NCBI GenBank assembly: GCA_003167365.1
Contig: PMTM01000006.1
Span: 206,391 to 270,390, forward strand
DNA length: 64,000 nt
Source: Spartobacteria bacterium
Lineage (GTDB): Bacteria > Verrucomicrobiota > Verrucomicrobiia > Chthoniobacterales > UBA10450
Direction: 5' to 3'
Below are positions 1 to 64,000 of this stretch, in pieces. A model generated the notes under the pieces. The model ran no database searches and was not told where the DNA came from. It saw only the letters and a list, made by a program, of their open reading frames with translations. Within the stretch, counting starts at the first letter, position 1, and each line of letters starts with the position of its first letter. A program made the position numbers and the translations under genes.

Positions 1-1575
1 CAGCACCGCGCCGTTTTCTTTCGGGTCCCAACCCCAGAAACGCCCCCACGATTGGTCAGCCCAAATGCCGCCCAGCACTGTCCCGACAAAACTGAAGAGC
101 GTGGCGAAACAGACCACGCCGTAGGTCATGCGCGCCAGCGAATCGGCCGTGGCCGGTTTTAGTGAGCGAGTAAATACGCCGCGAACGATATAGATGATCG
201 CCAGCATACCCGCCAAAAACATGGCGGAGTATCCGGTGGTGATCGCGACAACATGCGTGGCCAGCCAGATGTTGGTGTCGAGGACGGCTTGCAACATTTC
301 CAGCGTGTCGCCGCTTCCCGCGAGATGATGCGCGATGATCAAGGTGATGAACCCGATCGCGCCGGCGCAGGCCGCGCCAATACCGTCGCGGAAAATTCGT
401 TCGAGAATGAGCGACACGATGACCGCGCCCCATCCAATAAAAATGGCGGACGAGTAAAGATTCGTTACGGGCGGACGTTCCTGCAGATACATCCGAGAAA
501 CGAGACCGAATGTGTGAATGGCGAGCGCGAGCAGCAAAAGATAAAAAGCGGAACGGTTAAGCGTCCGGCTCCAACCCAGCCACGAACCGCACGCTAAAAC
601 GAATGCCAAGACATAAAGAACCATGCTGTGTGTAAATGGATCCACGGAGTTGAACAGGAATTCGAACGACGTGCGTTTGGCCGCAGTCGGTTGCTCTTTG
701 GCGAGCCAACCGCCGAGAAGATCGACACGCTGATTAAAGAGCGGCCGATTGTCCGCGCGATAAGCGTCGCCGATCTGCGCATACATTTTTGCGACCGGAT
801 CGATTTTCTCTTTTGCAATTGATTGGACGAGACTTTCACCAATTGAGTGCCACTCGCCTTGTTCCGCGGAGGCGAGGGGCGGGACGGCAAGGATGTAAGC
901 CAGGTCGGCCAATTTTTGATAGCGCTGGATCGATCCGGCCGTGTCGTCGAGTTTGGCTTTGTCGAAACTCTCTCCGGTCTCGCGCCGCTGCGCCGCGTTT
1001 CCCGCAGCCGGCAAGGCGCTCTCGAAGGCTTCCACTTCGCTCGCGAAATTTTCTGCGTCTTCCGGCTGCGCACTGTTCTTCAGTCGCTGGTAAAGCACGA
1101 GCGCGTTGCGCAGATTTAGGATCGCGTTCTGATACGCCGAACGTTCGACCGATTGGAGCTTGTCCGATTGTTCGCCCTGATCGTCGATTTGTTTCAGAAA
1201 CGGCGATAGTTCGACGAAACTGAAATACTTTCGGTCGCTTTGTTCCCAACCGAAGAGGCCGAGCACCTCGGCATTTTGAATCACGAAGATCGGATGTTGA
1301 TCGGCGACCGGCGCGTTGAAGAGCGTGTCGGTAAGCCAGCGCATCGCGGTGAGTTGTTTTCCATTCGCCAGCCCGACCGTTTGTTTGCCGTGAATAATGA
1401 GGAGCGAATTGCGCGCAACGGTGTCGAGCGGTTTGACGCGACCGCCGACGAGCACCGGAATTTTTCCGAACTTCGCAAAATCGACATCGTCGGTCGCGGT
1501 CTTTGGCGGAAGCCAACTCGATGCTACCCAGAGTAGCGCGACGACGAAGACAAGCGCAGGGAAGAAACGTTTCAT
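1..1575 (-). CDS. ccsA: Cytochrome c biogenesis protein CcsA (C-terminus beyond left edge)
   Basis: Inner-membrane haem exporter/ligase subunit of system II cytochrome c maturation, partner of ResB. The reading frame stays open from the ATG at 1575 to the window edge (525 codons). A hydrophobic N-terminal segment (residues ~3-22) is followed by a long, charged, probably extracytoplasmic region to ~285, then several membrane segments. The haem-handling tryptophan-rich motif WGRFWGWDPKE lies near residues 505-515, which identifies the family firmly. The start codon overlaps the resB stop (ATGA), so the two are translationally coupled. It is the last visible gene of the multihaem cytochrome operon. 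The long N-terminal region makes it larger than a minimal CcsA. The 3' end is outside the window. Confidence 0.93.
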   Translation of the reverse strand, partial: MKRFFPALVFVVALLWVASSWLPPKTATDDVDFAKFGKIPVLVGGRVKPLDTVARNSLLIIHGKQTVGLANGKQLTAMRWLTDTLFNAPVADQHPIFVIQNAEVLGLFGWEQSDRKYFSFVELSPFLKQIDDQGEQSDKLQSVERSAYQNAILNLRNALVLYQRLKNSAQPEDAENFASEVEAFESALPAAGNAAQRRETGESFDKAKLDDTAGSIQRYQKLADLAYILAVPPLASAEQGEWHSIGESLVQSIAKEKIDPVAKMYAQIGDAYRADNRPLFNQRVDLLGGWLAKEQPTAAKRTSFEFLFNSVDPFTHSMVLYVLAFVLACGSWLGWSRTLNRSAFYLLLLALAIHTFGLVSRMYLQERPPVTNLYSSAIFIGWGAVIVSLILERIFRDGIGAACAGAIGFITLIIAHHLAGSGDTLEMLQAVLDTNIWLATHVVAITTGYSAMFLAGMLAIIYIVRGVFTRSLKPATADSLARMTYGVVCFATLFSFVGTVLGGIWADQSWGRFWGWDPKENGAVL

Positions 1576-2747
1576 GCGAGTGCAGTTCTTCTCCGCCGTG
1601 AAAAGCCGACGAGATGGTAGCCGAACTGAACGAGCAGTCCGGCGGCCACGATCACGCACGCGACATAAGGTGCGATGAAGCTCGGGTTATGCACGACTTG
1701 CAGGATCGACGCTTGGTCGTCCTTCTGAAATCCAGCCTGATAAAACGTCTCGCCGCGATAACGCAGTGGATGATTCATGTAGATCAGTACATCGCGATTC
1801 ACCGCGCGCTCGGGATCGATCAAAGTGATGCGGCTGGAAAAGTTTTTTGGAATCTCGGTGCCGGCGTATCGATCATGGGCAAACTTCTGCAATGTCACAC
1901 TGAACGGCTTGTAATAGCGCGCTGACTGCATCACGAGTTGCCAGGTCCGACCGGCGCAGGAAAATGTCTGCGGCGCGCCGAGAGCATCCGAGACCAGCCA
2001 GATGCCGAGCGATGGCGCCGTCGCGCCCGTCGCGAAATCGATCGGCACAATCTCGATCGCGGCTGCGATTACATCGCGATCATCCACACCGGTCGCGCGC
2101 GGAACGGATTCGACCGCGATTTGCGCGCCCGGCCCTTGATTTGCGATTGGTTGGGCTCCGTTGGTCGCTTCGCTGAGCATCCGTAACCGCGAATTCTGGA
2201 AAAAATTCCTCACCACAATTTGGAATGGCAAACTGCCAAGCTTGATCGTTCGCTTGCGCCGCAGCAACGCTTCGGGAATTGCGGTTACCTGATCGAACTC
2301 CGGACCGGTCGTGTCGATAACCGCGAGTTCCATCAAGCGCGGATCCTCGGTATAATTTTTCGTGTCGCCTTGCGACAGGCGCATGTGACTTTCGACCGCG
2401 AAGAGATCGGTAAAGAGACCGCCGGCGAGCATGATGATGAGGCCCGCATGCGTAAGATGAATGCCGAGCTTGCGCCAGGCCCAATGGAAACGTTTCGCGT
2501 GCGCGGCGATCAGATTAATCAACAACACCGCGCCGATGAGATGGCCTCCCGGAAAAATTGGAATCTTGAAGCCGCGTCCGTCGGGGGGCCACCAAACAAA
2601 CAAGCTTTGAAAGTAGCGCTGTTGGGCTTCGTGAATGCCAAGATGGACCTGGGCAATCGTGCCGGCAAAGATGAGCGCCATTGCCGCGGCGAGACAAACG
2701 ATCGTCAGCTTTAACGACGTAATAAGATCGACAAATTTCCGCAGCAT
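1572..2747 (-). CDS. resB: Cytochrome c biogenesis protein ResB
   Basis: ResB/Ccs1-type partner of CcsA in system II, thought to hold reduced apocytochrome and haem on the outer face of the inner membrane. The 391-residue product has membrane segments at about 12-36, 68-90 and 95-115, a large extracytoplasmic domain, and a last membrane segment at about 355-380, which is the ResB topology. It starts 5 nt downstream of the 364-residue lipoprotein gene and overlaps ccsA by 4 nt. Its position behind a multihaem cytochrome suggests that it supplies haem attachment for that cytochrome, although it would serve any c-type cytochrome, including the oxidase subunit II at 33.6 kb. Confidence 0.92.
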   Translation of the reverse strand: MLRKFVDLITSLKLTIVCLAAAMALIFAGTIAQVHLGIHEAQQRYFQSLFVWWPPDGRGFKIPIFPGGHLIGAVLLINLIAAHAKRFHWAWRKLGIHLTHAGLIIMLAGGLFTDLFAVESHMRLSQGDTKNYTEDPRLMELAVIDTTGPEFDQVTAIPEALLRRKRTIKLGSLPFQIVVRNFFQNSRLRMLSEATNGAQPIANQGPGAQIAVESVPRATGVDDRDVIAAAIEIVPIDFATGATAPSLGIWLVSDALGAPQTFSCAGRTWQLVMQSARYYKPFSVTLQKFAHDRYAGTEIPKNFSSRITLIDPERAVNRDVLIYMNHPLRYRGETFYQAGFQKDDQASILQVVHNPSFIAPYVACVIVAAGLLVQFGYHLVGFSRRRRTALA

Positions 2748-2752
2748 CTTTG

Positions 2753-3847
2753 TTAGAATCGGACGGATTGGAGAAATTTCACGAACTTCGGCTTTTCTTT
2801 TTCGACGACGGAGCTCGGGCCGGTGAGTTTAAAAAACCAAGTTCGTCCATCGCGCCGCGCCCAGGCGGCGAGCACTCGCGAATTTGCCCCGGTCATGTCG
2901 ACGACGAAAAAGCCGGTGTCACGGCTTTTGATTGGCACAACCATTGAATTGAGCGCAGCAGCATCCGCCGCCGGCAAGCCGATCTGCTGGCGCCAACGAT
3001 TGATATTGTCGGCATCGCTACCACCATCTCCGGGAAAAGTGACAATCGAGACATCAGCCTTTTCGCCGCTGCCACCGACCGCCGTAAAACTTGCGTAGCG
3101 CATCGCTGAAGGCGGAGCCGAGGCCCAGCCCTCGGGCACATCAAATTCGATCTGCGCGTGTCCCGAATCGGGACGCGACGCGGAAGAATCTACCGCATTC
3201 GAAGTGTCCGGTGCTCTTCTGAGAGAGCTGACCCACTTCAAAAAAACTTCTTTTTGCGCGCCGACAAGGGCAGGATTTCCACGCATTTTGAAAAAAGCTG
3301 TTTTGCCTTCTTCGGGCGCCATCGCAGCGATGATGCGGCCATCCTTGGTCGCGTCACCGTTTTCGGGAACTCCCGCAAGATCGACAACGACAACGTCGCC
3401 GCGAGGAGTTGAGAGATGTTGGACGGTGTCAGCAAGCTTTTCGGCATTAACCGCGGGCTGGCCTAGCTGTGAAAGCCAGCGATTGACATTTTCGAGAACG
3501 TTACCGGCAGCCGTTCCGAGAACGACGAGTGAAATATCTGCGGCCGAGCCGTTTTCACCCTTCACTAGAAAACTTGCTTGTCGCATTTGGGAAGGTGGTT
3601 GCAGTTCCCAGTTCGGTGGCGTTTTCGCGCCCGTTGCGCCGGTTGGGGCGACACCGGCCGGGAATGCTGGAGAGGCCGCATTTGTGGGCATGGCGGCATC
3701 TGCGTCTGCAGGAGACGTTGAATCGAGCGGTGCTTTGGCGATGCGGTAAACTTTGATCTGGTCGTCGGCTTTATCGCAACCGGACATTAGCACAACGATC
3801 GCGACGAACGATACCGATGCTGCCCTTGATCCGACCACTCGCATCAA
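2753..3847 (-). CDS. Predicted lipoprotein with two tandem copies of one domain, function unknown
   Basis: 364 residues. Residues 8-24 form a lipoprotein signal ending in LMSGC, so Cys24 is the likely lipidated residue. After a low-complexity Ala/Pro/Thr linker (to ~85) the protein carries two related halves of about 115-130 residues. Each begins with an MR(Q/Y)ASF motif, continues with a hydrophobic strand of the type ADISLV/ADVSIV, and contains an N-x-NRW-x-x-Q-(L/I)-G-x-PA motif, so this is an internal duplication. It lies between the MtrB-like barrel gene (13 nt gap) and resB (5 nt gap) and is clearly part of that operon. I do not recognise the family. It may be an accessory periplasmic or outer-membrane protein of the electron conduit, which is inference from position only. 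Confidence 0.85.
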   Translation of the reverse strand: MMRVVGSRAASVSFVAIVVLMSGCDKADDQIKVYRIAKAPLDSTSPADADAAMPTNAASPAFPAGVAPTGATGAKTPPNWELQPPSQMRQASFLVKGENGSAADISLVVLGTAAGNVLENVNRWLSQLGQPAVNAEKLADTVQHLSTPRGDVVVVDLAGVPENGDATKDGRIIAAMAPEEGKTAFFKMRGNPALVGAQKEVFLKWVSSLRRAPDTSNAVDSSASRPDSGHAQIEFDVPEGWASAPPSAMRYASFTAVGGSGEKADVSIVTFPGDGGSDADNINRWRQQIGLPAADAAALNSMVVPIKSRDTGFFVVDMTGANSRVLAAWARRDGRTWFFKLTGPSSVVEKEKPKFVKFLQSVRF

Positions 3848-3860
3848 ACTCCCCAGAAAA

Positions 3861-6113
3861 CTAGAAACGAAATTGCAGACTGGAATAGATCGAATGCGCT
3901 TCGTAGTTGTTGAACCCGCCAGACGTTTGATCGGTATAGTTAAAGTAACTGTACTGCACCTTCAAACGAATGTTCTTCGCGATTTGGCGGCTGATGCTTG
4001 CCGAAACAGTATGCTCCTTTGCTCCCGCGCCGTAAGGCAGGGCGACGAGCGCGTTGTTCTGATAGTCGTCGGCACGATAGTACGTATACTCGGCGCGGAG
4101 ATCGGTTTTTTGATCCAGGACGTACCCAGCCGCTCCGCTCACGGTCCAGTAATCATTTTTGAAATCAAGAATCGTGACGCTGGTATTTGGAATGAGATTA
4201 TAATCGGCCGGCGTGTCCGTTGTGTTTAGGACATAGGAGATATCTCCTTGCAGATAAAGCCGCGCGCATGGGTTCCAGGTAATGCTCTCGGTGATCACAT
4301 GGTTGGTGAGCACGGCAGTCTGCTGAGACGCGAGAATTGTATTGGTGGGAGGCGCGCCTACCGCGGTGGGAGAGATTGCCCACTGGCCGTCGATCGTACC
4401 GCGCACAAAATCGTAGCGCGTAACCAAAGCAAGCGTGCCAAGTTTTGCTGGGATTTTCGGACGCCAGGTCACGCGGAAATTCAGGTCATCGGTATCTAAT
4501 TCCTGGTTGAGCAATCGTTCGTTCCTTTCCGCACCTAGCGTCGGTGGCGAGGCTAGTTCGGAGTCGAAGTGGTTATCGTAATCCGTGATTTTATGATAAT
4601 ACTGCCACGACAAGTTGAGCGTCATCATCGGATACCAATTGGCGCCGGCAGTGTATTTTTGCGAAAGCAGGCCGGTGTCCTTGTTCAACGCGCCTTGATC
4701 TGTAAGGCCAATGATCTCGTGTTCGTGGACGGTGCCGAATTCTTCTTCCCAGTCGCCCCGCACATAGAAGACCCAGTTGGTAATGCCGTCGTAACGCAAC
4801 TCCAATGTTTCTGCGAAATTATTAAATGTGTCAGCCGAGTCGGCAGCGTCCATGACCGGAGCAATGAGATGATAGCCACCTTTGGGATTGCCGGCATTAA
4901 ATGGTGCAACGTTCGCCGCCGTATTCGTGTCGAGGAAAGTTGACCAGCTGTCCTTGTCTTGGTGCGTATAACGGAAAGCCGAAAGAAGAGTCAGTTGTTT
5001 TGCCGGCAACCACATGAGGCTGAGATTGAAGACATGCTCATCCACCTGCGATGTACCGGCGAGGTTGAGAAAGCCCTCATCACGCGCCTGGAGGGTGAGA
5101 ATGGGAGCGCCGTAGAGCGAATCGTAATCCGTCCCGACGATTCGTGTGCCGGCAATATCGCTTCCCAATGTGGTGTATGAATACGCTGACGTGAGCCAGA
5201 GCGAATCACTGAATCGTGTTTCGGTGCTCACATGTCCGCTGAACGAATCCAGACTGTTCTTGTCGTCCTGAGTAAAAAAGCGTTGCGCGCCGGGCGCTGC
5301 CACGATGGGCGGAAGCTGACCCGCAGCGCGTTCAAGCTGCAGCTGGTCGTCGGTATCGCTGTGCTCGTAGCGCATGCCCACGCCCACATCAGTGTTTCCA
5401 AAGGTCTGAATAATATCCGCCGCGAAAAGGTCACGCGTTTCATCAATATCGCGGAAAGCGGGTGCGATTTTTCGGGCGGTGGCGAGGCCAGTCAGAGTGG
5501 TGTCGCCCCAGATTAATGAATCCTTCTCCCCATCGCGAAACTGATGCGAGTAGTGCAACGTAATTTCGGGCAGGTTCGGCATTCGCAGCCCCAGTTCCAC
5601 CCACGCCTCACCGCGATCGATGTACATTTCCGGATGCGCCGGAGAGAAAATTTGGCCGTTCACTGGGAAAAATCCGCCGTTGCCATCATACCAACTGCGA
5701 AACTCGGTGTAACCGCCGCGGATATAACCCAAGCCTGGCTGGGATAACTCCATCTTCACGTCATAATCGTGGTTATCGAAGATGGCGTGACCGTCGACTG
5801 AAAAGGTCCCGTTCTTGCCGACCGCTTGCTCGTAATGCAGATCCTGAATCCCGCCATAGACGTCACCCGACATCCCGTGCTCTTGTTTAAATTGAGCGGC
5901 GTTGCCATTGATGACGAGGCCCCCAATCCCCAGCTCGATCCAGTTTTTGCCTTCGGCTGAGTCATCTTCCGTGGAAGCACTCGTTGTCGATTTTGCATCG
6001 GAGGTTTCTCCGGCACGGAGCGAATAAGTCCCCAAAAGCGTGGCGCAGACCAAAAAGATAAATGCTGCGGTAAATCGTCGTTCATCGATTCGCAGAGGGG
6101 CAGTGATGTTCAT
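3861..6113 (-). CDS. MtrB/PioB-like outer-membrane beta-barrel protein (multihaem cytochrome partner)
   Basis: 750 residues. An N-terminal signal sequence (about residues 12-34) is followed by long runs of alternating hydrophobic/polar aromatic strands, and the chain ends in aromatic SSLQFRF, typical of outer-membrane barrels. The size and its place 10 nt downstream of a DmsE/MtrA-like multihaem cytochrome gene match the MtrB/PioB family, which sheathes a periplasmic decahaem cytochrome and so makes an electron path through the outer membrane. MtrB of Shewanella carries an N-terminal CXXC motif; no such motif is visible here, as also in some PioB-type members. No outer-surface cytochrome (MtrC-like) gene is seen in the operon, so the conduit may be of the two-component PioAB type. 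Assignment to the family is confident; direction and substrate of electron flow cannot be read. Confidence 0.87.
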   Translation of the reverse strand: MNITAPLRIDERRFTAAFIFLVCATLLGTYSLRAGETSDAKSTTSASTEDDSAEGKNWIELGIGGLVINGNAAQFKQEHGMSGDVYGGIQDLHYEQAVGKNGTFSVDGHAIFDNHDYDVKMELSQPGLGYIRGGYTEFRSWYDGNGGFFPVNGQIFSPAHPEMYIDRGEAWVELGLRMPNLPEITLHYSHQFRDGEKDSLIWGDTTLTGLATARKIAPAFRDIDETRDLFAADIIQTFGNTDVGVGMRYEHSDTDDQLQLERAAGQLPPIVAAPGAQRFFTQDDKNSLDSFSGHVSTETRFSDSLWLTSAYSYTTLGSDIAGTRIVGTDYDSLYGAPILTLQARDEGFLNLAGTSQVDEHVFNLSLMWLPAKQLTLLSAFRYTHQDKDSWSTFLDTNTAANVAPFNAGNPKGGYHLIAPVMDAADSADTFNNFAETLELRYDGITNWVFYVRGDWEEEFGTVHEHEIIGLTDQGALNKDTGLLSQKYTAGANWYPMMTLNLSWQYYHKITDYDNHFDSELASPPTLGAERNERLLNQELDTDDLNFRVTWRPKIPAKLGTLALVTRYDFVRGTIDGQWAISPTAVGAPPTNTILASQQTAVLTNHVITESITWNPCARLYLQGDISYVLNTTDTPADYNLIPNTSVTILDFKNDYWTVSGAAGYVLDQKTDLRAEYTYYRADDYQNNALVALPYGAGAKEHTVSASISRQIAKNIRLKVQYSYFNYTDQTSGGFNNYEAHSIYSSLQFRF

Positions 6114-6123
6114 AAGGACCGCT

Positions 6124-6999
6124 CTAGAACCTGAGATGAGCGTTTACTTGAGAACCATGAACGGCTTCGTGGCACCCCGCCGACCAGCATGTTCCCTGAG
6201 GCATGCGGGTGGTGTGATCCGAATCGCCAATATAAATCCTGCCGGCTACGGTTTGCTGTTGGAAGTGGCACTTTAGACATAAGGTCTGATTCCGTTCCGT
6301 TAACATCCGCTGATTAATCGACCCATGCGGGGAATGGCAACTCACGCATCCTTCGCGCAGCGCCTCGTGCTCGAACACAAAGGGACCTCTTTGCGCCGTG
6401 TGACATTGAAAGCAGGTTTCGTTTTGGCTCAGCAAGGCCATGCCGCCACCCTTGAGCGACTGTGGAAGGTTCGTTCCGCCCCCTTTAATCGCGTCTCCTT
6501 TGTGCACGTTATGGCAATCGGCACAACTGATTTTGCCCTCGAGCACCGGATGGTGATGAGGCAATTCGAATTTCGCGCGCACTTCCATATGGCATTGGAA
6601 ACAAGTTTGCGGCGATTTTCGTGGATTAATAATTGTGCCGTGCTCGCCGCCACTCTTGACGTGAAGACTTCCCGGTCCATGACACGACTCGCAGCCAATA
6701 TTCTTCGCGTTTTCTCCCTGTGCCTTTAAGCGCGCATGCGTTGCGGTGCGAAAATCACGCACGATTACCTCATGACACGTTGCGCATTCTTCCGAGCCGA
6801 CGAACTCGGCGCCCGGGATACCTGGCGGCGCAACGATGGTGCGAGTTGTCGTGCTGCAGGAAAGCAGAATCACGGTGAGAGCGGCTCCGCCGCCACAAAT
6901 CCAAGGCAGTTTCTCACGTCCGCCACGAACCCATCTAGTTAGCCGAGAAATCAACACTTGCCCGGAGTGTTGCCAAAACAAAGTTGGGCGGCTACGCAT
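6124..6999 (-). CDS. Multihaem c-type cytochrome, DmsE/MtrA-like
   Basis: 291 residues with seven CXXCH haem sites (CATCH, CESCH, CFQCH, CADCH, CFQCH, CVSCH, CLKCH) plus one CX4CH site (CWSAGCH) near the C-terminus: eight recognisable haem attachment motifs, against ten in MtrA/DmsE. A hydrophobic segment around residues 34-47 ends in LLSC, so the protein is either a lipoprotein or anchored by an uncleaved helix. It should shuttle electrons in the periplasm or through the neighbouring barrel. It starts inside the 3' end of the AraC-like regulator gene (8 nt overlap) and is followed after 10 nt by the MtrB-like gene. Haem count is read directly; the role in extracellular electron transfer is inferred from the pair. 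Confidence 0.9.
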   Translation of the reverse strand: MRSRPTLFWQHSGQVLISRLTRWVRGGREKLPWICGGGAALTVILLSCSTTTRTIVAPPGIPGAEFVGSEECATCHEVIVRDFRTATHARLKAQGENAKNIGCESCHGPGSLHVKSGGEHGTIINPRKSPQTCFQCHMEVRAKFELPHHHPVLEGKISCADCHNVHKGDAIKGGGTNLPQSLKGGGMALLSQNETCFQCHTAQRGPFVFEHEALREGCVSCHSPHGSINQRMLTERNQTLCLKCHFQQQTVAGRIYIGDSDHTTRMPQGTCWSAGCHEAVHGSQVNAHLRF

Positions 7000-7444
7000 T
7001 TTTACGGGAAATATTCGAACGCCGATTTCGGCTTCGGTCGAATAATTTATCGATGTCGCGGCGCTTTGCCGGTGCGGCGCGGTACTCGGTTGGCGATTTG
7101 CCGGAAATTTTTTTGAATACGCGATTGAACTGCGACAACGATTGAAAACCGACCGCGAACGCGATTTCGCTCACGCGAAGATTCGAATCGTGCAAGAGGC
7201 CACGCGCTTTCTCGAATCGTGTGCGAGCAATGTATTCGACGAAGTTAACCCCGGTCACCTGCTTGAACTTCTCGCTCAGATGATTCCCACTGATGCTGAC
7301 TGCCTTTGCAACTCTTGGCAGCGAAAGCTCTTCCTCGAAATGTTCATCGATGAAATTTCGCGCCCTCCAAATTTCCACCGGTTCCGCCCGATTGCGTTCT
7401 CGGCCGAAGCGCTGCGTGGTCTGAGTCGCATTCAACATATCCAT
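6992..7444 (-). CDS. AraC/XylS-family transcriptional regulator (DNA-binding domain only)
   Basis: 150 residues, nearly all of it the double helix-turn-helix of the AraC family: residues ~27-75 (ending with the first recognition region ...SGNHLSEKFKQVTG) and ~80-125, including the conserved VSEIAFAVGFQSLSQFNRVFKK-type second HTH and the GKSPTEYR signature. There is no ligand-binding domain beyond about 25 N-terminal residues, so any signal must come through another protein or through expression level. It is the first gene of the cytochrome/porin/ResB/CcsA operon and overlaps the cytochrome gene by 8 nt, so it is probably the local regulator, with autoregulation likely. Confidence 0.88.
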   Translation of the reverse strand: MDMLNATQTTQRFGRERNRAEPVEIWRARNFIDEHFEEELSLPRVAKAVSISGNHLSEKFKQVTGVNFVEYIARTRFEKARGLLHDSNLRVSEIAFAVGFQSLSQFNRVFKKISGKSPTEYRAAPAKRRDIDKLFDRSRNRRSNISRKNA

Positions 7445-7866
7445 AACTAATTCAGCCGCAGCCCGGGCCGATTAACTCTCCGTCTCTTGGCAATTGCTCG
7501 CCTAATTTTGCGCGACCAGACAGGGAAGTTGGCTACCGCAGGCAGAGAATGATGCTCTAGCCGACCAGGTTTCATCTTAATTGAAATCTACCTCTATTAT
7601 TTTCCAGATTGCCGGGCAGACTGACAGCAAAATGCGACGCATGTTTGCCAACCAGTGGTGAGCAGAGAGACGCAGTCATGCGAACAATCTTGTGTAGAGC
7701 GAGTTATGGAGGGTGAACAATTATCAGCGCCAAGCAATCCATTGATAACCTAGGAGCACACCGTACTAAACGACGGCCGCGCGCGGCACGAGCTTTTGAA
7801 ACAAACATCAGCAGGCACGGCCAATCGCGGCGCACTCACGCATCTTTCGACGCTTTTCCGCCAACC
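7445..7866. other. Intergenic region between divergent operons
   Basis: About 420 nt between the AraC-led cytochrome operon (leftward) and the 2-oxoacid decarboxylase gene (rightward). It must carry both promoters. I see an AT-richer stretch around 7575-7605 but no convincing -35/-10 pair, no clear inverted repeat and no RNA-like structure. The short ORFs here have no coding character. Confidence 0.5.
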
Positions 7867-9513
7867 ATGCCGTTGGGGCAATTTCTGTTTGAATATCTTT
7901 ACCGGTGTGGTGTTCGGCATAGTTTCGGCGTGCCTGGCGATTTCGTTCTTCCCACTTTTGCGTGGCTCGAAAAATCGAAAATCCAAAGTGTGACGATGAC
8001 ACACGAGCCTGGCGCCGGATTCGCCGCCGACGCTTATTCTCGTATTAATGGAATCGGTCTGGTCTGTGTCACCTACTGTGTCGGAGGTTTAAATGTCCTC
8101 AACGCCATCGCTGGCGCCTACGCTGAGAAATCTCCCGTCGTTGTCGTCAGTGGGGCGCCCGGCCGAAAAGATCGTGAGAAAGATCCGCTCCTTCATCACA
8201 AGGTAAAGACCTTCGAGACACAGCGGCGCGTCTACGATGAAGTCACAGTGGCGACCACTGTTCTGCTCGATGAGCAGCGCGCTGCTTCGGAGATTGTCCG
8301 CTGCGTGGAGGCCTGCGTGCGACACAAACGTCCTGTTTATATCGAGGTGCCGCACGATATGGTCGACCGCGAAATTCCGACGACGATCGTCGCTACCGGC
8401 GTCGCTGAAGAGTCGGACCCGCACACGTTCAAGGCCGCGCTCGATGAAACTCTCGCGCTTATCCGTGCCGCCCGGAAACCGGTCATTCTCGCGGGCGTGG
8501 AACTGGCTCGTTATCGCACCGCAGGCTTGGTCGTCCGGATGGCCGAGCGAATGAACATTCCGATCGCGGCCGACCTCTTAAGCAAAAGCGCCATCCCGGA
8601 AAATCATCGTCTCTACATCGGCGTGTACGGTGGCGCCATGAGCAGCGACGAGTACGTCCGCAAGTACGTCGAATCCGCCGACCTCGTGCTTATGCTTGGG
8701 ACTTTCATTACCGACATGAGCATGGGCTTCTACACCGCGAAGCTCGATCGAAGACGAACCGTCCTCGCCACGACCGAGCGCGTTAGTGTGCAATATCACC
8801 GTTACGAGTCGATTCTGTTCCGCGATTTCCTCTTTGCGCTCGCGAGCGCAAAAATTCCTCCCAAACCGTTCAAACATCCCAACCCGCACGCTGTTCCCAT
8901 ACCGCTGAGAAAAAGCGAGCGCCGCGATCGCCTCATGATCGCGGATGTGTTTCGCATCGTTTCTCTGCATCTCGACGAGCGCTGTTGCGTCGTGGCCGAC
9001 GTTGGCGACGCTATCTTTGGCGCAGTCGGGATTCGCAGCGCGAGGCAGGCGCAATTCATCGCTCCCGCGTATTACATGTCGATGGGCTTTGCTGTGCCCG
9101 CGAGCATTGGCGTTGCCATGGCCGCGAAAAAGCTCCGCCCTTACGTGTTGGTGGGTGATGGCGCTTTTCAAATGACCGGCGTTGAAATCTCCACCATCGT
9201 TCGCCTCGGCCTCAATCCTATCATTCTCATTCTGAACAACGACGGCTATGGGACAATGCGAAAAATTAGCAACGGTTCCTTTAACGTCATCACGCGATGG
9301 AATTATGGCAAAATTTGCGAATTAGTGGGCGGCGGCAAAACCGCTACAGTGTCTACCAAAGGCGAGCTCGATAACGCTCTTTCCCGCGCTCGGAATGCGC
9401 GCGAGGTTCACGTCATCGAAATCAAAATCCCGCGCAATAACGTCAGTGTGCAGTTGGCAAGAATTGGCCGCGAAGTAGCAAAAATTCGCGGTTGGAAAAA
9501 AGGCTCCGTCTAG
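7867..9513 (+). CDS. TPP-dependent 2-oxoacid decarboxylase (indolepyruvate/pyruvate decarboxylase type)
   Basis: 548 residues, the normal length for the pyruvate/indolepyruvate/phenylpyruvate decarboxylase family, which converts a 2-oxoacid to an aldehyde plus CO2 in the cytoplasm. Glu47 in the THEPGAGFAADAYSR segment is the cofactor-activating glutamate of the N-terminal Pyr domain, and residues ~430-460 hold the GDGAFQ...LNNDGYG metal-diphosphate motif of the C-terminal PP domain. Substrate (pyruvate, phenylpyruvate or indolepyruvate) cannot be decided from sequence. With two alcohol dehydrogenases at 21-24 kb it could form an aldehyde-to-alcohol fermentation route. No good Shine-Dalgarno precedes the ATG. 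It stands alone, with pdxH convergent immediately downstream. Confidence 0.88.
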   Translation: MPLGQFLFEYLYRCGVRHSFGVPGDFVLPTFAWLEKSKIQSVTMTHEPGAGFAADAYSRINGIGLVCVTYCVGGLNVLNAIAGAYAEKSPVVVVSGAPGRKDREKDPLLHHKVKTFETQRRVYDEVTVATTVLLDEQRAASEIVRCVEACVRHKRPVYIEVPHDMVDREIPTTIVATGVAEESDPHTFKAALDETLALIRAARKPVILAGVELARYRTAGLVVRMAERMNIPIAADLLSKSAIPENHRLYIGVYGGAMSSDEYVRKYVESADLVLMLGTFITDMSMGFYTAKLDRRRTVLATTERVSVQYHRYESILFRDFLFALASAKIPPKPFKHPNPHAVPIPLRKSERRDRLMIADVFRIVSLHLDERCCVVADVGDAIFGAVGIRSARQAQFIAPAYYMSMGFAVPASIGVAMAAKKLRPYVLVGDGAFQMTGVEISTIVRLGLNPIILILNNDGYGTMRKISNGSFNVITRWNYGKICELVGGGKTATVSTKGELDNALSRARNAREVHVIEIKIPRNNVSVQLARIGREVAKIRGWKKGSV

Positions 9514-10092
9514 TTACGGATAGAGCCACTGCGTCTGCCAACCGTCATTTGTGAGAGTGTACAAAATGCGATGGTGACGGCGGTAGGGTTGTTGGGTCCA
9601 AAATTCAATCTGCTCCGGGACAACGCGGAAGCCGGACCAGAAGGGCGGACGTGATATTTTAGCGAGTCCGAAGCGCAGCGCGGCCTTGGCCACTTCCGCC
9701 TCCAGCTCAAAATAACCCTGCATCGGGCGCGATTGTTTCGAAGCCCATGCGCTGATCTGGCTGAGACGCGCGCGCGTCGCAAAGTACACGTCGGCCTCCT
9801 CGTCGCTCACAACCTCGGCGCGGCCTCGTATGCGCACCTGCCGGTCCAGCGGCATCCAATAAAAGCAGAGGGCGACGCGCGGATCGCGCCGCAGGGCCTG
9901 CCCTTTCGGGCTTTCCATGTTCGTGTAAAAAACAAACCCGCGCTCGTCGGCGCTTTTCAGCAAGAGCATTCGCGCATCCGGATGGCCGTCGGCATCGACC
10001 GTCGCGACCGTCATCGCGGTCGGTTCTTCGATCCCGGAATCGACGGCCTCCTGCAGCCACTTTTGGAAAAGTGCGATCGGTTCGGTCGCCAT
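9514..10092 (-). CDS. pdxH: Pyridoxamine/pyridoxine 5'-phosphate oxidase
   Basis: FMN-dependent oxidase that makes pyridoxal 5'-phosphate from the pyridoxine or pyridoxamine phosphate. The product has the family hallmarks in order: the RMLLLK and GFVFYTN FMN-phosphate segments, VALCFYW, RQVRIRGRAE, and the C-terminal WSGFRVVPEQIEFW segment followed by the RRHHR basic end. I chose the ATG at 10092 (192 residues, MATEPIALFQ...) because the extra 16 residues of a longer frame are not family-like and the shorter form resembles known PdxH. The stop abuts the stop of the convergent decarboxylase gene. PLP is the cofactor of SufS, encoded 10 kb away, though no operon link exists. Confidence 0.93.
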   Translation of the reverse strand: MATEPIALFQKWLQEAVDSGIEEPTAMTVATVDADGHPDARMLLLKSADERGFVFYTNMESPKGQALRRDPRVALCFYWMPLDRQVRIRGRAEVVSDEEADVYFATRARLSQISAWASKQSRPMQGYFELEAEVAKAALRFGLAKISRPPFWSGFRVVPEQIEFWTQQPYRRHHRILYTLTNDGWQTQWLYP

Positions 10093-10184
10093 AGAGCGAG
10101 TATCGCTACTGATTGGAGCTAACGCGAGCCGCGCGCACAAAGCACGTGCTGGACTTCAAAACCCCGACTGGAGATAGTTCTCGA

Positions 10185-10649
10185 ATGCTGCAAAACCTTT
10201 ACCCTCATCTACTCGGACTGCACGGAATCCTGCGCTGGGTTGTTCTCGCTGCTGCCGTTGCTGCGATTGTTGTCGCAGCTTCGGGTTGGAGCGGCAGGAA
10301 ACCTGTAAGCGCAGCTCTTCTCCGGTTCGGCATTATCTTTGTCGCGGCCATGGATCTCGAATTCTTGGTCGGACTGATTTTGTATTTTGGGGCAAGTCCA
10401 ATCACCAAAATGGCGTTCCAAAATATGGCGGCAGCGATGAAAGACCACGAGATGCGCTTCTTCGCGGTGGAGCATACCTTCTACATGTTCGTCGCTGTCA
10501 TCCTCGCCCATGTGGGGGGAGCGCTGTCGAGGAAAGGAAAGACGGATTTGGCGAAGTATCGGGCGGCGGCAATTTGTTATTCGCTTTCGCTCTTGCTCAT
10601 GCTCGCCGGGATTCCGTGGTGGCGGCCTCTGTTGAGGATCGGCGGTTGA
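10185..10649 (+). CDS. Small integral membrane protein, function unknown
   Basis: 154 residues with four to five hydrophobic segments (about residues 15-35, 45-70, 90-115 and 130-150). The start at 10185 (MLQNLYPHLLG) is preferred over an in-frame upstream ATG because a GGAG sits about 10 nt before it and the added residues are polar and unlike a membrane protein N-terminus. A conserved-looking segment MKDHEMRFFAVEHTFYM places His and Glu residues inside or next to a membrane helix, which may bind a metal or haem, but I cannot name a family. The gene is isolated between pdxH (divergent) and the end of the haem operon (convergent). Confidence 0.75.
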   Translation: MLQNLYPHLLGLHGILRWVVLAAAVAAIVVAASGWSGRKPVSAALLRFGIIFVAAMDLEFLVGLILYFGASPITKMAFQNMAAAMKDHEMRFFAVEHTFYMFVAVILAHVGGALSRKGKTDLAKYRAAAICYSLSLLLMLAGIPWWRPLLRIGG

Positions 10650-10731
10650 CGGAGGCGGCGCTTTGGTTGGGGACAGGGAAAGGCGCTTATCATCAGCAGT
10701 TGGTTGAGCACTCGGTAAAACGCAATAGTTC

Positions 10732-11520
10732 CTACGCGCCGGACATCTCCAGCACCAACTCAGTGCCATAGGCCAAGAAGAATCCAACCAACAAACCCCA
10801 TGTTGCTGCCTGTTTCAGGCCGGCGCGGCGCGCGACATGATAAAGTTCGCCGATGACAAAGAGAATGGCGCCAGCGGCCAGCGCCAGGAACAGGATTGAG
10901 ATTCGCTGCGACACAAAACTGTAACCGAGGATGGTTCCCAGAAACGTCGGACCGCCTCCAACCAGACCCATCAAACCCAGGAAACCCCACGACGGGCGAG
11001 TGCCGGCTAAGGGACCGACGATGCCGAAACCTTCGGTGGCATTGTGCAATCCGAAACCGATGATCAAGAGCGAGGCCAGGGCAATCTGTCCTTGCACGGC
11101 GGACTGGCCGATGGCCAGGCCCTCCGAAAAATTATGCAGACCAAGTCCGGTCGCGATCATCACGGCCAGCCGCGGGCGAGAGCGATTGCCCGGATTCCCT
11201 GCTCGCGCGCGTGAAGCGCAGTTCAAAAGCGAGCAGCCCAAGCAGCCCAACCCCGAATCCGATGACAAGGATGATGAGGAATAAAACAAACTCGCTTACG
11301 CCCGCCTTCCCCTCGAGCGTCTGCTTGAGCGTTCCTTCAATCGGTTCCTTGATATGTGAAAAAATGTCGAACAAAAGAAAGATGAGAATACCGACCGAGG
11401 TCATCGTTAAGAACGTGCGAACCCGGTCCGAGATCTTCTCGATGCGGCCAATCGGCAGACCGAGGTAGATGGTGAATCCGGCGATAGCGCCGAGTAAAAT
11501 CGTTTTAGTAAAACTCATTA
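10732..11520 (-). pseudogene. ZIP-family metal transporter, interrupted by a frameshift
   Basis: The ATG at 11520 begins an N-terminal ZIP-like segment (MSFTKTILLG..., then GLPIGRIEK and FLLFDIFSHIKEP) in the same frame as ferrochelatase. The remaining helices, with the ZIP metal-site signatures GLGLHNFSEGLAIG and GFGLHNATEGFG, continue in another frame down to 10732. The two parts are consecutive pieces of one ~260-residue permease, and the switch by one base lies in the cytoplasmic loop at about 11160-11220. Either the gene is broken, the assembly has an indel, or translation shifts frame. A GGAG lies 11 nt before the ATG, so independent initiation is possible. As last gene of the haem operon it could have supplied iron or another divalent metal. 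Confidence 0.75.
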
Positions 11521-12637
11521 AGCGTTCTCCATGCTGGCGTTCGTTTTCTGTGGCCTGGCTTTGGCGGCTGCTCGCGAAACCGCTAATCTCAGACGCGGCA
11601 GATGGTGTCGCAGCACGGCCGGGCGCCCACCACTCTCTTACCATTTTTTCCAGGGCCACGATCCAGAGTGGATGCTCATTGAGACAAGGAATGAGAGTCA
11701 ATTCCTCGCCGCCCGCGTCGCGGAAACTTTGCCGGCCACGGATGCCAATCTCCTCCAGCGTTTCAAGGCAGTCCGCGACAAAAGCGGGACATATTACCAA
11801 CAGCTTCTTTGTTCCGGTTCTGGCCAAATTTTCGAGGACGTGATCGGTGTAAGGCTTAAGCCACGGGTCGCGCCCAAGTCGCGATTGAAAAGCGATGGAA
11901 AACTTATCGTCCGGCAACCCGGCTGATTGGGCAAAAGCCCGCACCGTCTTCAGGCATTGTGCCCGGTAACATGTGTCGTGGACCGGACTGATCCCGGCGC
12001 AACACTCTTGTGTCGCCAAGCAGTGGCAGCTTGTCGGGTCGGATTTGCGCAAATGTCTCTCTGGAATCCCATGAAAACTGAAGAGCAAATGATCGTACGG
12101 TTGTTTCAGATAATCGGCCGCGCTCGCCACCAAAGCCTTGATGTAATCGGGATGCTCGTAATACGGCGCCATCACGCTCAGTGATATTTCCGGCGCGATT
12201 TTCTTCAACAGCGACGTGACGCGCTCCACGGCGGTTTCGAAGCTCGACATGGCGTAGTGCGGGAACATGGGAATCAAGAGCAACTTCTTCACGCCCGCGA
12301 CATGGAGTTTTTCGAGCGCATGGCCGATCGACGGGTTTTGATAACGCATCGCCAGTTCGACTGGCATGTCCAGACGCTCCTGTAACCTGGCTCGCACTTT
12401 GTCGCTCGTCACAACCAGGGGTGAACCTTCCGCGGTCCAGATTTTCTCATAGGCCTCGGCGGATTTTTTCGGACGGAACGGCAGGATCATAAAATGGACA
12501 ACACCGAAACGGACCGGGTAAGGCGCGTCGAGCACGCGGCCGTCCATGAGAAATTCGCGCAAATATGTCCGGACATCACCCGTGGCCGGTGAGTTCGGCG
12601 AGCCGAGATTAACGAGCAAAACGGCGCTCTGACTCAT
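11132..12637 (-). CDS. hemH: Ferrochelatase, running in frame into the N-terminus of a ZIP transporter
   Basis: Residues 1 to about 340 are ferrochelatase, which inserts Fe2+ into protoporphyrin IX at the membrane surface: N-terminal VLLVNLGSP, the FSFHGIPERHL segment with the catalytic-site His, FQSRLGRDPW, and CPAFVADCLETLEEI. A cysteine-rich stretch (SCHCLATQECC) follows the His motif. No stop occurs after the enzyme. Instead a ~35-residue polar linker runs into the first ~100 residues of a ZIP transporter, until the frameshift leads to a stop at 11132 (501 residues in all). It overlaps hemG/hemY by 4 nt (ATGA). The fusion may be real, or the ferrochelatase stop was lost together with the neighbour's frame. 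Confidence 0.85.
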   Translation of the reverse strand: MSQSAVLLVNLGSPNSPATGDVRTYLREFLMDGRVLDAPYPVRFGVVHFMILPFRPKKSAEAYEKIWTAEGSPLVVTSDKVRARLQERLDMPVELAMRYQNPSIGHALEKLHVAGVKKLLLIPMFPHYAMSSFETAVERVTSLLKKIAPEISLSVMAPYYEHPDYIKALVASAADYLKQPYDHLLFSFHGIPERHLRKSDPTSCHCLATQECCAGISPVHDTCYRAQCLKTVRAFAQSAGLPDDKFSIAFQSRLGRDPWLKPYTDHVLENLARTGTKKLLVICPAFVADCLETLEEIGIRGRQSFRDAGGEELTLIPCLNEHPLWIVALEKMVREWWAPGRAATPSAASEISGFASSRQSQATENERQHGERLMSFTKTILLGAIAGFTIYLGLPIGRIEKISDRVRTFLTMTSVGILIFLLFDIFSHIKEPIEGTLKQTLEGKAGVSEFVLFLIILVIGFGVGLLGLLAFELRFTRASRESGQSLSPAAGRDDRDRTWSA

Positions 12638-14064
12638 GCTGTCACCCAGGCGGGATTTTCCGCCGGAGATGAGTCGCGCTCCATCGGCGCTTCGGCGAGA
12701 TAGTTTACAATCCGCCCTGCCACCTTTTCACCGGAGACGATGCAATCCGACACCGAGATGCCGTCGCGATAATGGCCGGCAACGAACAACCCGGGGGCCG
12801 CGGGCTCCATCTCGGCCATCAGATTCCTGAACCGTTCGTAGCCGAGATTGTACTGCGGAATCGCTTGCGGATACAAAACGTGATGTTTGAAGGTCGGCTC
12901 TCCGCTGATGCCCAGGAGGACGCGCAAATCTTCCAGAGTCATGTCGAACAATTTCTCCGGACTTTTCCGCGCCAATTCGGGCGAGCGCGCGCCGCCAATG
13001 TAGCTGGTCAGCGTGACATGTCCCGCGGGCGCGCGATTGGGAAATAAAGAAGAGGAAAAAATCGAACCGAGAATTCGGAATCCCTCCAGTCGGGGGATCA
13101 ACATGCCAAAACCGTCGAGCGGATGCGCGACGTCTTGGCGTCGAAAACCAAGAACCACGCTGGCCACGGGTGGATAATATATATTGGCGAAGGGAGCAAC
13201 GTTCACGAGTCTGTGCGCCTGGATCTCCATTTTCGAGAGTCCGAAAGCCGTGCCCGCATAGACAACTGCGGAATGCTCCCTCTGCACTTCACTTCCGTTC
13301 GACCGCCATCTCACGTTCCAGCCCTTATCGCTCTGAGTGAGCGCGCTCACTGGGGAATGTAATTGGACATTGTCCTTCAATTCAGCGCAAAGCGCTTCCG
13401 GCAATACCTGCAAACCTTCATCAAACGAAAACTTTTTCGCGTGCGCCTTAGAGACTTCGCCGCTCTCTCTCCGCTGCCGCGCGCCGAAGATCTGGCCCCT
13501 GATGAGCGAGCCGTAATCCCGCTCGAGCGCGTACAACTTGGGAAAGGCTTGCGGAACCGACAGTTTCTCCGGATCACCCGCGTAAATGCCGCCCACGAGC
13601 GCATCGACCGCATGATCGAGAAATTCGGGTCCCAATCGCCGCCGCACGAATTCGGCCACACTCTCTTCGCGCGACTCTTCACCGCGCCGGACGAAGGGCT
13701 CGAGCAGCAAACGGAGTTTGGCCGCGGGCGAGAAAAGCGGAGTGGCAATAAAACCGAGAGGTGACTCGGGCATTTTGATCAGACGCCGGTCGCGAACCAC
13801 GTAACGGTTCTTCGCCATCGGGTCGGAGTAAAGCCGGCGGTTGTTTAGGCCCAAATCGTCAATCAACGCCGACACCTTGGGCGACGTCTCCAGCAGTGTG
13901 TTCGGGCCAAACTCCGCCAGGTAGCCGTCGTGGCAAAACGATTGAATGACGCCGCCAACTCGCTCGCTTGCCTCGTAGAGCGTTACCGGAATGTTTTTCT
14001 GTTGAAGCCGGAAGGCCGCGGTGAGCCCGGTGATTCCGCCGCCTATGATGGCAACGGATTTCAT
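12634..14064 (-). CDS. Protoporphyrinogen oxidase (FAD-dependent, HemY/PPOX type)
   Basis: 476 residues. The N-terminus VAIIGGGITGLTAAFRL is the FAD-binding Rossmann glycine motif, followed by the ERVGG motif that binds the second half of FAD, and the C-terminus carries GLFVAGHYRDGISVSDCI, the typical FAD-contacting end of PPOX. It oxidises protoporphyrinogen IX to protoporphyrin IX, or coproporphyrinogen to coproporphyrin in the coproporphyrin-dependent route. The presence of HemN upstream argues for the protoporphyrin route here. It overlaps hemN upstream and hemH downstream by 4 nt each, so the four haem genes are one translationally coupled operon. The symbol is hemG or hemY depending on convention, so I leave it blank. 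Confidence 0.9.
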   Translation of the reverse strand: MKSVAIIGGGITGLTAAFRLQQKNIPVTLYEASERVGGVIQSFCHDGYLAEFGPNTLLETSPKVSALIDDLGLNNRRLYSDPMAKNRYVVRDRRLIKMPESPLGFIATPLFSPAAKLRLLLEPFVRRGEESREESVAEFVRRRLGPEFLDHAVDALVGGIYAGDPEKLSVPQAFPKLYALERDYGSLIRGQIFGARQRRESGEVSKAHAKKFSFDEGLQVLPEALCAELKDNVQLHSPVSALTQSDKGWNVRWRSNGSEVQREHSAVVYAGTAFGLSKMEIQAHRLVNVAPFANIYYPPVASVVLGFRRQDVAHPLDGFGMLIPRLEGFRILGSIFSSSLFPNRAPAGHVTLTSYIGGARSPELARKSPEKLFDMTLEDLRVLLGISGEPTFKHHVLYPQAIPQYNLGYERFRNLMAEMEPAAPGLFVAGHYRDGISVSDCIVSGEKVAGRIVNYLAEAPMERDSSPAENPAWVTA

Positions 14065-15434
14065 ATTGTCTTAGAAAAGCGGGTTTCCTTCCGGCTCGAT
14101 GCGTAAAAGTCAAAACACATGGCGATGTTTCGAATGAACAATCGACCCAGGTCAGTCACGATTAACGCCGCAGGAGTCTTCAAGACCAGTCCATCCGCTT
14201 CCATGGAGTCGAGAGAATCCAATTCGGAGGCGAAGTAATGAGCGAAATCCAGTTCGAGCAGCTTGGACATGACCGCATAATCCAGTTCCAGATCACACAT
14301 CAGCCGCATGATTGTTTGTTGCCGGATTTGATCATCCGCCGTCAGGATGTAGCCCTTGGCCAACGGAAGTTTTCCTTCATCCAGAGACGCGTAATAACGC
14401 GGCAGTTCCTTGATGTTCTGCCAGTAGAAACCATCTGCCTGTGAGATGGAAGACATGCCGACCGCATAAATGTCGGCTCCTCCGCGCGTGCTGTAGCCCT
14501 GGAAATTGCGCTGCAAACTTTTCTGCTGCTGGGCCACGGCGAGCTCGTCATCGGCCCGGGCGAAATGGTCCATGCCGATGTAGAGGTACCCCTCCGAGGT
14601 CAGCTTTTCGATCGTCAGCTTGAGCAATTCGAGTTTGATCTCCGGCGAAGGAAGCGCTCCGCCTTCCAGGATTTTTTGCGCCGGTTTGATCCAGGGCACA
14701 TGAGCGTAATTAAAAACGGCGAAGCGATCCGGCTTGAGATCCAGTATTTCGTCCAAAGTTTTCTCGAAGGAAGCGGGCGTCTGATGGGGCAGACCGTAAA
14801 TTAGATCGATGTTGAGCGAAGAGAACCCGGCGGCGCGAATCCAGTCCACGACTTCTTTGGTGAGCTCATACGGCTGGATGCGATGAACGGCTTTCTGCAC
14901 GTCAGGGGAGTTGTCCTGCACGCCGATGGAGGCGCGGTTAAAGCCGATCTCACGCAGCGCGGTCAAATGGTCGCGCGTCAAACGCCGCGGATCGATTTCG
15001 ACTCCACATTCGGCGTCTCGCGCAACGACGAATTGCGAGTGAATCATTTTCCCGAGGGCGCGAATTTCATCCGGAGTCAGAAAGGTGGGCGTGCCGCCCC
15101 CGAAATGAAGCTGCACGACCTGGCGTTTGGGATTGAGCAGCGGTTTCAGCAGCGCCAGCTCTTTTCTCAGGTATTCAAGATACGTCGCACTCTGACCTTG
15201 CCGGGTTGTGATGACGGTCGTGCAGCCGCAAAACCAGCACAGCGATTGACAGAAGGGCAGGTGAAAATAGAGCGAAAGATCCCGTTCCGTCTCATTGTTG
15301 GCGCGGATTTTCGGCAGTAACTCTTTTTCCGAGCATTGCTCGGTAAAGTGCGTGGCCGGCGGATACGACGTGTAGCGCGGGCCGGGCACATTGTATTTTT
15401 TGACGAGCTCGAGATCGACGTGCAGCGTTTTCAT
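14061..15434 (-). CDS. hemN: Oxygen-independent coproporphyrinogen III oxidase (radical SAM)
   Basis: Radical-SAM enzyme that decarboxylates coproporphyrinogen III to protoporphyrinogen IX without oxygen. The start at 15434 (MKTLHVDLELVKKYNVPGPRYTSYP, 457 residues) matches HemN. The longer open frame upstream overlaps hemE and is not HemN-like. The [4Fe-4S] cluster motif CX3CX2C is visible in FCQSLCWFCGCTT, followed by HFGGGTPTFL and the SIGVQDNSPDVQKAVHR segment typical of true HemN rather than HemW. It overlaps hemE and the PPOX gene by 4 nt (ATGA) on either side. Using HemN means haem can be made under anoxia, in line with the multihaem cytochromes nearby. Confidence 0.94.
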   Translation of the reverse strand: MKTLHVDLELVKKYNVPGPRYTSYPPATHFTEQCSEKELLPKIRANNETERDLSLYFHLPFCQSLCWFCGCTTVITTRQGQSATYLEYLRKELALLKPLLNPKRQVVQLHFGGGTPTFLTPDEIRALGKMIHSQFVVARDAECGVEIDPRRLTRDHLTALREIGFNRASIGVQDNSPDVQKAVHRIQPYELTKEVVDWIRAAGFSSLNIDLIYGLPHQTPASFEKTLDEILDLKPDRFAVFNYAHVPWIKPAQKILEGGALPSPEIKLELLKLTIEKLTSEGYLYIGMDHFARADDELAVAQQQKSLQRNFQGYSTRGGADIYAVGMSSISQADGFYWQNIKELPRYYASLDEGKLPLAKGYILTADDQIRQQTIMRLMCDLELDYAVMSKLLELDFAHYFASELDSLDSMEADGLVLKTPAALIVTDLGRLFIRNIAMCFDFYASSRKETRFSKTI

Positions 15435-16552
15435 ACGAAGCTCCGGACCGTGGCAACGAGTCTTTCGATGCATTCCAATTTTGCCGCCGGCGGAACGCCG
15501 TGTCCGAGATTGAAGATGTAACCGTCGCGTCCGCGCATCTGGGTGAGTAAATGCGTCGTTTCGAGGGCAATTGCTTCCGGTGTGGAATCGACCAGCAAAG
15601 ATGGATTCAGGTTGCCTTGAATCCCGACCCGGGCCGGCAGCCGCTGGCGCCATTCCGCCAGGCGGACGTTCCAATCGAAGCCTAGCACGTCCGCACCGGT
15701 TGCAACCAATTCGGTCCAACTGGAATTCGCGCCTTTGGAAAAGACGATGACAGGCACGCGGCCTCCGAGACCGGCGATGATGCGCCTGATCCAGGAACCG
15801 GAGAGCGCATCAAAATCCCTGGCGGGCGCGAACTCGCCGTGGCTGTCGAAGATTTGCACCGCGTCGACGCCGGCATCGATTTGCATATTGAGGTAAATGA
15901 TCACTGCCTGGGTGAGTTTTTCGCAAAGCGAGTCGAACAAAGGCCGATCGGTCTGAAACAGCTCGTAGCCTTTCGTGTGTTGCTGCGCGCTGCCGCCCTC
16001 CAACATGAAATTAGCCAGGGTCCAAGGTGAACCCGCGAAACCGAGGAGCGCCGTTCGGTCTCCCAAAGCGTTTTTGATCAGCGACAGAGCTTCGGCCACA
16101 TAATGCAACCGTTCGGGCACAGCATCGGTCGCGAGTCGATCGACGTCCGCGGCTCCGCCCAGATTGAATTCCATTTGGATGCCACCGCCGTCGCGAAACT
16201 GGTAGCTCTGACCTAATGCCTCGGGCACGACGAGAATATCGCTAAACAAAATGGCCGCATCGAAATCGAAACGCCGAATAGGCTGTAACGTGACTTCGGC
16301 GGCCAGGTCCGGCGTTTTCACAAGTTCGAGGAAGGAGAATTTTTCCTTCAGCGCGCGGTATTCCGGCAGGACGCGTCCCGCTTGGCGCATTAACCAGACC
16401 GGCGGATGATCCACCGCGCGGCCAAGGCAGGCGTTCAGGAAACGCTGGCGGTTGGTCAAAGGGGCCGGGGCGACACCGCTCTTCCGAAGGTCGGCGCTTT
16501 CATTCGTGACTGAGCTCGGGCCTGGCGCCCGTTCGGTTCGTATTGAAGACAT
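15431..16552 (-). CDS. hemE: Uroporphyrinogen decarboxylase
   Basis: 373 residues. It converts uroporphyrinogen III to coproporphyrinogen III. The signature VWLMRQAGRVLPEYR and the downstream AAILFSDILVVPEALGQ (with a substrate-site Asp), GFAGSPWTLANFMLEGG and IFDSHGEF segments are all present in order. About 30 polar residues precede the conserved start of the fold, so a later internal start (for example near TNRQRFLNA) is possible, but no better ATG is evident. First gene of hemE-hemN-PPOX-hemH-ZIP; a promoter must lie in the ~110 nt between this gene and the transketolase-like gene, where I see no clear motif. Confidence 0.93.
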   Translation of the reverse strand: MSSIRTERAPGPSSVTNESADLRKSGVAPAPLTNRQRFLNACLGRAVDHPPVWLMRQAGRVLPEYRALKEKFSFLELVKTPDLAAEVTLQPIRRFDFDAAILFSDILVVPEALGQSYQFRDGGGIQMEFNLGGAADVDRLATDAVPERLHYVAEALSLIKNALGDRTALLGFAGSPWTLANFMLEGGSAQQHTKGYELFQTDRPLFDSLCEKLTQAVIIYLNMQIDAGVDAVQIFDSHGEFAPARDFDALSGSWIRRIIAGLGGRVPVIVFSKGANSSWTELVATGADVLGFDWNVRLAEWRQRLPARVGIQGNLNPSLLVDSTPEAIALETTHLLTQMRGRDGYIFNLGHGVPPAAKLECIERLVATVRSFV

Positions 16553-16661
16553 GAATATTCTGGAGCCCGTATAGATGCCCCGAAACTTTTCAATTTACCA
16601 CTTTTGCTCAAAGCTGGCCATCTCTTGTGCAGATCGTCGGGGATGAAGCTCGCGCCTCGAT

Positions 16662-19070
16662 TTAGCGATCGCGAACGTAGGCACGGATCGCTTCGAACTG
16701 ACTGATTCCGTCGAGGCCCGCTTCCGTCATCACCATTGCGCCCGACCCGCTGCCGAGGAAATGACCATGCCGGAACGGATGAAGCGAATGCGCGCGACCG
16801 TAATCCGAGCGCACCCAGCGCGTCATCGTTGCCAGGGTGAAGTCGGTGATGCCCATCGATTCGTGCTGATGTGCTTCTGGAAAAATTCGCTCCCGTTCGG
16901 CTTCCGGCAGCAGATCGAACAGCTCGCACGAAGTGACTGCATAGACGTTGAGATTTAGTTTCTCACGCTCAATCAGCGGCAGCGCTTGGGTGACGAAGGC
17001 ATTCGTAACGCCAGCGCCTTGGAGGACTACGGTGCCTTGCGCCCGGCCCTTCGCCTTTCGCAAACAACAAACGCCCTGCGCTGCGTGCGCTGCCGGCGGT
17101 AAACCGAGCGCGTCACGATCAACTACGACTTCCGGTGGACGCGTGACAAACGGTGCAATGACTGCTGGCCGACTCGCGAGTGCGGCCGAGACAAGGAACC
17201 ACACCTCTTGCGGGTCCCACGGCGTCAGCGTGATCATGGTGCCGAGTGGGAAATTGTCCTGAAGCAGTTGCAGTGACTGCGGGTCAGCATGCGTAGGACC
17301 GTCTTCGCCGGTTTTGAGTCCCGCGTGTGCGCAAACGAGAAAGAACGGGTGGAACGCGCCGCCTTCCAGCGCGACGCGTGCCTGGTTACCGATCGCGTGC
17401 AGTCGCGCGGAGATGTGACCGAGCGGTGCACTGAACGCGCCGTATGATGCACCAGCGCCGATATGGCCACCAAACGCCGCTATACCGGACAACATCGACA
17501 TCATGGCATCTTCACAAATTCCGCCGATCGCGAGTTGTCGCGCACCGGGATTCGTGTGGCGGTTGTAGAAGCCGGAGGGAAATTTTTCATTCGTTTTATT
17601 GATACTTGTCGATCCAAGCAGATCGGCCGCCGCGACAACGAACCCACCGTCGGTCGCGACATTGTAGTAGTTCAAGACGCGGCCCAATTGGTCGCGTAGT
17701 GTCGCTTTTGTTCCGGGTTTGAGCGCGAGTTCGGGCGGAGTCGTGCCATCGGCGCCTTCCGCGATGACATAAGCGACGTCGATGAGCGGTCTGTCTTGGC
17801 GCGGTTTGCGATTGCGTTTGTTTAGCCGCGCTTGCGCCGTGCGCAGTTGCGCTGCCAACGCATCAATTGTTGGCTGCCGCGCCTCGAGCGCACGACGCAT
17901 GAGGCCCAGCGTTTCCCAGTAACATTGCTCGACAATCGTCGCGTCCGCTCCACCGTTGCAACGCTGCGTCGCACCGTCACAGCAGGGCATGTGCACTACG
18001 TCCTTCGGCAACAGCGGCGCGACCGCCGCGAAAAATCCGCTGGAGCAAAGTGTGTGTCCGGCGCCATGCGAAGCGCGTCCTTCGATGCCGTATTGCCAGC
18101 CTTTGACCGTGCGATAAATGATCGCGGTAGGTTGACCGTTGTGGAGTTCGAGGGCGAGGCGTTGCGCTGTTGTGATCTGCTGCCAATCGAAACCATTTGG
18201 CACCAAGATCACGTTCCAATCGTGGAGATAAGCAAGCTCAGCCGGTGTCCACTGGACATAATCGCCCGGCGTTTCGCCGTCGCGACAAACCCGATTCGAG
18301 TCAATCGAAGCCTGATTCCAATCAACATGCAGCACGATGTTGTCGAGCGAAGCGGTGCCGGCCGCGGCGAGAGCTTCGGCCACCCGACCCGGTGTCATTC
18401 CTCCTTCGCCTTCTATTATATGTACGCGCGGTGCATCCTCTCCATAGAGATCGGCGGCGCCCCAGGCCAGACCGCACGAGGCGGGAATGCCGACACCTGA
18501 GGCGCCGGTGGAAAGCCGCACAAAAGGCGTTGCGGGCGTGGGATGTCCATCGAGAGCTTTCGCGCGAAACTGTTTAAATAGCGGCGTAGTGGACGCAGGG
18601 TTGCGGCGGAAGCCGAGCAAATCTTCCAGCCGAAGCTGAAATTTCTCGTCCTCAGGTAGAAGATCAGGAGCGGCGATCCGCGCCACTTCGTTGCGCAGCG
18701 CCCACATCGCGTAAAGTCCGAGCGCTTTGTGCCCGGCCGCGTACGAAATGATGTCGGCATCCTGTCGCCCGGGATGCGCGAGATCATAATCCAGCACGTC
18801 GAACAGCAGCCGCGCGACAAAACGACCGGACGAAATCGAACCGCCGGGATGGCCGGAAAGCGGCGCGTAGTTAAACATCACCGCGCAAAGCGTGCGGTAA
18901 ATGAGATCAAACGTCTCGCAATGATCGAGGGCCGCTTCGTCGAGCGGTTCGCCATCCTCCGCCACGCGATCGGCCGCGTTGATGAACACGCCGCGGCGCG
19001 GGCCGAACGACATGACGGTGTCGTCAGCACGAGTCGACGTGGTTAGCCTGGATATTACGTCGTTTAACAT
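16662..19070 (-). CDS. Transketolase-like TPP enzyme
   Basis: 802 residues with transketolase architecture: an N-terminal TPP-binding domain with GHPGGSISSGR and AGHKALGLYAMW, the metal-diphosphate motif region EGEGGMTPGRVAEAL (Gly-Glu-Gly instead of the usual Gly-Asp-Gly) ending in HVDWNQASID, a central Pyr domain (roughly 470-640, with GICEDAMMSMLSGIAAFG and GEDGPTHADPQSL), and a C-terminal domain with the FVTRP and HFLGSGSGAM segments. It is ~130 residues longer than housekeeping transketolases, with an Arg/Lys-rich insertion near residues 405-430. The GEDGPTHQ-like motif argues for transketolase rather than phosphoketolase. The sugar substrate cannot be assigned. It stands alone between hemE and sufU. 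Confidence 0.8.
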   Translation of the reverse strand: MLNDVISRLTTSTRADDTVMSFGPRRGVFINAADRVAEDGEPLDEAALDHCETFDLIYRTLCAVMFNYAPLSGHPGGSISSGRFVARLLFDVLDYDLAHPGRQDADIISYAAGHKALGLYAMWALRNEVARIAAPDLLPEDEKFQLRLEDLLGFRRNPASTTPLFKQFRAKALDGHPTPATPFVRLSTGASGVGIPASCGLAWGAADLYGEDAPRVHIIEGEGGMTPGRVAEALAAAGTASLDNIVLHVDWNQASIDSNRVCRDGETPGDYVQWTPAELAYLHDWNVILVPNGFDWQQITTAQRLALELHNGQPTAIIYRTVKGWQYGIEGRASHGAGHTLCSSGFFAAVAPLLPKDVVHMPCCDGATQRCNGGADATIVEQCYWETLGLMRRALEARQPTIDALAAQLRTAQARLNKRNRKPRQDRPLIDVAYVIAEGADGTTPPELALKPGTKATLRDQLGRVLNYYNVATDGGFVVAAADLLGSTSINKTNEKFPSGFYNRHTNPGARQLAIGGICEDAMMSMLSGIAAFGGHIGAGASYGAFSAPLGHISARLHAIGNQARVALEGGAFHPFFLVCAHAGLKTGEDGPTHADPQSLQLLQDNFPLGTMITLTPWDPQEVWFLVSAALASRPAVIAPFVTRPPEVVVDRDALGLPPAAHAAQGVCCLRKAKGRAQGTVVLQGAGVTNAFVTQALPLIEREKLNLNVYAVTSCELFDLLPEAERERIFPEAHQHESMGITDFTLATMTRWVRSDYGRAHSLHPFRHGHFLGSGSGAMVMTEAGLDGISQFEAIRAYVRDR

Positions 19071-19170
19071 GGTGTTTGCCCTCTTCGCTATAAAACTCTT
19101 TAATTACGAGTAAGGTGTCCGGCGAAAACGCACCACACCGGTATTGTGAAAAGAGAGGCGTTTTTTGCCG

Positions 19171-19674
19171 TCAGCCTAAGGGAGAGGCCGTGCGAAAACC
19201 CGAATTTGAGAAATCCGTTTCCGTCGAAACCGTCGATTCGCCGGCGGTCTGCTGCAGCGCTTGCTCAAACGCACGCCACGCCAGCATCGCGCACTTGACC
19301 CGTTGCGGAAATTTCTGCACGCCTTGCATCAGGAGAAGGTCGCCCAGGTTCTGAGATTGTTTTGTCGTTTCGCCCGTCACCAGATCTTGAAACGCACGCA
19401 ACAGTTCCGTCGCCTCGGCGCGAGTCTTCCCCTTCAACTTCGTCGTCATCATCGACGCCGAAGCCTGGCTGATCGCGCAACCGTGGCCGCTGAATTTGAT
19501 GTCTTGCAACGAGCCGTCCGGGCCGAATCGCACGCCGAGATGAATCTCGTCGCCGCAGGCTGGATTATCGCCATGCACCAGCACAGCCGCGTTAGCGAGT
19601 TCGCCAAAATTTCGCGGTCGCCGCGCATGATCGAGAATGACTTCCTGATAAAGCTCTTCGAGTTCCACGCTCAT
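19171..19674 (-). CDS. sufU: Fe-S cluster assembly sulfur-transfer protein SufU
   Basis: 167 residues from the ATG at 19674, chosen because the upstream frame extension lies inside sufS and the ATGA overlap is typical of this window. SufU is the zinc-dependent sulfurtransferase partner of SufS. The metal ligands are visible: Cys and Asp in NPACGDEIHLG, Cys in GHGCAISQAS, and Cys in RVKCAMLAW. The ~20-residue insertion (ELLRAFQDLVTG region) that separates SufU from scaffold IscU is present. The conserved LYQEVILDHARRPRNFG start also fits. The gene is translationally coupled to sufS. SufB, C and D are not in this window. Confidence 0.93.
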   Translation of the reverse strand: MSVELEELYQEVILDHARRPRNFGELANAAVLVHGDNPACGDEIHLGVRFGPDGSLQDIKFSGHGCAISQASASMMTTKLKGKTRAEATELLRAFQDLVTGETTKQSQNLGDLLLMQGVQKFPQRVKCAMLAWRAFEQALQQTAGESTVSTETDFSNSGFRTASPLG

Positions 19675-20909
19675 GAGAAGAAACGCGCAGCGTCGCGGAG
19701 AATGTCGATCATGCGATCGATCTCCGCGGTCGTATTGTAAAAGTAAAAACTGGCGCGCGTCGTTCCGGGCAAACCGAATTTTCGCATCAACGGTTGGTTG
19801 CAATGGTGCCCGCCCCGCAGAGCTAAACCGCGCTGGTCGGCGAACGTCGTCAGGTCGTGTGGATGCGCAGCATCCATGACAAAGCCGACGATCGCGCCGC
19901 GCCTTCCGGATGGTCCGAGTATCCGCATGCCGGGCAACTCGGCGAGATGTTCCATCGCATAGGCAGCAAGTCGCGCATCGTGCTCGAAAATGGCCGGGCG
20001 TCCGATTCGCTCGATGTAATCAATGGCTGCCGCGAGTCCGATGGCACCGGCAATGTTCGGCGTGCCGGCTTCAAATCGGTACGGAGGTTTCTTGAACGTG
20101 CTTTTTTCCAGCGTAACGCTGACGATCATCTCTCCGCCGCCATGCCACGGCGGCATCGAATCGAGAATCGCGGCGCGCCCGTAGAGCGCACCGATGCCAG
20201 TCGGTCCACACATTTTATGTCCCGAGAAGGCCAGAAAATCGCAGCCCAATTCCTGAACATTGACCGGCAGATGTCCGACGCTTTGCGCCGCGTCTACTAA
20301 CGTTCTCGCACCGACCGCGCGCGCTCTTTGGCAAAGATCGGCGACTGGATTGATCGTTCCGAGAGAGTTTGAAACGTGAGTGAACGCAAACAATTTTACT
20401 TCGCTCGTCAGCAATGAATCCAGTTGCTCGAGAGCGAGCGTGCCATCTTCGTTCACTGGCACGAAGCGCAAACGCGCGCCGGTGCGAGCCGCCAGCAACT
20501 GCCACGGCACCAGGTTGCTGTGATGTTCCATCTCGGTAAGCAGGATCACGTCGCCGGCATGGACAAATTTTCCGCCCCAGGCGTACGCGACAAGATTGAT
20601 GCTTTCCGTCGTCCCGCGTGTGAAAACAAGTTCGTCGGCACTCGCGGCACCCAGATACTGCGCCACGCGCTGGCGGGACCGTTCGTAAGCTTCCGTCGCC
20701 CGCGCGCTCAGTTCATGCAGACCACGATGCACATTGGCGTTGTCGTGCTCGTAGTAATGCCGAAGCGCATCGATCACCGCGCGCGGCTTCTGCGTCGTCG
20801 CGGCGTTATCAAAATATATAAGCGGATGGCCATGCGCATGCTCGCGGAGAATTGGGAACTCCTCGCGGATCGCATTCCAATCGGTCCTTTCACTGGCGAC
20901 CTGGTGCAC
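19671..20909 (-). CDS. sufS: Cysteine desulfurase SufS
   Basis: 412 residues, a type II PLP-dependent cysteine desulfurase that mobilises sulfur for Fe-S clusters. The PLP lysine lies in FSGHKMCGPTGIGALYG and the catalytic cysteine in LRGGHHCNQPLM, as in SufS rather than IscS. The N-terminus YFDNAATTQKP and the C-terminal ASFYFYNTTAEIDRMI segments are canonical. The stop overlaps the start of sufU, forming a two-gene SufS-SufU unit. The many Fe-S enzymes encoded here (HemN, PFOR, KOR) depend on such a system. About 160 nt without features separate it from the alcohol dehydrogenase gene upstream. Confidence 0.95.
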   Translation of the reverse strand: MHQVASERTDWNAIREEFPILREHAHGHPLIYFDNAATTQKPRAVIDALRHYYEHDNANVHRGLHELSARATEAYERSRQRVAQYLGAASADELVFTRGTTESINLVAYAWGGKFVHAGDVILLTEMEHHSNLVPWQLLAARTGARLRFVPVNEDGTLALEQLDSLLTSEVKLFAFTHVSNSLGTINPVADLCQRARAVGARTLVDAAQSVGHLPVNVQELGCDFLAFSGHKMCGPTGIGALYGRAAILDSMPPWHGGGEMIVSVTLEKSTFKKPPYRFEAGTPNIAGAIGLAAAIDYIERIGRPAIFEHDARLAAYAMEHLAELPGMRILGPSGRRGAIVGFVMDAAHPHDLTTFADQRGLALRGGHHCNQPLMRKFGLPGTTRASFYFYNTTAEIDRMIDILRDAARFFS

Positions 20910-21069
20910 ATCCTAATCTGCTTCGCGAAACGTCGTGCGCTACTCTAATCCCGCGTTGTGCAGCGCAATGCTCGAACCGACCAGCTCTTGTCTTTATTGA
21001 ATCATGCCGCCAAGGTTTTTCTCTAACCGATCGAAGTGATTTCTTGTCTTCGCTACGGCCGCGTTGCGA

Positions 21070-22062
21070 TCAACTAAATTGGCAATCCAGCACCGCGGCT
21101 CCACTCAGCTTGCCTGAACGTAATGCCTCGAGAGCTTCATTCGCCTGGGCTAGTGGGTAAACATGAGTCTCAGTCTGCACCGGAATACGCGGCGCCATTT
21201 CCAGAAATTCTACCGCATCGCGCCGTGTTAGATTCGCAACTGAGCAAATATGGCGTTCGTGCCAGAGATCGGCGTACGGAAAAGAGGGAATATCACTCAT
21301 GTGGATGCCCCCGCAGACCACTACGCCGCCGCGTTCCAAGGCGCGGAGCGCAGCCGGCACAAGATCGCCCGCGGGTGCGAAAATAATTGCCGCGTCCAGT
21401 CTTTCCGGAGGCGGTGTATCAGAACCACCGGCCCATTCCGCGCCCATCCGTAAAGCAAAACTCTGGGCGTTGGCATCTCCGGGACGCGTGAACGCAAATA
21501 CCTTGCGGCCTTGATGCCGCGCAACTTGCGTGACGATATGTGCAGCTGCACCGAATCCGTAAATCCCGATCCGCTGCGCGTTACCTGTTTTACGAAGGGA
21601 GCGATAACCGATCAAACCAGCGCACAACAACGGCGCGGCTGCGACATCGTCATACGCATCTGGAATTCGAAAACAGAATCGCGCGTCCGCCACCGTGAAT
21701 TCAGCGTAGCCGCCATCAATCGTGTAGCCGGTGAACCGCGCTCTCTCGCACAAGTTTTCCTGGCTCGATCGGCAGAATTTGCATTCGCCACAGGTCCAGC
21801 CGAGCCAGGGGATTCCGACCCGTTCACCAATCTGAAAATTGCCGATGCCTTCACCCAATTCTTCAATTCGTCCCACAATTTCATGACCGGGGACCAAGGG
21901 AAGCTTTGGGTTTGGTAGCTCGCCATCGACAACATGCAGATCGGTGCGGCAAACCGCGCAGGCAGTCACCTGCACTAGCAGCTCTCCGACACCCGGACTC
22001 GGAATTGGAATGTCGCATACTCGAAGTGGCCGACCGGATGATTCCATGATTATCGCGCGCAC
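21070..22062 (-). CDS. Zinc-dependent alcohol dehydrogenase (medium-chain)
   Basis: 330 residues of the medium-chain dehydrogenase/reductase superfamily, class with structural zinc. Catalytic zinc ligands: Cys in CAVCRTDLHVVDG, and His-Glu in PGHEIVG. Structural zinc: four cysteines in the GECKFCRSSQENLC segment. The NAD(P) motif is GIYGFGAAAH, about residues 166-175. It resembles the AdhA-type alcohol dehydrogenases often encoded as single genes. The reaction is reversible interconversion of an alcohol and an aldehyde; the substrate is unknown. Transcribed away from the small membrane protein gene at 22.2 kb, with the divergent promoter region 22063-22196 between them. Confidence 0.9.
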   Translation of the reverse strand: MRAIIMESSGRPLRVCDIPIPSPGVGELLVQVTACAVCRTDLHVVDGELPNPKLPLVPGHEIVGRIEELGEGIGNFQIGERVGIPWLGWTCGECKFCRSSQENLCERARFTGYTIDGGYAEFTVADARFCFRIPDAYDDVAAAPLLCAGLIGYRSLRKTGNAQRIGIYGFGAAAHIVTQVARHQGRKVFAFTRPGDANAQSFALRMGAEWAGGSDTPPPERLDAAIIFAPAGDLVPAALRALERGGVVVCGGIHMSDIPSFPYADLWHERHICSVANLTRRDAVEFLEMAPRIPVQTETHVYPLAQANEALEALRSGKLSGAAVLDCQFS

Positions 22063-22196
22063 GACTTATTCGCCTACACGGAAGTTTGCCGCATTCAAAG
22101 GCTGAAAAGCCGCACAATTTTTGCGTAGTCAAAGCCAAGCGGTGGTTATCAAGAAAAATACCGTCAGCCTAATTTTGAATCGGAGAAGGAGGCATA

Positions 22197-22400
22197 ATGA
22201 AAACGATTCAAAAACTTCCGATGATGGAAGCACGAACGGTGGCGCTGCTGATTGGGTTGGCAATCGGTTTGGGAATTGCCGTGCACGAGTTTTTCTTTGT
22301 AGTTGCACTCGGCATTGTGCTGGTTGTGGCCGTGGAATGGACCGCACAAAGGGTTCACGAATACCTGCACGACTTCAGATTGTTTCACCGATATCCGTGA
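22197..22400 (+). CDS. Small membrane protein, function unknown
   Basis: 67 residues. A strong Shine-Dalgarno (GGAGG ending 6-7 nt before the ATG) supports translation. After a short polar N-terminus the chain has one or two hydrophobic segments at about residues 15-46, then an amphipathic, His/Tyr-rich C-terminus (HEYLHDFRLFHRYP). No family is recognised. It precedes the polysaccharide deacetylase gene and could be in the same transcript. Confidence 0.7.
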   Translation: MKTIQKLPMMEARTVALLIGLAIGLGIAVHEFFFVVALGIVLVVAVEWTAQRVHEYLHDFRLFHRYP

Positions 22401-23245
22401 ACCCGACCGAACTAAAGAGGGCCACGCATGATCGTCGATCTGGTGGTGGCGCGCGCAATCGTGCCGTCCCATTCCTAAAATCGACATTTGCCATTTCGAC
22501 AGCATTCGTGGCGTTTCTCATATTGTTTTTGGGATGCTCTCTTCTGCGCGCCAGTCATCCCAGGCTCGATACGTCCAGTCACCCGGCAATTTCGAAAAAT
22601 GCCACCACCGCCGGCCCGTTCGGTGAAATCGTGCGCGGCCCGCGCGGCAAATCAGAAATCGCTCTGACCTTTGATGCCGGCGCAGACGCTGATTGTTTTG
22701 ACGATTTGATCGTGGCGCTGGCGAATGCGCACGTCCACAGCACTTTTTTTGTGACGGGCAAATTTGCACAGCAACATCGAGATTGCGCGGCGGAGATTAC
22801 CAAGCGAGCGCACGAGGTCGGAAATCACACTTGGAACCACCTTAATTTAACTCAACAACCCGATAACATTGTGCGGGAGGAGATCAGCCGCGCGGAAATA
22901 ATTCTTAACGATTCTTGCGGACAGGATCCCAAGCCGCGGTGGCGAGCGCCGTATGGTGAGCGAGACGAGCGCGTCCTGCGAATCGCGACGAGTCTCGGAT
23001 ATCGCTCAATTTATTGGACGCTCGACAGCCTGGATGGAGTCGAACCCATCAAGACTCCGTTGTTTTTGATCAACCGCGTCACACTCAAGAGCGATGAAGA
23101 GCTGGATGGCGCGATTATTTTGATGCACGTCGGCGTCCGCAGCACAGCCGACGCGCTGCCAACAATCATCGCAAACTTACAAGGTCGCGGATTTCACCTC
23201 GTCACGGTCTCTGAACTTCTGCGGTCATCGGTGAAAACGCCATGA
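22337..23245 (+). CDS. Polysaccharide deacetylase (NodB/CE4 family), probable lipoprotein; start uncertain
   Basis: The NodB-homology fold is clear: TFDAGAD (metal-binding Asp), GNHTWNH (His pair), RAPYGERD and LMHVG. It should remove N-acetyl groups from peptidoglycan or another envelope polysaccharide. A hydrophobic segment TAFVAFLILFLGCS around nt 22500-22545 looks like a lipoprotein signal. No ATG, and no obvious GTG or TTG with a ribosome site, sits directly before it in frame; the nearest in-frame ATG (22337, used here) lies inside the preceding small gene. The ATG at 22428 leads into a 16-codon frame that stops at once, so a one-base indel near 22430-22475 or a non-standard start is possible. 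The catalytic domain itself is intact. Confidence 0.78.
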   Translation: MDRTKGSRIPARLQIVSPISVNPTELKRATHDRRSGGGARNRAVPFLKSTFAISTAFVAFLILFLGCSLLRASHPRLDTSSHPAISKNATTAGPFGEIVRGPRGKSEIALTFDAGADADCFDDLIVALANAHVHSTFFVTGKFAQQHRDCAAEITKRAHEVGNHTWNHLNLTQQPDNIVREEISRAEIILNDSCGQDPKPRWRAPYGERDERVLRIATSLGYRSIYWTLDSLDGVEPIKTPLFLINRVTLKSDEELDGAIILMHVGVRSTADALPTIIANLQGRGFHLVTVSELLRSSVKTP

Positions 23246-23357
23246 GCATCGTTCAGCAAGAAATGCCGGTGATTCGCAATCGGCGCGGAGAACTGCCGCC
23301 CCATCTGCAAGAATTAACGTTATGACAACTCGCAACTGCCTGACCAGCTAAATCAAT

Positions 23358-24422
23358 ATGCAAAAGATGAAAGCCACCGTTTTTCATTCGCCCAACGAGA
23401 TCCAGGTCGAAGAAGTTCCGCGTCCTCGCGCTGGCGTCGATGAGGCGGTGATTCGGATCACGCTCACGACAATTTGCGGGACCGATCTGCACATTGTGCG
23501 GGGCGAATATGCGGTGAAGCCAGGTCTCGTCATCGGACACGAACCGGTCGGAGTGATTGAAGAACTGGGCGAAGGTGTCACCGGATATAAGATTGGCGAT
23601 CGCGTGTTGGTCGGCGCAATTACACCCTGCGGGCAATGTCGCGCGTGTTTGTCCGCGCAATGGTCGCAATGCGGACACGGCGAAGGCGTGGAAGCGATCG
23701 GCGGTTGGCGCTTTGGCAACACCATCAACGGCGCGCAGGCGGAATATCTGCTCGTGCCGAATGCGCAAGCGAATCTCGCAAAAATTCCGGACGAATTGAC
23801 CGACGAGCAGGTCGTGTTGCTGGCCGATATTGCTTCGACCGGATTCAGCGGGGCCGAGTCTGCTAATATTCGCCTTGGCGACACAGTCGTCGTTTTTGCG
23901 CAAGGTCCGATTGGGCTTTGTGCGACCGCGGGCGCAAAATTGATGGGCGCCTCATTCATCATCGGCGTTGAAAGCGACCCGGTGCGAACGAAAATGTCGA
24001 AACGGATGGGTGCCGACGTCGTCCTCGATCCACACGGTGTCGATCTCGTCGCGGAAATTAAAAAACTGACCGGCGGCGGCGCAGACGTGGCGATAGAAGC
24101 GCTCGGTCTCCAAGAGACGTTTGAAAATGGGCTGCGCTGCTTGCGTCCCGGTGGCACGCTGAGCAGCCTTGGCGTTTACTCCGGCAAACTTCAGGTCCCA
24201 TACGACGCATTCGCCGCCGGGATCGGAGATTACAAAATCGTGACGACGCTTTGTCCCGGAGGCAAGGAACGCATGCGGCGATTGATGTCGATGGTGCAAT
24301 CAAAACGTTTCGACCCGACGCCATTGCTCACGCACAGCTTCAAGCTCGACCAAATCGTCGAGGCTTACGATCTCTTCGGTTCGCGTCGAGACGGCGTCTT
24401 AAAGGTTGCGATCCGGCCATGA
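23358..24422 (+). CDS. Zinc-dependent alcohol dehydrogenase (secondary-alcohol/isopropanol type)
   Basis: 354 residues, medium-chain dehydrogenase. Catalytic zinc ligands are Cys in TTICGTDLHI and His-Glu in IGHEPVG. The structural-zinc loop is reduced to CGQCRAC...C. The cofactor motif is VVVFAQGPIGLCAT. The combination of the GTDLHI segment, GGWRFGNTINGAQAEY and the tail resembles bacterial secondary alcohol dehydrogenases of the isopropanol/2-butanol type. An alternative ATG three codons in (23367) gives the family-like MKATVFHSP. It overlaps ppsA by 4 nt and is probably cotranscribed with it, linking alcohol oxidation or formation to C3 metabolism. Confidence 0.88.
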   Translation: MQKMKATVFHSPNEIQVEEVPRPRAGVDEAVIRITLTTICGTDLHIVRGEYAVKPGLVIGHEPVGVIEELGEGVTGYKIGDRVLVGAITPCGQCRACLSAQWSQCGHGEGVEAIGGWRFGNTINGAQAEYLLVPNAQANLAKIPDELTDEQVVLLADIASTGFSGAESANIRLGDTVVVFAQGPIGLCATAGAKLMGASFIIGVESDPVRTKMSKRMGADVVLDPHGVDLVAEIKKLTGGGADVAIEALGLQETFENGLRCLRPGGTLSSLGVYSGKLQVPYDAFAAGIGDYKIVTTLCPGGKERMRRLMSMVQSKRFDPTPLLTHSFKLDQIVEAYDLFGSRRDGVLKVAIRP

Positions 24423-26860
24423 AAACCGGAATCGACACGAAGACCAGATCCTCTGCGAAATCTTCGCAGGTTGAGCGGGCTTGGTTGTGGATCAAGAAGT
24501 TTAGCGAGATCGGAATCGACGATATTCCGCAGGTCGGCGGAAAGAACGCATCGCTTGGCGAAATGTTTCGCGAGCTATCGACCAAAGGAGTGAAAGTGCC
24601 GGATGGTTTTGCGATCACGGCCGCAGGATACTGGCATTTTCTGCTGGAAACGGGACTGGATAAGGAAATTAACAAGCAGCTTGTCGATCTTGATGCGAAA
24701 AATTTGGCGGAGCTTCAGAAGCGCGGCGCGAAAATTCGCGATGCAGTTGTTTCCGCGACACTGCCGGATGATCTGCAGCTGGAAATTGTCGCGGCATACG
24801 ACGATCTGGGTAAGAGATCCAGTGAATCGGCGAGTGTGGCGGTGAGAAGCAGTGCCACGGCGGAGGATTTGCCGGAAGCGAGTTTTGCTGGAGCGCAGGA
24901 GACATTTCTGAATATTCGAGGGCATGACGCGTTATTGCGCGCATGTCTGCGCTGTTTTGCTTCGCTCTTTACTGACCGCGCGATCTCATATCGCGCTGAC
25001 AAAGGGTTCGCGCACGAAAAAGTTGGACTCTCAATTGGGGTGGAGCGAATGGTCCACTCTGATCTCGCCAGCTCTGGCGTCATGTTCACGATCGACACTG
25101 AGAGCGGATTTCGCGACGTCGTTTTGATCAACGCCGCTTATGGCCTGGGTGAAAACATCGTCAAAGGCTCGATCAATCCGGACGAGATTTACGTTTTCAA
25201 GCCAACGCTGAAAGCAGGCTTCCGGCCGATCCTGCAAAAAATTCTCGGCAGCAAAGAATTCAAACTTGTTTATGACACCGGCGTAGAATCGGTGAAGAAC
25301 GTGCCTGTTCCAATCGAAGATCGGCAGCGGTTTTCGATTTCGGATGACGAAATTATTCAACTCGCGCGGTGGGCTTGCATTATCGAGGAGCATTACAGCG
25401 CAAAGCGCGGTCGCCCTACCCCAATGGATATTGAGTGGGCTAAAGATGGGCAGACCGGTGAGCTATTTATCGTTCAAGCGCGGCCGGAAACCGTCGAGTC
25501 ACGCAAGGATGCAAACTTAATCGAGCTTTATCGTCTTAAGTCTCGCGGACGGGTGTTGATGACAGGGCGCAGCGTCGGAACAAAGATCGCGCATGGGAAA
25601 GCGCGTGTAATCAAAACTGCACAGCATCTCGATGAGTTTCGGGACGGCGAAGTTCTCGTCGCGGAGAAAACCGACCCCGACTGGGAGCCGATCATGAAAA
25701 AAGCGGCTGCCATTATTACCAACCGCGGTGGCCGCACGTGCCACGCGGCGATTGTCAGTCGTGAACTCGGCGTCCCGGCGATTGTCGGGACTGAGGACGC
25801 AACCAAAACACTGAAGACCGGACAAATCGTGACCGTGTCCTGCGCCGAAGGCGATGTCGGCTTTGTTTACGAAGGCGAGTTGCCTTTTGAGGTCGAGCGC
25901 ACCGATCTCAAGACTCTGGCGCGGCCACGCACAAAGATCATGATGAACGTCGCCAACCCGGAAGCGGCACTTGGTCTCTCGTTCATTCCGAATGATGGAG
26001 TTGGTCTAGCGCGCGAGGAATTTATCATCACCAGTTACATCAAGATTCATCCGCTGGCGTTGGTCGATTACGCGAAGATTGACGATCAAGAAGTCCGAAT
26101 CGAAATCGACAAATTGACAGTCGGATACGCTGACAAGCCACAGTTCTTCGTTGATAAACTCGCGCAAGGCGTGGCGATGATCGCGGCGGCTTTTTATCCC
26201 AAGGATGTGATCGTTCGATTGAGCGACTTCAAAACCAACGAATACGCAAACTTGATTGGCGGCCGCGCCTACGAGCCGACGGAAGAAAATCCGATGCTCG
26301 GATTTCGCGGCGCGTCACGTTACTACAATCCGCGCTATCAGGCTGGGTTCGCGCTCGAATGCCGCGCGATGAAAAAGGTGCGTGAGGAAATGGGCCTGAA
26401 GAATGTGAAGCTGATGGTGCCGTTCTGTCGCACGGTCGATGAGGGCCGCAAGGTAATCGCCGAGATGGCCAAACACGGACTGAAGCGCGGCCAAGATGAC
26501 TTGGAGATTTATGTTATGTGCGAGATTCCGAGCAACGTGATTCTCGCGGAGGAATTCGCCACGATTTTCGATGGATTCTCGATCGGTTCGAACGATCTCA
26601 CTCAATTGATTCTCGGGGTGGATCGCGATTCTGAAATCGTCGCTGAAATTTTTGATGAGCGAAACCCCGCGGTGAAGAAAATGATCGCGGAGGTGATTGC
26701 GGTGTGCCGGAGGAAAGGTCGCAAGATCGGAATTTGTGGTCAGGCGCCGAGCGACTACCCTGACTTTGCACAGTTTCTGGTCGAGCAAAAGATCGACAGC
26801 ATCTCGCTCAACCCTGACACGGTGTTGAAAACGGCGCTCGCAATTCTGGAAAAGGAATAA
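24419..26860 (+). CDS. ppsA: Phosphoenolpyruvate synthase
   Basis: 813 residues. Makes PEP from pyruvate, ATP and water. N-terminal ATP-grasp PPDK domain with VGGKNASLGEM and VRSSATAEDLPEASFAGAQ; central phosphohistidine domain with GGRTCHAAIVSRELGVPAIVG (catalytic His); C-terminal TIM-barrel PEP-binding domain with SIGSNDLTQL and the CGQAPSDYPDF signature carrying the catalytic Cys. I place the start at 24419 because it overlaps the dehydrogenase stop (ATGA); a longer frame to 24251 is only the antisense-like overlap. Followed with 1 nt overlap by a 45-codon gene and then the ADP-forming acyl-CoA synthetase, making an operon around pyruvate and acetyl-CoA. Confidence 0.94.
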   Translation: MKTGIDTKTRSSAKSSQVERAWLWIKKFSEIGIDDIPQVGGKNASLGEMFRELSTKGVKVPDGFAITAAGYWHFLLETGLDKEINKQLVDLDAKNLAELQKRGAKIRDAVVSATLPDDLQLEIVAAYDDLGKRSSESASVAVRSSATAEDLPEASFAGAQETFLNIRGHDALLRACLRCFASLFTDRAISYRADKGFAHEKVGLSIGVERMVHSDLASSGVMFTIDTESGFRDVVLINAAYGLGENIVKGSINPDEIYVFKPTLKAGFRPILQKILGSKEFKLVYDTGVESVKNVPVPIEDRQRFSISDDEIIQLARWACIIEEHYSAKRGRPTPMDIEWAKDGQTGELFIVQARPETVESRKDANLIELYRLKSRGRVLMTGRSVGTKIAHGKARVIKTAQHLDEFRDGEVLVAEKTDPDWEPIMKKAAAIITNRGGRTCHAAIVSRELGVPAIVGTEDATKTLKTGQIVTVSCAEGDVGFVYEGELPFEVERTDLKTLARPRTKIMMNVANPEAALGLSFIPNDGVGLAREEFIITSYIKIHPLALVDYAKIDDQEVRIEIDKLTVGYADKPQFFVDKLAQGVAMIAAAFYPKDVIVRLSDFKTNEYANLIGGRAYEPTEENPMLGFRGASRYYNPRYQAGFALECRAMKKVREEMGLKNVKLMVPFCRTVDEGRKVIAEMAKHGLKRGQDDLEIYVMCEIPSNVILAEEFATIFDGFSIGSNDLTQLILGVDRDSEIVAEIFDERNPAVKKMIAEVIAVCRRKGRKIGICGQAPSDYPDFAQFLVEQKIDSISLNPDTVLKTALAILEKE

Positions 26861-26997
26861 TGGCCGAGAATTCCGACCAGAAGAAAGATAAACGTCCCGT
26901 GGGATATCACAGGCTGCTTTCGTTAATCGAAAATCCCGAGGAAATCCAAAATTTTCTCGAGCGCGATTTAGCGATGGCTCCTTTAACGGAGCGATGA
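26860..26997 (+). CDS. 45-residue microprotein between ppsA and the acyl-CoA synthetase gene
   Basis: The ATG at 26860 shares its A with the ppsA stop (TAATG) and the TGA at 26995 overlaps the next gene's ATG (ATGA), so this short frame is coupled at both ends. The product is charged and helical-looking ([19 protein letters not shown]...), with a [10 protein letters not shown] segment and no membrane helix. Perfect tiling between two real genes, absence of other explanations for the spacing, and normal codon use support a real gene. No family is recognised; a small regulator or subunit of one of its neighbours is conceivable but only inferred. Confidence 0.65.
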
Positions 26998-29759
26998 GCA
27001 ACCCGGCGAAGGTTCGCGAAGAATCTCGGGCTACTTTCGCGGAGCGGCGACCGCAGTTGAGCGCGATGCTGGCGCCACGCGCAATTGCCGTGATTGGCTC
27101 GAGCGAATCGCCCGGGAGTGTCGGACGCGCGTTAGTGGAAAATCTGCAATCGTTTGGCGACCGCGTGTTTCTGGTTAATTCCAAACGAACGACTGTCCTT
27201 GGTCAGAAGGCGTTTTCAAAAATCGGTGACGTGCCGGCAGATGTCGATCTCGCCGTCATTGCCACGCCGGCAGCGACCGTTCCAAAAATTGTCGGCGAGT
27301 GCGCCGCGGCCAATGTGAAAGGCGCGGTGATCATCTCGGCCGGCTTCAAGGAGTGCGGACCGGCTGGCGTGGAATTGGAAAAACAAATTCTCGCACAACG
27401 TGGCCGAATGCGAGTCATCGGGCCGAATTGCATCGGTGTGATGCTGCCACACATCGGTTTGAACGCGACATTTGCAAAGCCCCTGGCGTTGCCAGGCAAC
27501 ATCGGTTTCATCAGTCAAAGTGGCGCATTGTGCACCGCCATTCTGGACTGGAGTTTGTCAAATCAATTGGGATTCAGCGCGTTTATTTCCATCGGGTCGA
27601 TGCTGGATGTGAACTGGGGCGACTTGATCTACCACCTCGGCGACGATCCACACACGCGCAGCATCTTGCTTTATATGGAATCGGTGGGCGACGCGCGTTC
27701 GTTCCTGTCCGCGGCGCGCGAAGTCGCGCTGGCCAAACCGATCATTGTCATCAAAGTCGGCCGCACTAAAGCTGCAGCGAAAGCCGCCGCCTCCCACACC
27801 GGCGCACTCACCGGCAGCGACCAAGTGCTCGATGCGGCGTTTCGGCGTGTCGGTGTTTTGCGCGTGGACACAATCGCCGAGCTGTTCGATATCGCCGAAC
27901 TCCTGGGCAAACAGCCGCGACCAGCGGGTCCGCGTCTCGCTATCGTTACGAATGGCGGCGGTCCCGGAGTACTCGCCACGGATGCGCTGATCGAATGCGA
28001 CGGGAAGCTGGCCGAGCTGTCGTCACAAAGTTATGATGCGCTAGACAAACTGTTGCCCCCGCACTGGAGCCGCGGCAATCCAGTCGACATTTTAGGCGAC
28101 GCTGATGCCGACCGTTACCAGAAAGCGGTCGATATCGTCGCGCGCGATCAAAACAACGATGGCCTGCTTGCCATTCTCACTCCTCAAGCCGTGACCGAAT
28201 CGAGCGCGACCGCGGAAAAGTTGCGTTCGTTTGGTAAATTGAAAACAAAACCATTTCTGGCCAGCTGGATCGGTGGGACGGGCGTTGCCCCGGGCGCGGC
28301 CATTCTAAATGGCGCGAACATTCCGACATTCGAATATCCCGATGCAGCCGCGCGCGCGTTCTGTGCGATGTGGCGTTACTCTCGGAATCTCGACGCTCTC
28401 TACGAAACGCCCGCGCTCAGTGAGAGCGTTGGCATCAAGAAAGCGAGCGCGGAGAAGATCATTCACCGCGCTCGGAACGCTGGCCGCACCTTGCTGACGG
28501 AAGTGGAGGCAAAAGAAATTTTGGCGGCCTACGGGATCCCCGTGGTGCAGACGCGAATCGCGAAAAGTGAAAAGGAAGCTGTCGATCTTGCCAAGAAAAT
28601 AGGCGGAGCAGTCGTGCTCAAAATTCATTCCGAAACCATCACGCATAAAAGCGACGTTGATGGCGTGAAGTTGAATTTGCACGGAGCGAACGCAGTGCGG
28701 CGTGCGTACCGCGAGATCAAAGCTGCTGTAACCGGGGGCGTTGACCCCGGCACCGCGCTCACCGACCGCGGCTACAACGGCGCTCATAGAGCGCCGCTAC
28801 AAAAAGCGTTTCTTGGTGTGACGGTGCAACCGATGATTGCCAGCGATGGCTATGAGCTGATCCTCGGCAGTAGTATTGATGCGCAATTTGGGCCAGTCCT
28901 GCTCTTCGGGGCCGGTGGATATTTTGTTGAAGTATTCAATGATCGCGCGCTTGGGCTACCGCCGCTCAATCGAACGCTGGCGCAGCGGTTTATGGAACAG
29001 ACGCGCATCTTCACCGCACTGAAAGGATTTCGTGGTCGGGCGGCGATCGATCTCGCTGCCCTGGGGGATATTTTGGTCCGATTTAGTCAACTCGTGATCG
29101 AGCAGCGCCGGATTAAAGAGATCGACATCAATCCTTTGCTCGTTTCCGCGGAGCGAACCATCGCGTTGGACGCGCGAATGGTACTGCACGATCCACAAAT
29201 CGAAGAAAAAGATCTGCCGCGCGCCGCAATCAGACCGTACCCGGCCGAGTACATCCGCAAATGGAAGCTCGACAATGTGCCGGTAATAATTCGGCCGATC
29301 CGGCCGGAGGACGAGCCTTTAATGATCGAATTCCACAAGACGCTTTCCGAGCGTAGTGTTCAGTTTCGGTATTTCGGCGTGCTTAGTCTGAAGCAGAGAA
29401 CGATGCATGAGCGGCTCCGGCGCGTTTGTTTTATTGATTACGAGCGAGAAATCGCGCTTGTTGCCGAGCAGAAAGATCGGGACGGACATGCGCGGCTTTT
29501 AGGAGTGGGGCGTTTAATCAAGGAACACGGAATCGACGAGGCAGAATTCGCAATCTTGGTCGGCGATCCATGGCAGGAAAAAGGTCTTGGCACGGAGCTT
29601 TTGAAATTGCTTGTCCAAATCGGACGCAAAGAGCATCTGCGACGAATTATTGGATACATTGCCGGGGAAAACACGCTCATGAAACAAGTCAGCGAAGACG
29701 TTGGGTTCGACATGCGACGTGATTCGAACAACGATTGGCGCGCCGAGATGAATCTTTGA
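26994..29759 (+). CDS. ADP-forming acetate-CoA ligase fused to GNAT acetyltransferase
   Basis: 921 residues in four domains: CoA-binding Rossmann domain (~20-150, with [13 protein letters not shown]), succinyl-CoA-ligase-like domain (~160-320, [16 protein letters not shown] and [12 protein letters not shown] with the phosphorylated-His region), ATP-grasp domain (~490-720, with [18 protein letters not shown] and VQPM), and a C-terminal GNAT domain (~765-920, [15 protein letters not shown] acetyl-CoA loop). The first three make ATP and acetate from acetyl-CoA. The same architecture is found in protein acetyltransferases such as PatZ/Pka whose ligase part is inactive, so function is either or both. 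An inserted ~20-residue, palindrome-encoded segment lies in the ATP-grasp domain (28732-28795). Coupled to the 45-codon gene upstream. Confidence 0.88.
28732..28795. repeat. Two adjacent palindromes inside the acyl-CoA synthetase coding region
   Basis: Positions 28732-28750 form CCGGGG...CCCCGG with a 7-nt loop, and 28779-28795 form GGCGCTC-ATA-GAGCGCC, a perfect 7-bp stem with a 3-nt loop, flanked by GGCTACAAC and CGCTACAAA. Both fall in the part of the ATP-grasp domain where the protein carries extra Gly/Pro/Arg-rich residues compared with what I expect of the family. It looks like an in-frame insertion of a small palindromic element. No second copy was noticed in this window. Confidence 0.5.
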
Positions 29760-29775
29760 AACATCCTCGAATTAA

Positions 29776-30837
29776 ATGATCATCTGCTTTACCGAAACGG
29801 AGAGCGAGTCCGAACGATTCTTTGAGGAGCATCTTCAAAGTCATAGAATCGGTTTCTTCTCTGAACTCGAAGACATTCCGGCCGAAGCAGAATGCCTTTC
29901 GATTTTCATCAACTTGCGAATCACGACGGAGTTTCTCGAAAAGCATTCCCAGTTTCGCCTTATCGCGACGCGCTCGACCGGAGTAGATCATATCGATTTA
30001 GAGGCCTGCAACGAACGCGGCATCGCCGTCAGTTTCGTTCCGACCTATGGCGAGAACACTGTTGCGGAGCATACCTTCGCATTGCTGCTGGCTATCTCGC
30101 GACGCATTCGACAGGCACTGACGATGAAACGCGGCGGGCAATTTTCATTCGAAGCGCTCCGCGGGTTCGATTTGAAAGATAAGACTATCGGCATCGTCGG
30201 CGCGGGCCGGATCGGTTTGCACGTCATTCGAATTGCCAAGGCTTTCGGCATGCAGGTCATCGCAACCGATCTCAACCAATCAGTCCTGCTGTCTGAAGTG
30301 CTCGGCTTCGAATACGTTTCCTTCGACGAACTATTGCAGCGCAGTCACATCATTTCGCTGCACGCGCCGCTTACGCCAGCGACCCTCCACTTATTTAATC
30401 ACGAAACTTTCGCGAAATGCAGGCGGGGCGTCGTCATTATTAACACCGCCCGCGGCGCTCTTATCAAAACAGAAGCTTTGCTGGATGCTATGGAATCCGG
30501 CGTGGTAATGGGCGCTGGCCTGGACGTGCTGGAAGATGAACGTTTGTTTCGCAGTGAGGCGTCACGGCTAGTGACGGACCGTATCGTTAAGGACCTGCAA
30601 CAGATTTCTTCACCCGAAGAAATGCATCTCCAACATCCCGAACGTTTGGCTGAGATCCAGCAGTTGACTGAAAATGAATCGCTACTGTCGCGACCGAATG
30701 TAATCTTCACGCCGCACATCGCTTTCAACAGTGCGGAAGCAGTCCACCGCATCGACGAGGTTACGGTGCAAAACATCATCGCTTTTGCGGCCGGAACTCC
30801 AATCAACCTTGTGACCGGCAAGCCGCCTATCGCATGA
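29776..30837 (+). CDS. D-2-hydroxyacid dehydrogenase (D-lactate dehydrogenase type)
   Basis: 353 residues, NAD-dependent D-isomer-specific 2-hydroxyacid dehydrogenase. The coenzyme motif is GIVGAGRIGLHVIRIAKAFG (about residues 138-157). The catalytic triad is visible: Arg in NTARGALIKT, Glu in GLDVLEDERLF, and His in FTPHIAFNS. The VAEHTFALLLAISRRI segment and the helical insertion with DRIVKDLQQISSPEEM resemble D-lactate dehydrogenases (LdhA type) more than phosphoglycerate dehydrogenases. It would regenerate NAD+ from pyruvate in fermentation. It lies 16 nt downstream of the acyl-CoA synthetase gene in the same direction and is probably in that operon. Confidence 0.88.
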   Translation: MIICFTETESESERFFEEHLQSHRIGFFSELEDIPAEAECLSIFINLRITTEFLEKHSQFRLIATRSTGVDHIDLEACNERGIAVSFVPTYGENTVAEHTFALLLAISRRIRQALTMKRGGQFSFEALRGFDLKDKTIGIVGAGRIGLHVIRIAKAFGMQVIATDLNQSVLLSEVLGFEYVSFDELLQRSHIISLHAPLTPATLHLFNHETFAKCRRGVVIINTARGALIKTEALLDAMESGVVMGAGLDVLEDERLFRSEASRLVTDRIVKDLQQISSPEEMHLQHPERLAEIQQLTENESLLSRPNVIFTPHIAFNSAEAVHRIDEVTVQNIIAFAAGTPINLVTGKPPIA

Positions 30838-30987
30838 ATTGCTGAACGAATCTGCCGAGCGTTATCACGCCCATAACGAAGATTAGACCGCTGAGCTTCC
30901 ACGGCACTTATCGATGCTGGCAAGAAATAGCTGATCTTTAACAAGGGACGAAGAGCCGCGCAGTCATAAAATCGCCATTTTTGCGAT

Positions 30988-31998
30988 ATGAAAGCGGGAA
31001 CAGTTTCCGGCAAGAGGCGCATTTCGCGAATTTCAACGCGCGTGCAGATTCACAATGTACTTGTGCCAATTGATTTCTCGCCTTCTTCACTGGAAGCGAT
31101 TGAATTCGCGCTCCCGTTGCTGAAAAAATTCGATGCCGAGTTGCATCTCGCTCACGTTTTTGCTCCCGATTATCCGCTCGCAGCTATGGCTGCAATGCCG
31201 CTGATTGTACCCGAACTGGAAGTCGGCCGGAGCGTGCGGCGCCATTTAAAGGAGGTGGCAAAGAAGTACCAGATCGAGTTGGGCCGGGAAAACATTCACG
31301 CGCTCAAAGGCCGGCCTTTTCAGGAAGTTTGCGACCTCGCCCGCGAGAACGACATCGACCTGATCGTCATCTCGACCCGCGGGAATACCGGTTTGAAACA
31401 CCTCGCACTTGGAAGCACGGCCGAACGGGTCGTGCGGTATTCGCCTTGCCCTGTCCTCGTCGTGAGAGGACGTGATCAAAAGAAGAAAGGAAGCAGCGCT
31501 GGAAAATTCTCGCGCCCGGCTTTGGCTTTCCGCAAAATTCTTGTGCCGATCGACTTTTCCGAATGCTCGATCAGAGGTTTGGCTTACGCGAAGGCCTTAG
31601 CGCAGCAATTTGGCTCAACCCTGTTGCTGCTCCATTCAATCCGTCTCGAGTATTACGTCGCGAGCGACGAATATGCGCGATACGATTTCCCGTTGCTTAT
31701 GCGACAGGCCGAAAAAACGGCTCAGAAGCAGATGAGGGATTTGATCCGGGAAACAGATTGGAAAGGACTGAAGGTGGAAACAATGCTCGAAGTTGGTCAC
31801 CCCGGACAGGAGATCTGCGATCGCGCTAGAGGTCGCGGCGCGGACCTGATTGTGACTTCCACGCATGGAACTACCGGCCTCAAACATATGCTGCTTGGCA
31901 GTACCGCCGAGTACGTTGTCCGCCATGCCCATTGCCCCGTGCTGGTCGTGCCGAGTCACGAACGTCCTGTGATCACTTCAACCCAAACACAAATATGA
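30988..31998 (+). CDS. Tandem universal stress protein (two UspA domains)
   Basis: 336 residues with two complete UspA folds, at about 21-160 and 180-325. Each begins with a (N/K)(V/I)LVPIDFS strand and ends with the ATP-binding loop of the type STRGNTGLKHLALGST / STHGTTGLKHMLLGST followed by VVR-x-(S/A)-x-CPVLVV. The G-2X-G-9X-G(S/T) signature indicates ATP-binding Usp domains. Such proteins commonly belong to low-oxygen or starvation regulons. The ATG is preceded by an inverted repeat (ATCGC at 30971, GCGAT at 30983) and no Shine-Dalgarno, so translation may be leaderless or structured. It overlaps the next gene by 4 nt. Confidence 0.92.
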   Translation: MKAGTVSGKRRISRISTRVQIHNVLVPIDFSPSSLEAIEFALPLLKKFDAELHLAHVFAPDYPLAAMAAMPLIVPELEVGRSVRRHLKEVAKKYQIELGRENIHALKGRPFQEVCDLARENDIDLIVISTRGNTGLKHLALGSTAERVVRYSPCPVLVVRGRDQKKKGSSAGKFSRPALAFRKILVPIDFSECSIRGLAYAKALAQQFGSTLLLLHSIRLEYYVASDEYARYDFPLLMRQAEKTAQKQMRDLIRETDWKGLKVETMLEVGHPGQEICDRARGRGADLIVTSTHGTTGLKHMLLGSTAEYVVRHAHCPVLVVPSHERPVITSTQTQI

Positions 31999-32495
31999 AA
32001 CATCGGATCACCATTGCTCTCGCCACTATTGTATTGGTCAGTCCCGCCTTTGCTGCCCAACCTGCGAAACCGAGAACCAAATCAGAAACGACGAATGTCC
32101 AGCCGCTTACCTACGCGAATGTCGTTTCGCATTTCAAGGCGGCCCAGCTGCGCACCACCGAGGTCCAGAAACGCTGCACCATCTTTTTCGAGGGCGAATG
32201 GAAAAGTGCGGACGTCTATAATTACGGCCTCATCATCGTCGAAAACTCCGACGAAGACGTTCAAGTCACCTTTTACCTCACCGATGCTCATGAGTTGAAT
32301 TGGGTGACTGAATTTCTCGATGCACCGTTCTTCGCCCAATCCGAGACTCAAAACCTCTTTAGCCTTATCAATTCGGAGCGCGAGGTACGCGGCGAAAAAG
32401 TGGGACGCTTCCGTGTCGATTTCCATCGCTGGAAGCCGCGCCATGCTCAAATCCTTGTCTTCAGTTTCACGCCGATCGGCACACGCAAGAGTTGA
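31995..32495 (+). CDS. Secreted protein of unknown function
   Basis: 166 residues from the ATG at 31995, which overlaps the universal-stress-protein stop. Residues 1-20 are a cleavable signal peptide (hydrophobic run ATIVLVSPAFA with AFA at the cut). The mature part is about 145 residues, predicted mixed alpha/beta, with the segments CTIFFEGEWKSADVYNYGLI and WVTEFLDAPFFAQS. No family is recognised. Its stop overlaps the TTG start of the LOG-family gene, so Usp, this gene and LOG are one coupled unit. Confidence 0.8.
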   Translation: MKHRITIALATIVLVSPAFAAQPAKPRTKSETTNVQPLTYANVVSHFKAAQLRTTEVQKRCTIFFEGEWKSADVYNYGLIIVENSDEDVQVTFYLTDAHELNWVTEFLDAPFFAQSETQNLFSLINSEREVRGEKVGRFRVDFHRWKPRHAQILVFSFTPIGTRKS

Positions 32496-33316
32496 AGCAA
32501 GATTCTGAATCTGGGCCTCCAGTCCTCGAAGCCTCCACCTCTTCGAGCTCGACCTTGACCGCGCCGGCGGAGCGCGCTGACGAGATTTTTCTCGAAGGAC
32601 CGCGTTCGCGTTTTGACGAATTCATCACGCTCCTGCGCGTTATGCGCGATTTCTTGCGTGGTTTTCGTGTTCTGCATTTCGTCGGACCCTGCGTAACCAT
32701 ATTCGGTTCCGCGCGAGTTAAGGTCGACAATCCCTATTATGAACTCGCCCGAAAGATGGGCGCCGCCATTGCGCAGCTTGGGTTCACCGTCATGACCGGC
32801 GGTGGACCGGGGCTCATGGAAGCGGCAAATCGTGGAGCAAAGGAAATCGGGGGCCGTTCAGTCGGCTGCAGCATTGAGCTCCCGGTCGAACAACAGCCGA
32901 ACGCTTATCTCGATCTCTGCGTCACGCTGCATCATTTTTTCGTGCGCAAAGCGCTGCTCGTTAAGTATTCCTACGCTTTTGTCGTGATGCCGGGCGGCGC
33001 CGGCACGCTGGACGAACTATTCGAAGCACTCACGTTAATTCAGACCGGCAAAATTAAAAATTTTCCGATTGTTATTATGGGAACCTCGTATTGGAAAGAA
33101 CTGATCGATTTCATCAATAAAATGGCGGAGGTCGGAATGATCAGCCGGACAGACGTAAGTTTGGTTTATGCGACGGACTCAATCGAAGATGCGATCGCGC
33201 ACATTCGCAGCAACGCGATCGAACCTTTCGGATTGAAACTCAGGACGCGGATTCGCCGACACCTGCCGTGGCTCGGAGAACGCGGCTTTTTCAGAAACGG
33301 ACTTGGACAAGTGTAA
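32492..33316 (+). CDS. LOG-family protein (nucleoside 5'-monophosphate phosphoribohydrolase-like)
   Basis: 274 residues. The Rossmann-like TIGR00730/LOG fold is shown by VTIFGSARV, MTGGGPGLMEAANRGA, and the catalytic PGGxGTxxE motif in VVMPGGAGTLDELFEAL. Members remove ribose 5-phosphate from nucleotides (cytokinin riboside phosphates in the best-known cases); in bacteria the substrate is often plain AMP or unknown. The longest frame starts with TTG at 32492, overlapping the previous stop (TTGA); this gives the ~70-residue N-terminal extension common in this subgroup (RSRFDEFITLLRVMRDFLRGFRVLHFVGP). A later start is possible. Confidence 0.87.
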   Translation: MKQDSESGPPVLEASTSSSSTLTAPAERADEIFLEGPRSRFDEFITLLRVMRDFLRGFRVLHFVGPCVTIFGSARVKVDNPYYELARKMGAAIAQLGFTVMTGGGPGLMEAANRGAKEIGGRSVGCSIELPVEQQPNAYLDLCVTLHHFFVRKALLVKYSYAFVVMPGGAGTLDELFEALTLIQTGKIKNFPIVIMGTSYWKELIDFINKMAEVGMISRTDVSLVYATDSIEDAIAHIRSNAIEPFGLKLRTRIRRHLPWLGERGFFRNGLGQV

Positions 33317-33426
33317 GTATGGCGCGCGCCTGCAAATCCGAATACGATAACGTAGCCCCTATTAGACGCGGCACCAACCCGCCGTTCGTCGGAATTTTGT
33401 CGCCGTAAGCGCACTGCCGTATTAAT

Positions 33427-33450
33427 TTGGCGGGGCGGCTAGTCCGCCAA
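33427..33450. promoter_or_regulatory. Inverted repeat just upstream of the oxidase operon
   Basis: TTGGCGG (33427-33433) and CCGCCAA (33444-33450) form a 7-bp GC-rich hairpin with a 10-nt loop ending three bases before the start codon of the small oxidase subunit. No Shine-Dalgarno is visible there, so the hairpin may affect initiation or be an operator for this operon. Function is inference. Confidence 0.4.
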
Positions 33451-33453
33451 GTG

Positions 33454-33585
33454 ATGGAGTCTAACGAGTCAAAAAGCGGGAAAACGTTCTTTCCGAGCGG
33501 GGCCATCGCCTTCTTTATTCTCCTGCTCCTCCTCTACGCGCTGATTTGGTTCACCCTTTACTGGATCATGATTGTGCGGAGTTAA
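33454..33585 (+). CDS. Small single-helix oxidase subunit (subunit IIa-like)
   Basis: 43 residues: a short polar N-terminus (MESNESKSGKTFF), then one hydrophobic helix (about residues 15-40: AFFILLLLLYALIWFTLYW) and a short basic end. It lies 3 nt upstream of the subunit II gene. In ba3-type cytochrome c oxidases a tiny one-helix subunit IIa is encoded in the same place ahead of subunits II and I (cbaD-cbaB-cbaA order in Thermus). Position, size and topology make it the equivalent here. Too short for most gene finders. Confidence 0.75.
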   Translation: MESNESKSGKTFFPSGAIAFFILLLLLYALIWFTLYWIMIVRS

Positions 33586-33588
33586 ACG

Positions 33589-34374
33589 ATGATGAGCGTC
33601 GGCCAACTGGAAAGACGAATCATCATCATTTCGGTGGTGTTCGCGATGACGCTCTTCGGCCTGGCGGCATTGGCGGTGAATCTTTATCACGTGGGCTTGC
33701 CCACGTGTCTAACCGATATCAAACCGTTCCAGAAAGGCGAACTGATCGCTCATTCGCCCACGCATTACGAGCTGCATTACGTTGCGCGCATGTGGAAGTT
33801 CGAGCCGGAGGATGTGACCGTGCCGGCCGGTTCGACCGTGGATATCTACCTGAGCACGCGGGATGTCACACACGGGCTGATTTTGTTAGGGACGGATCTG
33901 AATCTAATGGCCGTGCCCGGGGCGGTGAACTATGCGCGAGTGAAATTCGATCAACCGCGCGTTTATCAGCTCCTCTGCCATGAATTTTGCGGCACGGGTC
34001 ATGACCGCATGGCCGCCAATCTCCGCGTGGTGGCGCCGGCGGCTTTTCGGGCGCAGCCGTCTGAGCCGACTGCACCGAAGACTGCACCGAAGCCGGTCGA
34101 CTCGGTGTCCCAGCTGCTCGACGCCAAGGATTGTCTTACTTGCCATTCGATTGACGGCCAGGAAAGTATCGGCCCAACTCTTAAGGGAATTTATGGGCGA
34201 AAGGAAAAAATGGCCGATGGATCAACGATCACTGCTGATGACGCTTATCTCCGTGAGGCCATTGTTGATCCGGACGCGAAGATCGTAAACGGGTTTGATG
34301 GGGTTATGCCCAAGCCCGAGCTCACCAAAAAAGAGGTCGATGAAATAATCGAGTATCTGAAGACGCTGAAATAA
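33589..34374 (+). CDS. Cytochrome c oxidase subunit II with C-terminal cytochrome c domain (ba3-type)
   Basis: 261 residues. One N-terminal membrane helix (about 10-32), then the CuA cupredoxin domain: His in DVTHGL and the CHEFCGTGHDRM loop provide the two Cys, His, Glu-carbonyl and Met ligands. After an Ala/Pro/Thr linker (~150-175) a class I cytochrome c domain follows with CLTCH and a likely Met ligand in GVMPKPELT. Subunit II normally receives electrons from a soluble cytochrome c; the fused domain provides this internally, as in caa3 enzymes, while subunit I is ba3-like. Haem attachment needs the ResB/CcsA system. The start may be at the first or second Met of MMSVGQ. Confidence 0.92.
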   Translation: MMSVGQLERRIIIISVVFAMTLFGLAALAVNLYHVGLPTCLTDIKPFQKGELIAHSPTHYELHYVARMWKFEPEDVTVPAGSTVDIYLSTRDVTHGLILLGTDLNLMAVPGAVNYARVKFDQPRVYQLLCHEFCGTGHDRMAANLRVVAPAAFRAQPSEPTAPKTAPKPVDSVSQLLDAKDCLTCHSIDGQESIGPTLKGIYGRKEKMADGSTITADDAYLREAIVDPDAKIVNGFDGVMPKPELTKKEVDEIIEYLKTLK

Positions 34375-34381
34375 CCAGGCG

Positions 34382-36088
34382 ATGGAATTCTCGGACGAAC
34401 GCGCGGTCGAAATTGATCCAGGTCTTAAGAGAATGATCCTGATCGAGATCATTTTTCCGGTCGCTCTGCTGACTCTCGGAATTTATCACGGACTGATGCA
34501 GGTCCTTTATCGGTCCGGCATGATTCACCGTTCGCAATTTCTCGGTCTGGAATATTACCAGGGCCTGACTCTGCACGGTGTGGTGAATGCACTCGTCTTC
34601 ACGACTTTTTTTGCGGTTGCGTTTGGTTATGCCGTGGTCCGCTTTTACCTGGGGCGGCCGTTGAACATGACGGTGGCGTGGCTCTCCTTCGCCTTGATGG
34701 TCGGGGGCACACTGATGGCCGCAGCCGTGATCCTCACAGGAAAAGCCACCGTGCTCTACACGTTTTATCCGCCGCTGCGCGCGCACCCAGCCTTCTACAT
34801 CGGACTCACGCTGGTCGTGATTGGTTCCTGGATTGCATTCTTTAACTGGATTCCCCCTTACCTCGCCTGGAAACGCGAGAATCCTGGCCGCAAGGTGCCG
34901 CTCGCCGTCGTCGGCATTTTCGTGACATTCATAGTTTGGTTGATTGCGACCATCCCGCTCGCAATTGAAACTATCTTCTTACTTATCCCGTGGTCGATCG
35001 GTTGGGTTCCGACGGTGAATGTTCCGCTGGCGCGGATGCTCTTCTGGTTCTTCGGACATCCGCTTGTCTATTTCTGGCTCCTGCCGACTTACGTCATGTA
35101 TTACACAATGCTACCGAAGCTCGCCGGCGGAAAACTTTATTCCGACTTCGCGGGCCGACTTACTTTTCTCTGGCTGCTTCTTTTTTCGGTGCCGGTGGGC
35201 ATACATCATCAGTTCACCGAGCCGGGCATCAGCAGCACCTGGAAATTCGTGCAGGCGTTTTTCACCATGCTGGTCGCGATCCCAAGTTTTGCCACGGCGT
35301 TTACGATGGCGGCATCGATGGAACATGGCGCGCGCGCGCGCGGCGGCAGCGGGCTGTTCGGTTGGTGGCGGAAACTTCCCTATCTCGATCGAGACCGCTG
35401 GCTGTTTTCCTATTTTTTCGCGGGACTGTTCATTTTCATCTTCGGCGGAGTCACCGGAATCGTGAACGCCTCTTATAATATGAACAACGTCGTTCACAAC
35501 ACTTCCTGGCTGCCGGCGCATTTCCATCAAACGGTCGCCGGCCCGGTCTTTCTTTCCTATATCGGAATGAGCTTGTTCCTGATCACGAAACTGACCGGGA
35601 AAGAGATCAAAGGCAAAGGTTGGAACGTCTGGGTGCCATATATCTGGACGCTCGGGATCATGATCTTCTCGACCGGCCTGTTTATTGGCGGAGTGGGCGG
35701 CGAACCGCGGCGCACCAACATGGGGTTGAGTTACACCAACCCGCAATCGCCGCTCTATCATGTGGATTGGACCGCGGCGAAGACTCTCGGCAGCCTCGGC
35801 GGAACGATCATGACAATCGCAGCGCTCATTTATTTTATCGTATTTTTCGCCACCCTTTTCGGGAAGCCGGTCAAACAGGGCGCGCTCGAGTTAATTGTCT
35901 CCGAGCCCTATCACGACGAACAAATTCCGGCGGTGCAAAGCTTCACTCCCTGGTTGGCGGGCGCCCTGTTACTGATCGTTATCGCCTACGCCCCGCCGCT
36001 GATCCAGACTCTGCGCAGTCATTTCCCCGGCGCGCCGCCCTATTCGCCCGACAGTCCGGTGCCACTTAATCTTGGACCACCCTCCTGA
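34382..36088 (+). CDS. Cytochrome c oxidase subunit I, ba3-type (B family)
   Basis: 568 residues, about 13 membrane helices, haem-copper oxidase catalytic subunit that reduces O2 and pumps protons. Visible ligand regions include the low-spin haem His in LTLHGVVNAL, the CuB His/cross-linked Tyr helix region WFFGHPLVYFWLLP, and the His pair in HHQFTEPG. The late helix has WLPAHFHQTVAGPV with the haem a3 and b ligands. The short, divergent sequence and the lack of D-channel residues place it in the B (ba3) family, generally of high oxygen affinity. It sits 7 nt behind subunit II and overlaps the SCO gene by 1 nt. Confidence 0.93.
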   Translation: MEFSDERAVEIDPGLKRMILIEIIFPVALLTLGIYHGLMQVLYRSGMIHRSQFLGLEYYQGLTLHGVVNALVFTTFFAVAFGYAVVRFYLGRPLNMTVAWLSFALMVGGTLMAAAVILTGKATVLYTFYPPLRAHPAFYIGLTLVVIGSWIAFFNWIPPYLAWKRENPGRKVPLAVVGIFVTFIVWLIATIPLAIETIFLLIPWSIGWVPTVNVPLARMLFWFFGHPLVYFWLLPTYVMYYTMLPKLAGGKLYSDFAGRLTFLWLLLFSVPVGIHHQFTEPGISSTWKFVQAFFTMLVAIPSFATAFTMAASMEHGARARGGSGLFGWWRKLPYLDRDRWLFSYFFAGLFIFIFGGVTGIVNASYNMNNVVHNTSWLPAHFHQTVAGPVFLSYIGMSLFLITKLTGKEIKGKGWNVWVPYIWTLGIMIFSTGLFIGGVGGEPRRTNMGLSYTNPQSPLYHVDWTAAKTLGSLGGTIMTIAALIYFIVFFATLFGKPVKQGALELIVSEPYHDEQIPAVQSFTPWLAGALLLIVIAYAPPLIQTLRSHFPGAPPYSPDSPVPLNLGPPS

Positions 36089-36804
36089 TGTCGACGAAGC
36101 GCCTGTTTGCCGTCCTAGCGTTGGCGTTGCTGAGTAAGTCTTTTCTCCGCGCGGGCGCGCTTGAAAACGTCGCCCCGCAGCGCGGACGCTACGCGGCCCC
36201 GATTACTTGGACGGACGAAGCCGGTCGCGTGCGCAAGTTATCCGACTTCAGCGGCTATCCACTTATTCTCCTCCCCATTTACACGCGCTGTCCGGGAGCC
36301 TGCATCCAAAACGTCGCGCAATTGAAGAAAGCGTTGGCCGACTCCAAGGGCGATCCAAGGGAATTTCGCGTATTATTGTTCTCTTTCGACCCCACCGACA
36401 CGTCATCGATGCTGGCGGAGTATCGTCAGCGCGAATCCGTGCCGCTCGGTTGGCTCATGGGCACGGCCGATCAATCGAGCATTGATGCGCTCCTCGAGTC
36501 GATAGGATTTCAAGTGGGCAAGGCTGGAACCGGCTTTATGCATCCGAATCTTTTGGTGTTCCTCGATTCGAACTTGCGAGTCGCCAAATGGATCTATGGA
36601 ATCAATTACTCCGGTCGCGAGATAGATGCTGCCTTGAAAGTTGCATCGGGCCGGGGCGACTGGATCGGTCAGCACTCGGACGTGCTCTACGCGATCCTGT
36701 TATTTGCCGCATCCCTCCTGTGCGTTGCATTGTTTCATCACTTGCGACAGCGCCGCATTGATCCCAATGATGCGCATTGGAGAAATCAGGCGCACTCTTC
36801 GTAA
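36088..36804 (+). CDS. SCO1/SenC-type copper chaperone with C-terminal membrane anchor
   Basis: 238 residues. Signal peptide (about 1-22), then a thioredoxin-like SCO domain whose copper site is CPGAC plus the His in [13 protein letters not shown] proteins deliver copper to the CuA site of oxidase subunit II, which suits the position directly downstream of the oxidase genes (TGATG overlap). A C-terminal hydrophobic segment (about 198-218) would anchor it in the membrane; many SCO proteins are anchored at the N-terminus instead. Confidence 0.9.
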
Positions 36805-36808
36805 ATCG

Positions 36809-38698
36809 ATGAGGCATCAGCCGCCGCGCGGTCGGTTCTGGGAATCGATGGGCGCGGTCTGGCGCCGCAAGACCAGCGTCATCGCGGTCTTTTCCATCGC
36901 GGCCATCATCCTGCATCTTATCCTTCGCTTCGGCTTCCGCACGAGCCCGGGCGCTTTTCAAATCCCGTTGCTGGCTGTGCTGGTTTTCGGAGGAATTCCT
37001 CTTGTCTATGAACTGCTGAGGAAGCTTTTGAAGCGGGAGTTTGGTTCCGATCTGCTGGGAGGTATTTCTATTATTACGTCGGTCATCCTGGGCGAATATC
37101 TCGCCGGATCGATTATCGTCTTGATGCTCGCAGGAGGGGAGGCGCTGGAGAATTACGCGTTGAAGAGTGCCTCTTCGGTGCTAGGCGCGCTGGCCAAACG
37201 AATGCCTTTGCTTGCCCACCGGAAATGCGGCTCCGAAATTCTCGATGTGGTGCTGGAGGAGATTGCCGTTGGCGACGCGCTCGTAGTTTATCCGCACGAA
37301 ATCTGTCCGGTGGATGGCGTGGTCGTTGAGGGCCACGGCGTGATGGATGAATCCTACCTCACCGGCGAGCCGTTTCAGATTACGAAAACTTCCGGCTCGA
37401 CCGTAATTTCGGGTGCGATCAATGGCGAATCAGCGTTGACCATCCAAACGATCAAGCGTGCCGGCGATTCGCGCTACGCGAAAATCATGGAAGTCATGCG
37501 CGAGTCCGAGGAAAAGCGCCCGCGGCTTCGGCGGCTAGGCGACCAATTGGGTGCCATCTACACCCCAGTCGCTGTCGGGGTCGCCATCATCGCGTGGATA
37601 ATTAGCGGTGAAGCTATTCGCTTCCTCGCAGTGTTGGTGATCGCGACGCCTTGCCCTTTGCTGATCGGGATACCTGTAGCGATTATCGGATCGATTTCCC
37701 TCTGCGCTCGCCGGGCGATCATCGTGAAGAGTCCCGTCGTGCTGGAGCAAATCACCGAATGTCGGACGGCAATCTTCGACAAGACCGGGACGCTCACATA
37801 TGGCGAGCCAAAGCTGACCGAGCAGGTCATCGCCCCTGGCTTCGAGCAGAAGGAAGTGCTGACCCTCGTCGCAAGCTTGGAGCGGTACTCAAAGCATCCG
37901 CTGGCGCGAGCCATTCTCGCCGCGGCAAAGCAGGAAAGAATCCAGCTTCCGGAGGCTACCGAAGTTGGCGAGCAGCCAGGCCGTGGACTGCGCGGCACTG
38001 TCCTCGGTCGTCAGTTGCAGATCACGAGCCGCAACAAACTCAGAGCGCAAAACGTGACGGGCACCGATCAGCTTCCAACGGTCGCCGGTGGGCTCGAATG
38101 CGTGGTGGTGATCGACAATCGCTATGCGGCGGCGTTGCGCTTTCGCGATGCGCCGCGCGCGGAGAGTCGCTCCTTCGTGAAGCATTTGAGACCGAAGCAC
38201 CGCTTCCAGCACGTGATGATCGTGTCGGGAGATCGCGAGGCGGAGGTGCTTTATCTGGCTGAGCAAGTGGGCATCAGCGAAATCCACGCCCAGCAAAGTC
38301 CCGAGGAAAAACTCGCAATTGTCCGCAAGGAAACAGCTGCGGGCAAGACGCTCTACGTGGGCGATGGCATCAATGATGCGCCCGCGATGATGGCCGCCAC
38401 CGTCGGCATGGCGATCGGCCAGAACAGCGACGTGACCACGGAAGCCGCGGGAGTTGTCGTCATGGATAATTCCCTGGAGAAGGTGGACGAGTTCATGCAC
38501 ATCAGCCGGCGGATGCGTTCGATCGCTCTTCAGAGCGCAGTGGGCGGAATGCTCCTCAGTATCGCCGGGATGCTGCTCGCAGCGAGCGGTCATCTAACTC
38601 CCGTCAACGGCGCAATTAGCCAGGAGATCATCGACGTTCTCGCGGTGCTGAATGCGTTGCGGGCGGCGTTTCCTCCCAAGGTTATTTCTGATCTATGA
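36809..38698 (+). CDS. P1B-type heavy-metal-translocating ATPase with TPC motif
   Basis: 629 residues from the ATG at 36809 (5 nt after the SCO stop; longer frames upstream overlap SCO). P-type ATPase core: actuator SYLTGEPF, metal-site helix [14 protein letters not shown], phosphorylation site [14 protein letters not shown]-binding [11 protein letters not shown] (HP locus), and hinge [11 protein letters not shown]. It has no N-terminal CXXC metal-binding domain. The transmembrane TPC motif differs from the CPC of copper and zinc exporters, so the metal is uncertain, though position after an oxidase and SCO gene would fit copper or another metal for oxidase assembly. Coupled to the oxidase operon. 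Confidence 0.88.
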
Positions 38699-38797
38699 GG
38701 CCCTCTTCGGATGAGCAGCCAGACATTGACGGCGCGAAACAGGAGCCGTCGCATAGTTTGCGACAGTTTTGCCTCTCAAGCTTAATTTAGGAAAGCG

Positions 38798-39916
38798 ATG
38801 AGCGCGAAAGATCATGTGTTCACTGTCGGCGTCGAGGAGGAATTCCAGATCGTCGATCCAGAAACGCGCGAGCTGCGTTCGCACATTCAGGAGATTCTTG
38901 CGGACGGCAAGATGATCTTGGAAGAGCGCGTCAAATCTGAGATGCATCAGTCGGTCGTAGAACTGCGCAGCGAGGTCTGCCATGATACAGCAGGTGCGCG
39001 CCAGCAAGTTGTGCGGCTTCGCAGTGAACTGGCGATGCTCGCTGCACGCGACGGGCTGAAGATCGCTTCAGCTGGCACGCATCCTTTTTCGCATTGGATG
39101 GATCAGTTGATTACGGCGGACGAGCGTTACGCAACGATCGTCAAGGATATGCAGCAGATTGCGCGAGCGAACCTCATTTTCGGGTTGCATGTCCACGTTG
39201 GAATCCCGGATCGGGAGGAGGCAATCCAGCTCATGAACCAAGCGCGTTACTTTCTGCCGCACATTTACGCACTGTCGGTCAATTCGCCTTTTTGGCTGGG
39301 GCAGAATACCGGCTTTAAGTCATATCGGCATAATATTTTTGAGCGCTTCCCGCGCACCGGCATTCCCGACATTTTTGAAAGTCTCTCCGAGTACGAGGAT
39401 TATCTGAAGCTACTCATCTCCACAAATTGCATCGATGATGCGAAAAAGATTTGGTGGGATATTCGGCTCCATCCATTTTTTGACACGCTCGAATTCCGAA
39501 TTTGCGATGCACAGTCGGGCGTGGACGACACGATCGCGCTGGCGGCGATGATCCAGGCTATCGTTTTCAAATTGCACAAACTGCTGCGGCAAAATATCTC
39601 ATTTCGGATTTATCGTCGCCGCGAGATCGACGAAAATCGCTGGCGCGCGTCACGCTACGGCCTCGACGGAAAGCTGATTGATTTCGGTCGTGGGCGCGAA
39701 GTCGATACCCGCAGTTTGATCCACGAGATCTTGGAATTCATCTCACCGGAAGTGGACGAGCTCGGCAGCCAGCGCGAGATGGCGCACATCGAGCGAATCC
39801 TGCGTGAAGGCACTGGGGCGGATCGACAATTGGCCGTCTGGGAACGCACGCAAGACATGAAAGCCGTGGTCGATCAGATCGTCGCCGAAACATACGAAGG
39901 CCTGGGGGGTCAATGA
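38798..39916 (+). CDS. YbdK-type carboxylate-amine ligase (GCS2 family)
   Basis: 372 residues of the glutamate-cysteine ligase family 2. The N-terminal VGVEEEFQIVDPETREL holds the ATP/Mg acidic cluster; HPFSHW, GLHVHVGI and the RRxEID-like RRREIDENRWRASRYGLDG segments are conserved in YbdK proteins. YbdK of E. coli has weak gamma-glutamylcysteine synthetase activity; the physiological substrate of this group is unclear. The gene has a GGA-type ribosome site and stands 100 nt downstream of the P-type ATPase, probably in the same direction but not clearly in the operon. A convergent gene follows after ~35 nt. Confidence 0.88.
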   Translation: MSAKDHVFTVGVEEEFQIVDPETRELRSHIQEILADGKMILEERVKSEMHQSVVELRSEVCHDTAGARQQVVRLRSELAMLAARDGLKIASAGTHPFSHWMDQLITADERYATIVKDMQQIARANLIFGLHVHVGIPDREEAIQLMNQARYFLPHIYALSVNSPFWLGQNTGFKSYRHNIFERFPRTGIPDIFESLSEYEDYLKLLISTNCIDDAKKIWWDIRLHPFFDTLEFRICDAQSGVDDTIALAAMIQAIVFKLHKLLRQNISFRIYRRREIDENRWRASRYGLDGKLIDFGRGREVDTRSLIHEILEFISPEVDELGSQREMAHIERILREGTGADRQLAVWERTQDMKAVVDQIVAETYEGLGGQ

Positions 39917-39949
39917 ATCCGCAAGGGATGCAGGGAACGACTCGTAATT

Positions 39950-40900
39950 TCAACGTCGCATCGGGAACAACGACGTGTAAGTCGAAAGGCCACGGACGTA
40001 TTGAGCGCGCTCGAAGGCACTTGGGTCCGGGCAATTCTTCTGACTCATAATGCCTTTGATTTCGCTCAACGATTTATATTTGTGCTGCTCCAGCCAGGCG
40101 ACGACCTCCATCTCGATTCGTTGAATATGCTGGATCCCATGACGCATTAGAGCGCTGCAGAGCATCGTTACATCGGCGCCCGCCATCACCATCTTGATCA
40201 CGTCGTTAGCCTGATAAATACCGCTGGTGGCGGCGAGGTTGGCGCGGATTTTTCCGAAAAGGATTCCAATCCAGTGCAACGGCAATCTCATGTCCGCCGG
40301 TGTACTGAGCGTAAGGTTTGGCGCGACCTCCATTTTTTCAAGATCAATGTCGGGCTGATAAAACCGATTAAAGAGCACGAGCGCGTCCGCGCCGAGTGTG
40401 TCAAAAGCCGCTGCCATGTTTGCGAAATTGCTGAAATACGGACTGACTTTCACGGCGAGTGGGATCGTGATCGTGGACCGCACCGTCCTCACAGCGTCGA
40501 TATATCCCTTTTCTATGGTCGATCCAGTGACTTTGGGTCGCGTCGGTATTTTATAGATGTTCAACTCCAGCGCATCGGCGCCGGCTTCCGTGATTTGTCG
40601 CGCATAACGAATCCATCCCCCAAGTGTCGTGCAGTTCAGACTCGCGATAATTGGGATTTTGACGGCGCTTTTGGCCTCCGCGATATGCTTCAAGTAAGTG
40701 GCCGGATCGACCCGGAATTCCGGCTTGGACGCAGCGGAATCGGCTTCGGTTTGCTCTTCGAACAGCGAATGGAGGACGACCGCAGCCGCGCCGGCTTCTT
40801 CCATCTGTTTGATCTTGTCGGTCTCCTCGGAAAGCGGTGAAGCGGACGGCACTAGTGGCGTGCGCAACTTCATTCCGAGGTATGTCGTTGACAGATCCAT
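39950..40900 (-). CDS. Dihydroorotate-dehydrogenase-like flavoprotein
   Basis: 316 residues, FMN-binding TIM barrel of the class I dihydroorotate dehydrogenase superfamily: [44 protein letters not shown] and GADVTMLCSALMRHG are the barrel strands and FMN contacts. The catalytic-loop cysteine typical of real PyrD1 is not evident in the expected NCSCPN-type context; the corresponding segment here is ELNIYKIPTR. It is therefore an uncharacterised paralogue rather than PyrD. A close relative lies at 63602, directly behind nifJ. In many bacteria such genes accompany pyruvate:ferredoxin oxidoreductase, so a role in ferredoxin- or flavin-linked electron transfer is possible. Confidence 0.85.
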   Translation of the reverse strand: MDLSTTYLGMKLRTPLVPSASPLSEETDKIKQMEEAGAAAVVLHSLFEEQTEADSAASKPEFRVDPATYLKHIAEAKSAVKIPIIASLNCTTLGGWIRYARQITEAGADALELNIYKIPTRPKVTGSTIEKGYIDAVRTVRSTITIPLAVKVSPYFSNFANMAAAFDTLGADALVLFNRFYQPDIDLEKMEVAPNLTLSTPADMRLPLHWIGILFGKIRANLAATSGIYQANDVIKMVMAGADVTMLCSALMRHGIQHIQRIEMEVVAWLEQHKYKSLSEIKGIMSQKNCPDPSAFERAQYVRGLSTYTSLFPMRR

Positions 40901-41082
40901 GGTGAGCCTAATTGGCCGCTTTAAAAAACTTCAAGATCATCTTCTTGCACTCTCCGGAGTAAGTTTCGCACGCGCACGCATATCAGTCCCGCCAAAAATG
41001 AGTCACTCCAGGAACCAGTTGCGGAATGGGAGGGACGGGACTTTTCCTTTCATTGCATTGGAAAGTCTTGCATCATCTCGAG

Positions 41083-41556
41083 ATGAGCCGGCCAGACCCA
41101 GAGATTGAACGGCGATTGGCTGCTCATCCCTTTCTACAGCGGATGAGTCCACATCACATTGAGCTTTTGGCTCTTTCCGCAATGCCGACGGAATTCGACG
41201 CGGGCCAGATCATCTTTCGAGCAGGTGATCCAGCAAACGGTTTTTATTTGATTGAGACTGGAACCGTTGTGCTCGAGGGAAAATTGAACGATGGGGAACC
41301 GGTCGTTATCGATACGGTCTCGGCTGGTGAACCGCTAGGGTGGTCCTGGCTTTTCTCGCCCTACCTCTGGCAATTTGATGCGCGAGCAACTGAGCCATGC
41401 AACGCCATTTGTCTTTCTGGCATAATGCTTCGGCAACATCGCGACGAAGATCTTACTCTCAGCCACGAACTGTATAAACGAACGAGCGAAGTGATGGTGC
41501 GGCGTCTCCAGGCGGCACGGAGCAAATTGATTACCGAACAGAAATCGTCGCAGTAA
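41083..41556 (+). CDS. Cyclic-nucleotide-binding (Crp/Fnr-type) domain protein without HTH
   Basis: 157 residues from the ATG at 41083 (MSRPDPEIE). Residues ~10-125 form the jelly-roll cNMP-binding domain: FLQRMSPHHIELL, FDAGQIIFRAGDPANGFYLIETG, and a GEPLGWSWLF segment at the phosphate-binding cassette, where the canonical Glu-Arg pair is not obvious. After ~30 helical residues the chain ends, with no winged-helix DNA-binding domain, so it is not a complete Crp/Fnr regulator. It might sense a ligand or redox state and act on a partner protein. A tRNA-Leu gene follows. Confidence 0.83.
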   Translation: MSRPDPEIERRLAAHPFLQRMSPHHIELLALSAMPTEFDAGQIIFRAGDPANGFYLIETGTVVLEGKLNDGEPVVIDTVSAGEPLGWSWLFSPYLWQFDARATEPCNAICLSGIMLRQHRDEDLTLSHELYKRTSEVMVRRLQAARSKLITEQKSSQ

Positions 41557-41633
41557 GCAAAGGCCCGCTTTTTCAAGGCGACACGCGACGACATTTTGTG
41601 GATGGGAACCGTTTTCCCTCTTAAAATGAGTAA

Positions 41634-41715
41634 GCCAGGGTGGCGAAATTGGCAGACGCGCCAGACTTAGGATCTGGTGGAGCAATCCTTAGGGGTTCGA
41701 GTCCCCTCCCTGGTA
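41634..41715 (+). tRNA. tRNA-Leu, anticodon UAG
   Basis: Acceptor stem GCCAGGG/CCCTGGT (with a G-U first pair), D-arm GCG-AAATTGGCAGA-CGC, anticodon arm CCAGA-CTTAGGA-TCTGG with anticodon TAG at 41668-41670, a long class II variable arm, and the T-arm GGGG-TTCGAGT-CCCC. The long variable arm and the anticodon identify leucine. CCA is not encoded. Confidence 0.96.
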
Positions 41716-41784
41716 GATTTGCTTCCTAAAAACGGGAATATTGCCGGTGGATAAAGGCCGCGATTTTGATACTGTTCTATTCTC

Positions 41785-43737
41785 GTGAACGAAACTCCCG
41801 TTGTCCCAGAATCCGACGCGCCCACCGGCGCGCCAACCGCCAACCCGGCTTCGGGTCGTGCTGATCTGCGGCCTGAAAACATCAATGACGCCGTAATCCG
41901 CCTGGCGGGAAATTCGCAGGACGGCATTCAATCCGCCGGCGCCTTTCTCGCGCGGCTCGCCGGTCGCAGCGATCAGGACGTCATGACTTACATGACGATC
42001 CCTTCCACGATCTCCGGTGGACCATCACTCTTCCAAGTCCGGATCGGCACCGGAGAAGTGCTATCGTCGGGCGATGAGGCCGACTTCCTTGTCGCATTTT
42101 ATCAGCACAGTTACCAGGACAACATCGACTTTCTGAAAGAGGGCGGCGTGTTGCTCTACGATTCCGACAACGTTGAGCCCAACCTCGACGACAAACGTTT
42201 TGTTTACGTCGGCGTGCCCATCACCGGACTGACGGTTGAGGCGCTCGGCGGAACGGCCAAGGACAAAGGCAAAAACATTTTTATCCTCGGCCTCATCGCG
42301 AAAATCTTTTCTCTCGACGTCGAGAAGCTAAAAAGACTGATCAGCGAAAAATTCGCCGGCAAAGACGAAAGCATCGTTAACACCGCGATGATGGCGTTCC
42401 AGGCCGGCTACGCTTATCCAGTCGGCAAAATCCTTTCGCATCATTATCAATTTGAGAAGGTCGCCAGAAAACCCGGGGCGCGCGCACAGATCACGATGGA
42501 TGGCAATCAGGCCATCGCTTACGGATTGATCGCCGCCGGTGTGCGTTACGGCGCCGGCTATCCGATCACGCCGTGGTCGTCGATCATGGAAATCCTCCGG
42601 AGCGAGCTGCCGAAATACGGCGGGCTCTTTGTGCAGGCCGAAGACGAGCTCGGTGCAGTGTCGCTCGCGCTCGGTTTTTCTTTTTCCGGATATCTCGCCG
42701 TCACCGGCAGCGCCGGGCCGGGCATATCGCTCAAAACCGAAGCGATCGGTTGGGCTTCCATGGCCGAAATGCCGCTCATCATTTGTAATATTCAACGCGG
42801 GGGCCCGAGCACGGGTCTCCCCACCAACGTCGAGCAGAGCGATCTGCATCAGGCGATTTTCGGCGGTCACGGCGATAGTCCGCGCGTCGTCCTCGCTGCA
42901 TCGACCGTGGAAGATTGTTTCTACATTGCGATCGAAGCCGCCCGCATCGCGCGAAAGTACAGCACGCCGGTTTTCATTTTGAGCGACACTTCGCTCGCGA
43001 CGCGCATCGAGGCTTTCGATGAACCCGATCTTTCCAAGTTAATGATCGACCCGAAACCCGATCTCACCCCGCGTGCCTCCGGCTTCAAGCCCTACGATAT
43101 CGAGCGTATCACCCAACACGTTCCGCCCGGCGCGCGCATGATCGATGGAAAATATCCGCTCGTCTCCGGCCTCGAGCACGATGAAATGGGACATCCCACC
43201 GGCAGCCCGAAGTTGCACATGGCCATGACGGCAAAACGCCGCAAGAAATTGCAAAAGCTGGCCGAAGAAATTCCGGTGCCGGAAGTTTACGGCGATCAGA
43301 AAGGCGACACGCTGCTCGTCGGCTGGGGATCGACCTACGGCCCGATCCATGACGCCGCGAAACTGGCGCGCGAGCAAGGCGAAAAAATTGGCTCGCTGCA
43401 TTTGCGTCACATCCATCCATTGCCGAACGGGCTGGAAAAAATCTTCGCGAAGTTCAAACGCATTGTCGTCGTCGAGATGAACGATCAGGGCGTTTATGGG
43501 TTCGGTCAGCTCGCCACCATTCTGCGCGCGCGCTATTGCGAACCGAAAATCGAGAGCGTGACCAAGACCGACGGTCTTACCTTCCGCGTCAAAGAAATCT
43601 TGGAAGGCGTTTTCAAACGTTCGTTCGCCGACAAAAAAGGCAGGCGCGATTCACCGAAGCGCCCGCTCTCCGGCAACGGCACTGGCCAGGATGTCGATCT
43701 CGCCCGTGCCGAAGTTATTCCCCAGGGAATCGGCTGA
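41785..43737 (+). CDS. korA: 2-oxoacid:ferredoxin oxidoreductase, fused gamma-alpha subunit (KorA)
   Basis: 650 residues, starting with GTG at 41785. The N-terminal ~190 residues are the gamma domain (AVIRLAGNSQDGIQSAGAFLA, with the YMTIPSTISGGPS segment), followed by the alpha part with AYGLIAAGVRYGAGYPITPWSSIME and GSAGPGISLKTEAIGWA. It oxidatively decarboxylates a 2-oxoacid to acyl-CoA, reducing ferredoxin; the fused layout is typical of 2-oxoglutarate oxidoreductases, though branched-chain substrates cannot be excluded. The KorB subunit with TPP follows after ~100 nt. No ferredoxin-domain subunit is encoded alongside. Confidence 0.92.
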   Translation: MNETPVVPESDAPTGAPTANPASGRADLRPENINDAVIRLAGNSQDGIQSAGAFLARLAGRSDQDVMTYMTIPSTISGGPSLFQVRIGTGEVLSSGDEADFLVAFYQHSYQDNIDFLKEGGVLLYDSDNVEPNLDDKRFVYVGVPITGLTVEALGGTAKDKGKNIFILGLIAKIFSLDVEKLKRLISEKFAGKDESIVNTAMMAFQAGYAYPVGKILSHHYQFEKVARKPGARAQITMDGNQAIAYGLIAAGVRYGAGYPITPWSSIMEILRSELPKYGGLFVQAEDELGAVSLALGFSFSGYLAVTGSAGPGISLKTEAIGWASMAEMPLIICNIQRGGPSTGLPTNVEQSDLHQAIFGGHGDSPRVVLAASTVEDCFYIAIEAARIARKYSTPVFILSDTSLATRIEAFDEPDLSKLMIDPKPDLTPRASGFKPYDIERITQHVPPGARMIDGKYPLVSGLEHDEMGHPTGSPKLHMAMTAKRRKKLQKLAEEIPVPEVYGDQKGDTLLVGWGSTYGPIHDAAKLAREQGEKIGSLHLRHIHPLPNGLEKIFAKFKRIVVVEMNDQGVYGFGQLATILRARYCEPKIESVTKTDGLTFRVKEILEGVFKRSFADKKGRRDSPKRPLSGNGTGQDVDLARAEVIPQGIG

Positions 43738-43840
43738 TGAATAAGGAAAGCAAGAAAACAGGAACTAGATCTGAATCTGGAAACCATGAATCCAAGAGCT
43801 CCTCTTTTTTCCTCGAGTCCTGGCTTCTTGATTAAATTTT

Positions 43841-44785
43841 ATGTCTGAAACAACAACAGCAACACCTCCCGCCGAAATTCCGCGCGAGAAACTCACCAAG
43901 AAAGCCATCACCGCCGATCATCCGACGTGGTGCCCCGGTTGCGGCGACTTCGCCGTGCTCGCCTCTTATTATAAGGTGATCGAGAAGCGGCAGCTCGATC
44001 ACGAGAAGATTGTCACCCTCGCCGGGATCGGTTGTTCATCGCGCTTCCCCTACTTCGTCAATGGCTTCGGCGCGCACTTCATTCACGGCCGCGCCGTCCC
44101 GCTCGCTTCCGGCATCAGCCTGGCCCGGCCCGACCTGAACGTTTTCCTCTTTGGCGGCGACGGCGACGGCTTCTCCATCGGCGGCAACCATCTCGAGCAC
44201 GGCGCGCGCAAGAACATCAACCTGGTCTATTTCATCATGGACAACTTCGTCTATGGCCTGACCAAAAAGCAGACCTCGCCCACGTCGCCCATCGGTTTCA
44301 AATCCAAGACCGACCCGACCGGCGCGATCGACATGCCGGTCAATCCGATGAAAAAACTCATCAGCGCCGGGGCCAGCTTCGTCGCGCGCACCCACGCTAC
44401 CCAGGTCAATCACATGATCCAGATGATCGAGCGCGCCATGGATCATCCGGGCTTCTCCGTCATCGAATGCTTGTCTGAGTGCGTCGAATTTTTTCCGGAC
44501 GTCTTCGACCCAGCCGACCCGCGCAAAGGCGGCAGCTTCGAAGTGATCCAGGAAAGGAAATGGGACAACACCCCCGAGGACGAAATGCGCCACGACGTCA
44601 CCGACGAGCTGGCCGCCTACAAACTCGCGCAACTACCTTTCCCCGGCGTCTTCGGCGTCTTCTACCAGAGCGATCGTCCAACCAAGAACGCGTTGGAAAA
44701 AAAATGGATCGAGAGTAGTCGCGAGAAGACGGGCAACGCGTCTGACCTCGAGCTTCTCCAGAAAACGTTTGATCGAATGAAATGA
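43841..44785 (+). CDS. korB: 2-oxoacid:ferredoxin oxidoreductase, beta subunit (KorB)
   Basis: 314 residues, the TPP- and [4Fe-4S]-binding subunit. CPGCGDFAVLA and GIGCSSRFPYFV provide cluster cysteines, and GGDGDGFSIGGNHLEHGARKN plus IMDNFVYGLTKKQTSPTS form the TPP/Mg2+ binding motif. Pairs with KorA. The last codons (KTFDRMK-stop) are found again as a 24-nt imperfect direct repeat at 47516, 2.7 kb downstream. The ~105 nt after the stop hold a dispersed repeat (R1). Confidence 0.93.
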   Translation: MSETTTATPPAEIPREKLTKKAITADHPTWCPGCGDFAVLASYYKVIEKRQLDHEKIVTLAGIGCSSRFPYFVNGFGAHFIHGRAVPLASGISLARPDLNVFLFGGDGDGFSIGGNHLEHGARKNINLVYFIMDNFVYGLTKKQTSPTSPIGFKSKTDPTGAIDMPVNPMKKLISAGASFVARTHATQVNHMIQMIERAMDHPGFSVIECLSECVEFFPDVFDPADPRKGGSFEVIQERKWDNTPEDEMRHDVTDELAAYKLAQLPFPGVFGVFYQSDRPTKNALEKKWIESSREKTGNASDLELLQKTFDRMK

Positions 44786-44786
44786 G
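44762..44786 (+). repeat. korB 3'-end direct repeat, left copy
   Basis: The last 24-25 nt of korB (encoding KTFDRMK and its stop) recur at 47516-47541 with two mismatches in the same orientation. The pair brackets the DUF433/DUF5615 module, the broken DUF2283 gene and the POT transporter gene. It may be the scar of a duplication or of insertion at the gene's 3' end. Confidence 0.65.
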
Positions 44787-44796
44787 ATCGCTCCGA

Positions 44797-44875
44797 GACA
44801 TTCGACTGAATGGAGCGACTGGGGCGAGCGACATGGCCGGTAACGCCGCGTGGGCAGCGGTCCAGGATGCGGGAA
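44797..44875 (-). repeat. Dispersed repeat R1, copy a
   Basis: Read on the minus strand, this ~75-nt stretch aligns with 56303-56380 on the plus strand: ACCGGCCATGTCGCTC (16 nt) and TCGCTCCATTCA (12 nt) are identical and flanking positions mostly agree, roughly 80% overall by eye. It sits directly behind korB and is not part of a recognised gene. Confidence 0.65.
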
Positions 44876-44894
44876 GCAACCGAGATACAATGAA

Positions 44895-45107
44895 ATGAGT
44901 TCCGTCGTCAAAATCGATCCCGAAATCATGAGCGGCGCGCCGTGTTTTAGTGGCACGCGCGTCACGATTCAGACTCTGATAGACCATCTCGAGGCAGGTG
45001 ATTCGATCGAAGATTTTTTAGACGGCTTCCCAAGCGTCTCGCGCGAGCAGGTCATTGCTTTTCTTGAAGAAGCCAAGGATCGTATGTTCGCGGCTGCGAC
45101 CGAGTGA
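44895..45107 (+). CDS. DUF433-family antitoxin
   Basis: 70 residues from the ATG at 44895. The sequence has the DUF433 pattern: an N-terminal strand (VVKIDPEIMSGAPCFSGTRVTIQTL) followed by a helix-turn-helix (ESIEDFLDGFPSVSREQVIAFLEEA type). DUF433 proteins are small DNA-binding antitoxins usually paired with a PIN-like DUF5615 toxin, which here follows with a 4-nt overlap. It likely represses its own operon. Confidence 0.88.
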   Translation: MSSVVKIDPEIMSGAPCFSGTRVTIQTLIDHLEAGDSIEDFLDGFPSVSREQVIAFLEEAKDRMFAAATE

Positions 45108-45424
45108 AGGTCTTGCTCGACGAATGCGTCGACCGAAGACTCGCACGCGATCTCGTCGGACATTCGGTCTCGACTGTTCCGAAAATGGGCTGGGCCGGAA
45201 TTAAAAATGGCGCCCTGCTCGCGCTGGCTGAGAAGGAATTCGAAGTATTTATCACTGTCGATCGAAAGATCTCCGACGAGCAGGACCTGAGAAAGTTCAA
45301 GATCTCGGTGATCTTGCTTCGCGCGACCACCAATCGACTGCAAGATATTCGGCCGCTCGTTCCCGAACTGTTGAAGACAATCGAGCGCGCCACGGCAGGA
45401 GCATTGACCACTGTGGGCAAGTAA
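45104..45424 (+). CDS. DUF5615 PIN-like toxin
   Basis: 106 residues, GTG start overlapping the antitoxin stop (GTGA). The N-terminal KVLLDECVDRRLARDL places the acidic metal-binding Asp/Glu of the PIN-like fold, and ITVDRKISDEQDL is the second acidic motif. Expected to be a metal-dependent RNase. With the DUF433 gene it forms a type II toxin-antitoxin module, within a segment bracketed by korB 3'-end repeats. Confidence 0.87.
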   Translation: MKVLLDECVDRRLARDLVGHSVSTVPKMGWAGIKNGALLALAEKEFEVFITVDRKISDEQDLRKFKISVILLRATTNRLQDIRPLVPELLKTIERATAGALTTVGK

Positions 45425-45444
45425 CGCTATCTGTCTTCCAGCGC

Positions 45445-45652
45445 ATGAAAATCAGCTACGATCCGAAAGTGGATGCGTTGAGCATCCACGTTTCGCGAAA
45501 CCACGGTGACGACCAAACACTTGGCGGAGGGCATTGCTGCTGATTACGACAGCGAAGGCCGCCTTGCCGGATTAGAAATTCTCGACGCACAAAAACGCTT
45601 TGGCGGAACAGAAACCATGCGACACGTCGAACTGGAAGGCGTTGGCACGTAA
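45445..45652 (+). pseudogene. DUF2283-like gene with a +1 frameshift
   Basis: The ATG at 45445 begins MKISYDPKVDALSIHV, the start of a DUF2283 protein, but this frame ends after 32 codons. The rest of the family pattern (TTVTTKHLAEGIAADYDSEGRLAGLEILDA) continues in another frame to the TAA at 45650. The span is 208 nt, one base over a multiple of three, and a single extra G or T in the GTTTCG stretch near 45490 explains it. DUF2283 genes are often neighbours of small toxin-antitoxin modules. Confidence 0.75.
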
Positions 45653-45717
45653 GCCCTCTCAACTGTTCAACGACTCAACCGTCTTCCGAGTTGCTGCAGC
45701 GGCTGAAGCCGCGATGA

Positions 45718-47208
45718 TCAGTGGACGGGAACGACAGTAGCCTCCGCCATTGCCTCAGACGGTACCTCGGCCTTGTCAGTAATCAGCTTGCGCAGGAACG
45801 GAATGAGCAGAACGAGCGCGATGCCGACCACGAGACTGCCCGCGCCGAGCGCGCCGAAGAGCTTCACATACTCGGGATTGGTCGCGACCGCCGTGGTACC
45901 GCTCGGCTCAGGGATCATGCCCGAGAAGTCGCCCGAGAAGAGTGACGCGAGGCCGGTCACGAGCATCCAGCTGCCCATCATCACACCTTGATATTGCCTC
46001 GGCGCGAGCTTGCCGATCATCGCGTATCCGATCGGAGAGATGAGCAACTCACCGACGCTCTGCAGCACATAACTCATAAACAGCCACGCGAACGCACTCT
46101 TGCCGTCAACGCCGGCCAGCTTGATGCCCAGCGGGAGAATGAGAAAGCCCAGCGCCATCAAAATCAGCGACGTCGCAAACTGCTTCGGGATGTCGATCCT
46201 CCATCCGCGCGCGCGCATGCGAGTAAAGAACGACGCGAGCAGCGGTCCGCCGACCACGATGCAGACGGTGTTAATGTTCTGAATCCACTGCGGCTGAATC
46301 TCCATCTTGCCGATCATCAGGTTGACGTTGTTGACCGCGAACAGCTGCAGGCCGCTCGGTGCCATCTGATACAGCGACCAAAAGGCCAGCGAGCCAATCG
46401 TCAAAATCAGGTAGGCCGTCATGTTCCGCCGCTCGCGGCGATCCGGGTGACGAATCGTTAGGTAGATCAGCGTCAGCGCGACCACGGCGCAGATGCCCTT
46501 GATCAGCGTCTCGGTCATGCCGGGCCGCTGCAGCATCAACCACACGACGGGTATGAGGCCGAGGAGAATGCCGATGCCGGCGAGCAGGCGCAGCCGAAAT
46601 TGTTTCGACTTCGCCTCGAGCAGCGGTGTGTTGCGATCGGCCAGCGTCTTCCACGACAGCGCGGCGAGGACGATGGCGACGAAGTTGCCGAGCGTCGCGA
46701 AGATGAAGAGGCTCGCATAGCTCTGGGTCCCCTGGAAGTAGCCGGCGACGGCGAACCCGACGAAGAATCCGACATTCATGCCCGCGTAGTTCCAGAGGAA
46801 AGCTCCTTCGCGACGCGGATCTTCCGGGGTAAAACGCTGCGTCAGCATCATGTTGATACAGGTGACGTTGAGGCCGCTGCCGGTAAGAAAAAAGGCGAGG
46901 CCGATGTAGAACATCGCGGCCGTGCCGACTGCAATGCATCCGCAACCGATGACCTGTAGCGCCATGCCCCCGACGAAAAGATTCCGGTTCGAGAGAAAGC
47001 GGCCGCCCAGATAACCGCCGAAGAGGTGCAGGCCGTAGTTGAAGGCGCCGAACACGCCCATCAACGTCGTCGCCACTTTCACCGGGAGCTGCAGATGCTT
47101 CGTCGCGTAGAGGACCAGCGTCGAGTAAAGGACGGCGAAGCCGAGGGTCGCAAAGATCTGAATAAAGAATAAGACCGCTGTTCCTTCTGGAGCTTTAGGC
47201 GATTTCAT
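45718..47208 (-). CDS. Proton-dependent oligopeptide transporter (POT/PTR family)
   Basis: 496 residues with about 12-14 membrane helices, a major-facilitator peptide:H+ symporter. The FYSTLVLYATKHLQL start, the region around GGYLGGRF, FFLTGSGLNVTCINMMLTQRF, and FLWNYAGMNVGFFVGFAVAGYFQ match POT family motifs, and the late YVLQSVGELLISPIGYAMIGKLAP segment matches the PTR2 signature region. It would import di- and tripeptides. The ExxERFxYY motif of helix 1 is not present in standard form (GFAVLYST instead), so it may belong to a divergent subgroup. It stands alone between the TA module and a 400-nt gene-free stretch. Confidence 0.85.
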   Translation of the reverse strand: MKSPKAPEGTAVLFFIQIFATLGFAVLYSTLVLYATKHLQLPVKVATTLMGVFGAFNYGLHLFGGYLGGRFLSNRNLFVGGMALQVIGCGCIAVGTAAMFYIGLAFFLTGSGLNVTCINMMLTQRFTPEDPRREGAFLWNYAGMNVGFFVGFAVAGYFQGTQSYASLFIFATLGNFVAIVLAALSWKTLADRNTPLLEAKSKQFRLRLLAGIGILLGLIPVVWLMLQRPGMTETLIKGICAVVALTLIYLTIRHPDRRERRNMTAYLILTIGSLAFWSLYQMAPSGLQLFAVNNVNLMIGKMEIQPQWIQNINTVCIVVGGPLLASFFTRMRARGWRIDIPKQFATSLILMALGFLILPLGIKLAGVDGKSAFAWLFMSYVLQSVGELLISPIGYAMIGKLAPRQYQGVMMGSWMLVTGLASLFSGDFSGMIPEPSGTTAVATNPEYVKLFGALGAGSLVVGIALVLLIPFLRKLITDKAEVPSEAMAEATVVPVH

Positions 47209-47607
47209 CGGCCGCCATTTCGCTCGCCGCGCCCGGCAATGTCAAGCGGTTCGCAGGGCGCGAACTTTACGGCGGGAGGCCGCGAGCCGTTTTGCGAGCC
47301 GGTCTAGGGAAGCCGGTGACTTGGTTTTGGTGAAAACCGAGCCTCTGCTTCTCCTACCCTCGTCATTTTACCTCTATTTCGCTCGACCCGTTCGCCTCCT
47401 TCAGCTTTCACCTTTTCCGCACTGATGCTAGGAACGAAAAACCGTCGTCTGATCTTTCTACTTTAGCCTCTCCGCTCGCGAAAGCTTTCGGAGTCCTAAT
47501 TCCTACTTTCTTGGTGAAGACGTTTGATCGGATGAAATGAGTCGCGTGACATTTTTAACTTTGATCCTTCTTTTCAAAGCTTGATGTAGTTGCTGCGTTG
47601 AATTCGA
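47209..47607. other. Gene-free stretch holding a korB tail remnant
   Basis: About 400 nt between the POT gene start and the dCTP-deaminase-like gene stop. It contains pyrimidine-rich sequence (47340-47500) and, at 47516-47541, a copy of the last 24 nt of korB. No ORF, RNA or terminator is convincing. Confidence 0.55.
47516..47541 (+). repeat. korB 3'-end direct repeat, right copy
   Basis: Matches 44762-44786 (end of korB) at about 22 of 24 positions in direct orientation and still spells KTFDRMK-stop in one frame. See the left copy. Confidence 0.65.
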
Positions 47608-48234
47608 TTAGCTGTTGCCTCTTTGCCGGACATCCTCGGGGATAAACGGCAAAGCATCTGCGTCCATGTTAAGTCGGCTGAATTGGGGGCCAATAGCGAA
47701 CTGATATTTGCCGCTTTCAGAATGCGGCTTTTCAACTGCGGAGAGTGTCTCCCGCAAAATCATCTGCGCAACCCGAACGCCCGGATAAATCGGCAACGGC
47801 ATGTTGCCAATGTTCGATAACTCAAACGTTATTACACCGGAAAATCCCGGTTCAACACAGGTCGCAGTCGCGATTTGAAGACCGAGCCGTGCCCATGAAG
47901 ATCTACCTTCGACCTGCCCCTCCAAATCATTCGGAAGCCGAACATATTCGAAGGTCGCCGCTAAAGCGAGAACCCCAGGATGAAGAACAAAGCTTTGAGA
48001 GCAAAATGGAACGATCCGTCGTTCTTGAAACCGATGAAGCCCTTCTTTAGAAATCGTGAATGGATTTATTTCGCCTTGAGTGTGTCGCCGAAAAATGATG
48101 AACTGATTTCCAATTCGTAAATCAATCGACATGTCGCGGACTTGATCTCGTCTAAGAAGAGGTGAAACAATCAAACGCTTACCGTCGCGCGATGTGAGCC
48201 GCTTTCTTATTTCTCCACTAGTCAATGTTGCCAT
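47608..48234 (-). CDS. dCTP deaminase-like protein
   Basis: 208 residues of the dCTP deaminase/dUTPase trimeric fold: DMSIDLRIGNQF, the GRSSWARLGLQI nucleotide-binding segment, CVEPGFSGVITFELSN with the catalytic Glu, and the GVRVAQMI strand. The N-terminus (TSGEIRKRLTSRDGKRLIVSP) is longer and more polar than in housekeeping Dcd. It is the third gene of a minus-strand group with two proteins of unknown function and lies opposite a ubiquitin-like operon. Some Dcd homologues act in phage defence by depleting dCTP, so a defence role is conceivable here; that is inference. It may equally be the cell's metabolic Dcd. Confidence 0.85.
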   Translation of the reverse strand: MATLTSGEIRKRLTSRDGKRLIVSPLLRRDQVRDMSIDLRIGNQFIIFRRHTQGEINPFTISKEGLHRFQERRIVPFCSQSFVLHPGVLALAATFEYVRLPNDLEGQVEGRSSWARLGLQIATATCVEPGFSGVITFELSNIGNMPLPIYPGVRVAQMILRETLSAVEKPHSESGKYQFAIGPQFSRLNMDADALPFIPEDVRQRGNS

Positions 48235-48303
48235 AAATCATTCAAGGATTCACCAGAGGTCCGAATCTCGTTTGGACATAACTTGCTTCGATCGCCTTCA
48301 AAG

Positions 48304-49545
48304 TCAGTTGGAACAACATATCAAGGTATTCGTCGAACTTGACATCACTGCGAGGGAGTACGGTGATTGTAAATGTGACCGAAGACTCCCAAGGACTTCC
48401 GTTCGAATTCTTTCATAGTTAGTCTCTAACAATTCGTATGCCTTCTTACTACGCACGTCACTGTTGATCGCGACGCGATCCGCGTTAGAGCTGGTCAATA
48501 CTTGTCGCCAGTCTTCGAGCCACTTAACGAAGCTACGAAGAGCTGGGTGCCATTGTTCAGTCATCGCCGCTTGCAATTCGGGCAGAAGAATCTCGATTAT
48601 CTTTGTTAATCGAAATCGCCAAGGAGGATAATCTCCGCATTCGAGGGGATTCGCATCTAACTCGAACCTACTCGAAAATTCACAGAGTGAGGCAAGAGCG
48701 GCGGGACCTAATATGTGTGCGCCGATAGCGTCACTGATAAGCTCTTTGAGCGACTTCCGCGTGAGAGAAAGTGTGCGTTTCATGTAGTCTGCAACAATCT
48801 CATCCGCGAGAACTGGTGGTCCGAGTTCATTCTGGACGTAATCGCGAATCGCGGCCTCGATTGCGGGAGCTTCCCTCTGCCAGAGCTCGTCGAAATGTTC
48901 CGCCATCCATTCTGATATCAAGATGTGCCCGATCTCGTGTCCCCAGTTTGCATGAGTAAGCACATTCATTCTTTCCACTCGCGGGAATGAAATGATGAAT
49001 ATCCGGTGGCTCGCCGATTCTTTTATGGTGGCGTGCCATTCACTAATAGGAATCCAATCTGGGAAACTCGAGAATAACCTTCTGTAATAAGCAACCCGAT
49101 CGCCTACGATCGCGTAATTATAGCTCCATTGTGGCCGAATAATGAATTGGTATTCTGAGCCGAGTGTCGCTTGGAGGAACCTCTCCATGGCTTGTACTAA
49201 ACTCCAGGGCGTGTGCTCGACACGAGAGCGATCCGCATATCTAAGATCCTCGCCAAGTGCCGCGAGGATGAAATGGATATGGGAGAACCGATCCGGAGGG
49301 GCAATGGCAATTCGCTGATAGATCAGTCGAGCGGATGCCCGGATTATCCCGCAAAATTCGCGAGCAGTTTCGTTCGGAAAATCTTCAGCCTGCTCTAATG
49401 TAGCCGCCAGTTTTGCGAGTGACTCCGCATGTCGTCTCAATTCTGCCAACTGAATGTCGACTGGTAAATTCAAAATCCGCCGCGGTGTACATCGCAGCTT
49501 ACGCCGAAGTAGATATTGGACGATCTTTTTCCAAGGGGACACCAT
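48304..49545 (-). CDS. HExxH-motif protein of unknown function
   Basis: 413 residues, no signal peptide or membrane segment. The N-terminal ~190 residues are helical and unrecognised. Around residues 200-215 lies NWGHEIGHILISEW, with an HEIGH zinc-protease motif, and about 70 residues later SDAIGAHILG offers a possible third ligand (Asp or His), an arrangement seen in gluzincin-like metallopeptidases. It may be a soluble zinc peptidase. It overlaps the preceding 161-residue gene by 47 nt and is followed after 69 nt by the dCTP-deaminase-like gene. Its start codon lies a few bases from a GCCTAACTGGT motif. Family unknown to me. Confidence 0.75.
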   Translation of the reverse strand: MVSPWKKIVQYLLRRKLRCTPRRILNLPVDIQLAELRRHAESLAKLAATLEQAEDFPNETAREFCGIIRASARLIYQRIAIAPPDRFSHIHFILAALGEDLRYADRSRVEHTPWSLVQAMERFLQATLGSEYQFIIRPQWSYNYAIVGDRVAYYRRLFSSFPDWIPISEWHATIKESASHRIFIISFPRVERMNVLTHANWGHEIGHILISEWMAEHFDELWQREAPAIEAAIRDYVQNELGPPVLADEIVADYMKRTLSLTRKSLKELISDAIGAHILGPAALASLCEFSSRFELDANPLECGDYPPWRFRLTKIIEILLPELQAAMTEQWHPALRSFVKWLEDWRQVLTSSNADRVAINSDVRSKKAYELLETNYERIRTEVLGSLRSHLQSPYSLAVMSSSTNTLICCSN

Positions 49546-49984
49546 TACCAGTTAGGCGCAACAATAGTTCTGTGGAGAGTCGATGAAGGAATGCAGCCGC
49601 AAGATCCATGTGATCGAATGATTGATCTTTATTCATTTCACCGGATGACTGCAAAAAGTGATATGTCGAAGATAGAAATTCGCGAATCTGTTCCGGGTCG
49701 GCAATTCCAGCCTCAGTAAAAAGCTGCTTTGTGTTTCGCAGCGTCGCATAAAAGGACGGTCGTACCTCCGTAGCCCGCACCGACAAGTGGCCGGCACCTT
49801 CTGTACCAGCATCAGTTCGAGCTTTCCAGTCAACCTCTTCCAAAAACACGCCACACCATCGAAGATTCTCATGATCCTCATCACGAAGCGCGTCACCCTG
49901 CGACAGTTTTGCTAAACTCGTTGCGGCTGCCTGCAATTTGCTGCTTGCCTCAAAAATGTCCGAAGAAGCGAGTACAGTTTTCAT
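49499..49984 (-). CDS. Unknown helical protein, first gene of the dCTP deaminase/HExxH group
   Basis: 161 residues, soluble, mostly helical by composition (LQAAATSLAKLSQ, REFLSSTYHFLQSS, DLAAAFLHRLSTELLLRL). A GGAG lies upstream of the ATG. The start codon directly follows the sequence ACCAGTTAGGC, part of an inverted-repeat set around 49547-50093. The coding overlap with the HExxH gene shows that the two belong together. No family recognised. The divergent XRE gene of the ubiquitin-like operon starts 187 nt away. Confidence 0.7.
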   Translation of the reverse strand: MKTVLASSDIFEASSKLQAAATSLAKLSQGDALRDEDHENLRWCGVFLEEVDWKARTDAGTEGAGHLSVRATEVRPSFYATLRNTKQLFTEAGIADPEQIREFLSSTYHFLQSSGEMNKDQSFDHMDLAAAFLHRLSTELLLRLTGNGVPLEKDRPISTSA

Positions 49985-50093
49985 GCCTAACTGGTCTCCA
50001 AGAATATCGCCCTAGAAATACCTCCCTGATTTAGTTCGGAATTCAATAGTATTCTCGCGTGGCCAAGTCGTCTGCTGAGGAGCCTAGTTAGGC
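49985..50093. repeat. Inverted repeat with attC-like boundaries (tentative)
   Basis: GCCTAAC at 49985-49991 and GTTAGGC at 50087-50093 are perfect inverted ends fitting RYYYAAC...GTTRRRY, and just inside them CTCC and GGAG also pair, leaving a short unpaired spacer, as in integron attC sites; total length 109 nt. A third copy, ACCAGTTAGGC, lies at 49547-49557. No integrase is in the window. It could instead be an operator or chance similarity. Confidence 0.35.
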
Positions 50094-50105
50094 GTTGCTT
50101 AGCAA

Positions 50106-50136
50106 GCAAGCGGCATTTTCTAGAAAAAACGCTTGC
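50106..50136. promoter_or_regulatory. Inverted repeat in the divergent promoter region
   Basis: GCAAGCG (50106-50112) and CGCTTGC (50130-50136) form a 7-bp inverted repeat around an A/T-rich 17-nt centre, between the dCTP deaminase group and the ubiquitin-like operon. It may be a second protein-binding site. Function is inference. Confidence 0.35.
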
Positions 50137-50154
50137 GTCAGCCGCCATAAGCAT

Positions 50155-50166
50155 TGTAAGCTTACA
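50155..50166. promoter_or_regulatory. Perfect palindrome TGTAAGCTTACA, putative XRE operator 1
   Basis: A 12-nt perfect palindrome ending five bases before the XRE start codon. The half site TGTAAGC recurs as an inverted pair inside the promoter of the next gene (50548-50569). The shared motif next to an XRE gene strongly suggests that the regulator binds both and represses itself. Confidence 0.7.
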
Positions 50167-50171
50167 GTCCT

Positions 50172-50525
50172 ATGTCGAATAAGAATCTGGGGGACTTGCT
50201 TCGCGATTTGCGACAAGCTGCAAATCTATCGCTTCGCGAATTAGCAAAATTTGTCGACGTGTCCGCGCCGTTTTTATCAGACGTAGAGCTCGGTCGTCGG
50301 TATCCGTCGGACGAGGTCCTCGGCAGAGTCGCCAAGACGTTAAGGGTACCCATCGAACGATTCAAAGAGCTTGACCATCGCGAGGCAGTTTCGGATTTGA
50401 AAAAATTGATCACAGCAAATCCAAGTTTGGGTTTGGCATTTCGAACAGCCGTTGATGACATCAAAGTAGGAAAGATCACAGCCGCCCAGCTTGCGGACGC
50501 ATTAAAACGAACGAAACGCCATTAA
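50172..50525 (+). CDS. XRE-family transcriptional regulator of the ubiquitin-like operon
   Basis: 117 residues. The N-terminal ~60 residues form a Cro/CI helix-turn-helix (LRDLRQAANLSLRELAKFVDVSAPFLSDVELGRR region). The C-terminal half is helical with a GKITAAQLADALKR tail that may dimerise. It stands at the head of the conjugation operon, 54 nt before the ubiquitin-fold gene, and its putative operators (TGTAAGC motifs) lie at its own start and in the promoter of that gene. Such a regulator would keep the operon off until a signal arrives. Confidence 0.9.
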   Translation: MSNKNLGDLLRDLRQAANLSLRELAKFVDVSAPFLSDVELGRRYPSDEVLGRVAKTLRVPIERFKELDHREAVSDLKKLITANPSLGLAFRTAVDDIKVGKITAAQLADALKRTKRH

Positions 50526-50542
50526 ATCCCAAAATTTTTCAC

Positions 50543-50571
50543 TTGACTGTAAGCCTACATCCGCTTACAAT
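50543..50571 (+). promoter_or_regulatory. Sigma70-like promoter overlapped by XRE operator 2
   Basis: TTGACT (50543-50548), a 17-nt spacer and TACAAT (50566-50571) make a near-consensus promoter. TGTAAGC (50548-50554) and GCTTACA (50563-50569) form an inverted repeat within it, so a bound XRE dimer would block RNA polymerase. The -10 box ends 8 nt before the ATG at 50580, so the transcript would be nearly leaderless. Confidence 0.7.
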
Positions 50572-50579
50572 TGCATATC

Positions 50580-51320
50580 ATGACAACTACTACTCAATCA
50601 AGCGGCAGCGCTGATACCCCCAACACAAAACACGGTGACCCTGCTGTAAAATGGGCAATACTGTTAAACGACGAGCTCTTCCCCATGCCGCGCAGAAAGC
50701 TTCTCGCGCGTGACATTCTGGACCAATGTGGCGTAGCGCAAGATTTCAGCTTGCAGCGAGATCACGGTGGTACGCATGACGTGGTTTTTGCTGATGACAA
50801 AGAGGTCGATCTGGCGCAAGGAAATGTTTTTCGCACAACGCCCCGTTGCGAAGCCACCGGTCAGCAGCAACCAGATGAGCCTGCGAAGCTTGCTTTTGTA
50901 CTCGATGATCATTGGGAGCTGACACTGAGTCCACGGCAAACAGGACACACTCTCAAGCACCTTTTCGGCCTCCCAAACGAGGCTGAGGTAATGCGCGACT
51001 TCGAATCGCCGACCGACAAACTCATTCGCAACGAAGACACTGTGCTCTTCGCTGATGGCCCTGTGTTTACTTTACGCAGCGTCACTCTCACGATCACCGT
51101 TAACAATAAAGAAGTACAATTCAGCCGTCGTTCGGTCACCGCCTTGCAGATCAAGGAGGCGGCTATCGCCCAACATGTGAACATCCAAATTGGGTTTGTC
51201 CTCTTTCGAATCAAACCTGACGGGAACATCAGCCCTGCGATTCCAGACGATCAGGTCGTGAAGCTCAAACAGGGTGACGCTTTCCGGTGCGTTGCCGCAG
51301 ACGACACGTCATGGCGCTAA
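50580..51320 (+). CDS. Triple ubiquitin-like-domain protein (Multi_ubiq family)
   Basis: 246 residues from the ATG at 50580. After a polar N-terminus three beta-grasp-like units follow, at about 22-90 (KWAILLNDELFPMPRRKLLARDIL), 100-165 (KLAFVLDDHWELTLSPRQTGHTL) and 168-240 (TLTITVNNKEVQFSRRSVTALQI). Each starts with two short strands and the helix of a ubiquitin fold and ends with a strand such as VLFADG or KLKQGDAFRCV. The C-terminus is DDTSWR, with no Gly-Gly. In the operon it should be the protein modifier activated by the JAB-E1 protein and transferred by the E2. Processing by the JAB domain or use of another C-terminal residue would be needed. Overlaps the E2 gene by 10 nt. Confidence 0.85.
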   Translation: MTTTTQSSGSADTPNTKHGDPAVKWAILLNDELFPMPRRKLLARDILDQCGVAQDFSLQRDHGGTHDVVFADDKEVDLAQGNVFRTTPRCEATGQQQPDEPAKLAFVLDDHWELTLSPRQTGHTLKHLFGLPNEAEVMRDFESPTDKLIRNEDTVLFADGPVFTLRSVTLTITVNNKEVQFSRRSVTALQIKEAAIAQHVNIQIGFVLFRIKPDGNISPAIPDDQVVKLKQGDAFRCVAADDTSWR

Positions 51321-51715
51321 AATCAGATATAGCGCGTGCGATAGAGGAAATTCGTGCCGCTTACCCGGGGCATGCCGTTTCGTTCAAAGAAGACGGTGAA
51401 GGCGGTGCATTTGTTGAAGTTGCCGATCTACCTTTGGGGGAGCAGTACGAACCGAACACTTCGTGGGTGCGTTTTCGGATCACGTTCCAATATCCAATGA
51501 CCGATGTTTACCCTCATTTCGTTGTCGATGGATTAAGGCGTAAAGATGGCAAGCCGTTGGGCGAGAGTTTTCAGCTCAACAATCAAGGATGGCAACCGCC
51601 GAGCGGTACAATTACGACAACGATGGTGTCGCGACGATCCAATCGTCGCGATCCTGCGACTGAAACAGCAGCCATCAAACTGGAGAAGGTCCTCGCATGG
51701 ATCCGTTCACGGTGA
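51311..51715 (+). CDS. E2-like conjugating enzyme (Prok-E2 family E), without cysteine
   Basis: 134 residues from the ATG at 51311; the longer GTG start at 51287 lies in the ubiquitin-fold gene. The region FRITFQYPMTDVYPHFVVDG resembles the beta-meander and PxxxP region of E2 folds, and GTITTTMVSRRSNRRDP with a closing helix KLEKVLAWIRSR corresponds to the active-site loop region and last helix of the bacterial E2 family found next to Multi_ubiq genes. The protein has no cysteine anywhere, so a thioester cannot form; Ser in the SRRSN segment is the obvious alternative. Overlaps the E1 gene by up to 19 nt. Confidence 0.82.
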   Translation: MALKSDIARAIEEIRAAYPGHAVSFKEDGEGGAFVEVADLPLGEQYEPNTSWVRFRITFQYPMTDVYPHFVVDGLRRKDGKPLGESFQLNNQGWQPPSGTITTTMVSRRSNRRDPATETAAIKLEKVLAWIRSR

Positions 51716-53151
51716 TGAATGAGTTACGCATATCGGCACCATTGTTCGAAAAACTTCAGCTTCACTTGTTCCCTGGCGACGGCGACGAACACGGGGCTGT
51801 CATCTGTGCTGGAATGAGTGAAACCGATCGCGGACTCCGCCTCTTTGCGCGTGAGATTGTCCTCGCACGGGATGGCGTCGATTATGTGCCCGGACAATAT
51901 GGTTATCGCGCGCTAACGCCGGAATTCGTAGCCAGGGTTTCAAACCACTGCGCGCGTCAAGGTCTTTGCTATTTCGCCGTACACTGCCACGGCGGTGATG
52001 ATTTCGTGAGATTCTCGGATGTCGACCTTGAGTCGCATCAGCGAGGGTATCCCGCCCTGCTCGATATCACGGATGGGGGGCCGATCGGCGCCCTAGTCTT
52101 CGCGCACAACGCTGTCGCTGGCGAAATTTGGAGACCTCGTAAAGTTTCGAAACTTACCAAGTTAACAGTTATTGGCGTGAATCATCGCCGATTATATCCA
52201 GAACCAGTTCAGCCGACCCGCGGTTTTGCCGATGTTTACCATCGGCAATCTCTACTCTTCGGAGCTGTCGGCCAAGAGGAGCTACGGAAAGCGAAAATCG
52301 GAATTATCGGCCTGGGTGGCGTGGGCTCTTTGATCAACGAGTGGCTTGCGCGACTTGGAGTTGGAGCAATCGTCGCTGTCGATTTCGATAGGATCGAACC
52401 GAGCAACCGCTCGCGCGTTGTTGATTCGCTGCGGTCCGATTGTCGAGATTGGCTACTTGAGTCGAAAATCCCATTACTGCAGGGAGTCGGTAGAAGACTC
52501 GCCCGCTACAAGGTCCACATAGCGGAACGAGTCGCGCGACGTGCGAATCCTAATATTGATTTCTTTCCTATTGTTGGAAACGTCGTGGACGAAAAGGTGG
52601 CCAAATCTCTCCGCGATATTGATTACTTATTTCTATGCGCTGATACGATGCAAAGCCGGCTCGTTTTCAACGCGCTTGTGCATCAATACCTGATTCCCGG
52701 TGTTCAAATTGGAGCAAAGGTGACCAGCGATGTTGATATAGGCGACGTCACTGACGTATTCAGCGTTGCGAGACTGGTACTTCCTTATCAGACGGGTGGA
52801 TGTCTTCTTTGTAATCAACTAATTGATTCAGCGAAGCTACAAGAGGAGGCGTTGAGTCCAGAAGAACGCAGGCAACAACGTTACGTTAACGATCCGGGAG
52901 TTCACGCGCCGAGCGTAATCACGCTCAATGCGCTCGGAAGTGCGCAGGCCGCGAACGATTTTATGATGGGATATCTCGGATTATTCGATACACAAGAAGC
53001 GAAAATCGGATATCGCATGCATGACGCGTTGAGTCGCACATGGCGCAGCGCCGATTGCGCAGATACGATGAATTGTCTGCACTGCGGAACAAGCGACCGA
53101 TCCATACTCGCGCGAGGTGATCGCGCATCGCTTCCATGTCGTAACGTTTAA
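51697..53151 (+). CDS. JAB peptidase-E1 (ThiF-like) fusion protein
   Basis: 484 residues. The N-terminal ~150 residues form a JAB/JAMM metalloprotease: Glu31, His96-x-His98 in HCHGGDD, and Ser107/Asp110 in FSDVD. Residues ~185-440 form an E1/ThiF adenylation domain: GLGGVGS near 205-211, VDFDRIEPSNRSR, and FLCADTMQSRLV. Two CXXC pairs (369/372 CLLC and 460/463 CLHC) would bind structural zinc. The segment HAPSVITLNALGSAQ near 402-415 has Ser where many E1-like enzymes carry a catalytic Cys. It should adenylate the ubiquitin-like C-terminus, and the JAB part should process or remove the modifier. An ATG at 51715 overlapping the E2 stop (TGATG) is an equally good start. Confidence 0.86.
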   Translation: MDPFTVMNELRISAPLFEKLQLHLFPGDGDEHGAVICAGMSETDRGLRLFAREIVLARDGVDYVPGQYGYRALTPEFVARVSNHCARQGLCYFAVHCHGGDDFVRFSDVDLESHQRGYPALLDITDGGPIGALVFAHNAVAGEIWRPRKVSKLTKLTVIGVNHRRLYPEPVQPTRGFADVYHRQSLLFGAVGQEELRKAKIGIIGLGGVGSLINEWLARLGVGAIVAVDFDRIEPSNRSRVVDSLRSDCRDWLLESKIPLLQGVGRRLARYKVHIAERVARRANPNIDFFPIVGNVVDEKVAKSLRDIDYLFLCADTMQSRLVFNALVHQYLIPGVQIGAKVTSDVDIGDVTDVFSVARLVLPYQTGGCLLCNQLIDSAKLQEEALSPEERRQQRYVNDPGVHAPSVITLNALGSAQAANDFMMGYLGLFDTQEAKIGYRMHDALSRTWRSADCADTMNCLHCGTSDRSILARGDRASLPCRNV

Positions 53152-53166
53152 TGACGTATTAGTTCG

Positions 53167-53225
53167 TTATTGTGTATCAAATCGTTAAACCGCTCGAAAA
53201 ATTTTTCGTAATTCTACATTGGCCG
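53167..53225 (-). pseudogene. SDR 3'-end remnant, copy C
   Basis: About 58 nt match the extreme 3' end of the SDR gene and its copy B (56152-56210) at roughly 50 positions with small indels. The minus strand still spells NYEKFFERFNDLIH, corresponding to KYDAFFQQFNDAMHK of the intact gene at 56387; the stop codon is lost. A decayed duplicate, 3.2 kb from the intact gene. Confidence 0.65.
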
Positions 53226-53229
53226 CCTT

Positions 53230-53245
53230 CTGCGGCCCGCCGCAG
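53230..53245. terminator. Perfect hairpin between the convergent E1 and ABC-F genes
   Basis: CTGCGGC-CC-GCCGCAG is a perfect 7-bp stem between two convergent stops. It lacks a long T-run on either side, so it may be a bidirectional terminator or only a repeat-derived palindrome. Confidence 0.4.
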
Positions 53246-53269
53246 CTGGTGAACTGCACTTAGCGGGGG

Positions 53270-55174
53270 TTAGTTGTGCACGGTAATATTTGGGGACGGA
53301 ACGTTTTGCAGGAGCTCGAGTTCGTGCCAACGCGCGTAAAGGTGCGCGACTTTGTCGCGCGCCGTTTTCAATTGCGTTTCTAGATCGAAAATCTCGGTGC
53401 GTGGTTTCGCGTAAAAATTCGGAGCGGCGAAGATGGCTTCCAAATCCGATACTTCGTTTTCTGCGGCGAGAATGTTTGCTTCCATCGATTCCCATTCGCG
53501 TTCTTCTTTATATTTGAGTTTCCCCGGTCGGGTTTTGTCCCGCCTAGGCGGGGCGGCCGGCGCGGGAGTTGAAGCGGGAGCCGAGACGAGTGCGCTGCGT
53601 CGTTCCAGATAGTAGTCGTAGTTCCCGACGCTATAGGCGACGCGGCCTTCGCCTTCGAAAGCGAGGATCGAAGTGCAAACGCGATTCAAGAAATAGCGAT
53701 CGTGGCTGACCACGATGACGCAGCCGCCGAAGGCGACGAGCGCTTCCTCGAGCAAGCGCAACGTTCCGAGATCGAGATCGTTGGTCGGTTCGTCGAGCAT
53801 CAAGACGTTGCCGCCGCGCTTCAGGATTTTGGCGAGCAGCACCCGGCTGCGTTCGCCGCCGCTGAGCTGCGAGATCTTGGTGTTGATCCGGTCTTCGCTG
53901 AAAAGAAATCGCCGCAGATACCCGCGCAAGGTGATGCTTTGCTCGCCGAGGGTGACATGTTCGCCGCCGCTCCCGACTTCTTCCCAAACCGTTTTCGCAT
54001 CGTCGAGCAGGAGCCGGTTTTGATCGACGTAATTGATCTGGGTCCGCGCGCCGATCTCCACCGCACCGCTGGCGGCGGGCAGTTCCTGCAGAATGACTTT
54101 GAGGAGCGAGGATTTGCCGAGCCCGTTGCGGCCGACGACACCGACGCGTTCACCGGCCGCGAGATTGAGATTCACGTGCTGAAAGAGGGTGCGGCCGCCC
54201 AGCGCCACGCTGACGTCGCGCAATTCGATGATGCGATTCGCGAGCTTCGGCGGCGTAGGGATAATTAAGTCGACGTCGATCTCCGCCTCCGGCGCTTCCT
54301 GCGCGGCCATCTCGAAATAACGTTCCACCCGGTCGACCGATTTCGTCCGGCGCGCACGGGGCGCTCTTCTCACCCATTGCAGTTCGCGTTTCAAAAACTT
54401 CTGCCGTTGATGTTCCTGCGCCTCCTCGACCGCTTCTCGCTGCGCGCGCGCGAGCAGGTAATCGGTGTAGTTGCCGTCGTAGCTGATGAACTGGCCGCGC
54501 GACAGCTCGACGATCCGCGTCGCCACGCGATCGAGAAAATAGCGATCGTGGGTGACGAACAAACAGGTACCGGCATAACGCGCGAGAAAATCCTCCAGCC
54601 ATTCGATCGAGCCGGTATCGAGATGGTTGGTCGGTTCGTCGAGAATCAGAAAATCGGGACGCGCGAGCAACGCCCGGCAAAGCGCGACGCGGCGTTTTTC
54701 CCCGCCGGAAAGCGTGCCGACAACGCGATCGGATTCCGGCGCGTGCAGATTCGTGATGAGCGATTTGATTCGATGTTCCAAATTCCAACCGTCGGCCTCG
54801 CCGATCTGGTCGAGGAGGATGGCGCTGAGCGGGCTGTCGCCTGGGACACGTTCGTATTCGGCGATGAGGTCGAGAATCCGCTGCGCGCCGCTGAGAATGT
54901 TGGCGTGGACCGTAGCCGCATCGTTAAGACCGGAAATTTGCGGCATGTAGCCGGTGACGAGATCGCGCCGGCATGAGAACTCACCGGAATCGGCCTGCGC
55001 CACGCCGGCCGCGATCTGGAGGAAGGTCGATTTGCCCGAGCCGTTGCGGCCGACGAGCCCAATGTGTTCGCCCTCGGTGAAGGCAATGGTCGCGCCGTCG
55101 AGGACGACCTGGGTGCCGTATTTGACGGAAAGACTCTTAGCGCTCGCGATGACTGCGGCTGACGTCTCTGCCAT
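53270..55174 (-). CDS. ABC-F family ATPase (Uup/EttA-like)
   Basis: 634 residues with two ATP-binding cassettes and no membrane segments. Walker A: GLVGRNGSGKSTF and GVVGRNGLGKSSL. Signature motifs: LSGGEKRRVAL and LSGGERSRVLL. Walker B: FLILDEPTNHLD and VLMLDEPTNDLD. The cassettes are joined by the P-site linker (residues ~235-300), and a coiled-coil C-terminal tail (~545-625, EEREWESMEANILAAENEV) resembles Uup. ABC-F proteins act on the ribosome, some giving antibiotic resistance. It is transcribed towards the ubiquitin-like operon and is bracketed by SDR 3' remnants. Confidence 0.94.
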   Translation of the reverse strand: MAETSAAVIASAKSLSVKYGTQVVLDGATIAFTEGEHIGLVGRNGSGKSTFLQIAAGVAQADSGEFSCRRDLVTGYMPQISGLNDAATVHANILSGAQRILDLIAEYERVPGDSPLSAILLDQIGEADGWNLEHRIKSLITNLHAPESDRVVGTLSGGEKRRVALCRALLARPDFLILDEPTNHLDTGSIEWLEDFLARYAGTCLFVTHDRYFLDRVATRIVELSRGQFISYDGNYTDYLLARAQREAVEEAQEHQRQKFLKRELQWVRRAPRARRTKSVDRVERYFEMAAQEAPEAEIDVDLIIPTPPKLANRIIELRDVSVALGGRTLFQHVNLNLAAGERVGVVGRNGLGKSSLLKVILQELPAASGAVEIGARTQINYVDQNRLLLDDAKTVWEEVGSGGEHVTLGEQSITLRGYLRRFLFSEDRINTKISQLSGGERSRVLLAKILKRGGNVLMLDEPTNDLDLGTLRLLEEALVAFGGCVIVVSHDRYFLNRVCTSILAFEGEGRVAYSVGNYDYYLERRSALVSAPASTPAPAAPPRRDKTRPGKLKYKEEREWESMEANILAAENEVSDLEAIFAAPNFYAKPRTEIFDLETQLKTARDKVAHLYARWHELELLQNVPSPNITVHN

Positions 55175-55279
55175 AGGAACCCGGAAGGTCGAACGCGCAA
55201 CGCCGGTCGTCCAATCGAAGAGCGGGATCGGCGCTGATTAATCTTGCGCACGAGGCATGTCGCGGGCTTACTTAACGGC

Positions 55280-55447
55280 ATGGTCGCCGTCATCCCCAAG
55301 CGCACCGCGCGCGAAGTCCGGCATGAAGTTCGAGAGATGAACAAAGCCGCAAAGCAGATCAATAAGTCCGCGGCAACAGCTCGAAAATTCCTGCACAAGA
55401 ATGGCTTTACCACCAAGGAAAACAAGGTGAGCGCGCACTATCGGTAG
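55280..55447 (+). CDS. Small basic protein, putative antitoxin partner
   Basis: 55 residues from the ATG at 55280, basic and helical: a KRTAREVRHEVREMNKAAKQINKSA helix and a C-terminal ATARKFLHKNGFTTKENK...HYR motif. Small proteins with an ARxFLxxxGxxT...YR ending are, as far as I recall, common next to uncharacterised toxin-like genes. The candidate ADP-ribosyltransferase-like gene starts 17 nt downstream in the same direction. A pair like this suggests antitoxin-toxin, but that is inference. Confidence 0.6.
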   Translation: MVAVIPKRTAREVRHEVREMNKAAKQINKSAATARKFLHKNGFTTKENKVSAHYR

Positions 55448-55464
55448 CAGCTTCTCCCCCCGGA

Positions 55465-56064
55465 ATGTTTGCCACTTCGTTTGTTCTTGGCTACCACGGC
55501 TGTGACAAGAAGATCGGCGAAAAAATTCTAAGCAGTGGCGATCATGTCTCTCCGAGCAGAAATGCTTACGATTGGCTCGGCGCGGGAGCATACTTTTGGG
55601 AAAATAGTCCGAAGCGCGCGCTTGCTTGGGCCAAGTTTCTACAAAAATATCCTCAGGTCGCGGACCACAGGATCAAGACGCCATTCGTCATCGGGGCCAT
55701 CATCGATCTGGGTAATTGTCTCGATCTGAGCGACGCCGGATCGCTAACCATCATTCGAAAAGGTTATGAGGAATTCAAGGCGACTACCATATCGGCGGGC
55801 GCTCAGTTACCGGTTAATGAACGCGCTCACGACGCAGACACAGATTTGGTCAAAAGGCATTTGGATTGTGCAGTTGTGAATTTCGTTCATGCCCTTCGCC
55901 ATCAATCTAAGCTACGCGCGTTTGATACGGTAAGAGGGGTTTTCACCGAAGGAGGTGAATTATATCCGGGTGCCAAGATTCAATCCAAAACACACGTCCA
56001 AATCTGCATAAGGAATCCCGCGAAAAGCATCAAGGGCTACTTCCGTCCCTTGGTGCAAAAATAA
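55465..56064 (+). CDS. Putative ADP-ribosyltransferase-like protein (toxin candidate)
   Basis: 199 residues. An early LGYHGCDKKIGEKI segment has the H-G motif of ADP-ribosyltransferase folds; about 25 residues later YDWLGAGAYFWENSPKRALAWAK gives the aromatic, glycine-rich G-x-G-x-YF strand and helix; near the C-terminus GELYPGAKIQSKTHVQICIRNP could hold the third motif. The H-Y-(E/Q) order resembles PARP/DUF3990-like toxins. It could modify a protein or nucleic acid with NAD+. No signal peptide. Coupled with the 55-residue gene upstream. The family name is uncertain, and the fold assignment rests on motif spacing alone. Confidence 0.55.
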   Translation: MFATSFVLGYHGCDKKIGEKILSSGDHVSPSRNAYDWLGAGAYFWENSPKRALAWAKFLQKYPQVADHRIKTPFVIGAIIDLGNCLDLSDAGSLTIIRKGYEEFKATTISAGAQLPVNERAHDADTDLVKRHLDCAVVNFVHALRHQSKLRAFDTVRGVFTEGGELYPGAKIQSKTHVQICIRNPAKSIKGYFRPLVQK

Positions 56065-56151
56065 CTATCGGACGCCACTCATCGTCCATCGTTAGCTACT
56101 TGTGCATGGTGGCATTGCCGCCTTCGCCAAGGCTGCGGCGCAGCCAAGGAA

Positions 56152-56289
56152 TTATTTGTGCATCGAATCATTAAACTGCTCGAAAAACTCTTCGTATTTC
56201 TGTTGGCCGTGCTCAGCAGAGAAGCGTAACGGATACACTTTTTTGACGCAGACTTCTTGGACGTCGGGCTGGCTTTTTAAGATCGACAT
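56152..56289 (-). pseudogene. SDR 3'-end remnant, copy B (45 residues)
   Basis: On the minus strand 46 codons, stop included, align without gaps with the C-terminus of the intact SDR downstream: MSILKSQPDVQEVCVKKVYP / MDLLQSQPTAKEICVKYVYP, and on to QFNDSMHK-stop / QFNDAMHK-stop. The rest of the gene is missing; R1 copy b follows within 15 nt of the break. A truncated duplicate of the SDR gene. Confidence 0.85.
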
Positions 56290-56302
56290 GACTTGTATGT
56301 CG

Positions 56303-56380
56303 GCAGCTCCCGCTGCGCTCCACCGCTACCTCGCGGCTGTACCGGCCATGTCGCTCATCCCATTCGCTCCATTCATCGAC
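56303..56380 (+). repeat. Dispersed repeat R1, copy b
   Basis: About 75 nt matching the reverse complement of 44797-44875, with identical cores ACCGGCCATGTCGCTC and TCGCTCCATTCA. It lies exactly between the SDR remnant and the intact SDR, 7 nt before the latter's stop. A weaker similarity (AGCTACCCGTAGCTGCGTTACCG) exists near 58453. Confidence 0.65.
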
Positions 56381-56386
56381 GTTGAG

Positions 56387-57154
56387 CTATTTATGCATCG
56401 CATCATTAAATTGTTGAAAGAAGGCATCGTATTTTTTCTGGTCAGGCTCACCGGCGTAACGCAAGGGATAGACGTACTTAACGCAAATTTCCTTCGCAGT
56501 AGGTTGGGATTGAAGGAGGTCCATCACTTCGGTGATGAACTCCTTTAGCGGCATCGCGTTGGGATCGTTGGCTTGCTGGTCGCCCATGAGCGTGGTCTGA
56601 ACGTACGGCGGGATCAGTTCGATCACTTCGACGTTTGTCGCCTTGAGCTGGTAACGGAGCGATTGCGTGTAGGAATGGATGGCGGATTTGGTCGCGCAGT
56701 AAGTAGGCGTCATGGCTAACGGGACAAAGGCCAGGCCGGAAGAAACGTTCATGATCGTGGCGCGCGGTTGTTTTCGGAGCAACGGTAACAAAGCGGCCGT
56801 GAGACGGATCGGACCGAGCAGGTTGGTTGTGATGGTCTTCTCCGCCGCAGACAGATCGCCCGGTTTCTCGAGCAAGTTTTCCGGCTGCATGATGCCGGCC
56901 ATATTAATGAGGACGTTTAGTGATGGGTAATCCTTCATGATTTTCTCGGCGAACGACTGGATGCTTTTCGGATCGGATATGTCGAGCGTGAGAGATTTCA
57001 TCCCGGGATTGGCCGCCGTGGTTTCGTCGAGCGTTTTTTGTCCGCGGCCGGCGATGATGACTTGATTGCCCAAGCGATGGAAAGCTTCCGCTAACCCGCG
57101 TCCGATGCCCGAGCCGCCGCCGGTGATTAGAATAGTGTTACCTATTGTTTTCAT
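56387..57154 (-). CDS. Short-chain dehydrogenase/reductase (DltE-like)
   Basis: 255 residues, classical SDR. Cofactor motif TGGGSGIGRGLA, NMAG at ~85-90, catalytic Ser in NVSSGLAF, and Tyr-x3-Lys in YCATKSAIH. It resembles the DltE/YdfG-type oxidoreductases of unknown substrate, with an extended C-terminus (QPTAKEICVKYVYPLRYAG...). Transcribed alone. Two partial copies of its 3' end lie at 56152 and 53167, so the locus has undergone repeated duplication and loss. Confidence 0.9.
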   Translation of the reverse strand: MKTIGNTILITGGGSGIGRGLAEAFHRLGNQVIIAGRGQKTLDETTAANPGMKSLTLDISDPKSIQSFAEKIMKDYPSLNVLINMAGIMQPENLLEKPGDLSAAEKTITTNLLGPIRLTAALLPLLRKQPRATIMNVSSGLAFVPLAMTPTYCATKSAIHSYTQSLRYQLKATNVEVIELIPPYVQTTLMGDQQANDPNAMPLKEFITEVMDLLQSQPTAKEICVKYVYPLRYAGEPDQKKYDAFFQQFNDAMHK

Positions 57155-57167
57155 AAATTTCCAAACG

Positions 57168-57200
57168 TTAACCGCGGATTACGCTGATTTACACGGATCA
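57168..57200. repeat. CGCGGATTACGC-type intergenic repeat
   Basis: Upstream of the SDR gene, TTAACCGCGGATTACGCTGATTTACACGGAT-like sequence contains three imperfect short direct units (GGATTACGCT, GATTTACAC, GGATCAAAA). Similar strings occur as dispersed intergenic repeats in several bacterial phyla as I recall; only one copy was noticed here. Confidence 0.4.
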
Positions 57201-57251
57201 AAATAAGGCTGGTCCGAACTATCTGCGATATCCGAGGAACGCCGAACCAGA

Positions 57252-58382
57252 TCACGACCCATATTTCCGTTTCAGGTGATCGATGTAAACGCTGTAAGCC
57301 TCGGCGAGGGGCGCGCTTTCGATAAAGAGAATGTTCTCGGCGTTGAATTGGGCGCTGCGCGAGAAGTTATAGGAGCCGGTAATGACGGTGTCGTCGATGA
57401 CGAGGACTTTGTTGTGCATGAAATCGTGGCGCCCGGTTGGGGTGTAGGGCGTTGAGTTTTTTCCGACCAGGCCGGCGCGCGCGATGATGTCTTTAAGCGC
57501 GCTGATCTTCCACCGATTTGACGGCACTTCCTGCCACTGCACGTAAACCTCTGCCATTTGCGTGCGATCGTAAATTCCATCGACGGCGACGCGGCCGCCA
57601 CGCAACAAATTGCCAAGCTCGGAGATGAGAGTGCCGGAGTTGATTAATAGACTGCAGATGCGGACGCGACGCTGCGCCGCGCGCACGCGCCGCGCGATTT
57701 CGGAATCGATCTCCAATCCGCAACCCGGAGAGAACATGACGCGCGCCTCGGCCGATTGACCTGAGAAGGTGAGCGGCACCGGCACGGTGTGAATCTCGCC
57801 GGTGTTATCGAAGTTTTCTTTTTCCCAGATCTGTTCGAAATCGTCCGCGTAATAATTGGCCAACGCGGAAGAATCGATCTCGAGAATATTGTTTTCCATC
57901 AAGGTAAAAGCGTCGTCCGTCATGTTGGTCGAGCCGGTCCAGAGCGATTGTCGATCGCGCAGGATAAATTTGCTGTGCATCAGTTTCATGCCGGCGATGC
58001 GACGCCAGGGATAGCCTAACGATTGGACAAAGGCGCTCGTGCCGGCGGGAGCGGGGTCCTGACCGGAGGCAACGTTTGGCCGAACCGGTTTGTCTCCGTC
58101 GTAGCAAAAACGAATTTGCACACCTGCATCTGCTCGTTCGCGCAAAGCCGACGCTAACTGGGTTCGGAGCGGATCACTGAACCGCATATCGTAAATGGCG
58201 AGATCGAGAGTTTGTTTTGCGGCGTGGATGAACGTAGTCAGCCGCGCCATGACGGCATCGGCGGATTGTTCGCCTTGAGCGAGAAAGAAAACCGAAAGAT
58301 TATCCACGTCGGGACCGCATCGCCTGATCGACGGCACAACGCAAGTTGAGGCTTTGAGAAGTTGAGGGGCTTCGCATCGCAA
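57252..58382 (-). CDS. Phospholipase D-like protein with two HKD motifs
   Basis: 376 residues. Two catalytic HxK motifs: MKLMHSKFILRDRQSLWTGSTNMT (~residue 140-162) and DFMHNKVLVIDDTVITGSYNFS (~320-341), each followed by the GS(T/Y)N motif. This is the complete two-domain PLD superfamily fold, with members acting on phospholipids, cardiolipin or nucleic acids. The first ~40 residues are not family-like, so the start may be internal. No signal peptide is evident, which favours a cytoplasmic, possibly nuclease role, but the substrate is unknown. Confidence 0.87.
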   Translation of the reverse strand: MRCEAPQLLKASTCVVPSIRRCGPDVDNLSVFFLAQGEQSADAVMARLTTFIHAAKQTLDLAIYDMRFSDPLRTQLASALRERADAGVQIRFCYDGDKPVRPNVASGQDPAPAGTSAFVQSLGYPWRRIAGMKLMHSKFILRDRQSLWTGSTNMTDDAFTLMENNILEIDSSALANYYADDFEQIWEKENFDNTGEIHTVPVPLTFSGQSAEARVMFSPGCGLEIDSEIARRVRAAQRRVRICSLLINSGTLISELGNLLRGGRVAVDGIYDRTQMAEVYVQWQEVPSNRWKISALKDIIARAGLVGKNSTPYTPTGRHDFMHNKVLVIDDTVITGSYNFSRSAQFNAENILFIESAPLAEAYSVYIDHLKRKYGS

Positions 58383-58513
58383 TTGGAGTTACACGTTAAC
58401 GCTTTGAAGTTTGAATCCTAATAGTTGGTCACTCGTTCTCCCGATCTCGTGCCAGCTACCCGTAGCTGCGTTACCGCCGACCCGAAACCCGCCCAGGTTT
58501 CGTGTTGAGCGGC

Positions 58514-59686
58514 CTAGTAAACGTCGCGTCGGTAGCGCTTCTGCGTTCTGAGATTTGCGATGTATTCCACCGCGGCTTCCTTGCTCATCGCGCCGTGTTC
58601 CTCGGCGATTGCGCAGAGGGCCGTGTCCACATCCGGCGCCATTCGCTCGGCATCACCGCAGAGGTAGAGATACGCGCCCGCTTCGAGCCACGACCAAATC
58701 TCCTGACCCGCTTCGCGCATTCGATGCTGGACATAGATTTTATGGGACTGGTCGCGCGAGAAAGCCGTATCCAATCGCGTAAGCAAGCCAGAAGAGATGT
58801 ATGCCTCCAATTCCTGCTGATAATAGAAATTCGCGGCTTTACGTTGGTCACCAAAAAATAGCCAGTTCCGGCCGGTCGCGCCCGTGGCCTGTCGCTCTTG
58901 CAGGTAGGCGCGGTAAGGCGCGAGGCCGGTGCCAACTCCAATCATAATGATGGAAGCACTCGGATCGTCCGGGAGACGAAAATGCTTCGCAGTATGCACG
59001 AAGACCGGGACCCGGGTGGCTTCTTCCACGCGCTCGGCCAGGAAACTGGTGCAAACTCCTTTGCGCACTCGCCCGTTACTCGAGAATTGAACATTCGTGA
59101 CCAGCAGATGAGCGGCCTCCGGGTAACGTTTCAGACTGGAGGCGATGGAATAAAGCCGCGGCTGGAGTTTCGACAGAGCACCGATGAACTCCGACGGCGA
59201 AAACTTGTTTCGCAGATCGGGATACTCGATCAGGAAATCCACCACGTGGCGTCCCCAAAGATAGGAATCCAATTTCGCGCGCTGGTTCGGATCGCAGTAC
59301 TCCAGGAGGAACCGCGCACTCGCGATTCGTTCCGCGACCCCTTGGACGAATTGCCTCGACGGCGTGGTGATGGTGCGGTCGCGCAGCAACGCGGTGCGCA
59401 ATGAAATGCTCTCGGGGGATGTTCCGGTGACGGCTTCTTCGCCGGTGAATCCGAGGAGAGTGAGAATCTCTTCCACCAACTCGGGTGCATTAGCCGGGAA
59501 CACGCCTAAGGAATCTCCCACCACAAATACCAGGCCGGACTTTTCGAGAGAAAATTCGTAGTGGAACGTTTCCTTTTCAGATCCGGGGCCGGCCAGACTT
59601 CGTCGGGTCAACAATCTTGCGGGAAACGGATTCTTCCTGGAGAAAACGCTGGTGTGCGGTGCTGGCGGTGCCGTTTCGGTAAACAT
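58514..59686 (-). CDS. CysJ-like flavoprotein reductase lacking the FMN domain
   Basis: 390 residues with the FAD and NADPH modules of the sulfite reductase flavoprotein/P450 reductase family and no N-terminal flavodoxin. FAD binding: RLYSIASSLK and RKGVCTSFLAERV. NADPH binding: GVGTGLAPYRAYLQERQATG, FFGDQR and YLYLCGDAERMAPDV, ending with the aromatic RYRRDVY tail (terminal Tyr stacking on FAD). It resembles ferredoxin-NADP reductases of plant type or standalone CysJ C-terminal parts. It is divergent from nifJ with only ~220 nt between, so it may move electrons between NADPH and ferredoxin or flavodoxin produced by NifJ (inference). Confidence 0.87.
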   Translation of the reverse strand: MFTETAPPAPHTSVFSRKNPFPARLLTRRSLAGPGSEKETFHYEFSLEKSGLVFVVGDSLGVFPANAPELVEEILTLLGFTGEEAVTGTSPESISLRTALLRDRTITTPSRQFVQGVAERIASARFLLEYCDPNQRAKLDSYLWGRHVVDFLIEYPDLRNKFSPSEFIGALSKLQPRLYSIASSLKRYPEAAHLLVTNVQFSSNGRVRKGVCTSFLAERVEEATRVPVFVHTAKHFRLPDDPSASIIMIGVGTGLAPYRAYLQERQATGATGRNWLFFGDQRKAANFYYQQELEAYISSGLLTRLDTAFSRDQSHKIYVQHRMREAGQEIWSWLEAGAYLYLCGDAERMAPDVDTALCAIAEEHGAMSKEAAVEYIANLRTQKRYRRDVY

Positions 59687-59906
59687 GGGTGCAAGGGCGC
59701 ACCTGAACGGCTATCCGATTCTCAGTGCCACAATCATCATAGCAAAATCGCGACCAAACTCCAGTCTTTGCCCGGGTCTTTTCCGAAAAACCCAGCGAGC
59801 GGCGCAAGGCAACGGCGAAGTCGCCGGGTAGTCGAGCAATTACTGCACAGCAAAACGCAACGAGTGTTTAGCTGGGAAAAGAGTGGCCAATTAGGTTGGC
59901 AGTCAG

Positions 59907-62900
59907 ATGCAACCACCGCTCAAGAAGGCCGCAAAGCGCACAGACCCCAGTAAAACTAAAAAACCAGCCGTCCCTTCAACGGACGGGCAGGAAGCGCCTG
60001 GGACTTTCGAACCTGATTTCCGGCACGAGCGGCGACGAGTTGTGAAAAACGGCGACAGTAAAACCAACTATAAAACCGTCGATGCCAATGAGGCGGTCGC
60101 TCGCGTGGCCTATGCGCTGAACGAAGTCATTGCCGTTTATCCGATCACGCCGGCATCGCCCATGGGCGAATGGGCGGATGCCTGGGCCACCAGCGGTGTG
60201 AAGAATCTGTGGGGCACAGTGCCCGCCGTGTTCGAGATGCAGAGCGAAGGCGGCGCCGCCGGAGCCATCCATGGCGCGCTGCAAACCGGCGCGCTGAGCA
60301 CGACGTTCACCTCTTCCCAGGGGCTGCTCTTGATGATCCCGAACATGTACAAGATCGCCGGTGAACTCACGCCGGCGGTCTTTCATGTCGCGGCCCGATC
60401 GCTTGCGGCACAGGCGCTTTCCATTTTCGGCGATCACAGCGATGTCATGGCGGCGCGTGCCACCGGCTGGGCCATGCTCTGCTCGGCTTCGGTGCAGGAA
60501 GCGCAGGACCTCGCTTTGATCGCACACGCGGCCACGCTCGAAACGCGTATTCCGTTTTTGCATTTCTTCGATGGGTTCCGCACTTCGCACGAAATTTCGA
60601 AGATCGATGTGCTGGCGGACGAGGTGTTGCGCGAAATGATCGACGAGACGCGCGTGCTCGAGCATCGCGCGCGGGCTCTTTCGCCCGATCATCCAGTGAT
60701 CCGCGGCACCGCGCAAAATCCCGACGTCTATTTTCAAGCGCGCGAGACGGTGAATCCAATTTATGCCGTTTGTCCCGACATCGTGCAGAAGACGATGGAT
60801 GATTTTGCGGAACTGACCGGCCGTCGTTACAACCTGTTCGAGTATCACGGTGCGCCGGATGCCGAGCGCGTCATCGTGCTGATGGGTTCGGGTTGTGAAG
60901 CGGCGCACGAGACGGTCGATTTTTTCCAAGCGAAGGAAAAGATAGGTCTGCTTAAGGTGCGACTTTATCGGCCGTTCGACGCGCGGCGGTTTGTCGAAGC
61001 ACTTCCCAAAACGGTCCGGGCGATGGCCGTGCTCGATCGCACGAAAGAACCGGGGGCCGGAGGCGAACCGCTCTACTTGGATTGTGTAAACGCGCTTTAC
61101 GAACAGGGCCGCGATAACGTGCGCGTGGTCGGCGGCCGCTATGGATTGTCTTCGAAAGAATTCACGCCCGCGATGGTCAAAGCCGTTTTCGACAATCTCG
61201 CGCAGGGTTCGCCGAAAAATCATTTCACCATTGGCATCGATGACGATCTCTCGCACACGAGTCTCGACTTCGATCCAAACTTCTCGATCGAACCCGATGA
61301 TGTGGTGCGGGCGCAGTTCTTCGGGCTGGGCGCGGATGGCACGGTGGGCGCAAACAAGGAGTCGATCAAGATCATCGGCGAGAACACCGATTATTTTGCC
61401 CAGGGATATTTCGTTTACGACTCGAAGAAAGCGGGCGCCATGACGATCTCGCATCTGCGATTCGGGCCCCGTCCGATTCGATCAACCTATCTCGTCACGA
61501 GCGCGAATTTCATCGGCTGCCATCAGCCGTTCCTGCTCGAGACCAACGACGTGTTCAAGGACCTCGCCCGCGGCGGGACCGTTTTGCTGAATTCGCCGTT
61601 CGGACCGGAACGGGTCTGGGAGCACCTGCCGGAAAATGCACAGCGCCGGATTATTGAGCAACGCGTGCGCATTTTTACGATCGACGCAAACAAGGTGGCG
61701 CGCGATTCCGGGATGGGTGGCCGGATCAATACGGTCATGCAGACCTGCTTCTTTGCGATATCCGGCGTGTTGCCGCCGGAGGAAGCGATCGCTGCGATCA
61801 AGAATTCGATCCAGAAAACCTATGGCAAAAAAGGCGAAGAGATCGTCGAGAAGAACGTTCGCGCGGTGGATGAAACGATCGCGCATTTGTATGAGGTGAA
61901 AGTTCCGGACGCGATTACAACCCGCGCATCCAATGGCAACGGCCAGCTTGATCGTGCGCCCGCGTTCGTGCGCAATGTGCTGAGCGAGATCATGGCCGGA
62001 CGCGGCGACCGCGTGCCGGTGAGCGCGTTGCCCAACGACGGCACTTTTCCCACGGGCACAACGCAATGGGAAAAACGCAACCTTGCTGCGGAAGTGCCGG
62101 TGTGGGACGCGGAAGTCTGCATTCAATGCGGCAAGTGCGTGATGGTCTGCCCGCACGCGGTCATTCGCAGCAAAGTTTACGAGACGGCTGTCCTCGAGGG
62201 CGCTCCCACGTCGTTCAAATCGCGTGAGGCGCGACTGCCGGAATGGAAAGGGCTGAACTACACTCTGCAAATAGCGGTGGAAGACTGCACGGGCTGCGGG
62301 ATCTGCGTGGACGTTTGCCCAGCCCGGAACAAATCCGAGGCGCGTTTGAAAGCGATCAACATGCAAACGCAAGCGTCGCTCCGCGAAACCGAGCGCGAGA
62401 ACTGGAATTTTTTCCTCTCCATCCCGGAGATGGACCGGCGGCAGGTGCCGCTCGGCAGCGTGCGCGAAATGCAAACGCAACAGCCGCTCTTCGAGTTCTC
62501 GGGCGCATGCGCCGGTTGCGGTGAGACGCCTTACATCAAGTTGCTGACCCAGCTCTTCGGCGACCGGCTGATCATCGCGAACGCCACCGGCTGCTCGTCC
62601 ATTTACGGCGGGAATCTGCCGACCACGCCTTACACGAAAAATCTCGATGGCCGTGGGCCGGCCTGGGCGAATTCGCTCTTTGAAGATAATGCTGAATTCG
62701 GACTGGGGTTTCGCGTTTCCATCGACAAGCAGCAAGAGTTCGCCGGCGAACTGGTGCAGCACCTCTCCCCGCAGATCGGCCGAAGGCTCGCCACGGAAAT
62801 CTTGAATGCGCGGCAGCGCGACGAAGCGGACATCTTCGATCAGCGCGTGCGCGTCGCCGAGCTAAAGCGCAGACTTGAATCGTTAGGCGGTGCCGAAGCG

Positions 62901-63605
62901 AAGCGGCTACTCGCGCTCGCCGATACGCTTGTGCGCAAGAGTGTCTGGATCGTCGGTGGCGATGGCTGGGGTTACGACATTGGTTACGGCGGACTCGATC
63001 ACGTGCTGGCGAGCGGACGCAACGTGAAGGTGCTGTTGCTGGACACGGAGGTTTATTCGAACACAGGCGGTCAATGTTCGAAATCGACGCCGCGCGGTGC
63101 GATCGCGAAATTCGCGTCCGGCGGCAAACGCGGCCCGAAGAAAGACCTCGGCTTAATGGCGATGAGTTACGGCACCATTTACGTCGCGTCGGTGGCGATG
63201 GGAGCAAAAGACGAGCACACCTTGAAAGCCTTCCTCGAAGCTGAAGCGTACGATGGACCCGCGATCATCATCGCTTACAGCCATTGCATTGCGCACGGCA
63301 TCAACATGACTACGGCGATGCAAAATCAAAAGGCGGCGGTGAACTCGGCGCAATGGCTTCTCTATCGCTACAACCCGGATCGTGCGGCATTCGGAGAAAA
63401 TCCGCTGCAACTCGATTCGGCCGCGCCGCGGATAAAGGTGACGGATTATTTCAAACTCGAGAACCGCTTCAAGATGCTGGACAAGATCGATCCCGAAGCC
63501 GCGAAAGAATTGCTGGGCCGGGCGCAGGAGGACGTGAGCGTCCGCCGGGGATTATATGAGTATCTCGCCGCCAGAAAATTTAACCCGCCAACATCAACCC
63601 GATGA
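59907..63605 (+). CDS. nifJ: Pyruvate:ferredoxin (flavodoxin) oxidoreductase
   Basis: 1232 residues, one-chain homodimeric PFOR that oxidises pyruvate and CoA to acetyl-CoA, CO2 and reduced ferredoxin. Domain [17 protein letters not shown]. Domain III (gamma): [19 protein letters not shown]. Ferredoxin-like domain: [15 protein letters not shown] and [16 protein letters not shown], two [4Fe-4S] clusters. TPP/proximal cluster domain: [27 protein letters not shown], and [15 protein letters not shown]...[14 protein letters not shown]. The N-terminal ~45 residues are extra and Lys/Pro-rich, so initiation may be later. The stop overlaps the next gene's start (ATGA). Confidence 0.95.
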
Positions 63606-64000
63606 ACCTAACAACCAGTTACCTCGGTTTTAAACTGCGGACACCATTTGTGCCCTCAGCATCGCCGCTTTCGGAAAATCTCGACAACATCAAACGAATG
63701 GAAGACGCGGGCGCTTCGGCCATTGTGTTTCATTCGCTTTTCGAGGAGCAGCTTCGACACGATCGCCATGAGCTGCAGTATTATCTCGATCAGGGGACCG
63801 AAAGTTATCCGGAGGCGTTGAGCTATTTTCCTGAGCCTTCCGAGTTCAAGGTTGGTCCCGAGGCGTATGTCGAGCACATCGCGAAAGCGAAAGCGGCCGT
63901 CGGGATTCCGATTATCGCCAGTCTGAACGGGTCAACCTTCGGAGGTTGGCAGACCTACGCGCGTCAAATCGAACAAGCGGGGGCGGACGCCGTGGAGCTG
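63602..64000 (+). CDS. Dihydroorotate-dehydrogenase-like flavoprotein (C-terminus beyond right edge)
   Basis: 133 codons visible. The sequence [39 protein letters not shown] and [33 protein letters not shown] is clearly paralogous to the gene at 39950-40900, with about 18 extra residues after FEEQ. It overlaps nifJ by 4 nt and is therefore translated with it. Related genes following, or fused to, PFOR-type enzymes suggest a flavin-linked role in the ferredoxin pathway. Incomplete at the window edge. Confidence 0.88.

Follow-up and report, generated by a model that had tools for sequence, protein, structure and literature searches.

In ubiquitin chemistry as it is taught, cysteine thioesters form a relay onto a glycine tail, and the bacterial Bil systems, with a cysteine E2 and other partners, differ from the system described here. 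In the Bub pathways DUF6527 is presumably a Ser-His protease, and Ye et al. are said to have described oxyester chemistry in Bub; no account of this mechanism was found in open-access text. Phage protection by Bub operons has not been demonstrated so far, and DNA-damage regulators of the CapW or CapH+CapP type are present in 219 of 544 of these operons (PMC13373217). The architecture of the present locus was described in 2006 as operon type 6e, in which a polyUbl and a JAB-E1 protein are combined with a cysteine-less E2/RWD-like protein, which in some cases has its own gene located between those of the other two (Iyer et al., 2006; PMC1779556, sections on this operon type). The locus analyzed here is therefore not an orphan.

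Within the window, i.e., the whole analyzed stretch of 64,000 nucleotides from a Spartobacteria bacterium, all four open reading frames proposed at 50172-53151 are present and encode an XRE regulator, a triple Ubl, an E2-fold protein and a JAB-E1 fusion (Table 1). The original prediction of four overlapping genes holds for the genes of Ubl and E2 (10 bp) and of E2 and E1 (19 bp), but not for xre, which ends 54 bp before the Ubl gene. In a survey of about 70 homologous loci, almost every one contained the Ubl-E2-JAB/E1 trio in the same order, so that the anticipated joint occurrence of the three homologues is far beyond chance. With Pfam the proposed families were only partly recovered: Multi_ubiq matched the Ubl in its third domain alone (E=3.7e-9) and ThiF the JAB-E1 protein (E=3.4e-25), whereas neither JAB nor any E2 family did.

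Table 1. Features of the Ubl conjugation locus (positions in the window).
Feature	Position	Strand	Description or basis
Operator 1	50155..50166	.	perfect palindrome TGTAAGCTTACA, 5 bp upstream of xre start codon
XRE/HTH_31 repressor gene	50172..50525	+	117 aa; CapH-like by PADLOC
Sigma-70-like promoter of Ubl operon	50543..50571	+	TTGACT-17-TACAAT; 10/12 matches
Operator 2	50548..50569	.	TGTAAGC-CTACATCC-GCTTACA, inside Ubl promoter
Ubl gene	50580..51320	+	246 aa; three beta-grasp domains
Ubl beta-grasp domains	50652-50843, 50889-51077, 51087-51293	+	AlphaFold2, fold search
DDTS, window form of conserved DDNS C-terminal motif	51300..51311	+	homologue alignment
Trp-Arg after DDTS, then stop	51312-51317	+	window Ubl
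Cysteine-free E2-fold protein gene	51311..51715	+	134 aa
E2 Ser107 of SRRSN, predicted nucleophile	51629..51631	+	invariant, 66/66
JAB-E1 gene	51697..53151	+	484 aa; JAB ~1-165, ThiF/E1 adenylation ~181-484
JAMM motif H96-x-H98-x8-S107-x-x-D110	51982..52026	+	all four residues 63/63
Zinc-type cysteines C369/C372, C460/C463	52801..53085	+	E1 homologue alignment

The proposed kinship with Multi_ubiq/Bub-type systems is evident from all three products, and it is quite likely that the locus represents a self-contained pathway of Ubl conjugation and deconjugation and a sister branch of the Bub pathways. As in Bub (Citrobacter BubCD/BubB; PDB 9ea4, 9ea5, 9eae, 9eav), the JAB domain is fused N-terminally to the E1, the E2 has the same fold and the same invariant serine and lacks a conserved cysteine, the Ubl is of the Multi_ubiq type, and the loci are sporadic and plasmid-borne with HTH/ImmA-type regulators. 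In contrast to Bub, the E1s of these loci, most of them with a Ubl that ends in DDNS, form one separate group, which spans about 14 phyla and lies on a branch of length 1.96. Moreover, 12 of the 13 Bub loci sampled (5/6 in a held-out control) contain a DUF6527 gene, but neither the window nor the rest of its genome nor any of the approximately 70 related loci has one. Operon type 6e probably differs in this point as well, since a zinc-finger protein of the pattern C-x3-C-x35-38-H-x2-C, probably DUF6527, has been reported for it too, and the DDNS tail is not among the features given for this type in the sections describing it (PMC1779556). The DDNS loci are apparently a branch of the bacterial Bub pathways without earlier characterization, although a prior description is possible. 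The E2 and E1 are encoded by separate genes and the operon contains no nucleotidyltransferase, which distinguishes it from CBASS with Cap2/Cap3, where E1 and E2 are fused and the operon encodes a CD-NTase as target.

The regulator matches HTH_31 (E=7.5e-14) and HTH_3 in Pfam and scores against PADLOC capH (E=6.3e-9), which resembles CapH+CapP systems, and the single tight regulator that had been proposed agrees with two predicted operators before xre and in the Ubl promoter. In the whole 3.13-Mb genome, TGTAAGCYTACA occurs only at operator 1 and at 50548, and 0.03 sites per window are expected even if one mismatch is allowed. The Ubl promoter is the only promoter-like site on the + strand of 49950-53300, with a number of sites not above that in shuffled sequences; with 8 nt between its end and the ATG, the Ubl mRNA probably has little or no leader. 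Pairs of HTH and ImmA genes are common beside homologues (HTH in 47/62 loci, ImmA/IrrE in 36/62), but within an 11-kb region the search revealed no ImmA/CapP gene next to the window XRE; a protein without Pfam match, encoded at 48304-49545, carries a HEIGH zincin-like motif.

A role in stress or phage defence is inferred from related systems. It is only a little less than an even chance that the pathway, with the mechanism proposed below, serves a general stress response or the maintenance of a genomic island instead of phage defence: autoregulation by XRE and operator resembles addiction modules, and for Bub operons a part in more global responses to stress is considered possible (PMC13373217). 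On the other hand, the loci are patchily distributed, mobile and found beside methylases and recombinases, as is typical of defence. Plasmid-borne homologous loci are located near methylases, an AbiEi-type antitoxin and integrases, and among 58 relatives the system was found in only one, apart from the genome of the window itself, with no further occurrence among 388 genomes sampled from the phylum. Homologues of JAB-E1 were not found in phage records.

Single-sequence PDB searches with the E2-like protein and with the Ubl yielded nothing real, and profiles as well as fold searches were required. The AlphaFold2 model of the E2-like protein (pLDDT 90.6) has the UBC-type alpha-beta-alpha fold that had been expected for this 134-residue protein, with BubB as by far the top PDB match (9eae_C; Z 13.6, 122 residues at 2.4 A), and in a profile-profile comparison with the Bub E2s (98%, E=3e-14) Ser107 falls on the invariant Bub serine. 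A normal E2, in contrast, is not what the locus encodes: the protein contains no cysteine and none of the alignment columns of 66 E2s is a conserved cysteine (the highest count is 14/66, at position 21 close to the N-terminus), which excludes thioester chemistry for the E2 step. Neither Pfam, NCBIfam, PADLOC nor PHROGs provided a name, and at E<=1 there was no Pfam match including Prok-E2_E (PF14462), whereas this family matches the tested Bub E2s at E=1e-13 to 1e-35. The lack of any cysteine would also fit a dead RWD/UEV-like scaffold whose sole function is Ubl binding, with transfer from the E1 directly to the target and the JAB domain as eraser. In line with this, UEV domains follow BubB in the fold search (Z 9.6), and the E2 of operon type 6e, which lacks cysteine, has been read as catalytically inactive (Iyer et al., 2006; PMC1779556, sections on this type). 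Nevertheless, we regard it as improbable, as the SRRSN motif is nearly invariant (Ser110 in 65/66) while much of the remaining sequence drifts, which is expected of an active site and not of a scaffold, and as the same serine is invariant in the Bub E2s. From this conservation Ser107 is predicted to be the E2 nucleophile.

For the 246-residue Ubl, the three ubiquitin-like folds of the original prediction were recovered by AlphaFold2 (pLDDT 82.7) as beta-grasp units at residues 25-88, 104-166 and 170-238, and bacterial multi-ubiquitin proteins are the best fold matches of this model. A tandem beta-grasp Ubl is also found in Type II Bil (BilA multi-Ubl, PDB 8u38, 9d5b). The DDNS motif is the exact C-terminal end in 63 of 67 homologous Ubls, whereas many sampled Bub Ubls end in or continue past Gly. 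Since the window Ubl ends with DDTS and the additional Trp-Arg, it probably requires trimming. To our knowledge, there is no precedent among beta-grasp modifiers for the activation of a C-terminal Ser or, after trimming, Asn, and therefore the acceptor chemistry of the DDNS group itself could be unusual.

That JAB and E1 adenylation domains share one chain, as proposed, is confirmed by the ThiF match together with the JAMM signature E31...H96-x-H98-x8-S107-x-x-D110, which is fully or almost fully conserved across 63 homologues although Pfam gave no JAB match. Adenylation-type residues of the E1 are likewise conserved (R183, R240, K272 and D316 in 63/63; D229 and N237 in 62/63). Among solved proteins Citrobacter BubCD matches best (phmmer E=5e-30, residues 8-423, 416 residues; profile E=2e-40), followed by others including MoeB, ThiF and MccB. 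Conserved cysteines of the E1 are confined to a CxxC...CxxC zinc-type site, which is lost in Citrobacter-type BubCD. An E1 of this kind, with MoeB/ThiF-like zinc cysteines but without a catalytic cysteine and with MoeB, ThiF and MccB among its next relatives, could also activate the Ubl for thiocarboxylate or MccB-like nucleotide chemistry, and the Asn of DDNS resembles the C-terminal Asn used by MccB. However, we consider such a sulphur-carrier or small-molecule system very unlikely: the E1 is much closer to BubCD than to MoeB or MccB, sulphur carriers end in Gly-Gly, all DDNS-type loci contain the E2-fold partner, and no sulphur-metabolism, rhodanese or biosynthetic genes were found in the conserved neighborhood of the homologous loci. 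A canonical thioester cascade as in Bil or eukaryotes shares the fold classes and the domain order, but is rejected with near certainty by the cysteine-free E2 and the absence of conserved E1 cysteines outside the zinc-type site.

Since neither E1 nor E2 has a conserved catalytic cysteine, we propose a hand-over via an oxyester at Ser107; the pathway is Bub-like, probably with oxyester conjugation, and under the control of a predicted autorepressor. In the resting cell XRE would occupy the palindromes before xre and across the Ubl promoter and keep the operon off, and upon derepression, probably triggered by stress or DNA damage as for the regulators of related operons, the triple Ubl would be made. 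The JAB domain could then remove the last two residues to expose the DDTS end, and the E1 domain, judged by its conserved residues, would adenylate this C-terminus with ATP. By homology to Bub, the Ubl would be passed to Ser107 of the E2 as an oxyester, either directly or via Ser406 or Thr409 of the E1, and then be transferred onto an amine of the target, from which the E1-fused JAB domain may strip it again. For both candidates of the E1 nucleophile the alignment shows exceptions: Thr409 is replaced by Ala in 11/63 homologues, and the position of Ser406 is Ala in the sampled DUF6527-type Bub E1s. The purpose is probably phage defence, which is the weakest step. For the DDNS group in general, we tentatively suggest, as a possibility that falls somewhat short of probable, a DUF6527-free system in which a Ubl with C-terminal Ser is transferred via serine oxyesters and one E1-tethered JAB domain performs all trimming and removal. 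A group of about 14 phyla with the folds, but without the conserved catalytic cysteines or glycine, would reveal which parts of the mechanism are essential. With few proteins under one repressor the system is compact enough for reconstitution, Ser107 of the E2 and the DDNS end are two sharp marks for testing, and the defined operator offers a handle for finding the inducing signal.

A neighborhood rich in toxin-like and repeat sequences, as had been claimed, is only weakly borne out. By reading, the flanks are mostly housekeeping-like (transporter, ABC-F, ferredoxin oxidoreductases), and the only defence-like neighbors are a dCTP-deaminase-like gene and one weak PD-T4-9_A-like match. The minus-strand genes upstream (47608-49984) do not seem to belong to the system, as they have no homologues in any related locus. 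An empty integration site was not recognized: in the four relatives whose surroundings were compared, the neighbors of the transporter orthologue differ and the ABC-F gene is not adjacent. The transporter at 45718 itself has orthologues with 83-92% identity in relatives.

The last three of the four consecutive genes, encoding the ubiquitin-like modifier (Ubl), the E2-like protein and the JAB-E1 fusion, overlap as the original prediction stated for all four, whereas xre lies outside the overlap. Pfam matches are limited to the HTH, Multi_ubiq in the third Ubl domain (3.7e-9) and ThiF (3.4e-25); of the domain families expected, Prok-E2_E and JAB were left unmatched. AlphaFold2, given input alignments drawn solely from the window and its related loci, predicted the anticipated folds: the E2-like protein is modelled confidently as a UBC fold (pLDDT 90.6) and the Ubl as three beta-grasp domains (pLDDT 82.7; N-terminus and tail at low confidence).

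Features in the window and in two related loci
Feature	Position	Strand	Remarks
Three-gene set	47608-49984	-	divergent from operon
Low G+C stretch	48.0-51.0 kb		48.5-49.4% vs about 56% around
XRE	50172-50525	+	117 aa
Ubl	50580-51320	+	246 aa
E2-like	51311-51715	+	134 aa
JAB-E1	51697-53151	+	484 aa
Small ORF, then 199-aa protein	55244-56064	+	weak PADLOC match PD-T4-9_A (E=1e-5)
Polyangiaceae Ubl	L039:3683-3961		SEPTC after DDNS
Genes preceding Bub operon, Citrobacter freundii plasmid	L074:2079-3772		369-aa hypothetical, winged-HTH

JAB-E1 matches BubCD, its Citrobacter counterpart from the bacterial ubiquitination-like (Bub) pathways, across the JAB and E1 parts (E=5e-30). One BubCD structure title names D104A; in a plasmid homologue 83% identical to BubCD, position 104 is the JAMM aspartate, the counterpart of D110 here. 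Among solved structures the E2 model fits the Citrobacter E2 BubB best (Foldseek 1e-4, sole match <0.001; VIA-align Z 13.6, 2.4 A, 122 residues, next best Z 9.6), and profile-profile alignment with seven Bub E2s (98% probability) places Ser107 on their invariant serine. The window also shares its whole gene layout and the absence of cysteine in the E2-like protein with operon type 6e, for which Iyer et al. (2006; PMC1779556) describe a cysteine-less E2-like gene between Ubl and JAB-E1.

A scan of genome contigs revealed 61 loci with relatives of the window's E2, and nine plasmids carry a window-type E2. The operon is conserved: the order Ubl, E2, JAB-E1 is kept in nearly all of them, confirming that the homologues occur together. 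Its distribution is mobile and patchy, with hosts including Verrucomicrobiota, Cyanobacteriota, Pseudomonadota, Actinomycetota, Myxococcota, Acidobacteriota, Chloroflexota, Nitrospirota, Planctomycetota, Gemmatimonadota, Rhodothermota, Binatota, Thermodesulfobacteriota and Deinococcota. In an E1 tree of 71 rows, 63 window-type E1s are split from eight other Bub-type E1s by a branch length of 1.96 (support 100/100); the internal order of the eight is unsure due to long branches among them. Three marks set this branch apart: a DDNS tail of the Ubl, the lack of DUF6527 and an E2 unmatched by PF14462, which does match Bub E2s. DUF6527 had no match at E<=0.1 in any window-type locus, the full 64-kb window included, and none in the window's whole genome, whereas it occurs in 7/7 Bub loci behind the profile and in 5/6 held-out ones. 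In three Bub-type operons with an E2/UBC-family gene (L075, L076, L078) a phosphotransferase gene lies between the JAB-E1 and DUF6527 genes.

The active-site residues are conserved. Across the 63 E1s the JAMM residues and the adenylation residues R183, D229, N237, R240, K272 and D316 are kept, and the only conserved cysteines are 369/372/460/463, resembling the zinc sites of MoeB/ThiF. The 66 aligned E2s have no conserved cysteine column and the window's E2 has zero cysteines; a thiol relay is therefore ruled out at the E2 step and unsupported at the E1. Invariant E2 residues include D65, Y67, P68, S107 and R108, with H69 and S110 each in 65/66, and Ser107 is the best nucleophile candidate; the E1 may contribute Ser406 or Thr409, or none. 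Bub reportedly works through oxyesters (Ye et al.), and by homology we infer oxyester conjugation for the window's pathway.

DDNS is the exact C-terminal end in 63 of 67 usable Ubl genes of window-type loci (L072, with no usable Ubl, left out), in contrast to many sampled Bub Ubls, which end in, or continue past, Gly (TEG, TDG-E, NNG-E, TFG). The departures are DENS (L041), HEDS (L012), DDTS+WR in the window and the Polyangiaceae Ubl, the only other homologue with residues beyond the motif. The Trp-Arg extension results from the overlap of the E2 start codon with the Ubl's last codons (TCATGGCGCTAA), and exposing the conserved end would need its removal. The JAB domain of the same operon would be the obvious trimmer, and presumably also removes the modifier. 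Many Bub loci (L074, L077, L094, L095, L097, L098) encode a Ubl-E2 fusion with Gly just before the junction, which implies that cleavage of the precursor by a protease may be needed.

The operon has dedicated operators. TGTAAGCTTACA precedes the xre start codon by 5 bp. The best promoter-like site contains TGTAAGC-N8-GCTTACA and ends 8 nt upstream of the Ubl ATG; the Ubl mRNA probably has no leader or hardly any. The consensus TGTAAGCYTACA has no other occurrence in the genome, which at the sequence level argues strongly for a single repressor that controls its own gene and this operon alone, in line with the single tight regulator proposed originally. An HTH gene occurs at 47/62 related loci, mostly divergent, and an ImmA/IrrE peptidase gene at 36/62, recalling CapH+CapP, DNA-damage-responsive regulators found beside Bub operons (PMC13373217), whereas no ImmA gene was detected in the 11-kb region near the window's XRE. 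Induction by stress is probable. The two genes preceding the Citrobacter freundii plasmid operon are similar by position to the CapK+CapS pair (PMC13373217).

The genome holding the window comprises 3.13 Mb in 24 contigs. The nearest relatives of its E1 are Verrucomicrobiota. The operon is a rarity among relatives: besides its own genome, 1/58 carries a window-type E2 (another family of the same order), and no further match came from 388 genomes sampled across the phylum. The low G+C stretch fits a recent acquisition, and an empty integration site, sought in the relatives' genomes, was not definable. Phage defence is the weakest of the functional inferences and has not been demonstrated even for Bub (PMC13373217).

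The three-gene set encodes an unknown protein of 161 aa, one of 413 aa that carries a HEIGH zincin-like motif, and a dCTP-deaminase-like protein (DCD E=7e-34); the Bub-like loci yielded no relatives of it. As dCTP deaminases are known antiphage enzymes, the set may constitute another small defence module. Downstream of the operon, the small ORF and the 199-aa gene resemble in their arrangement a toxin-antitoxin or defence pair.
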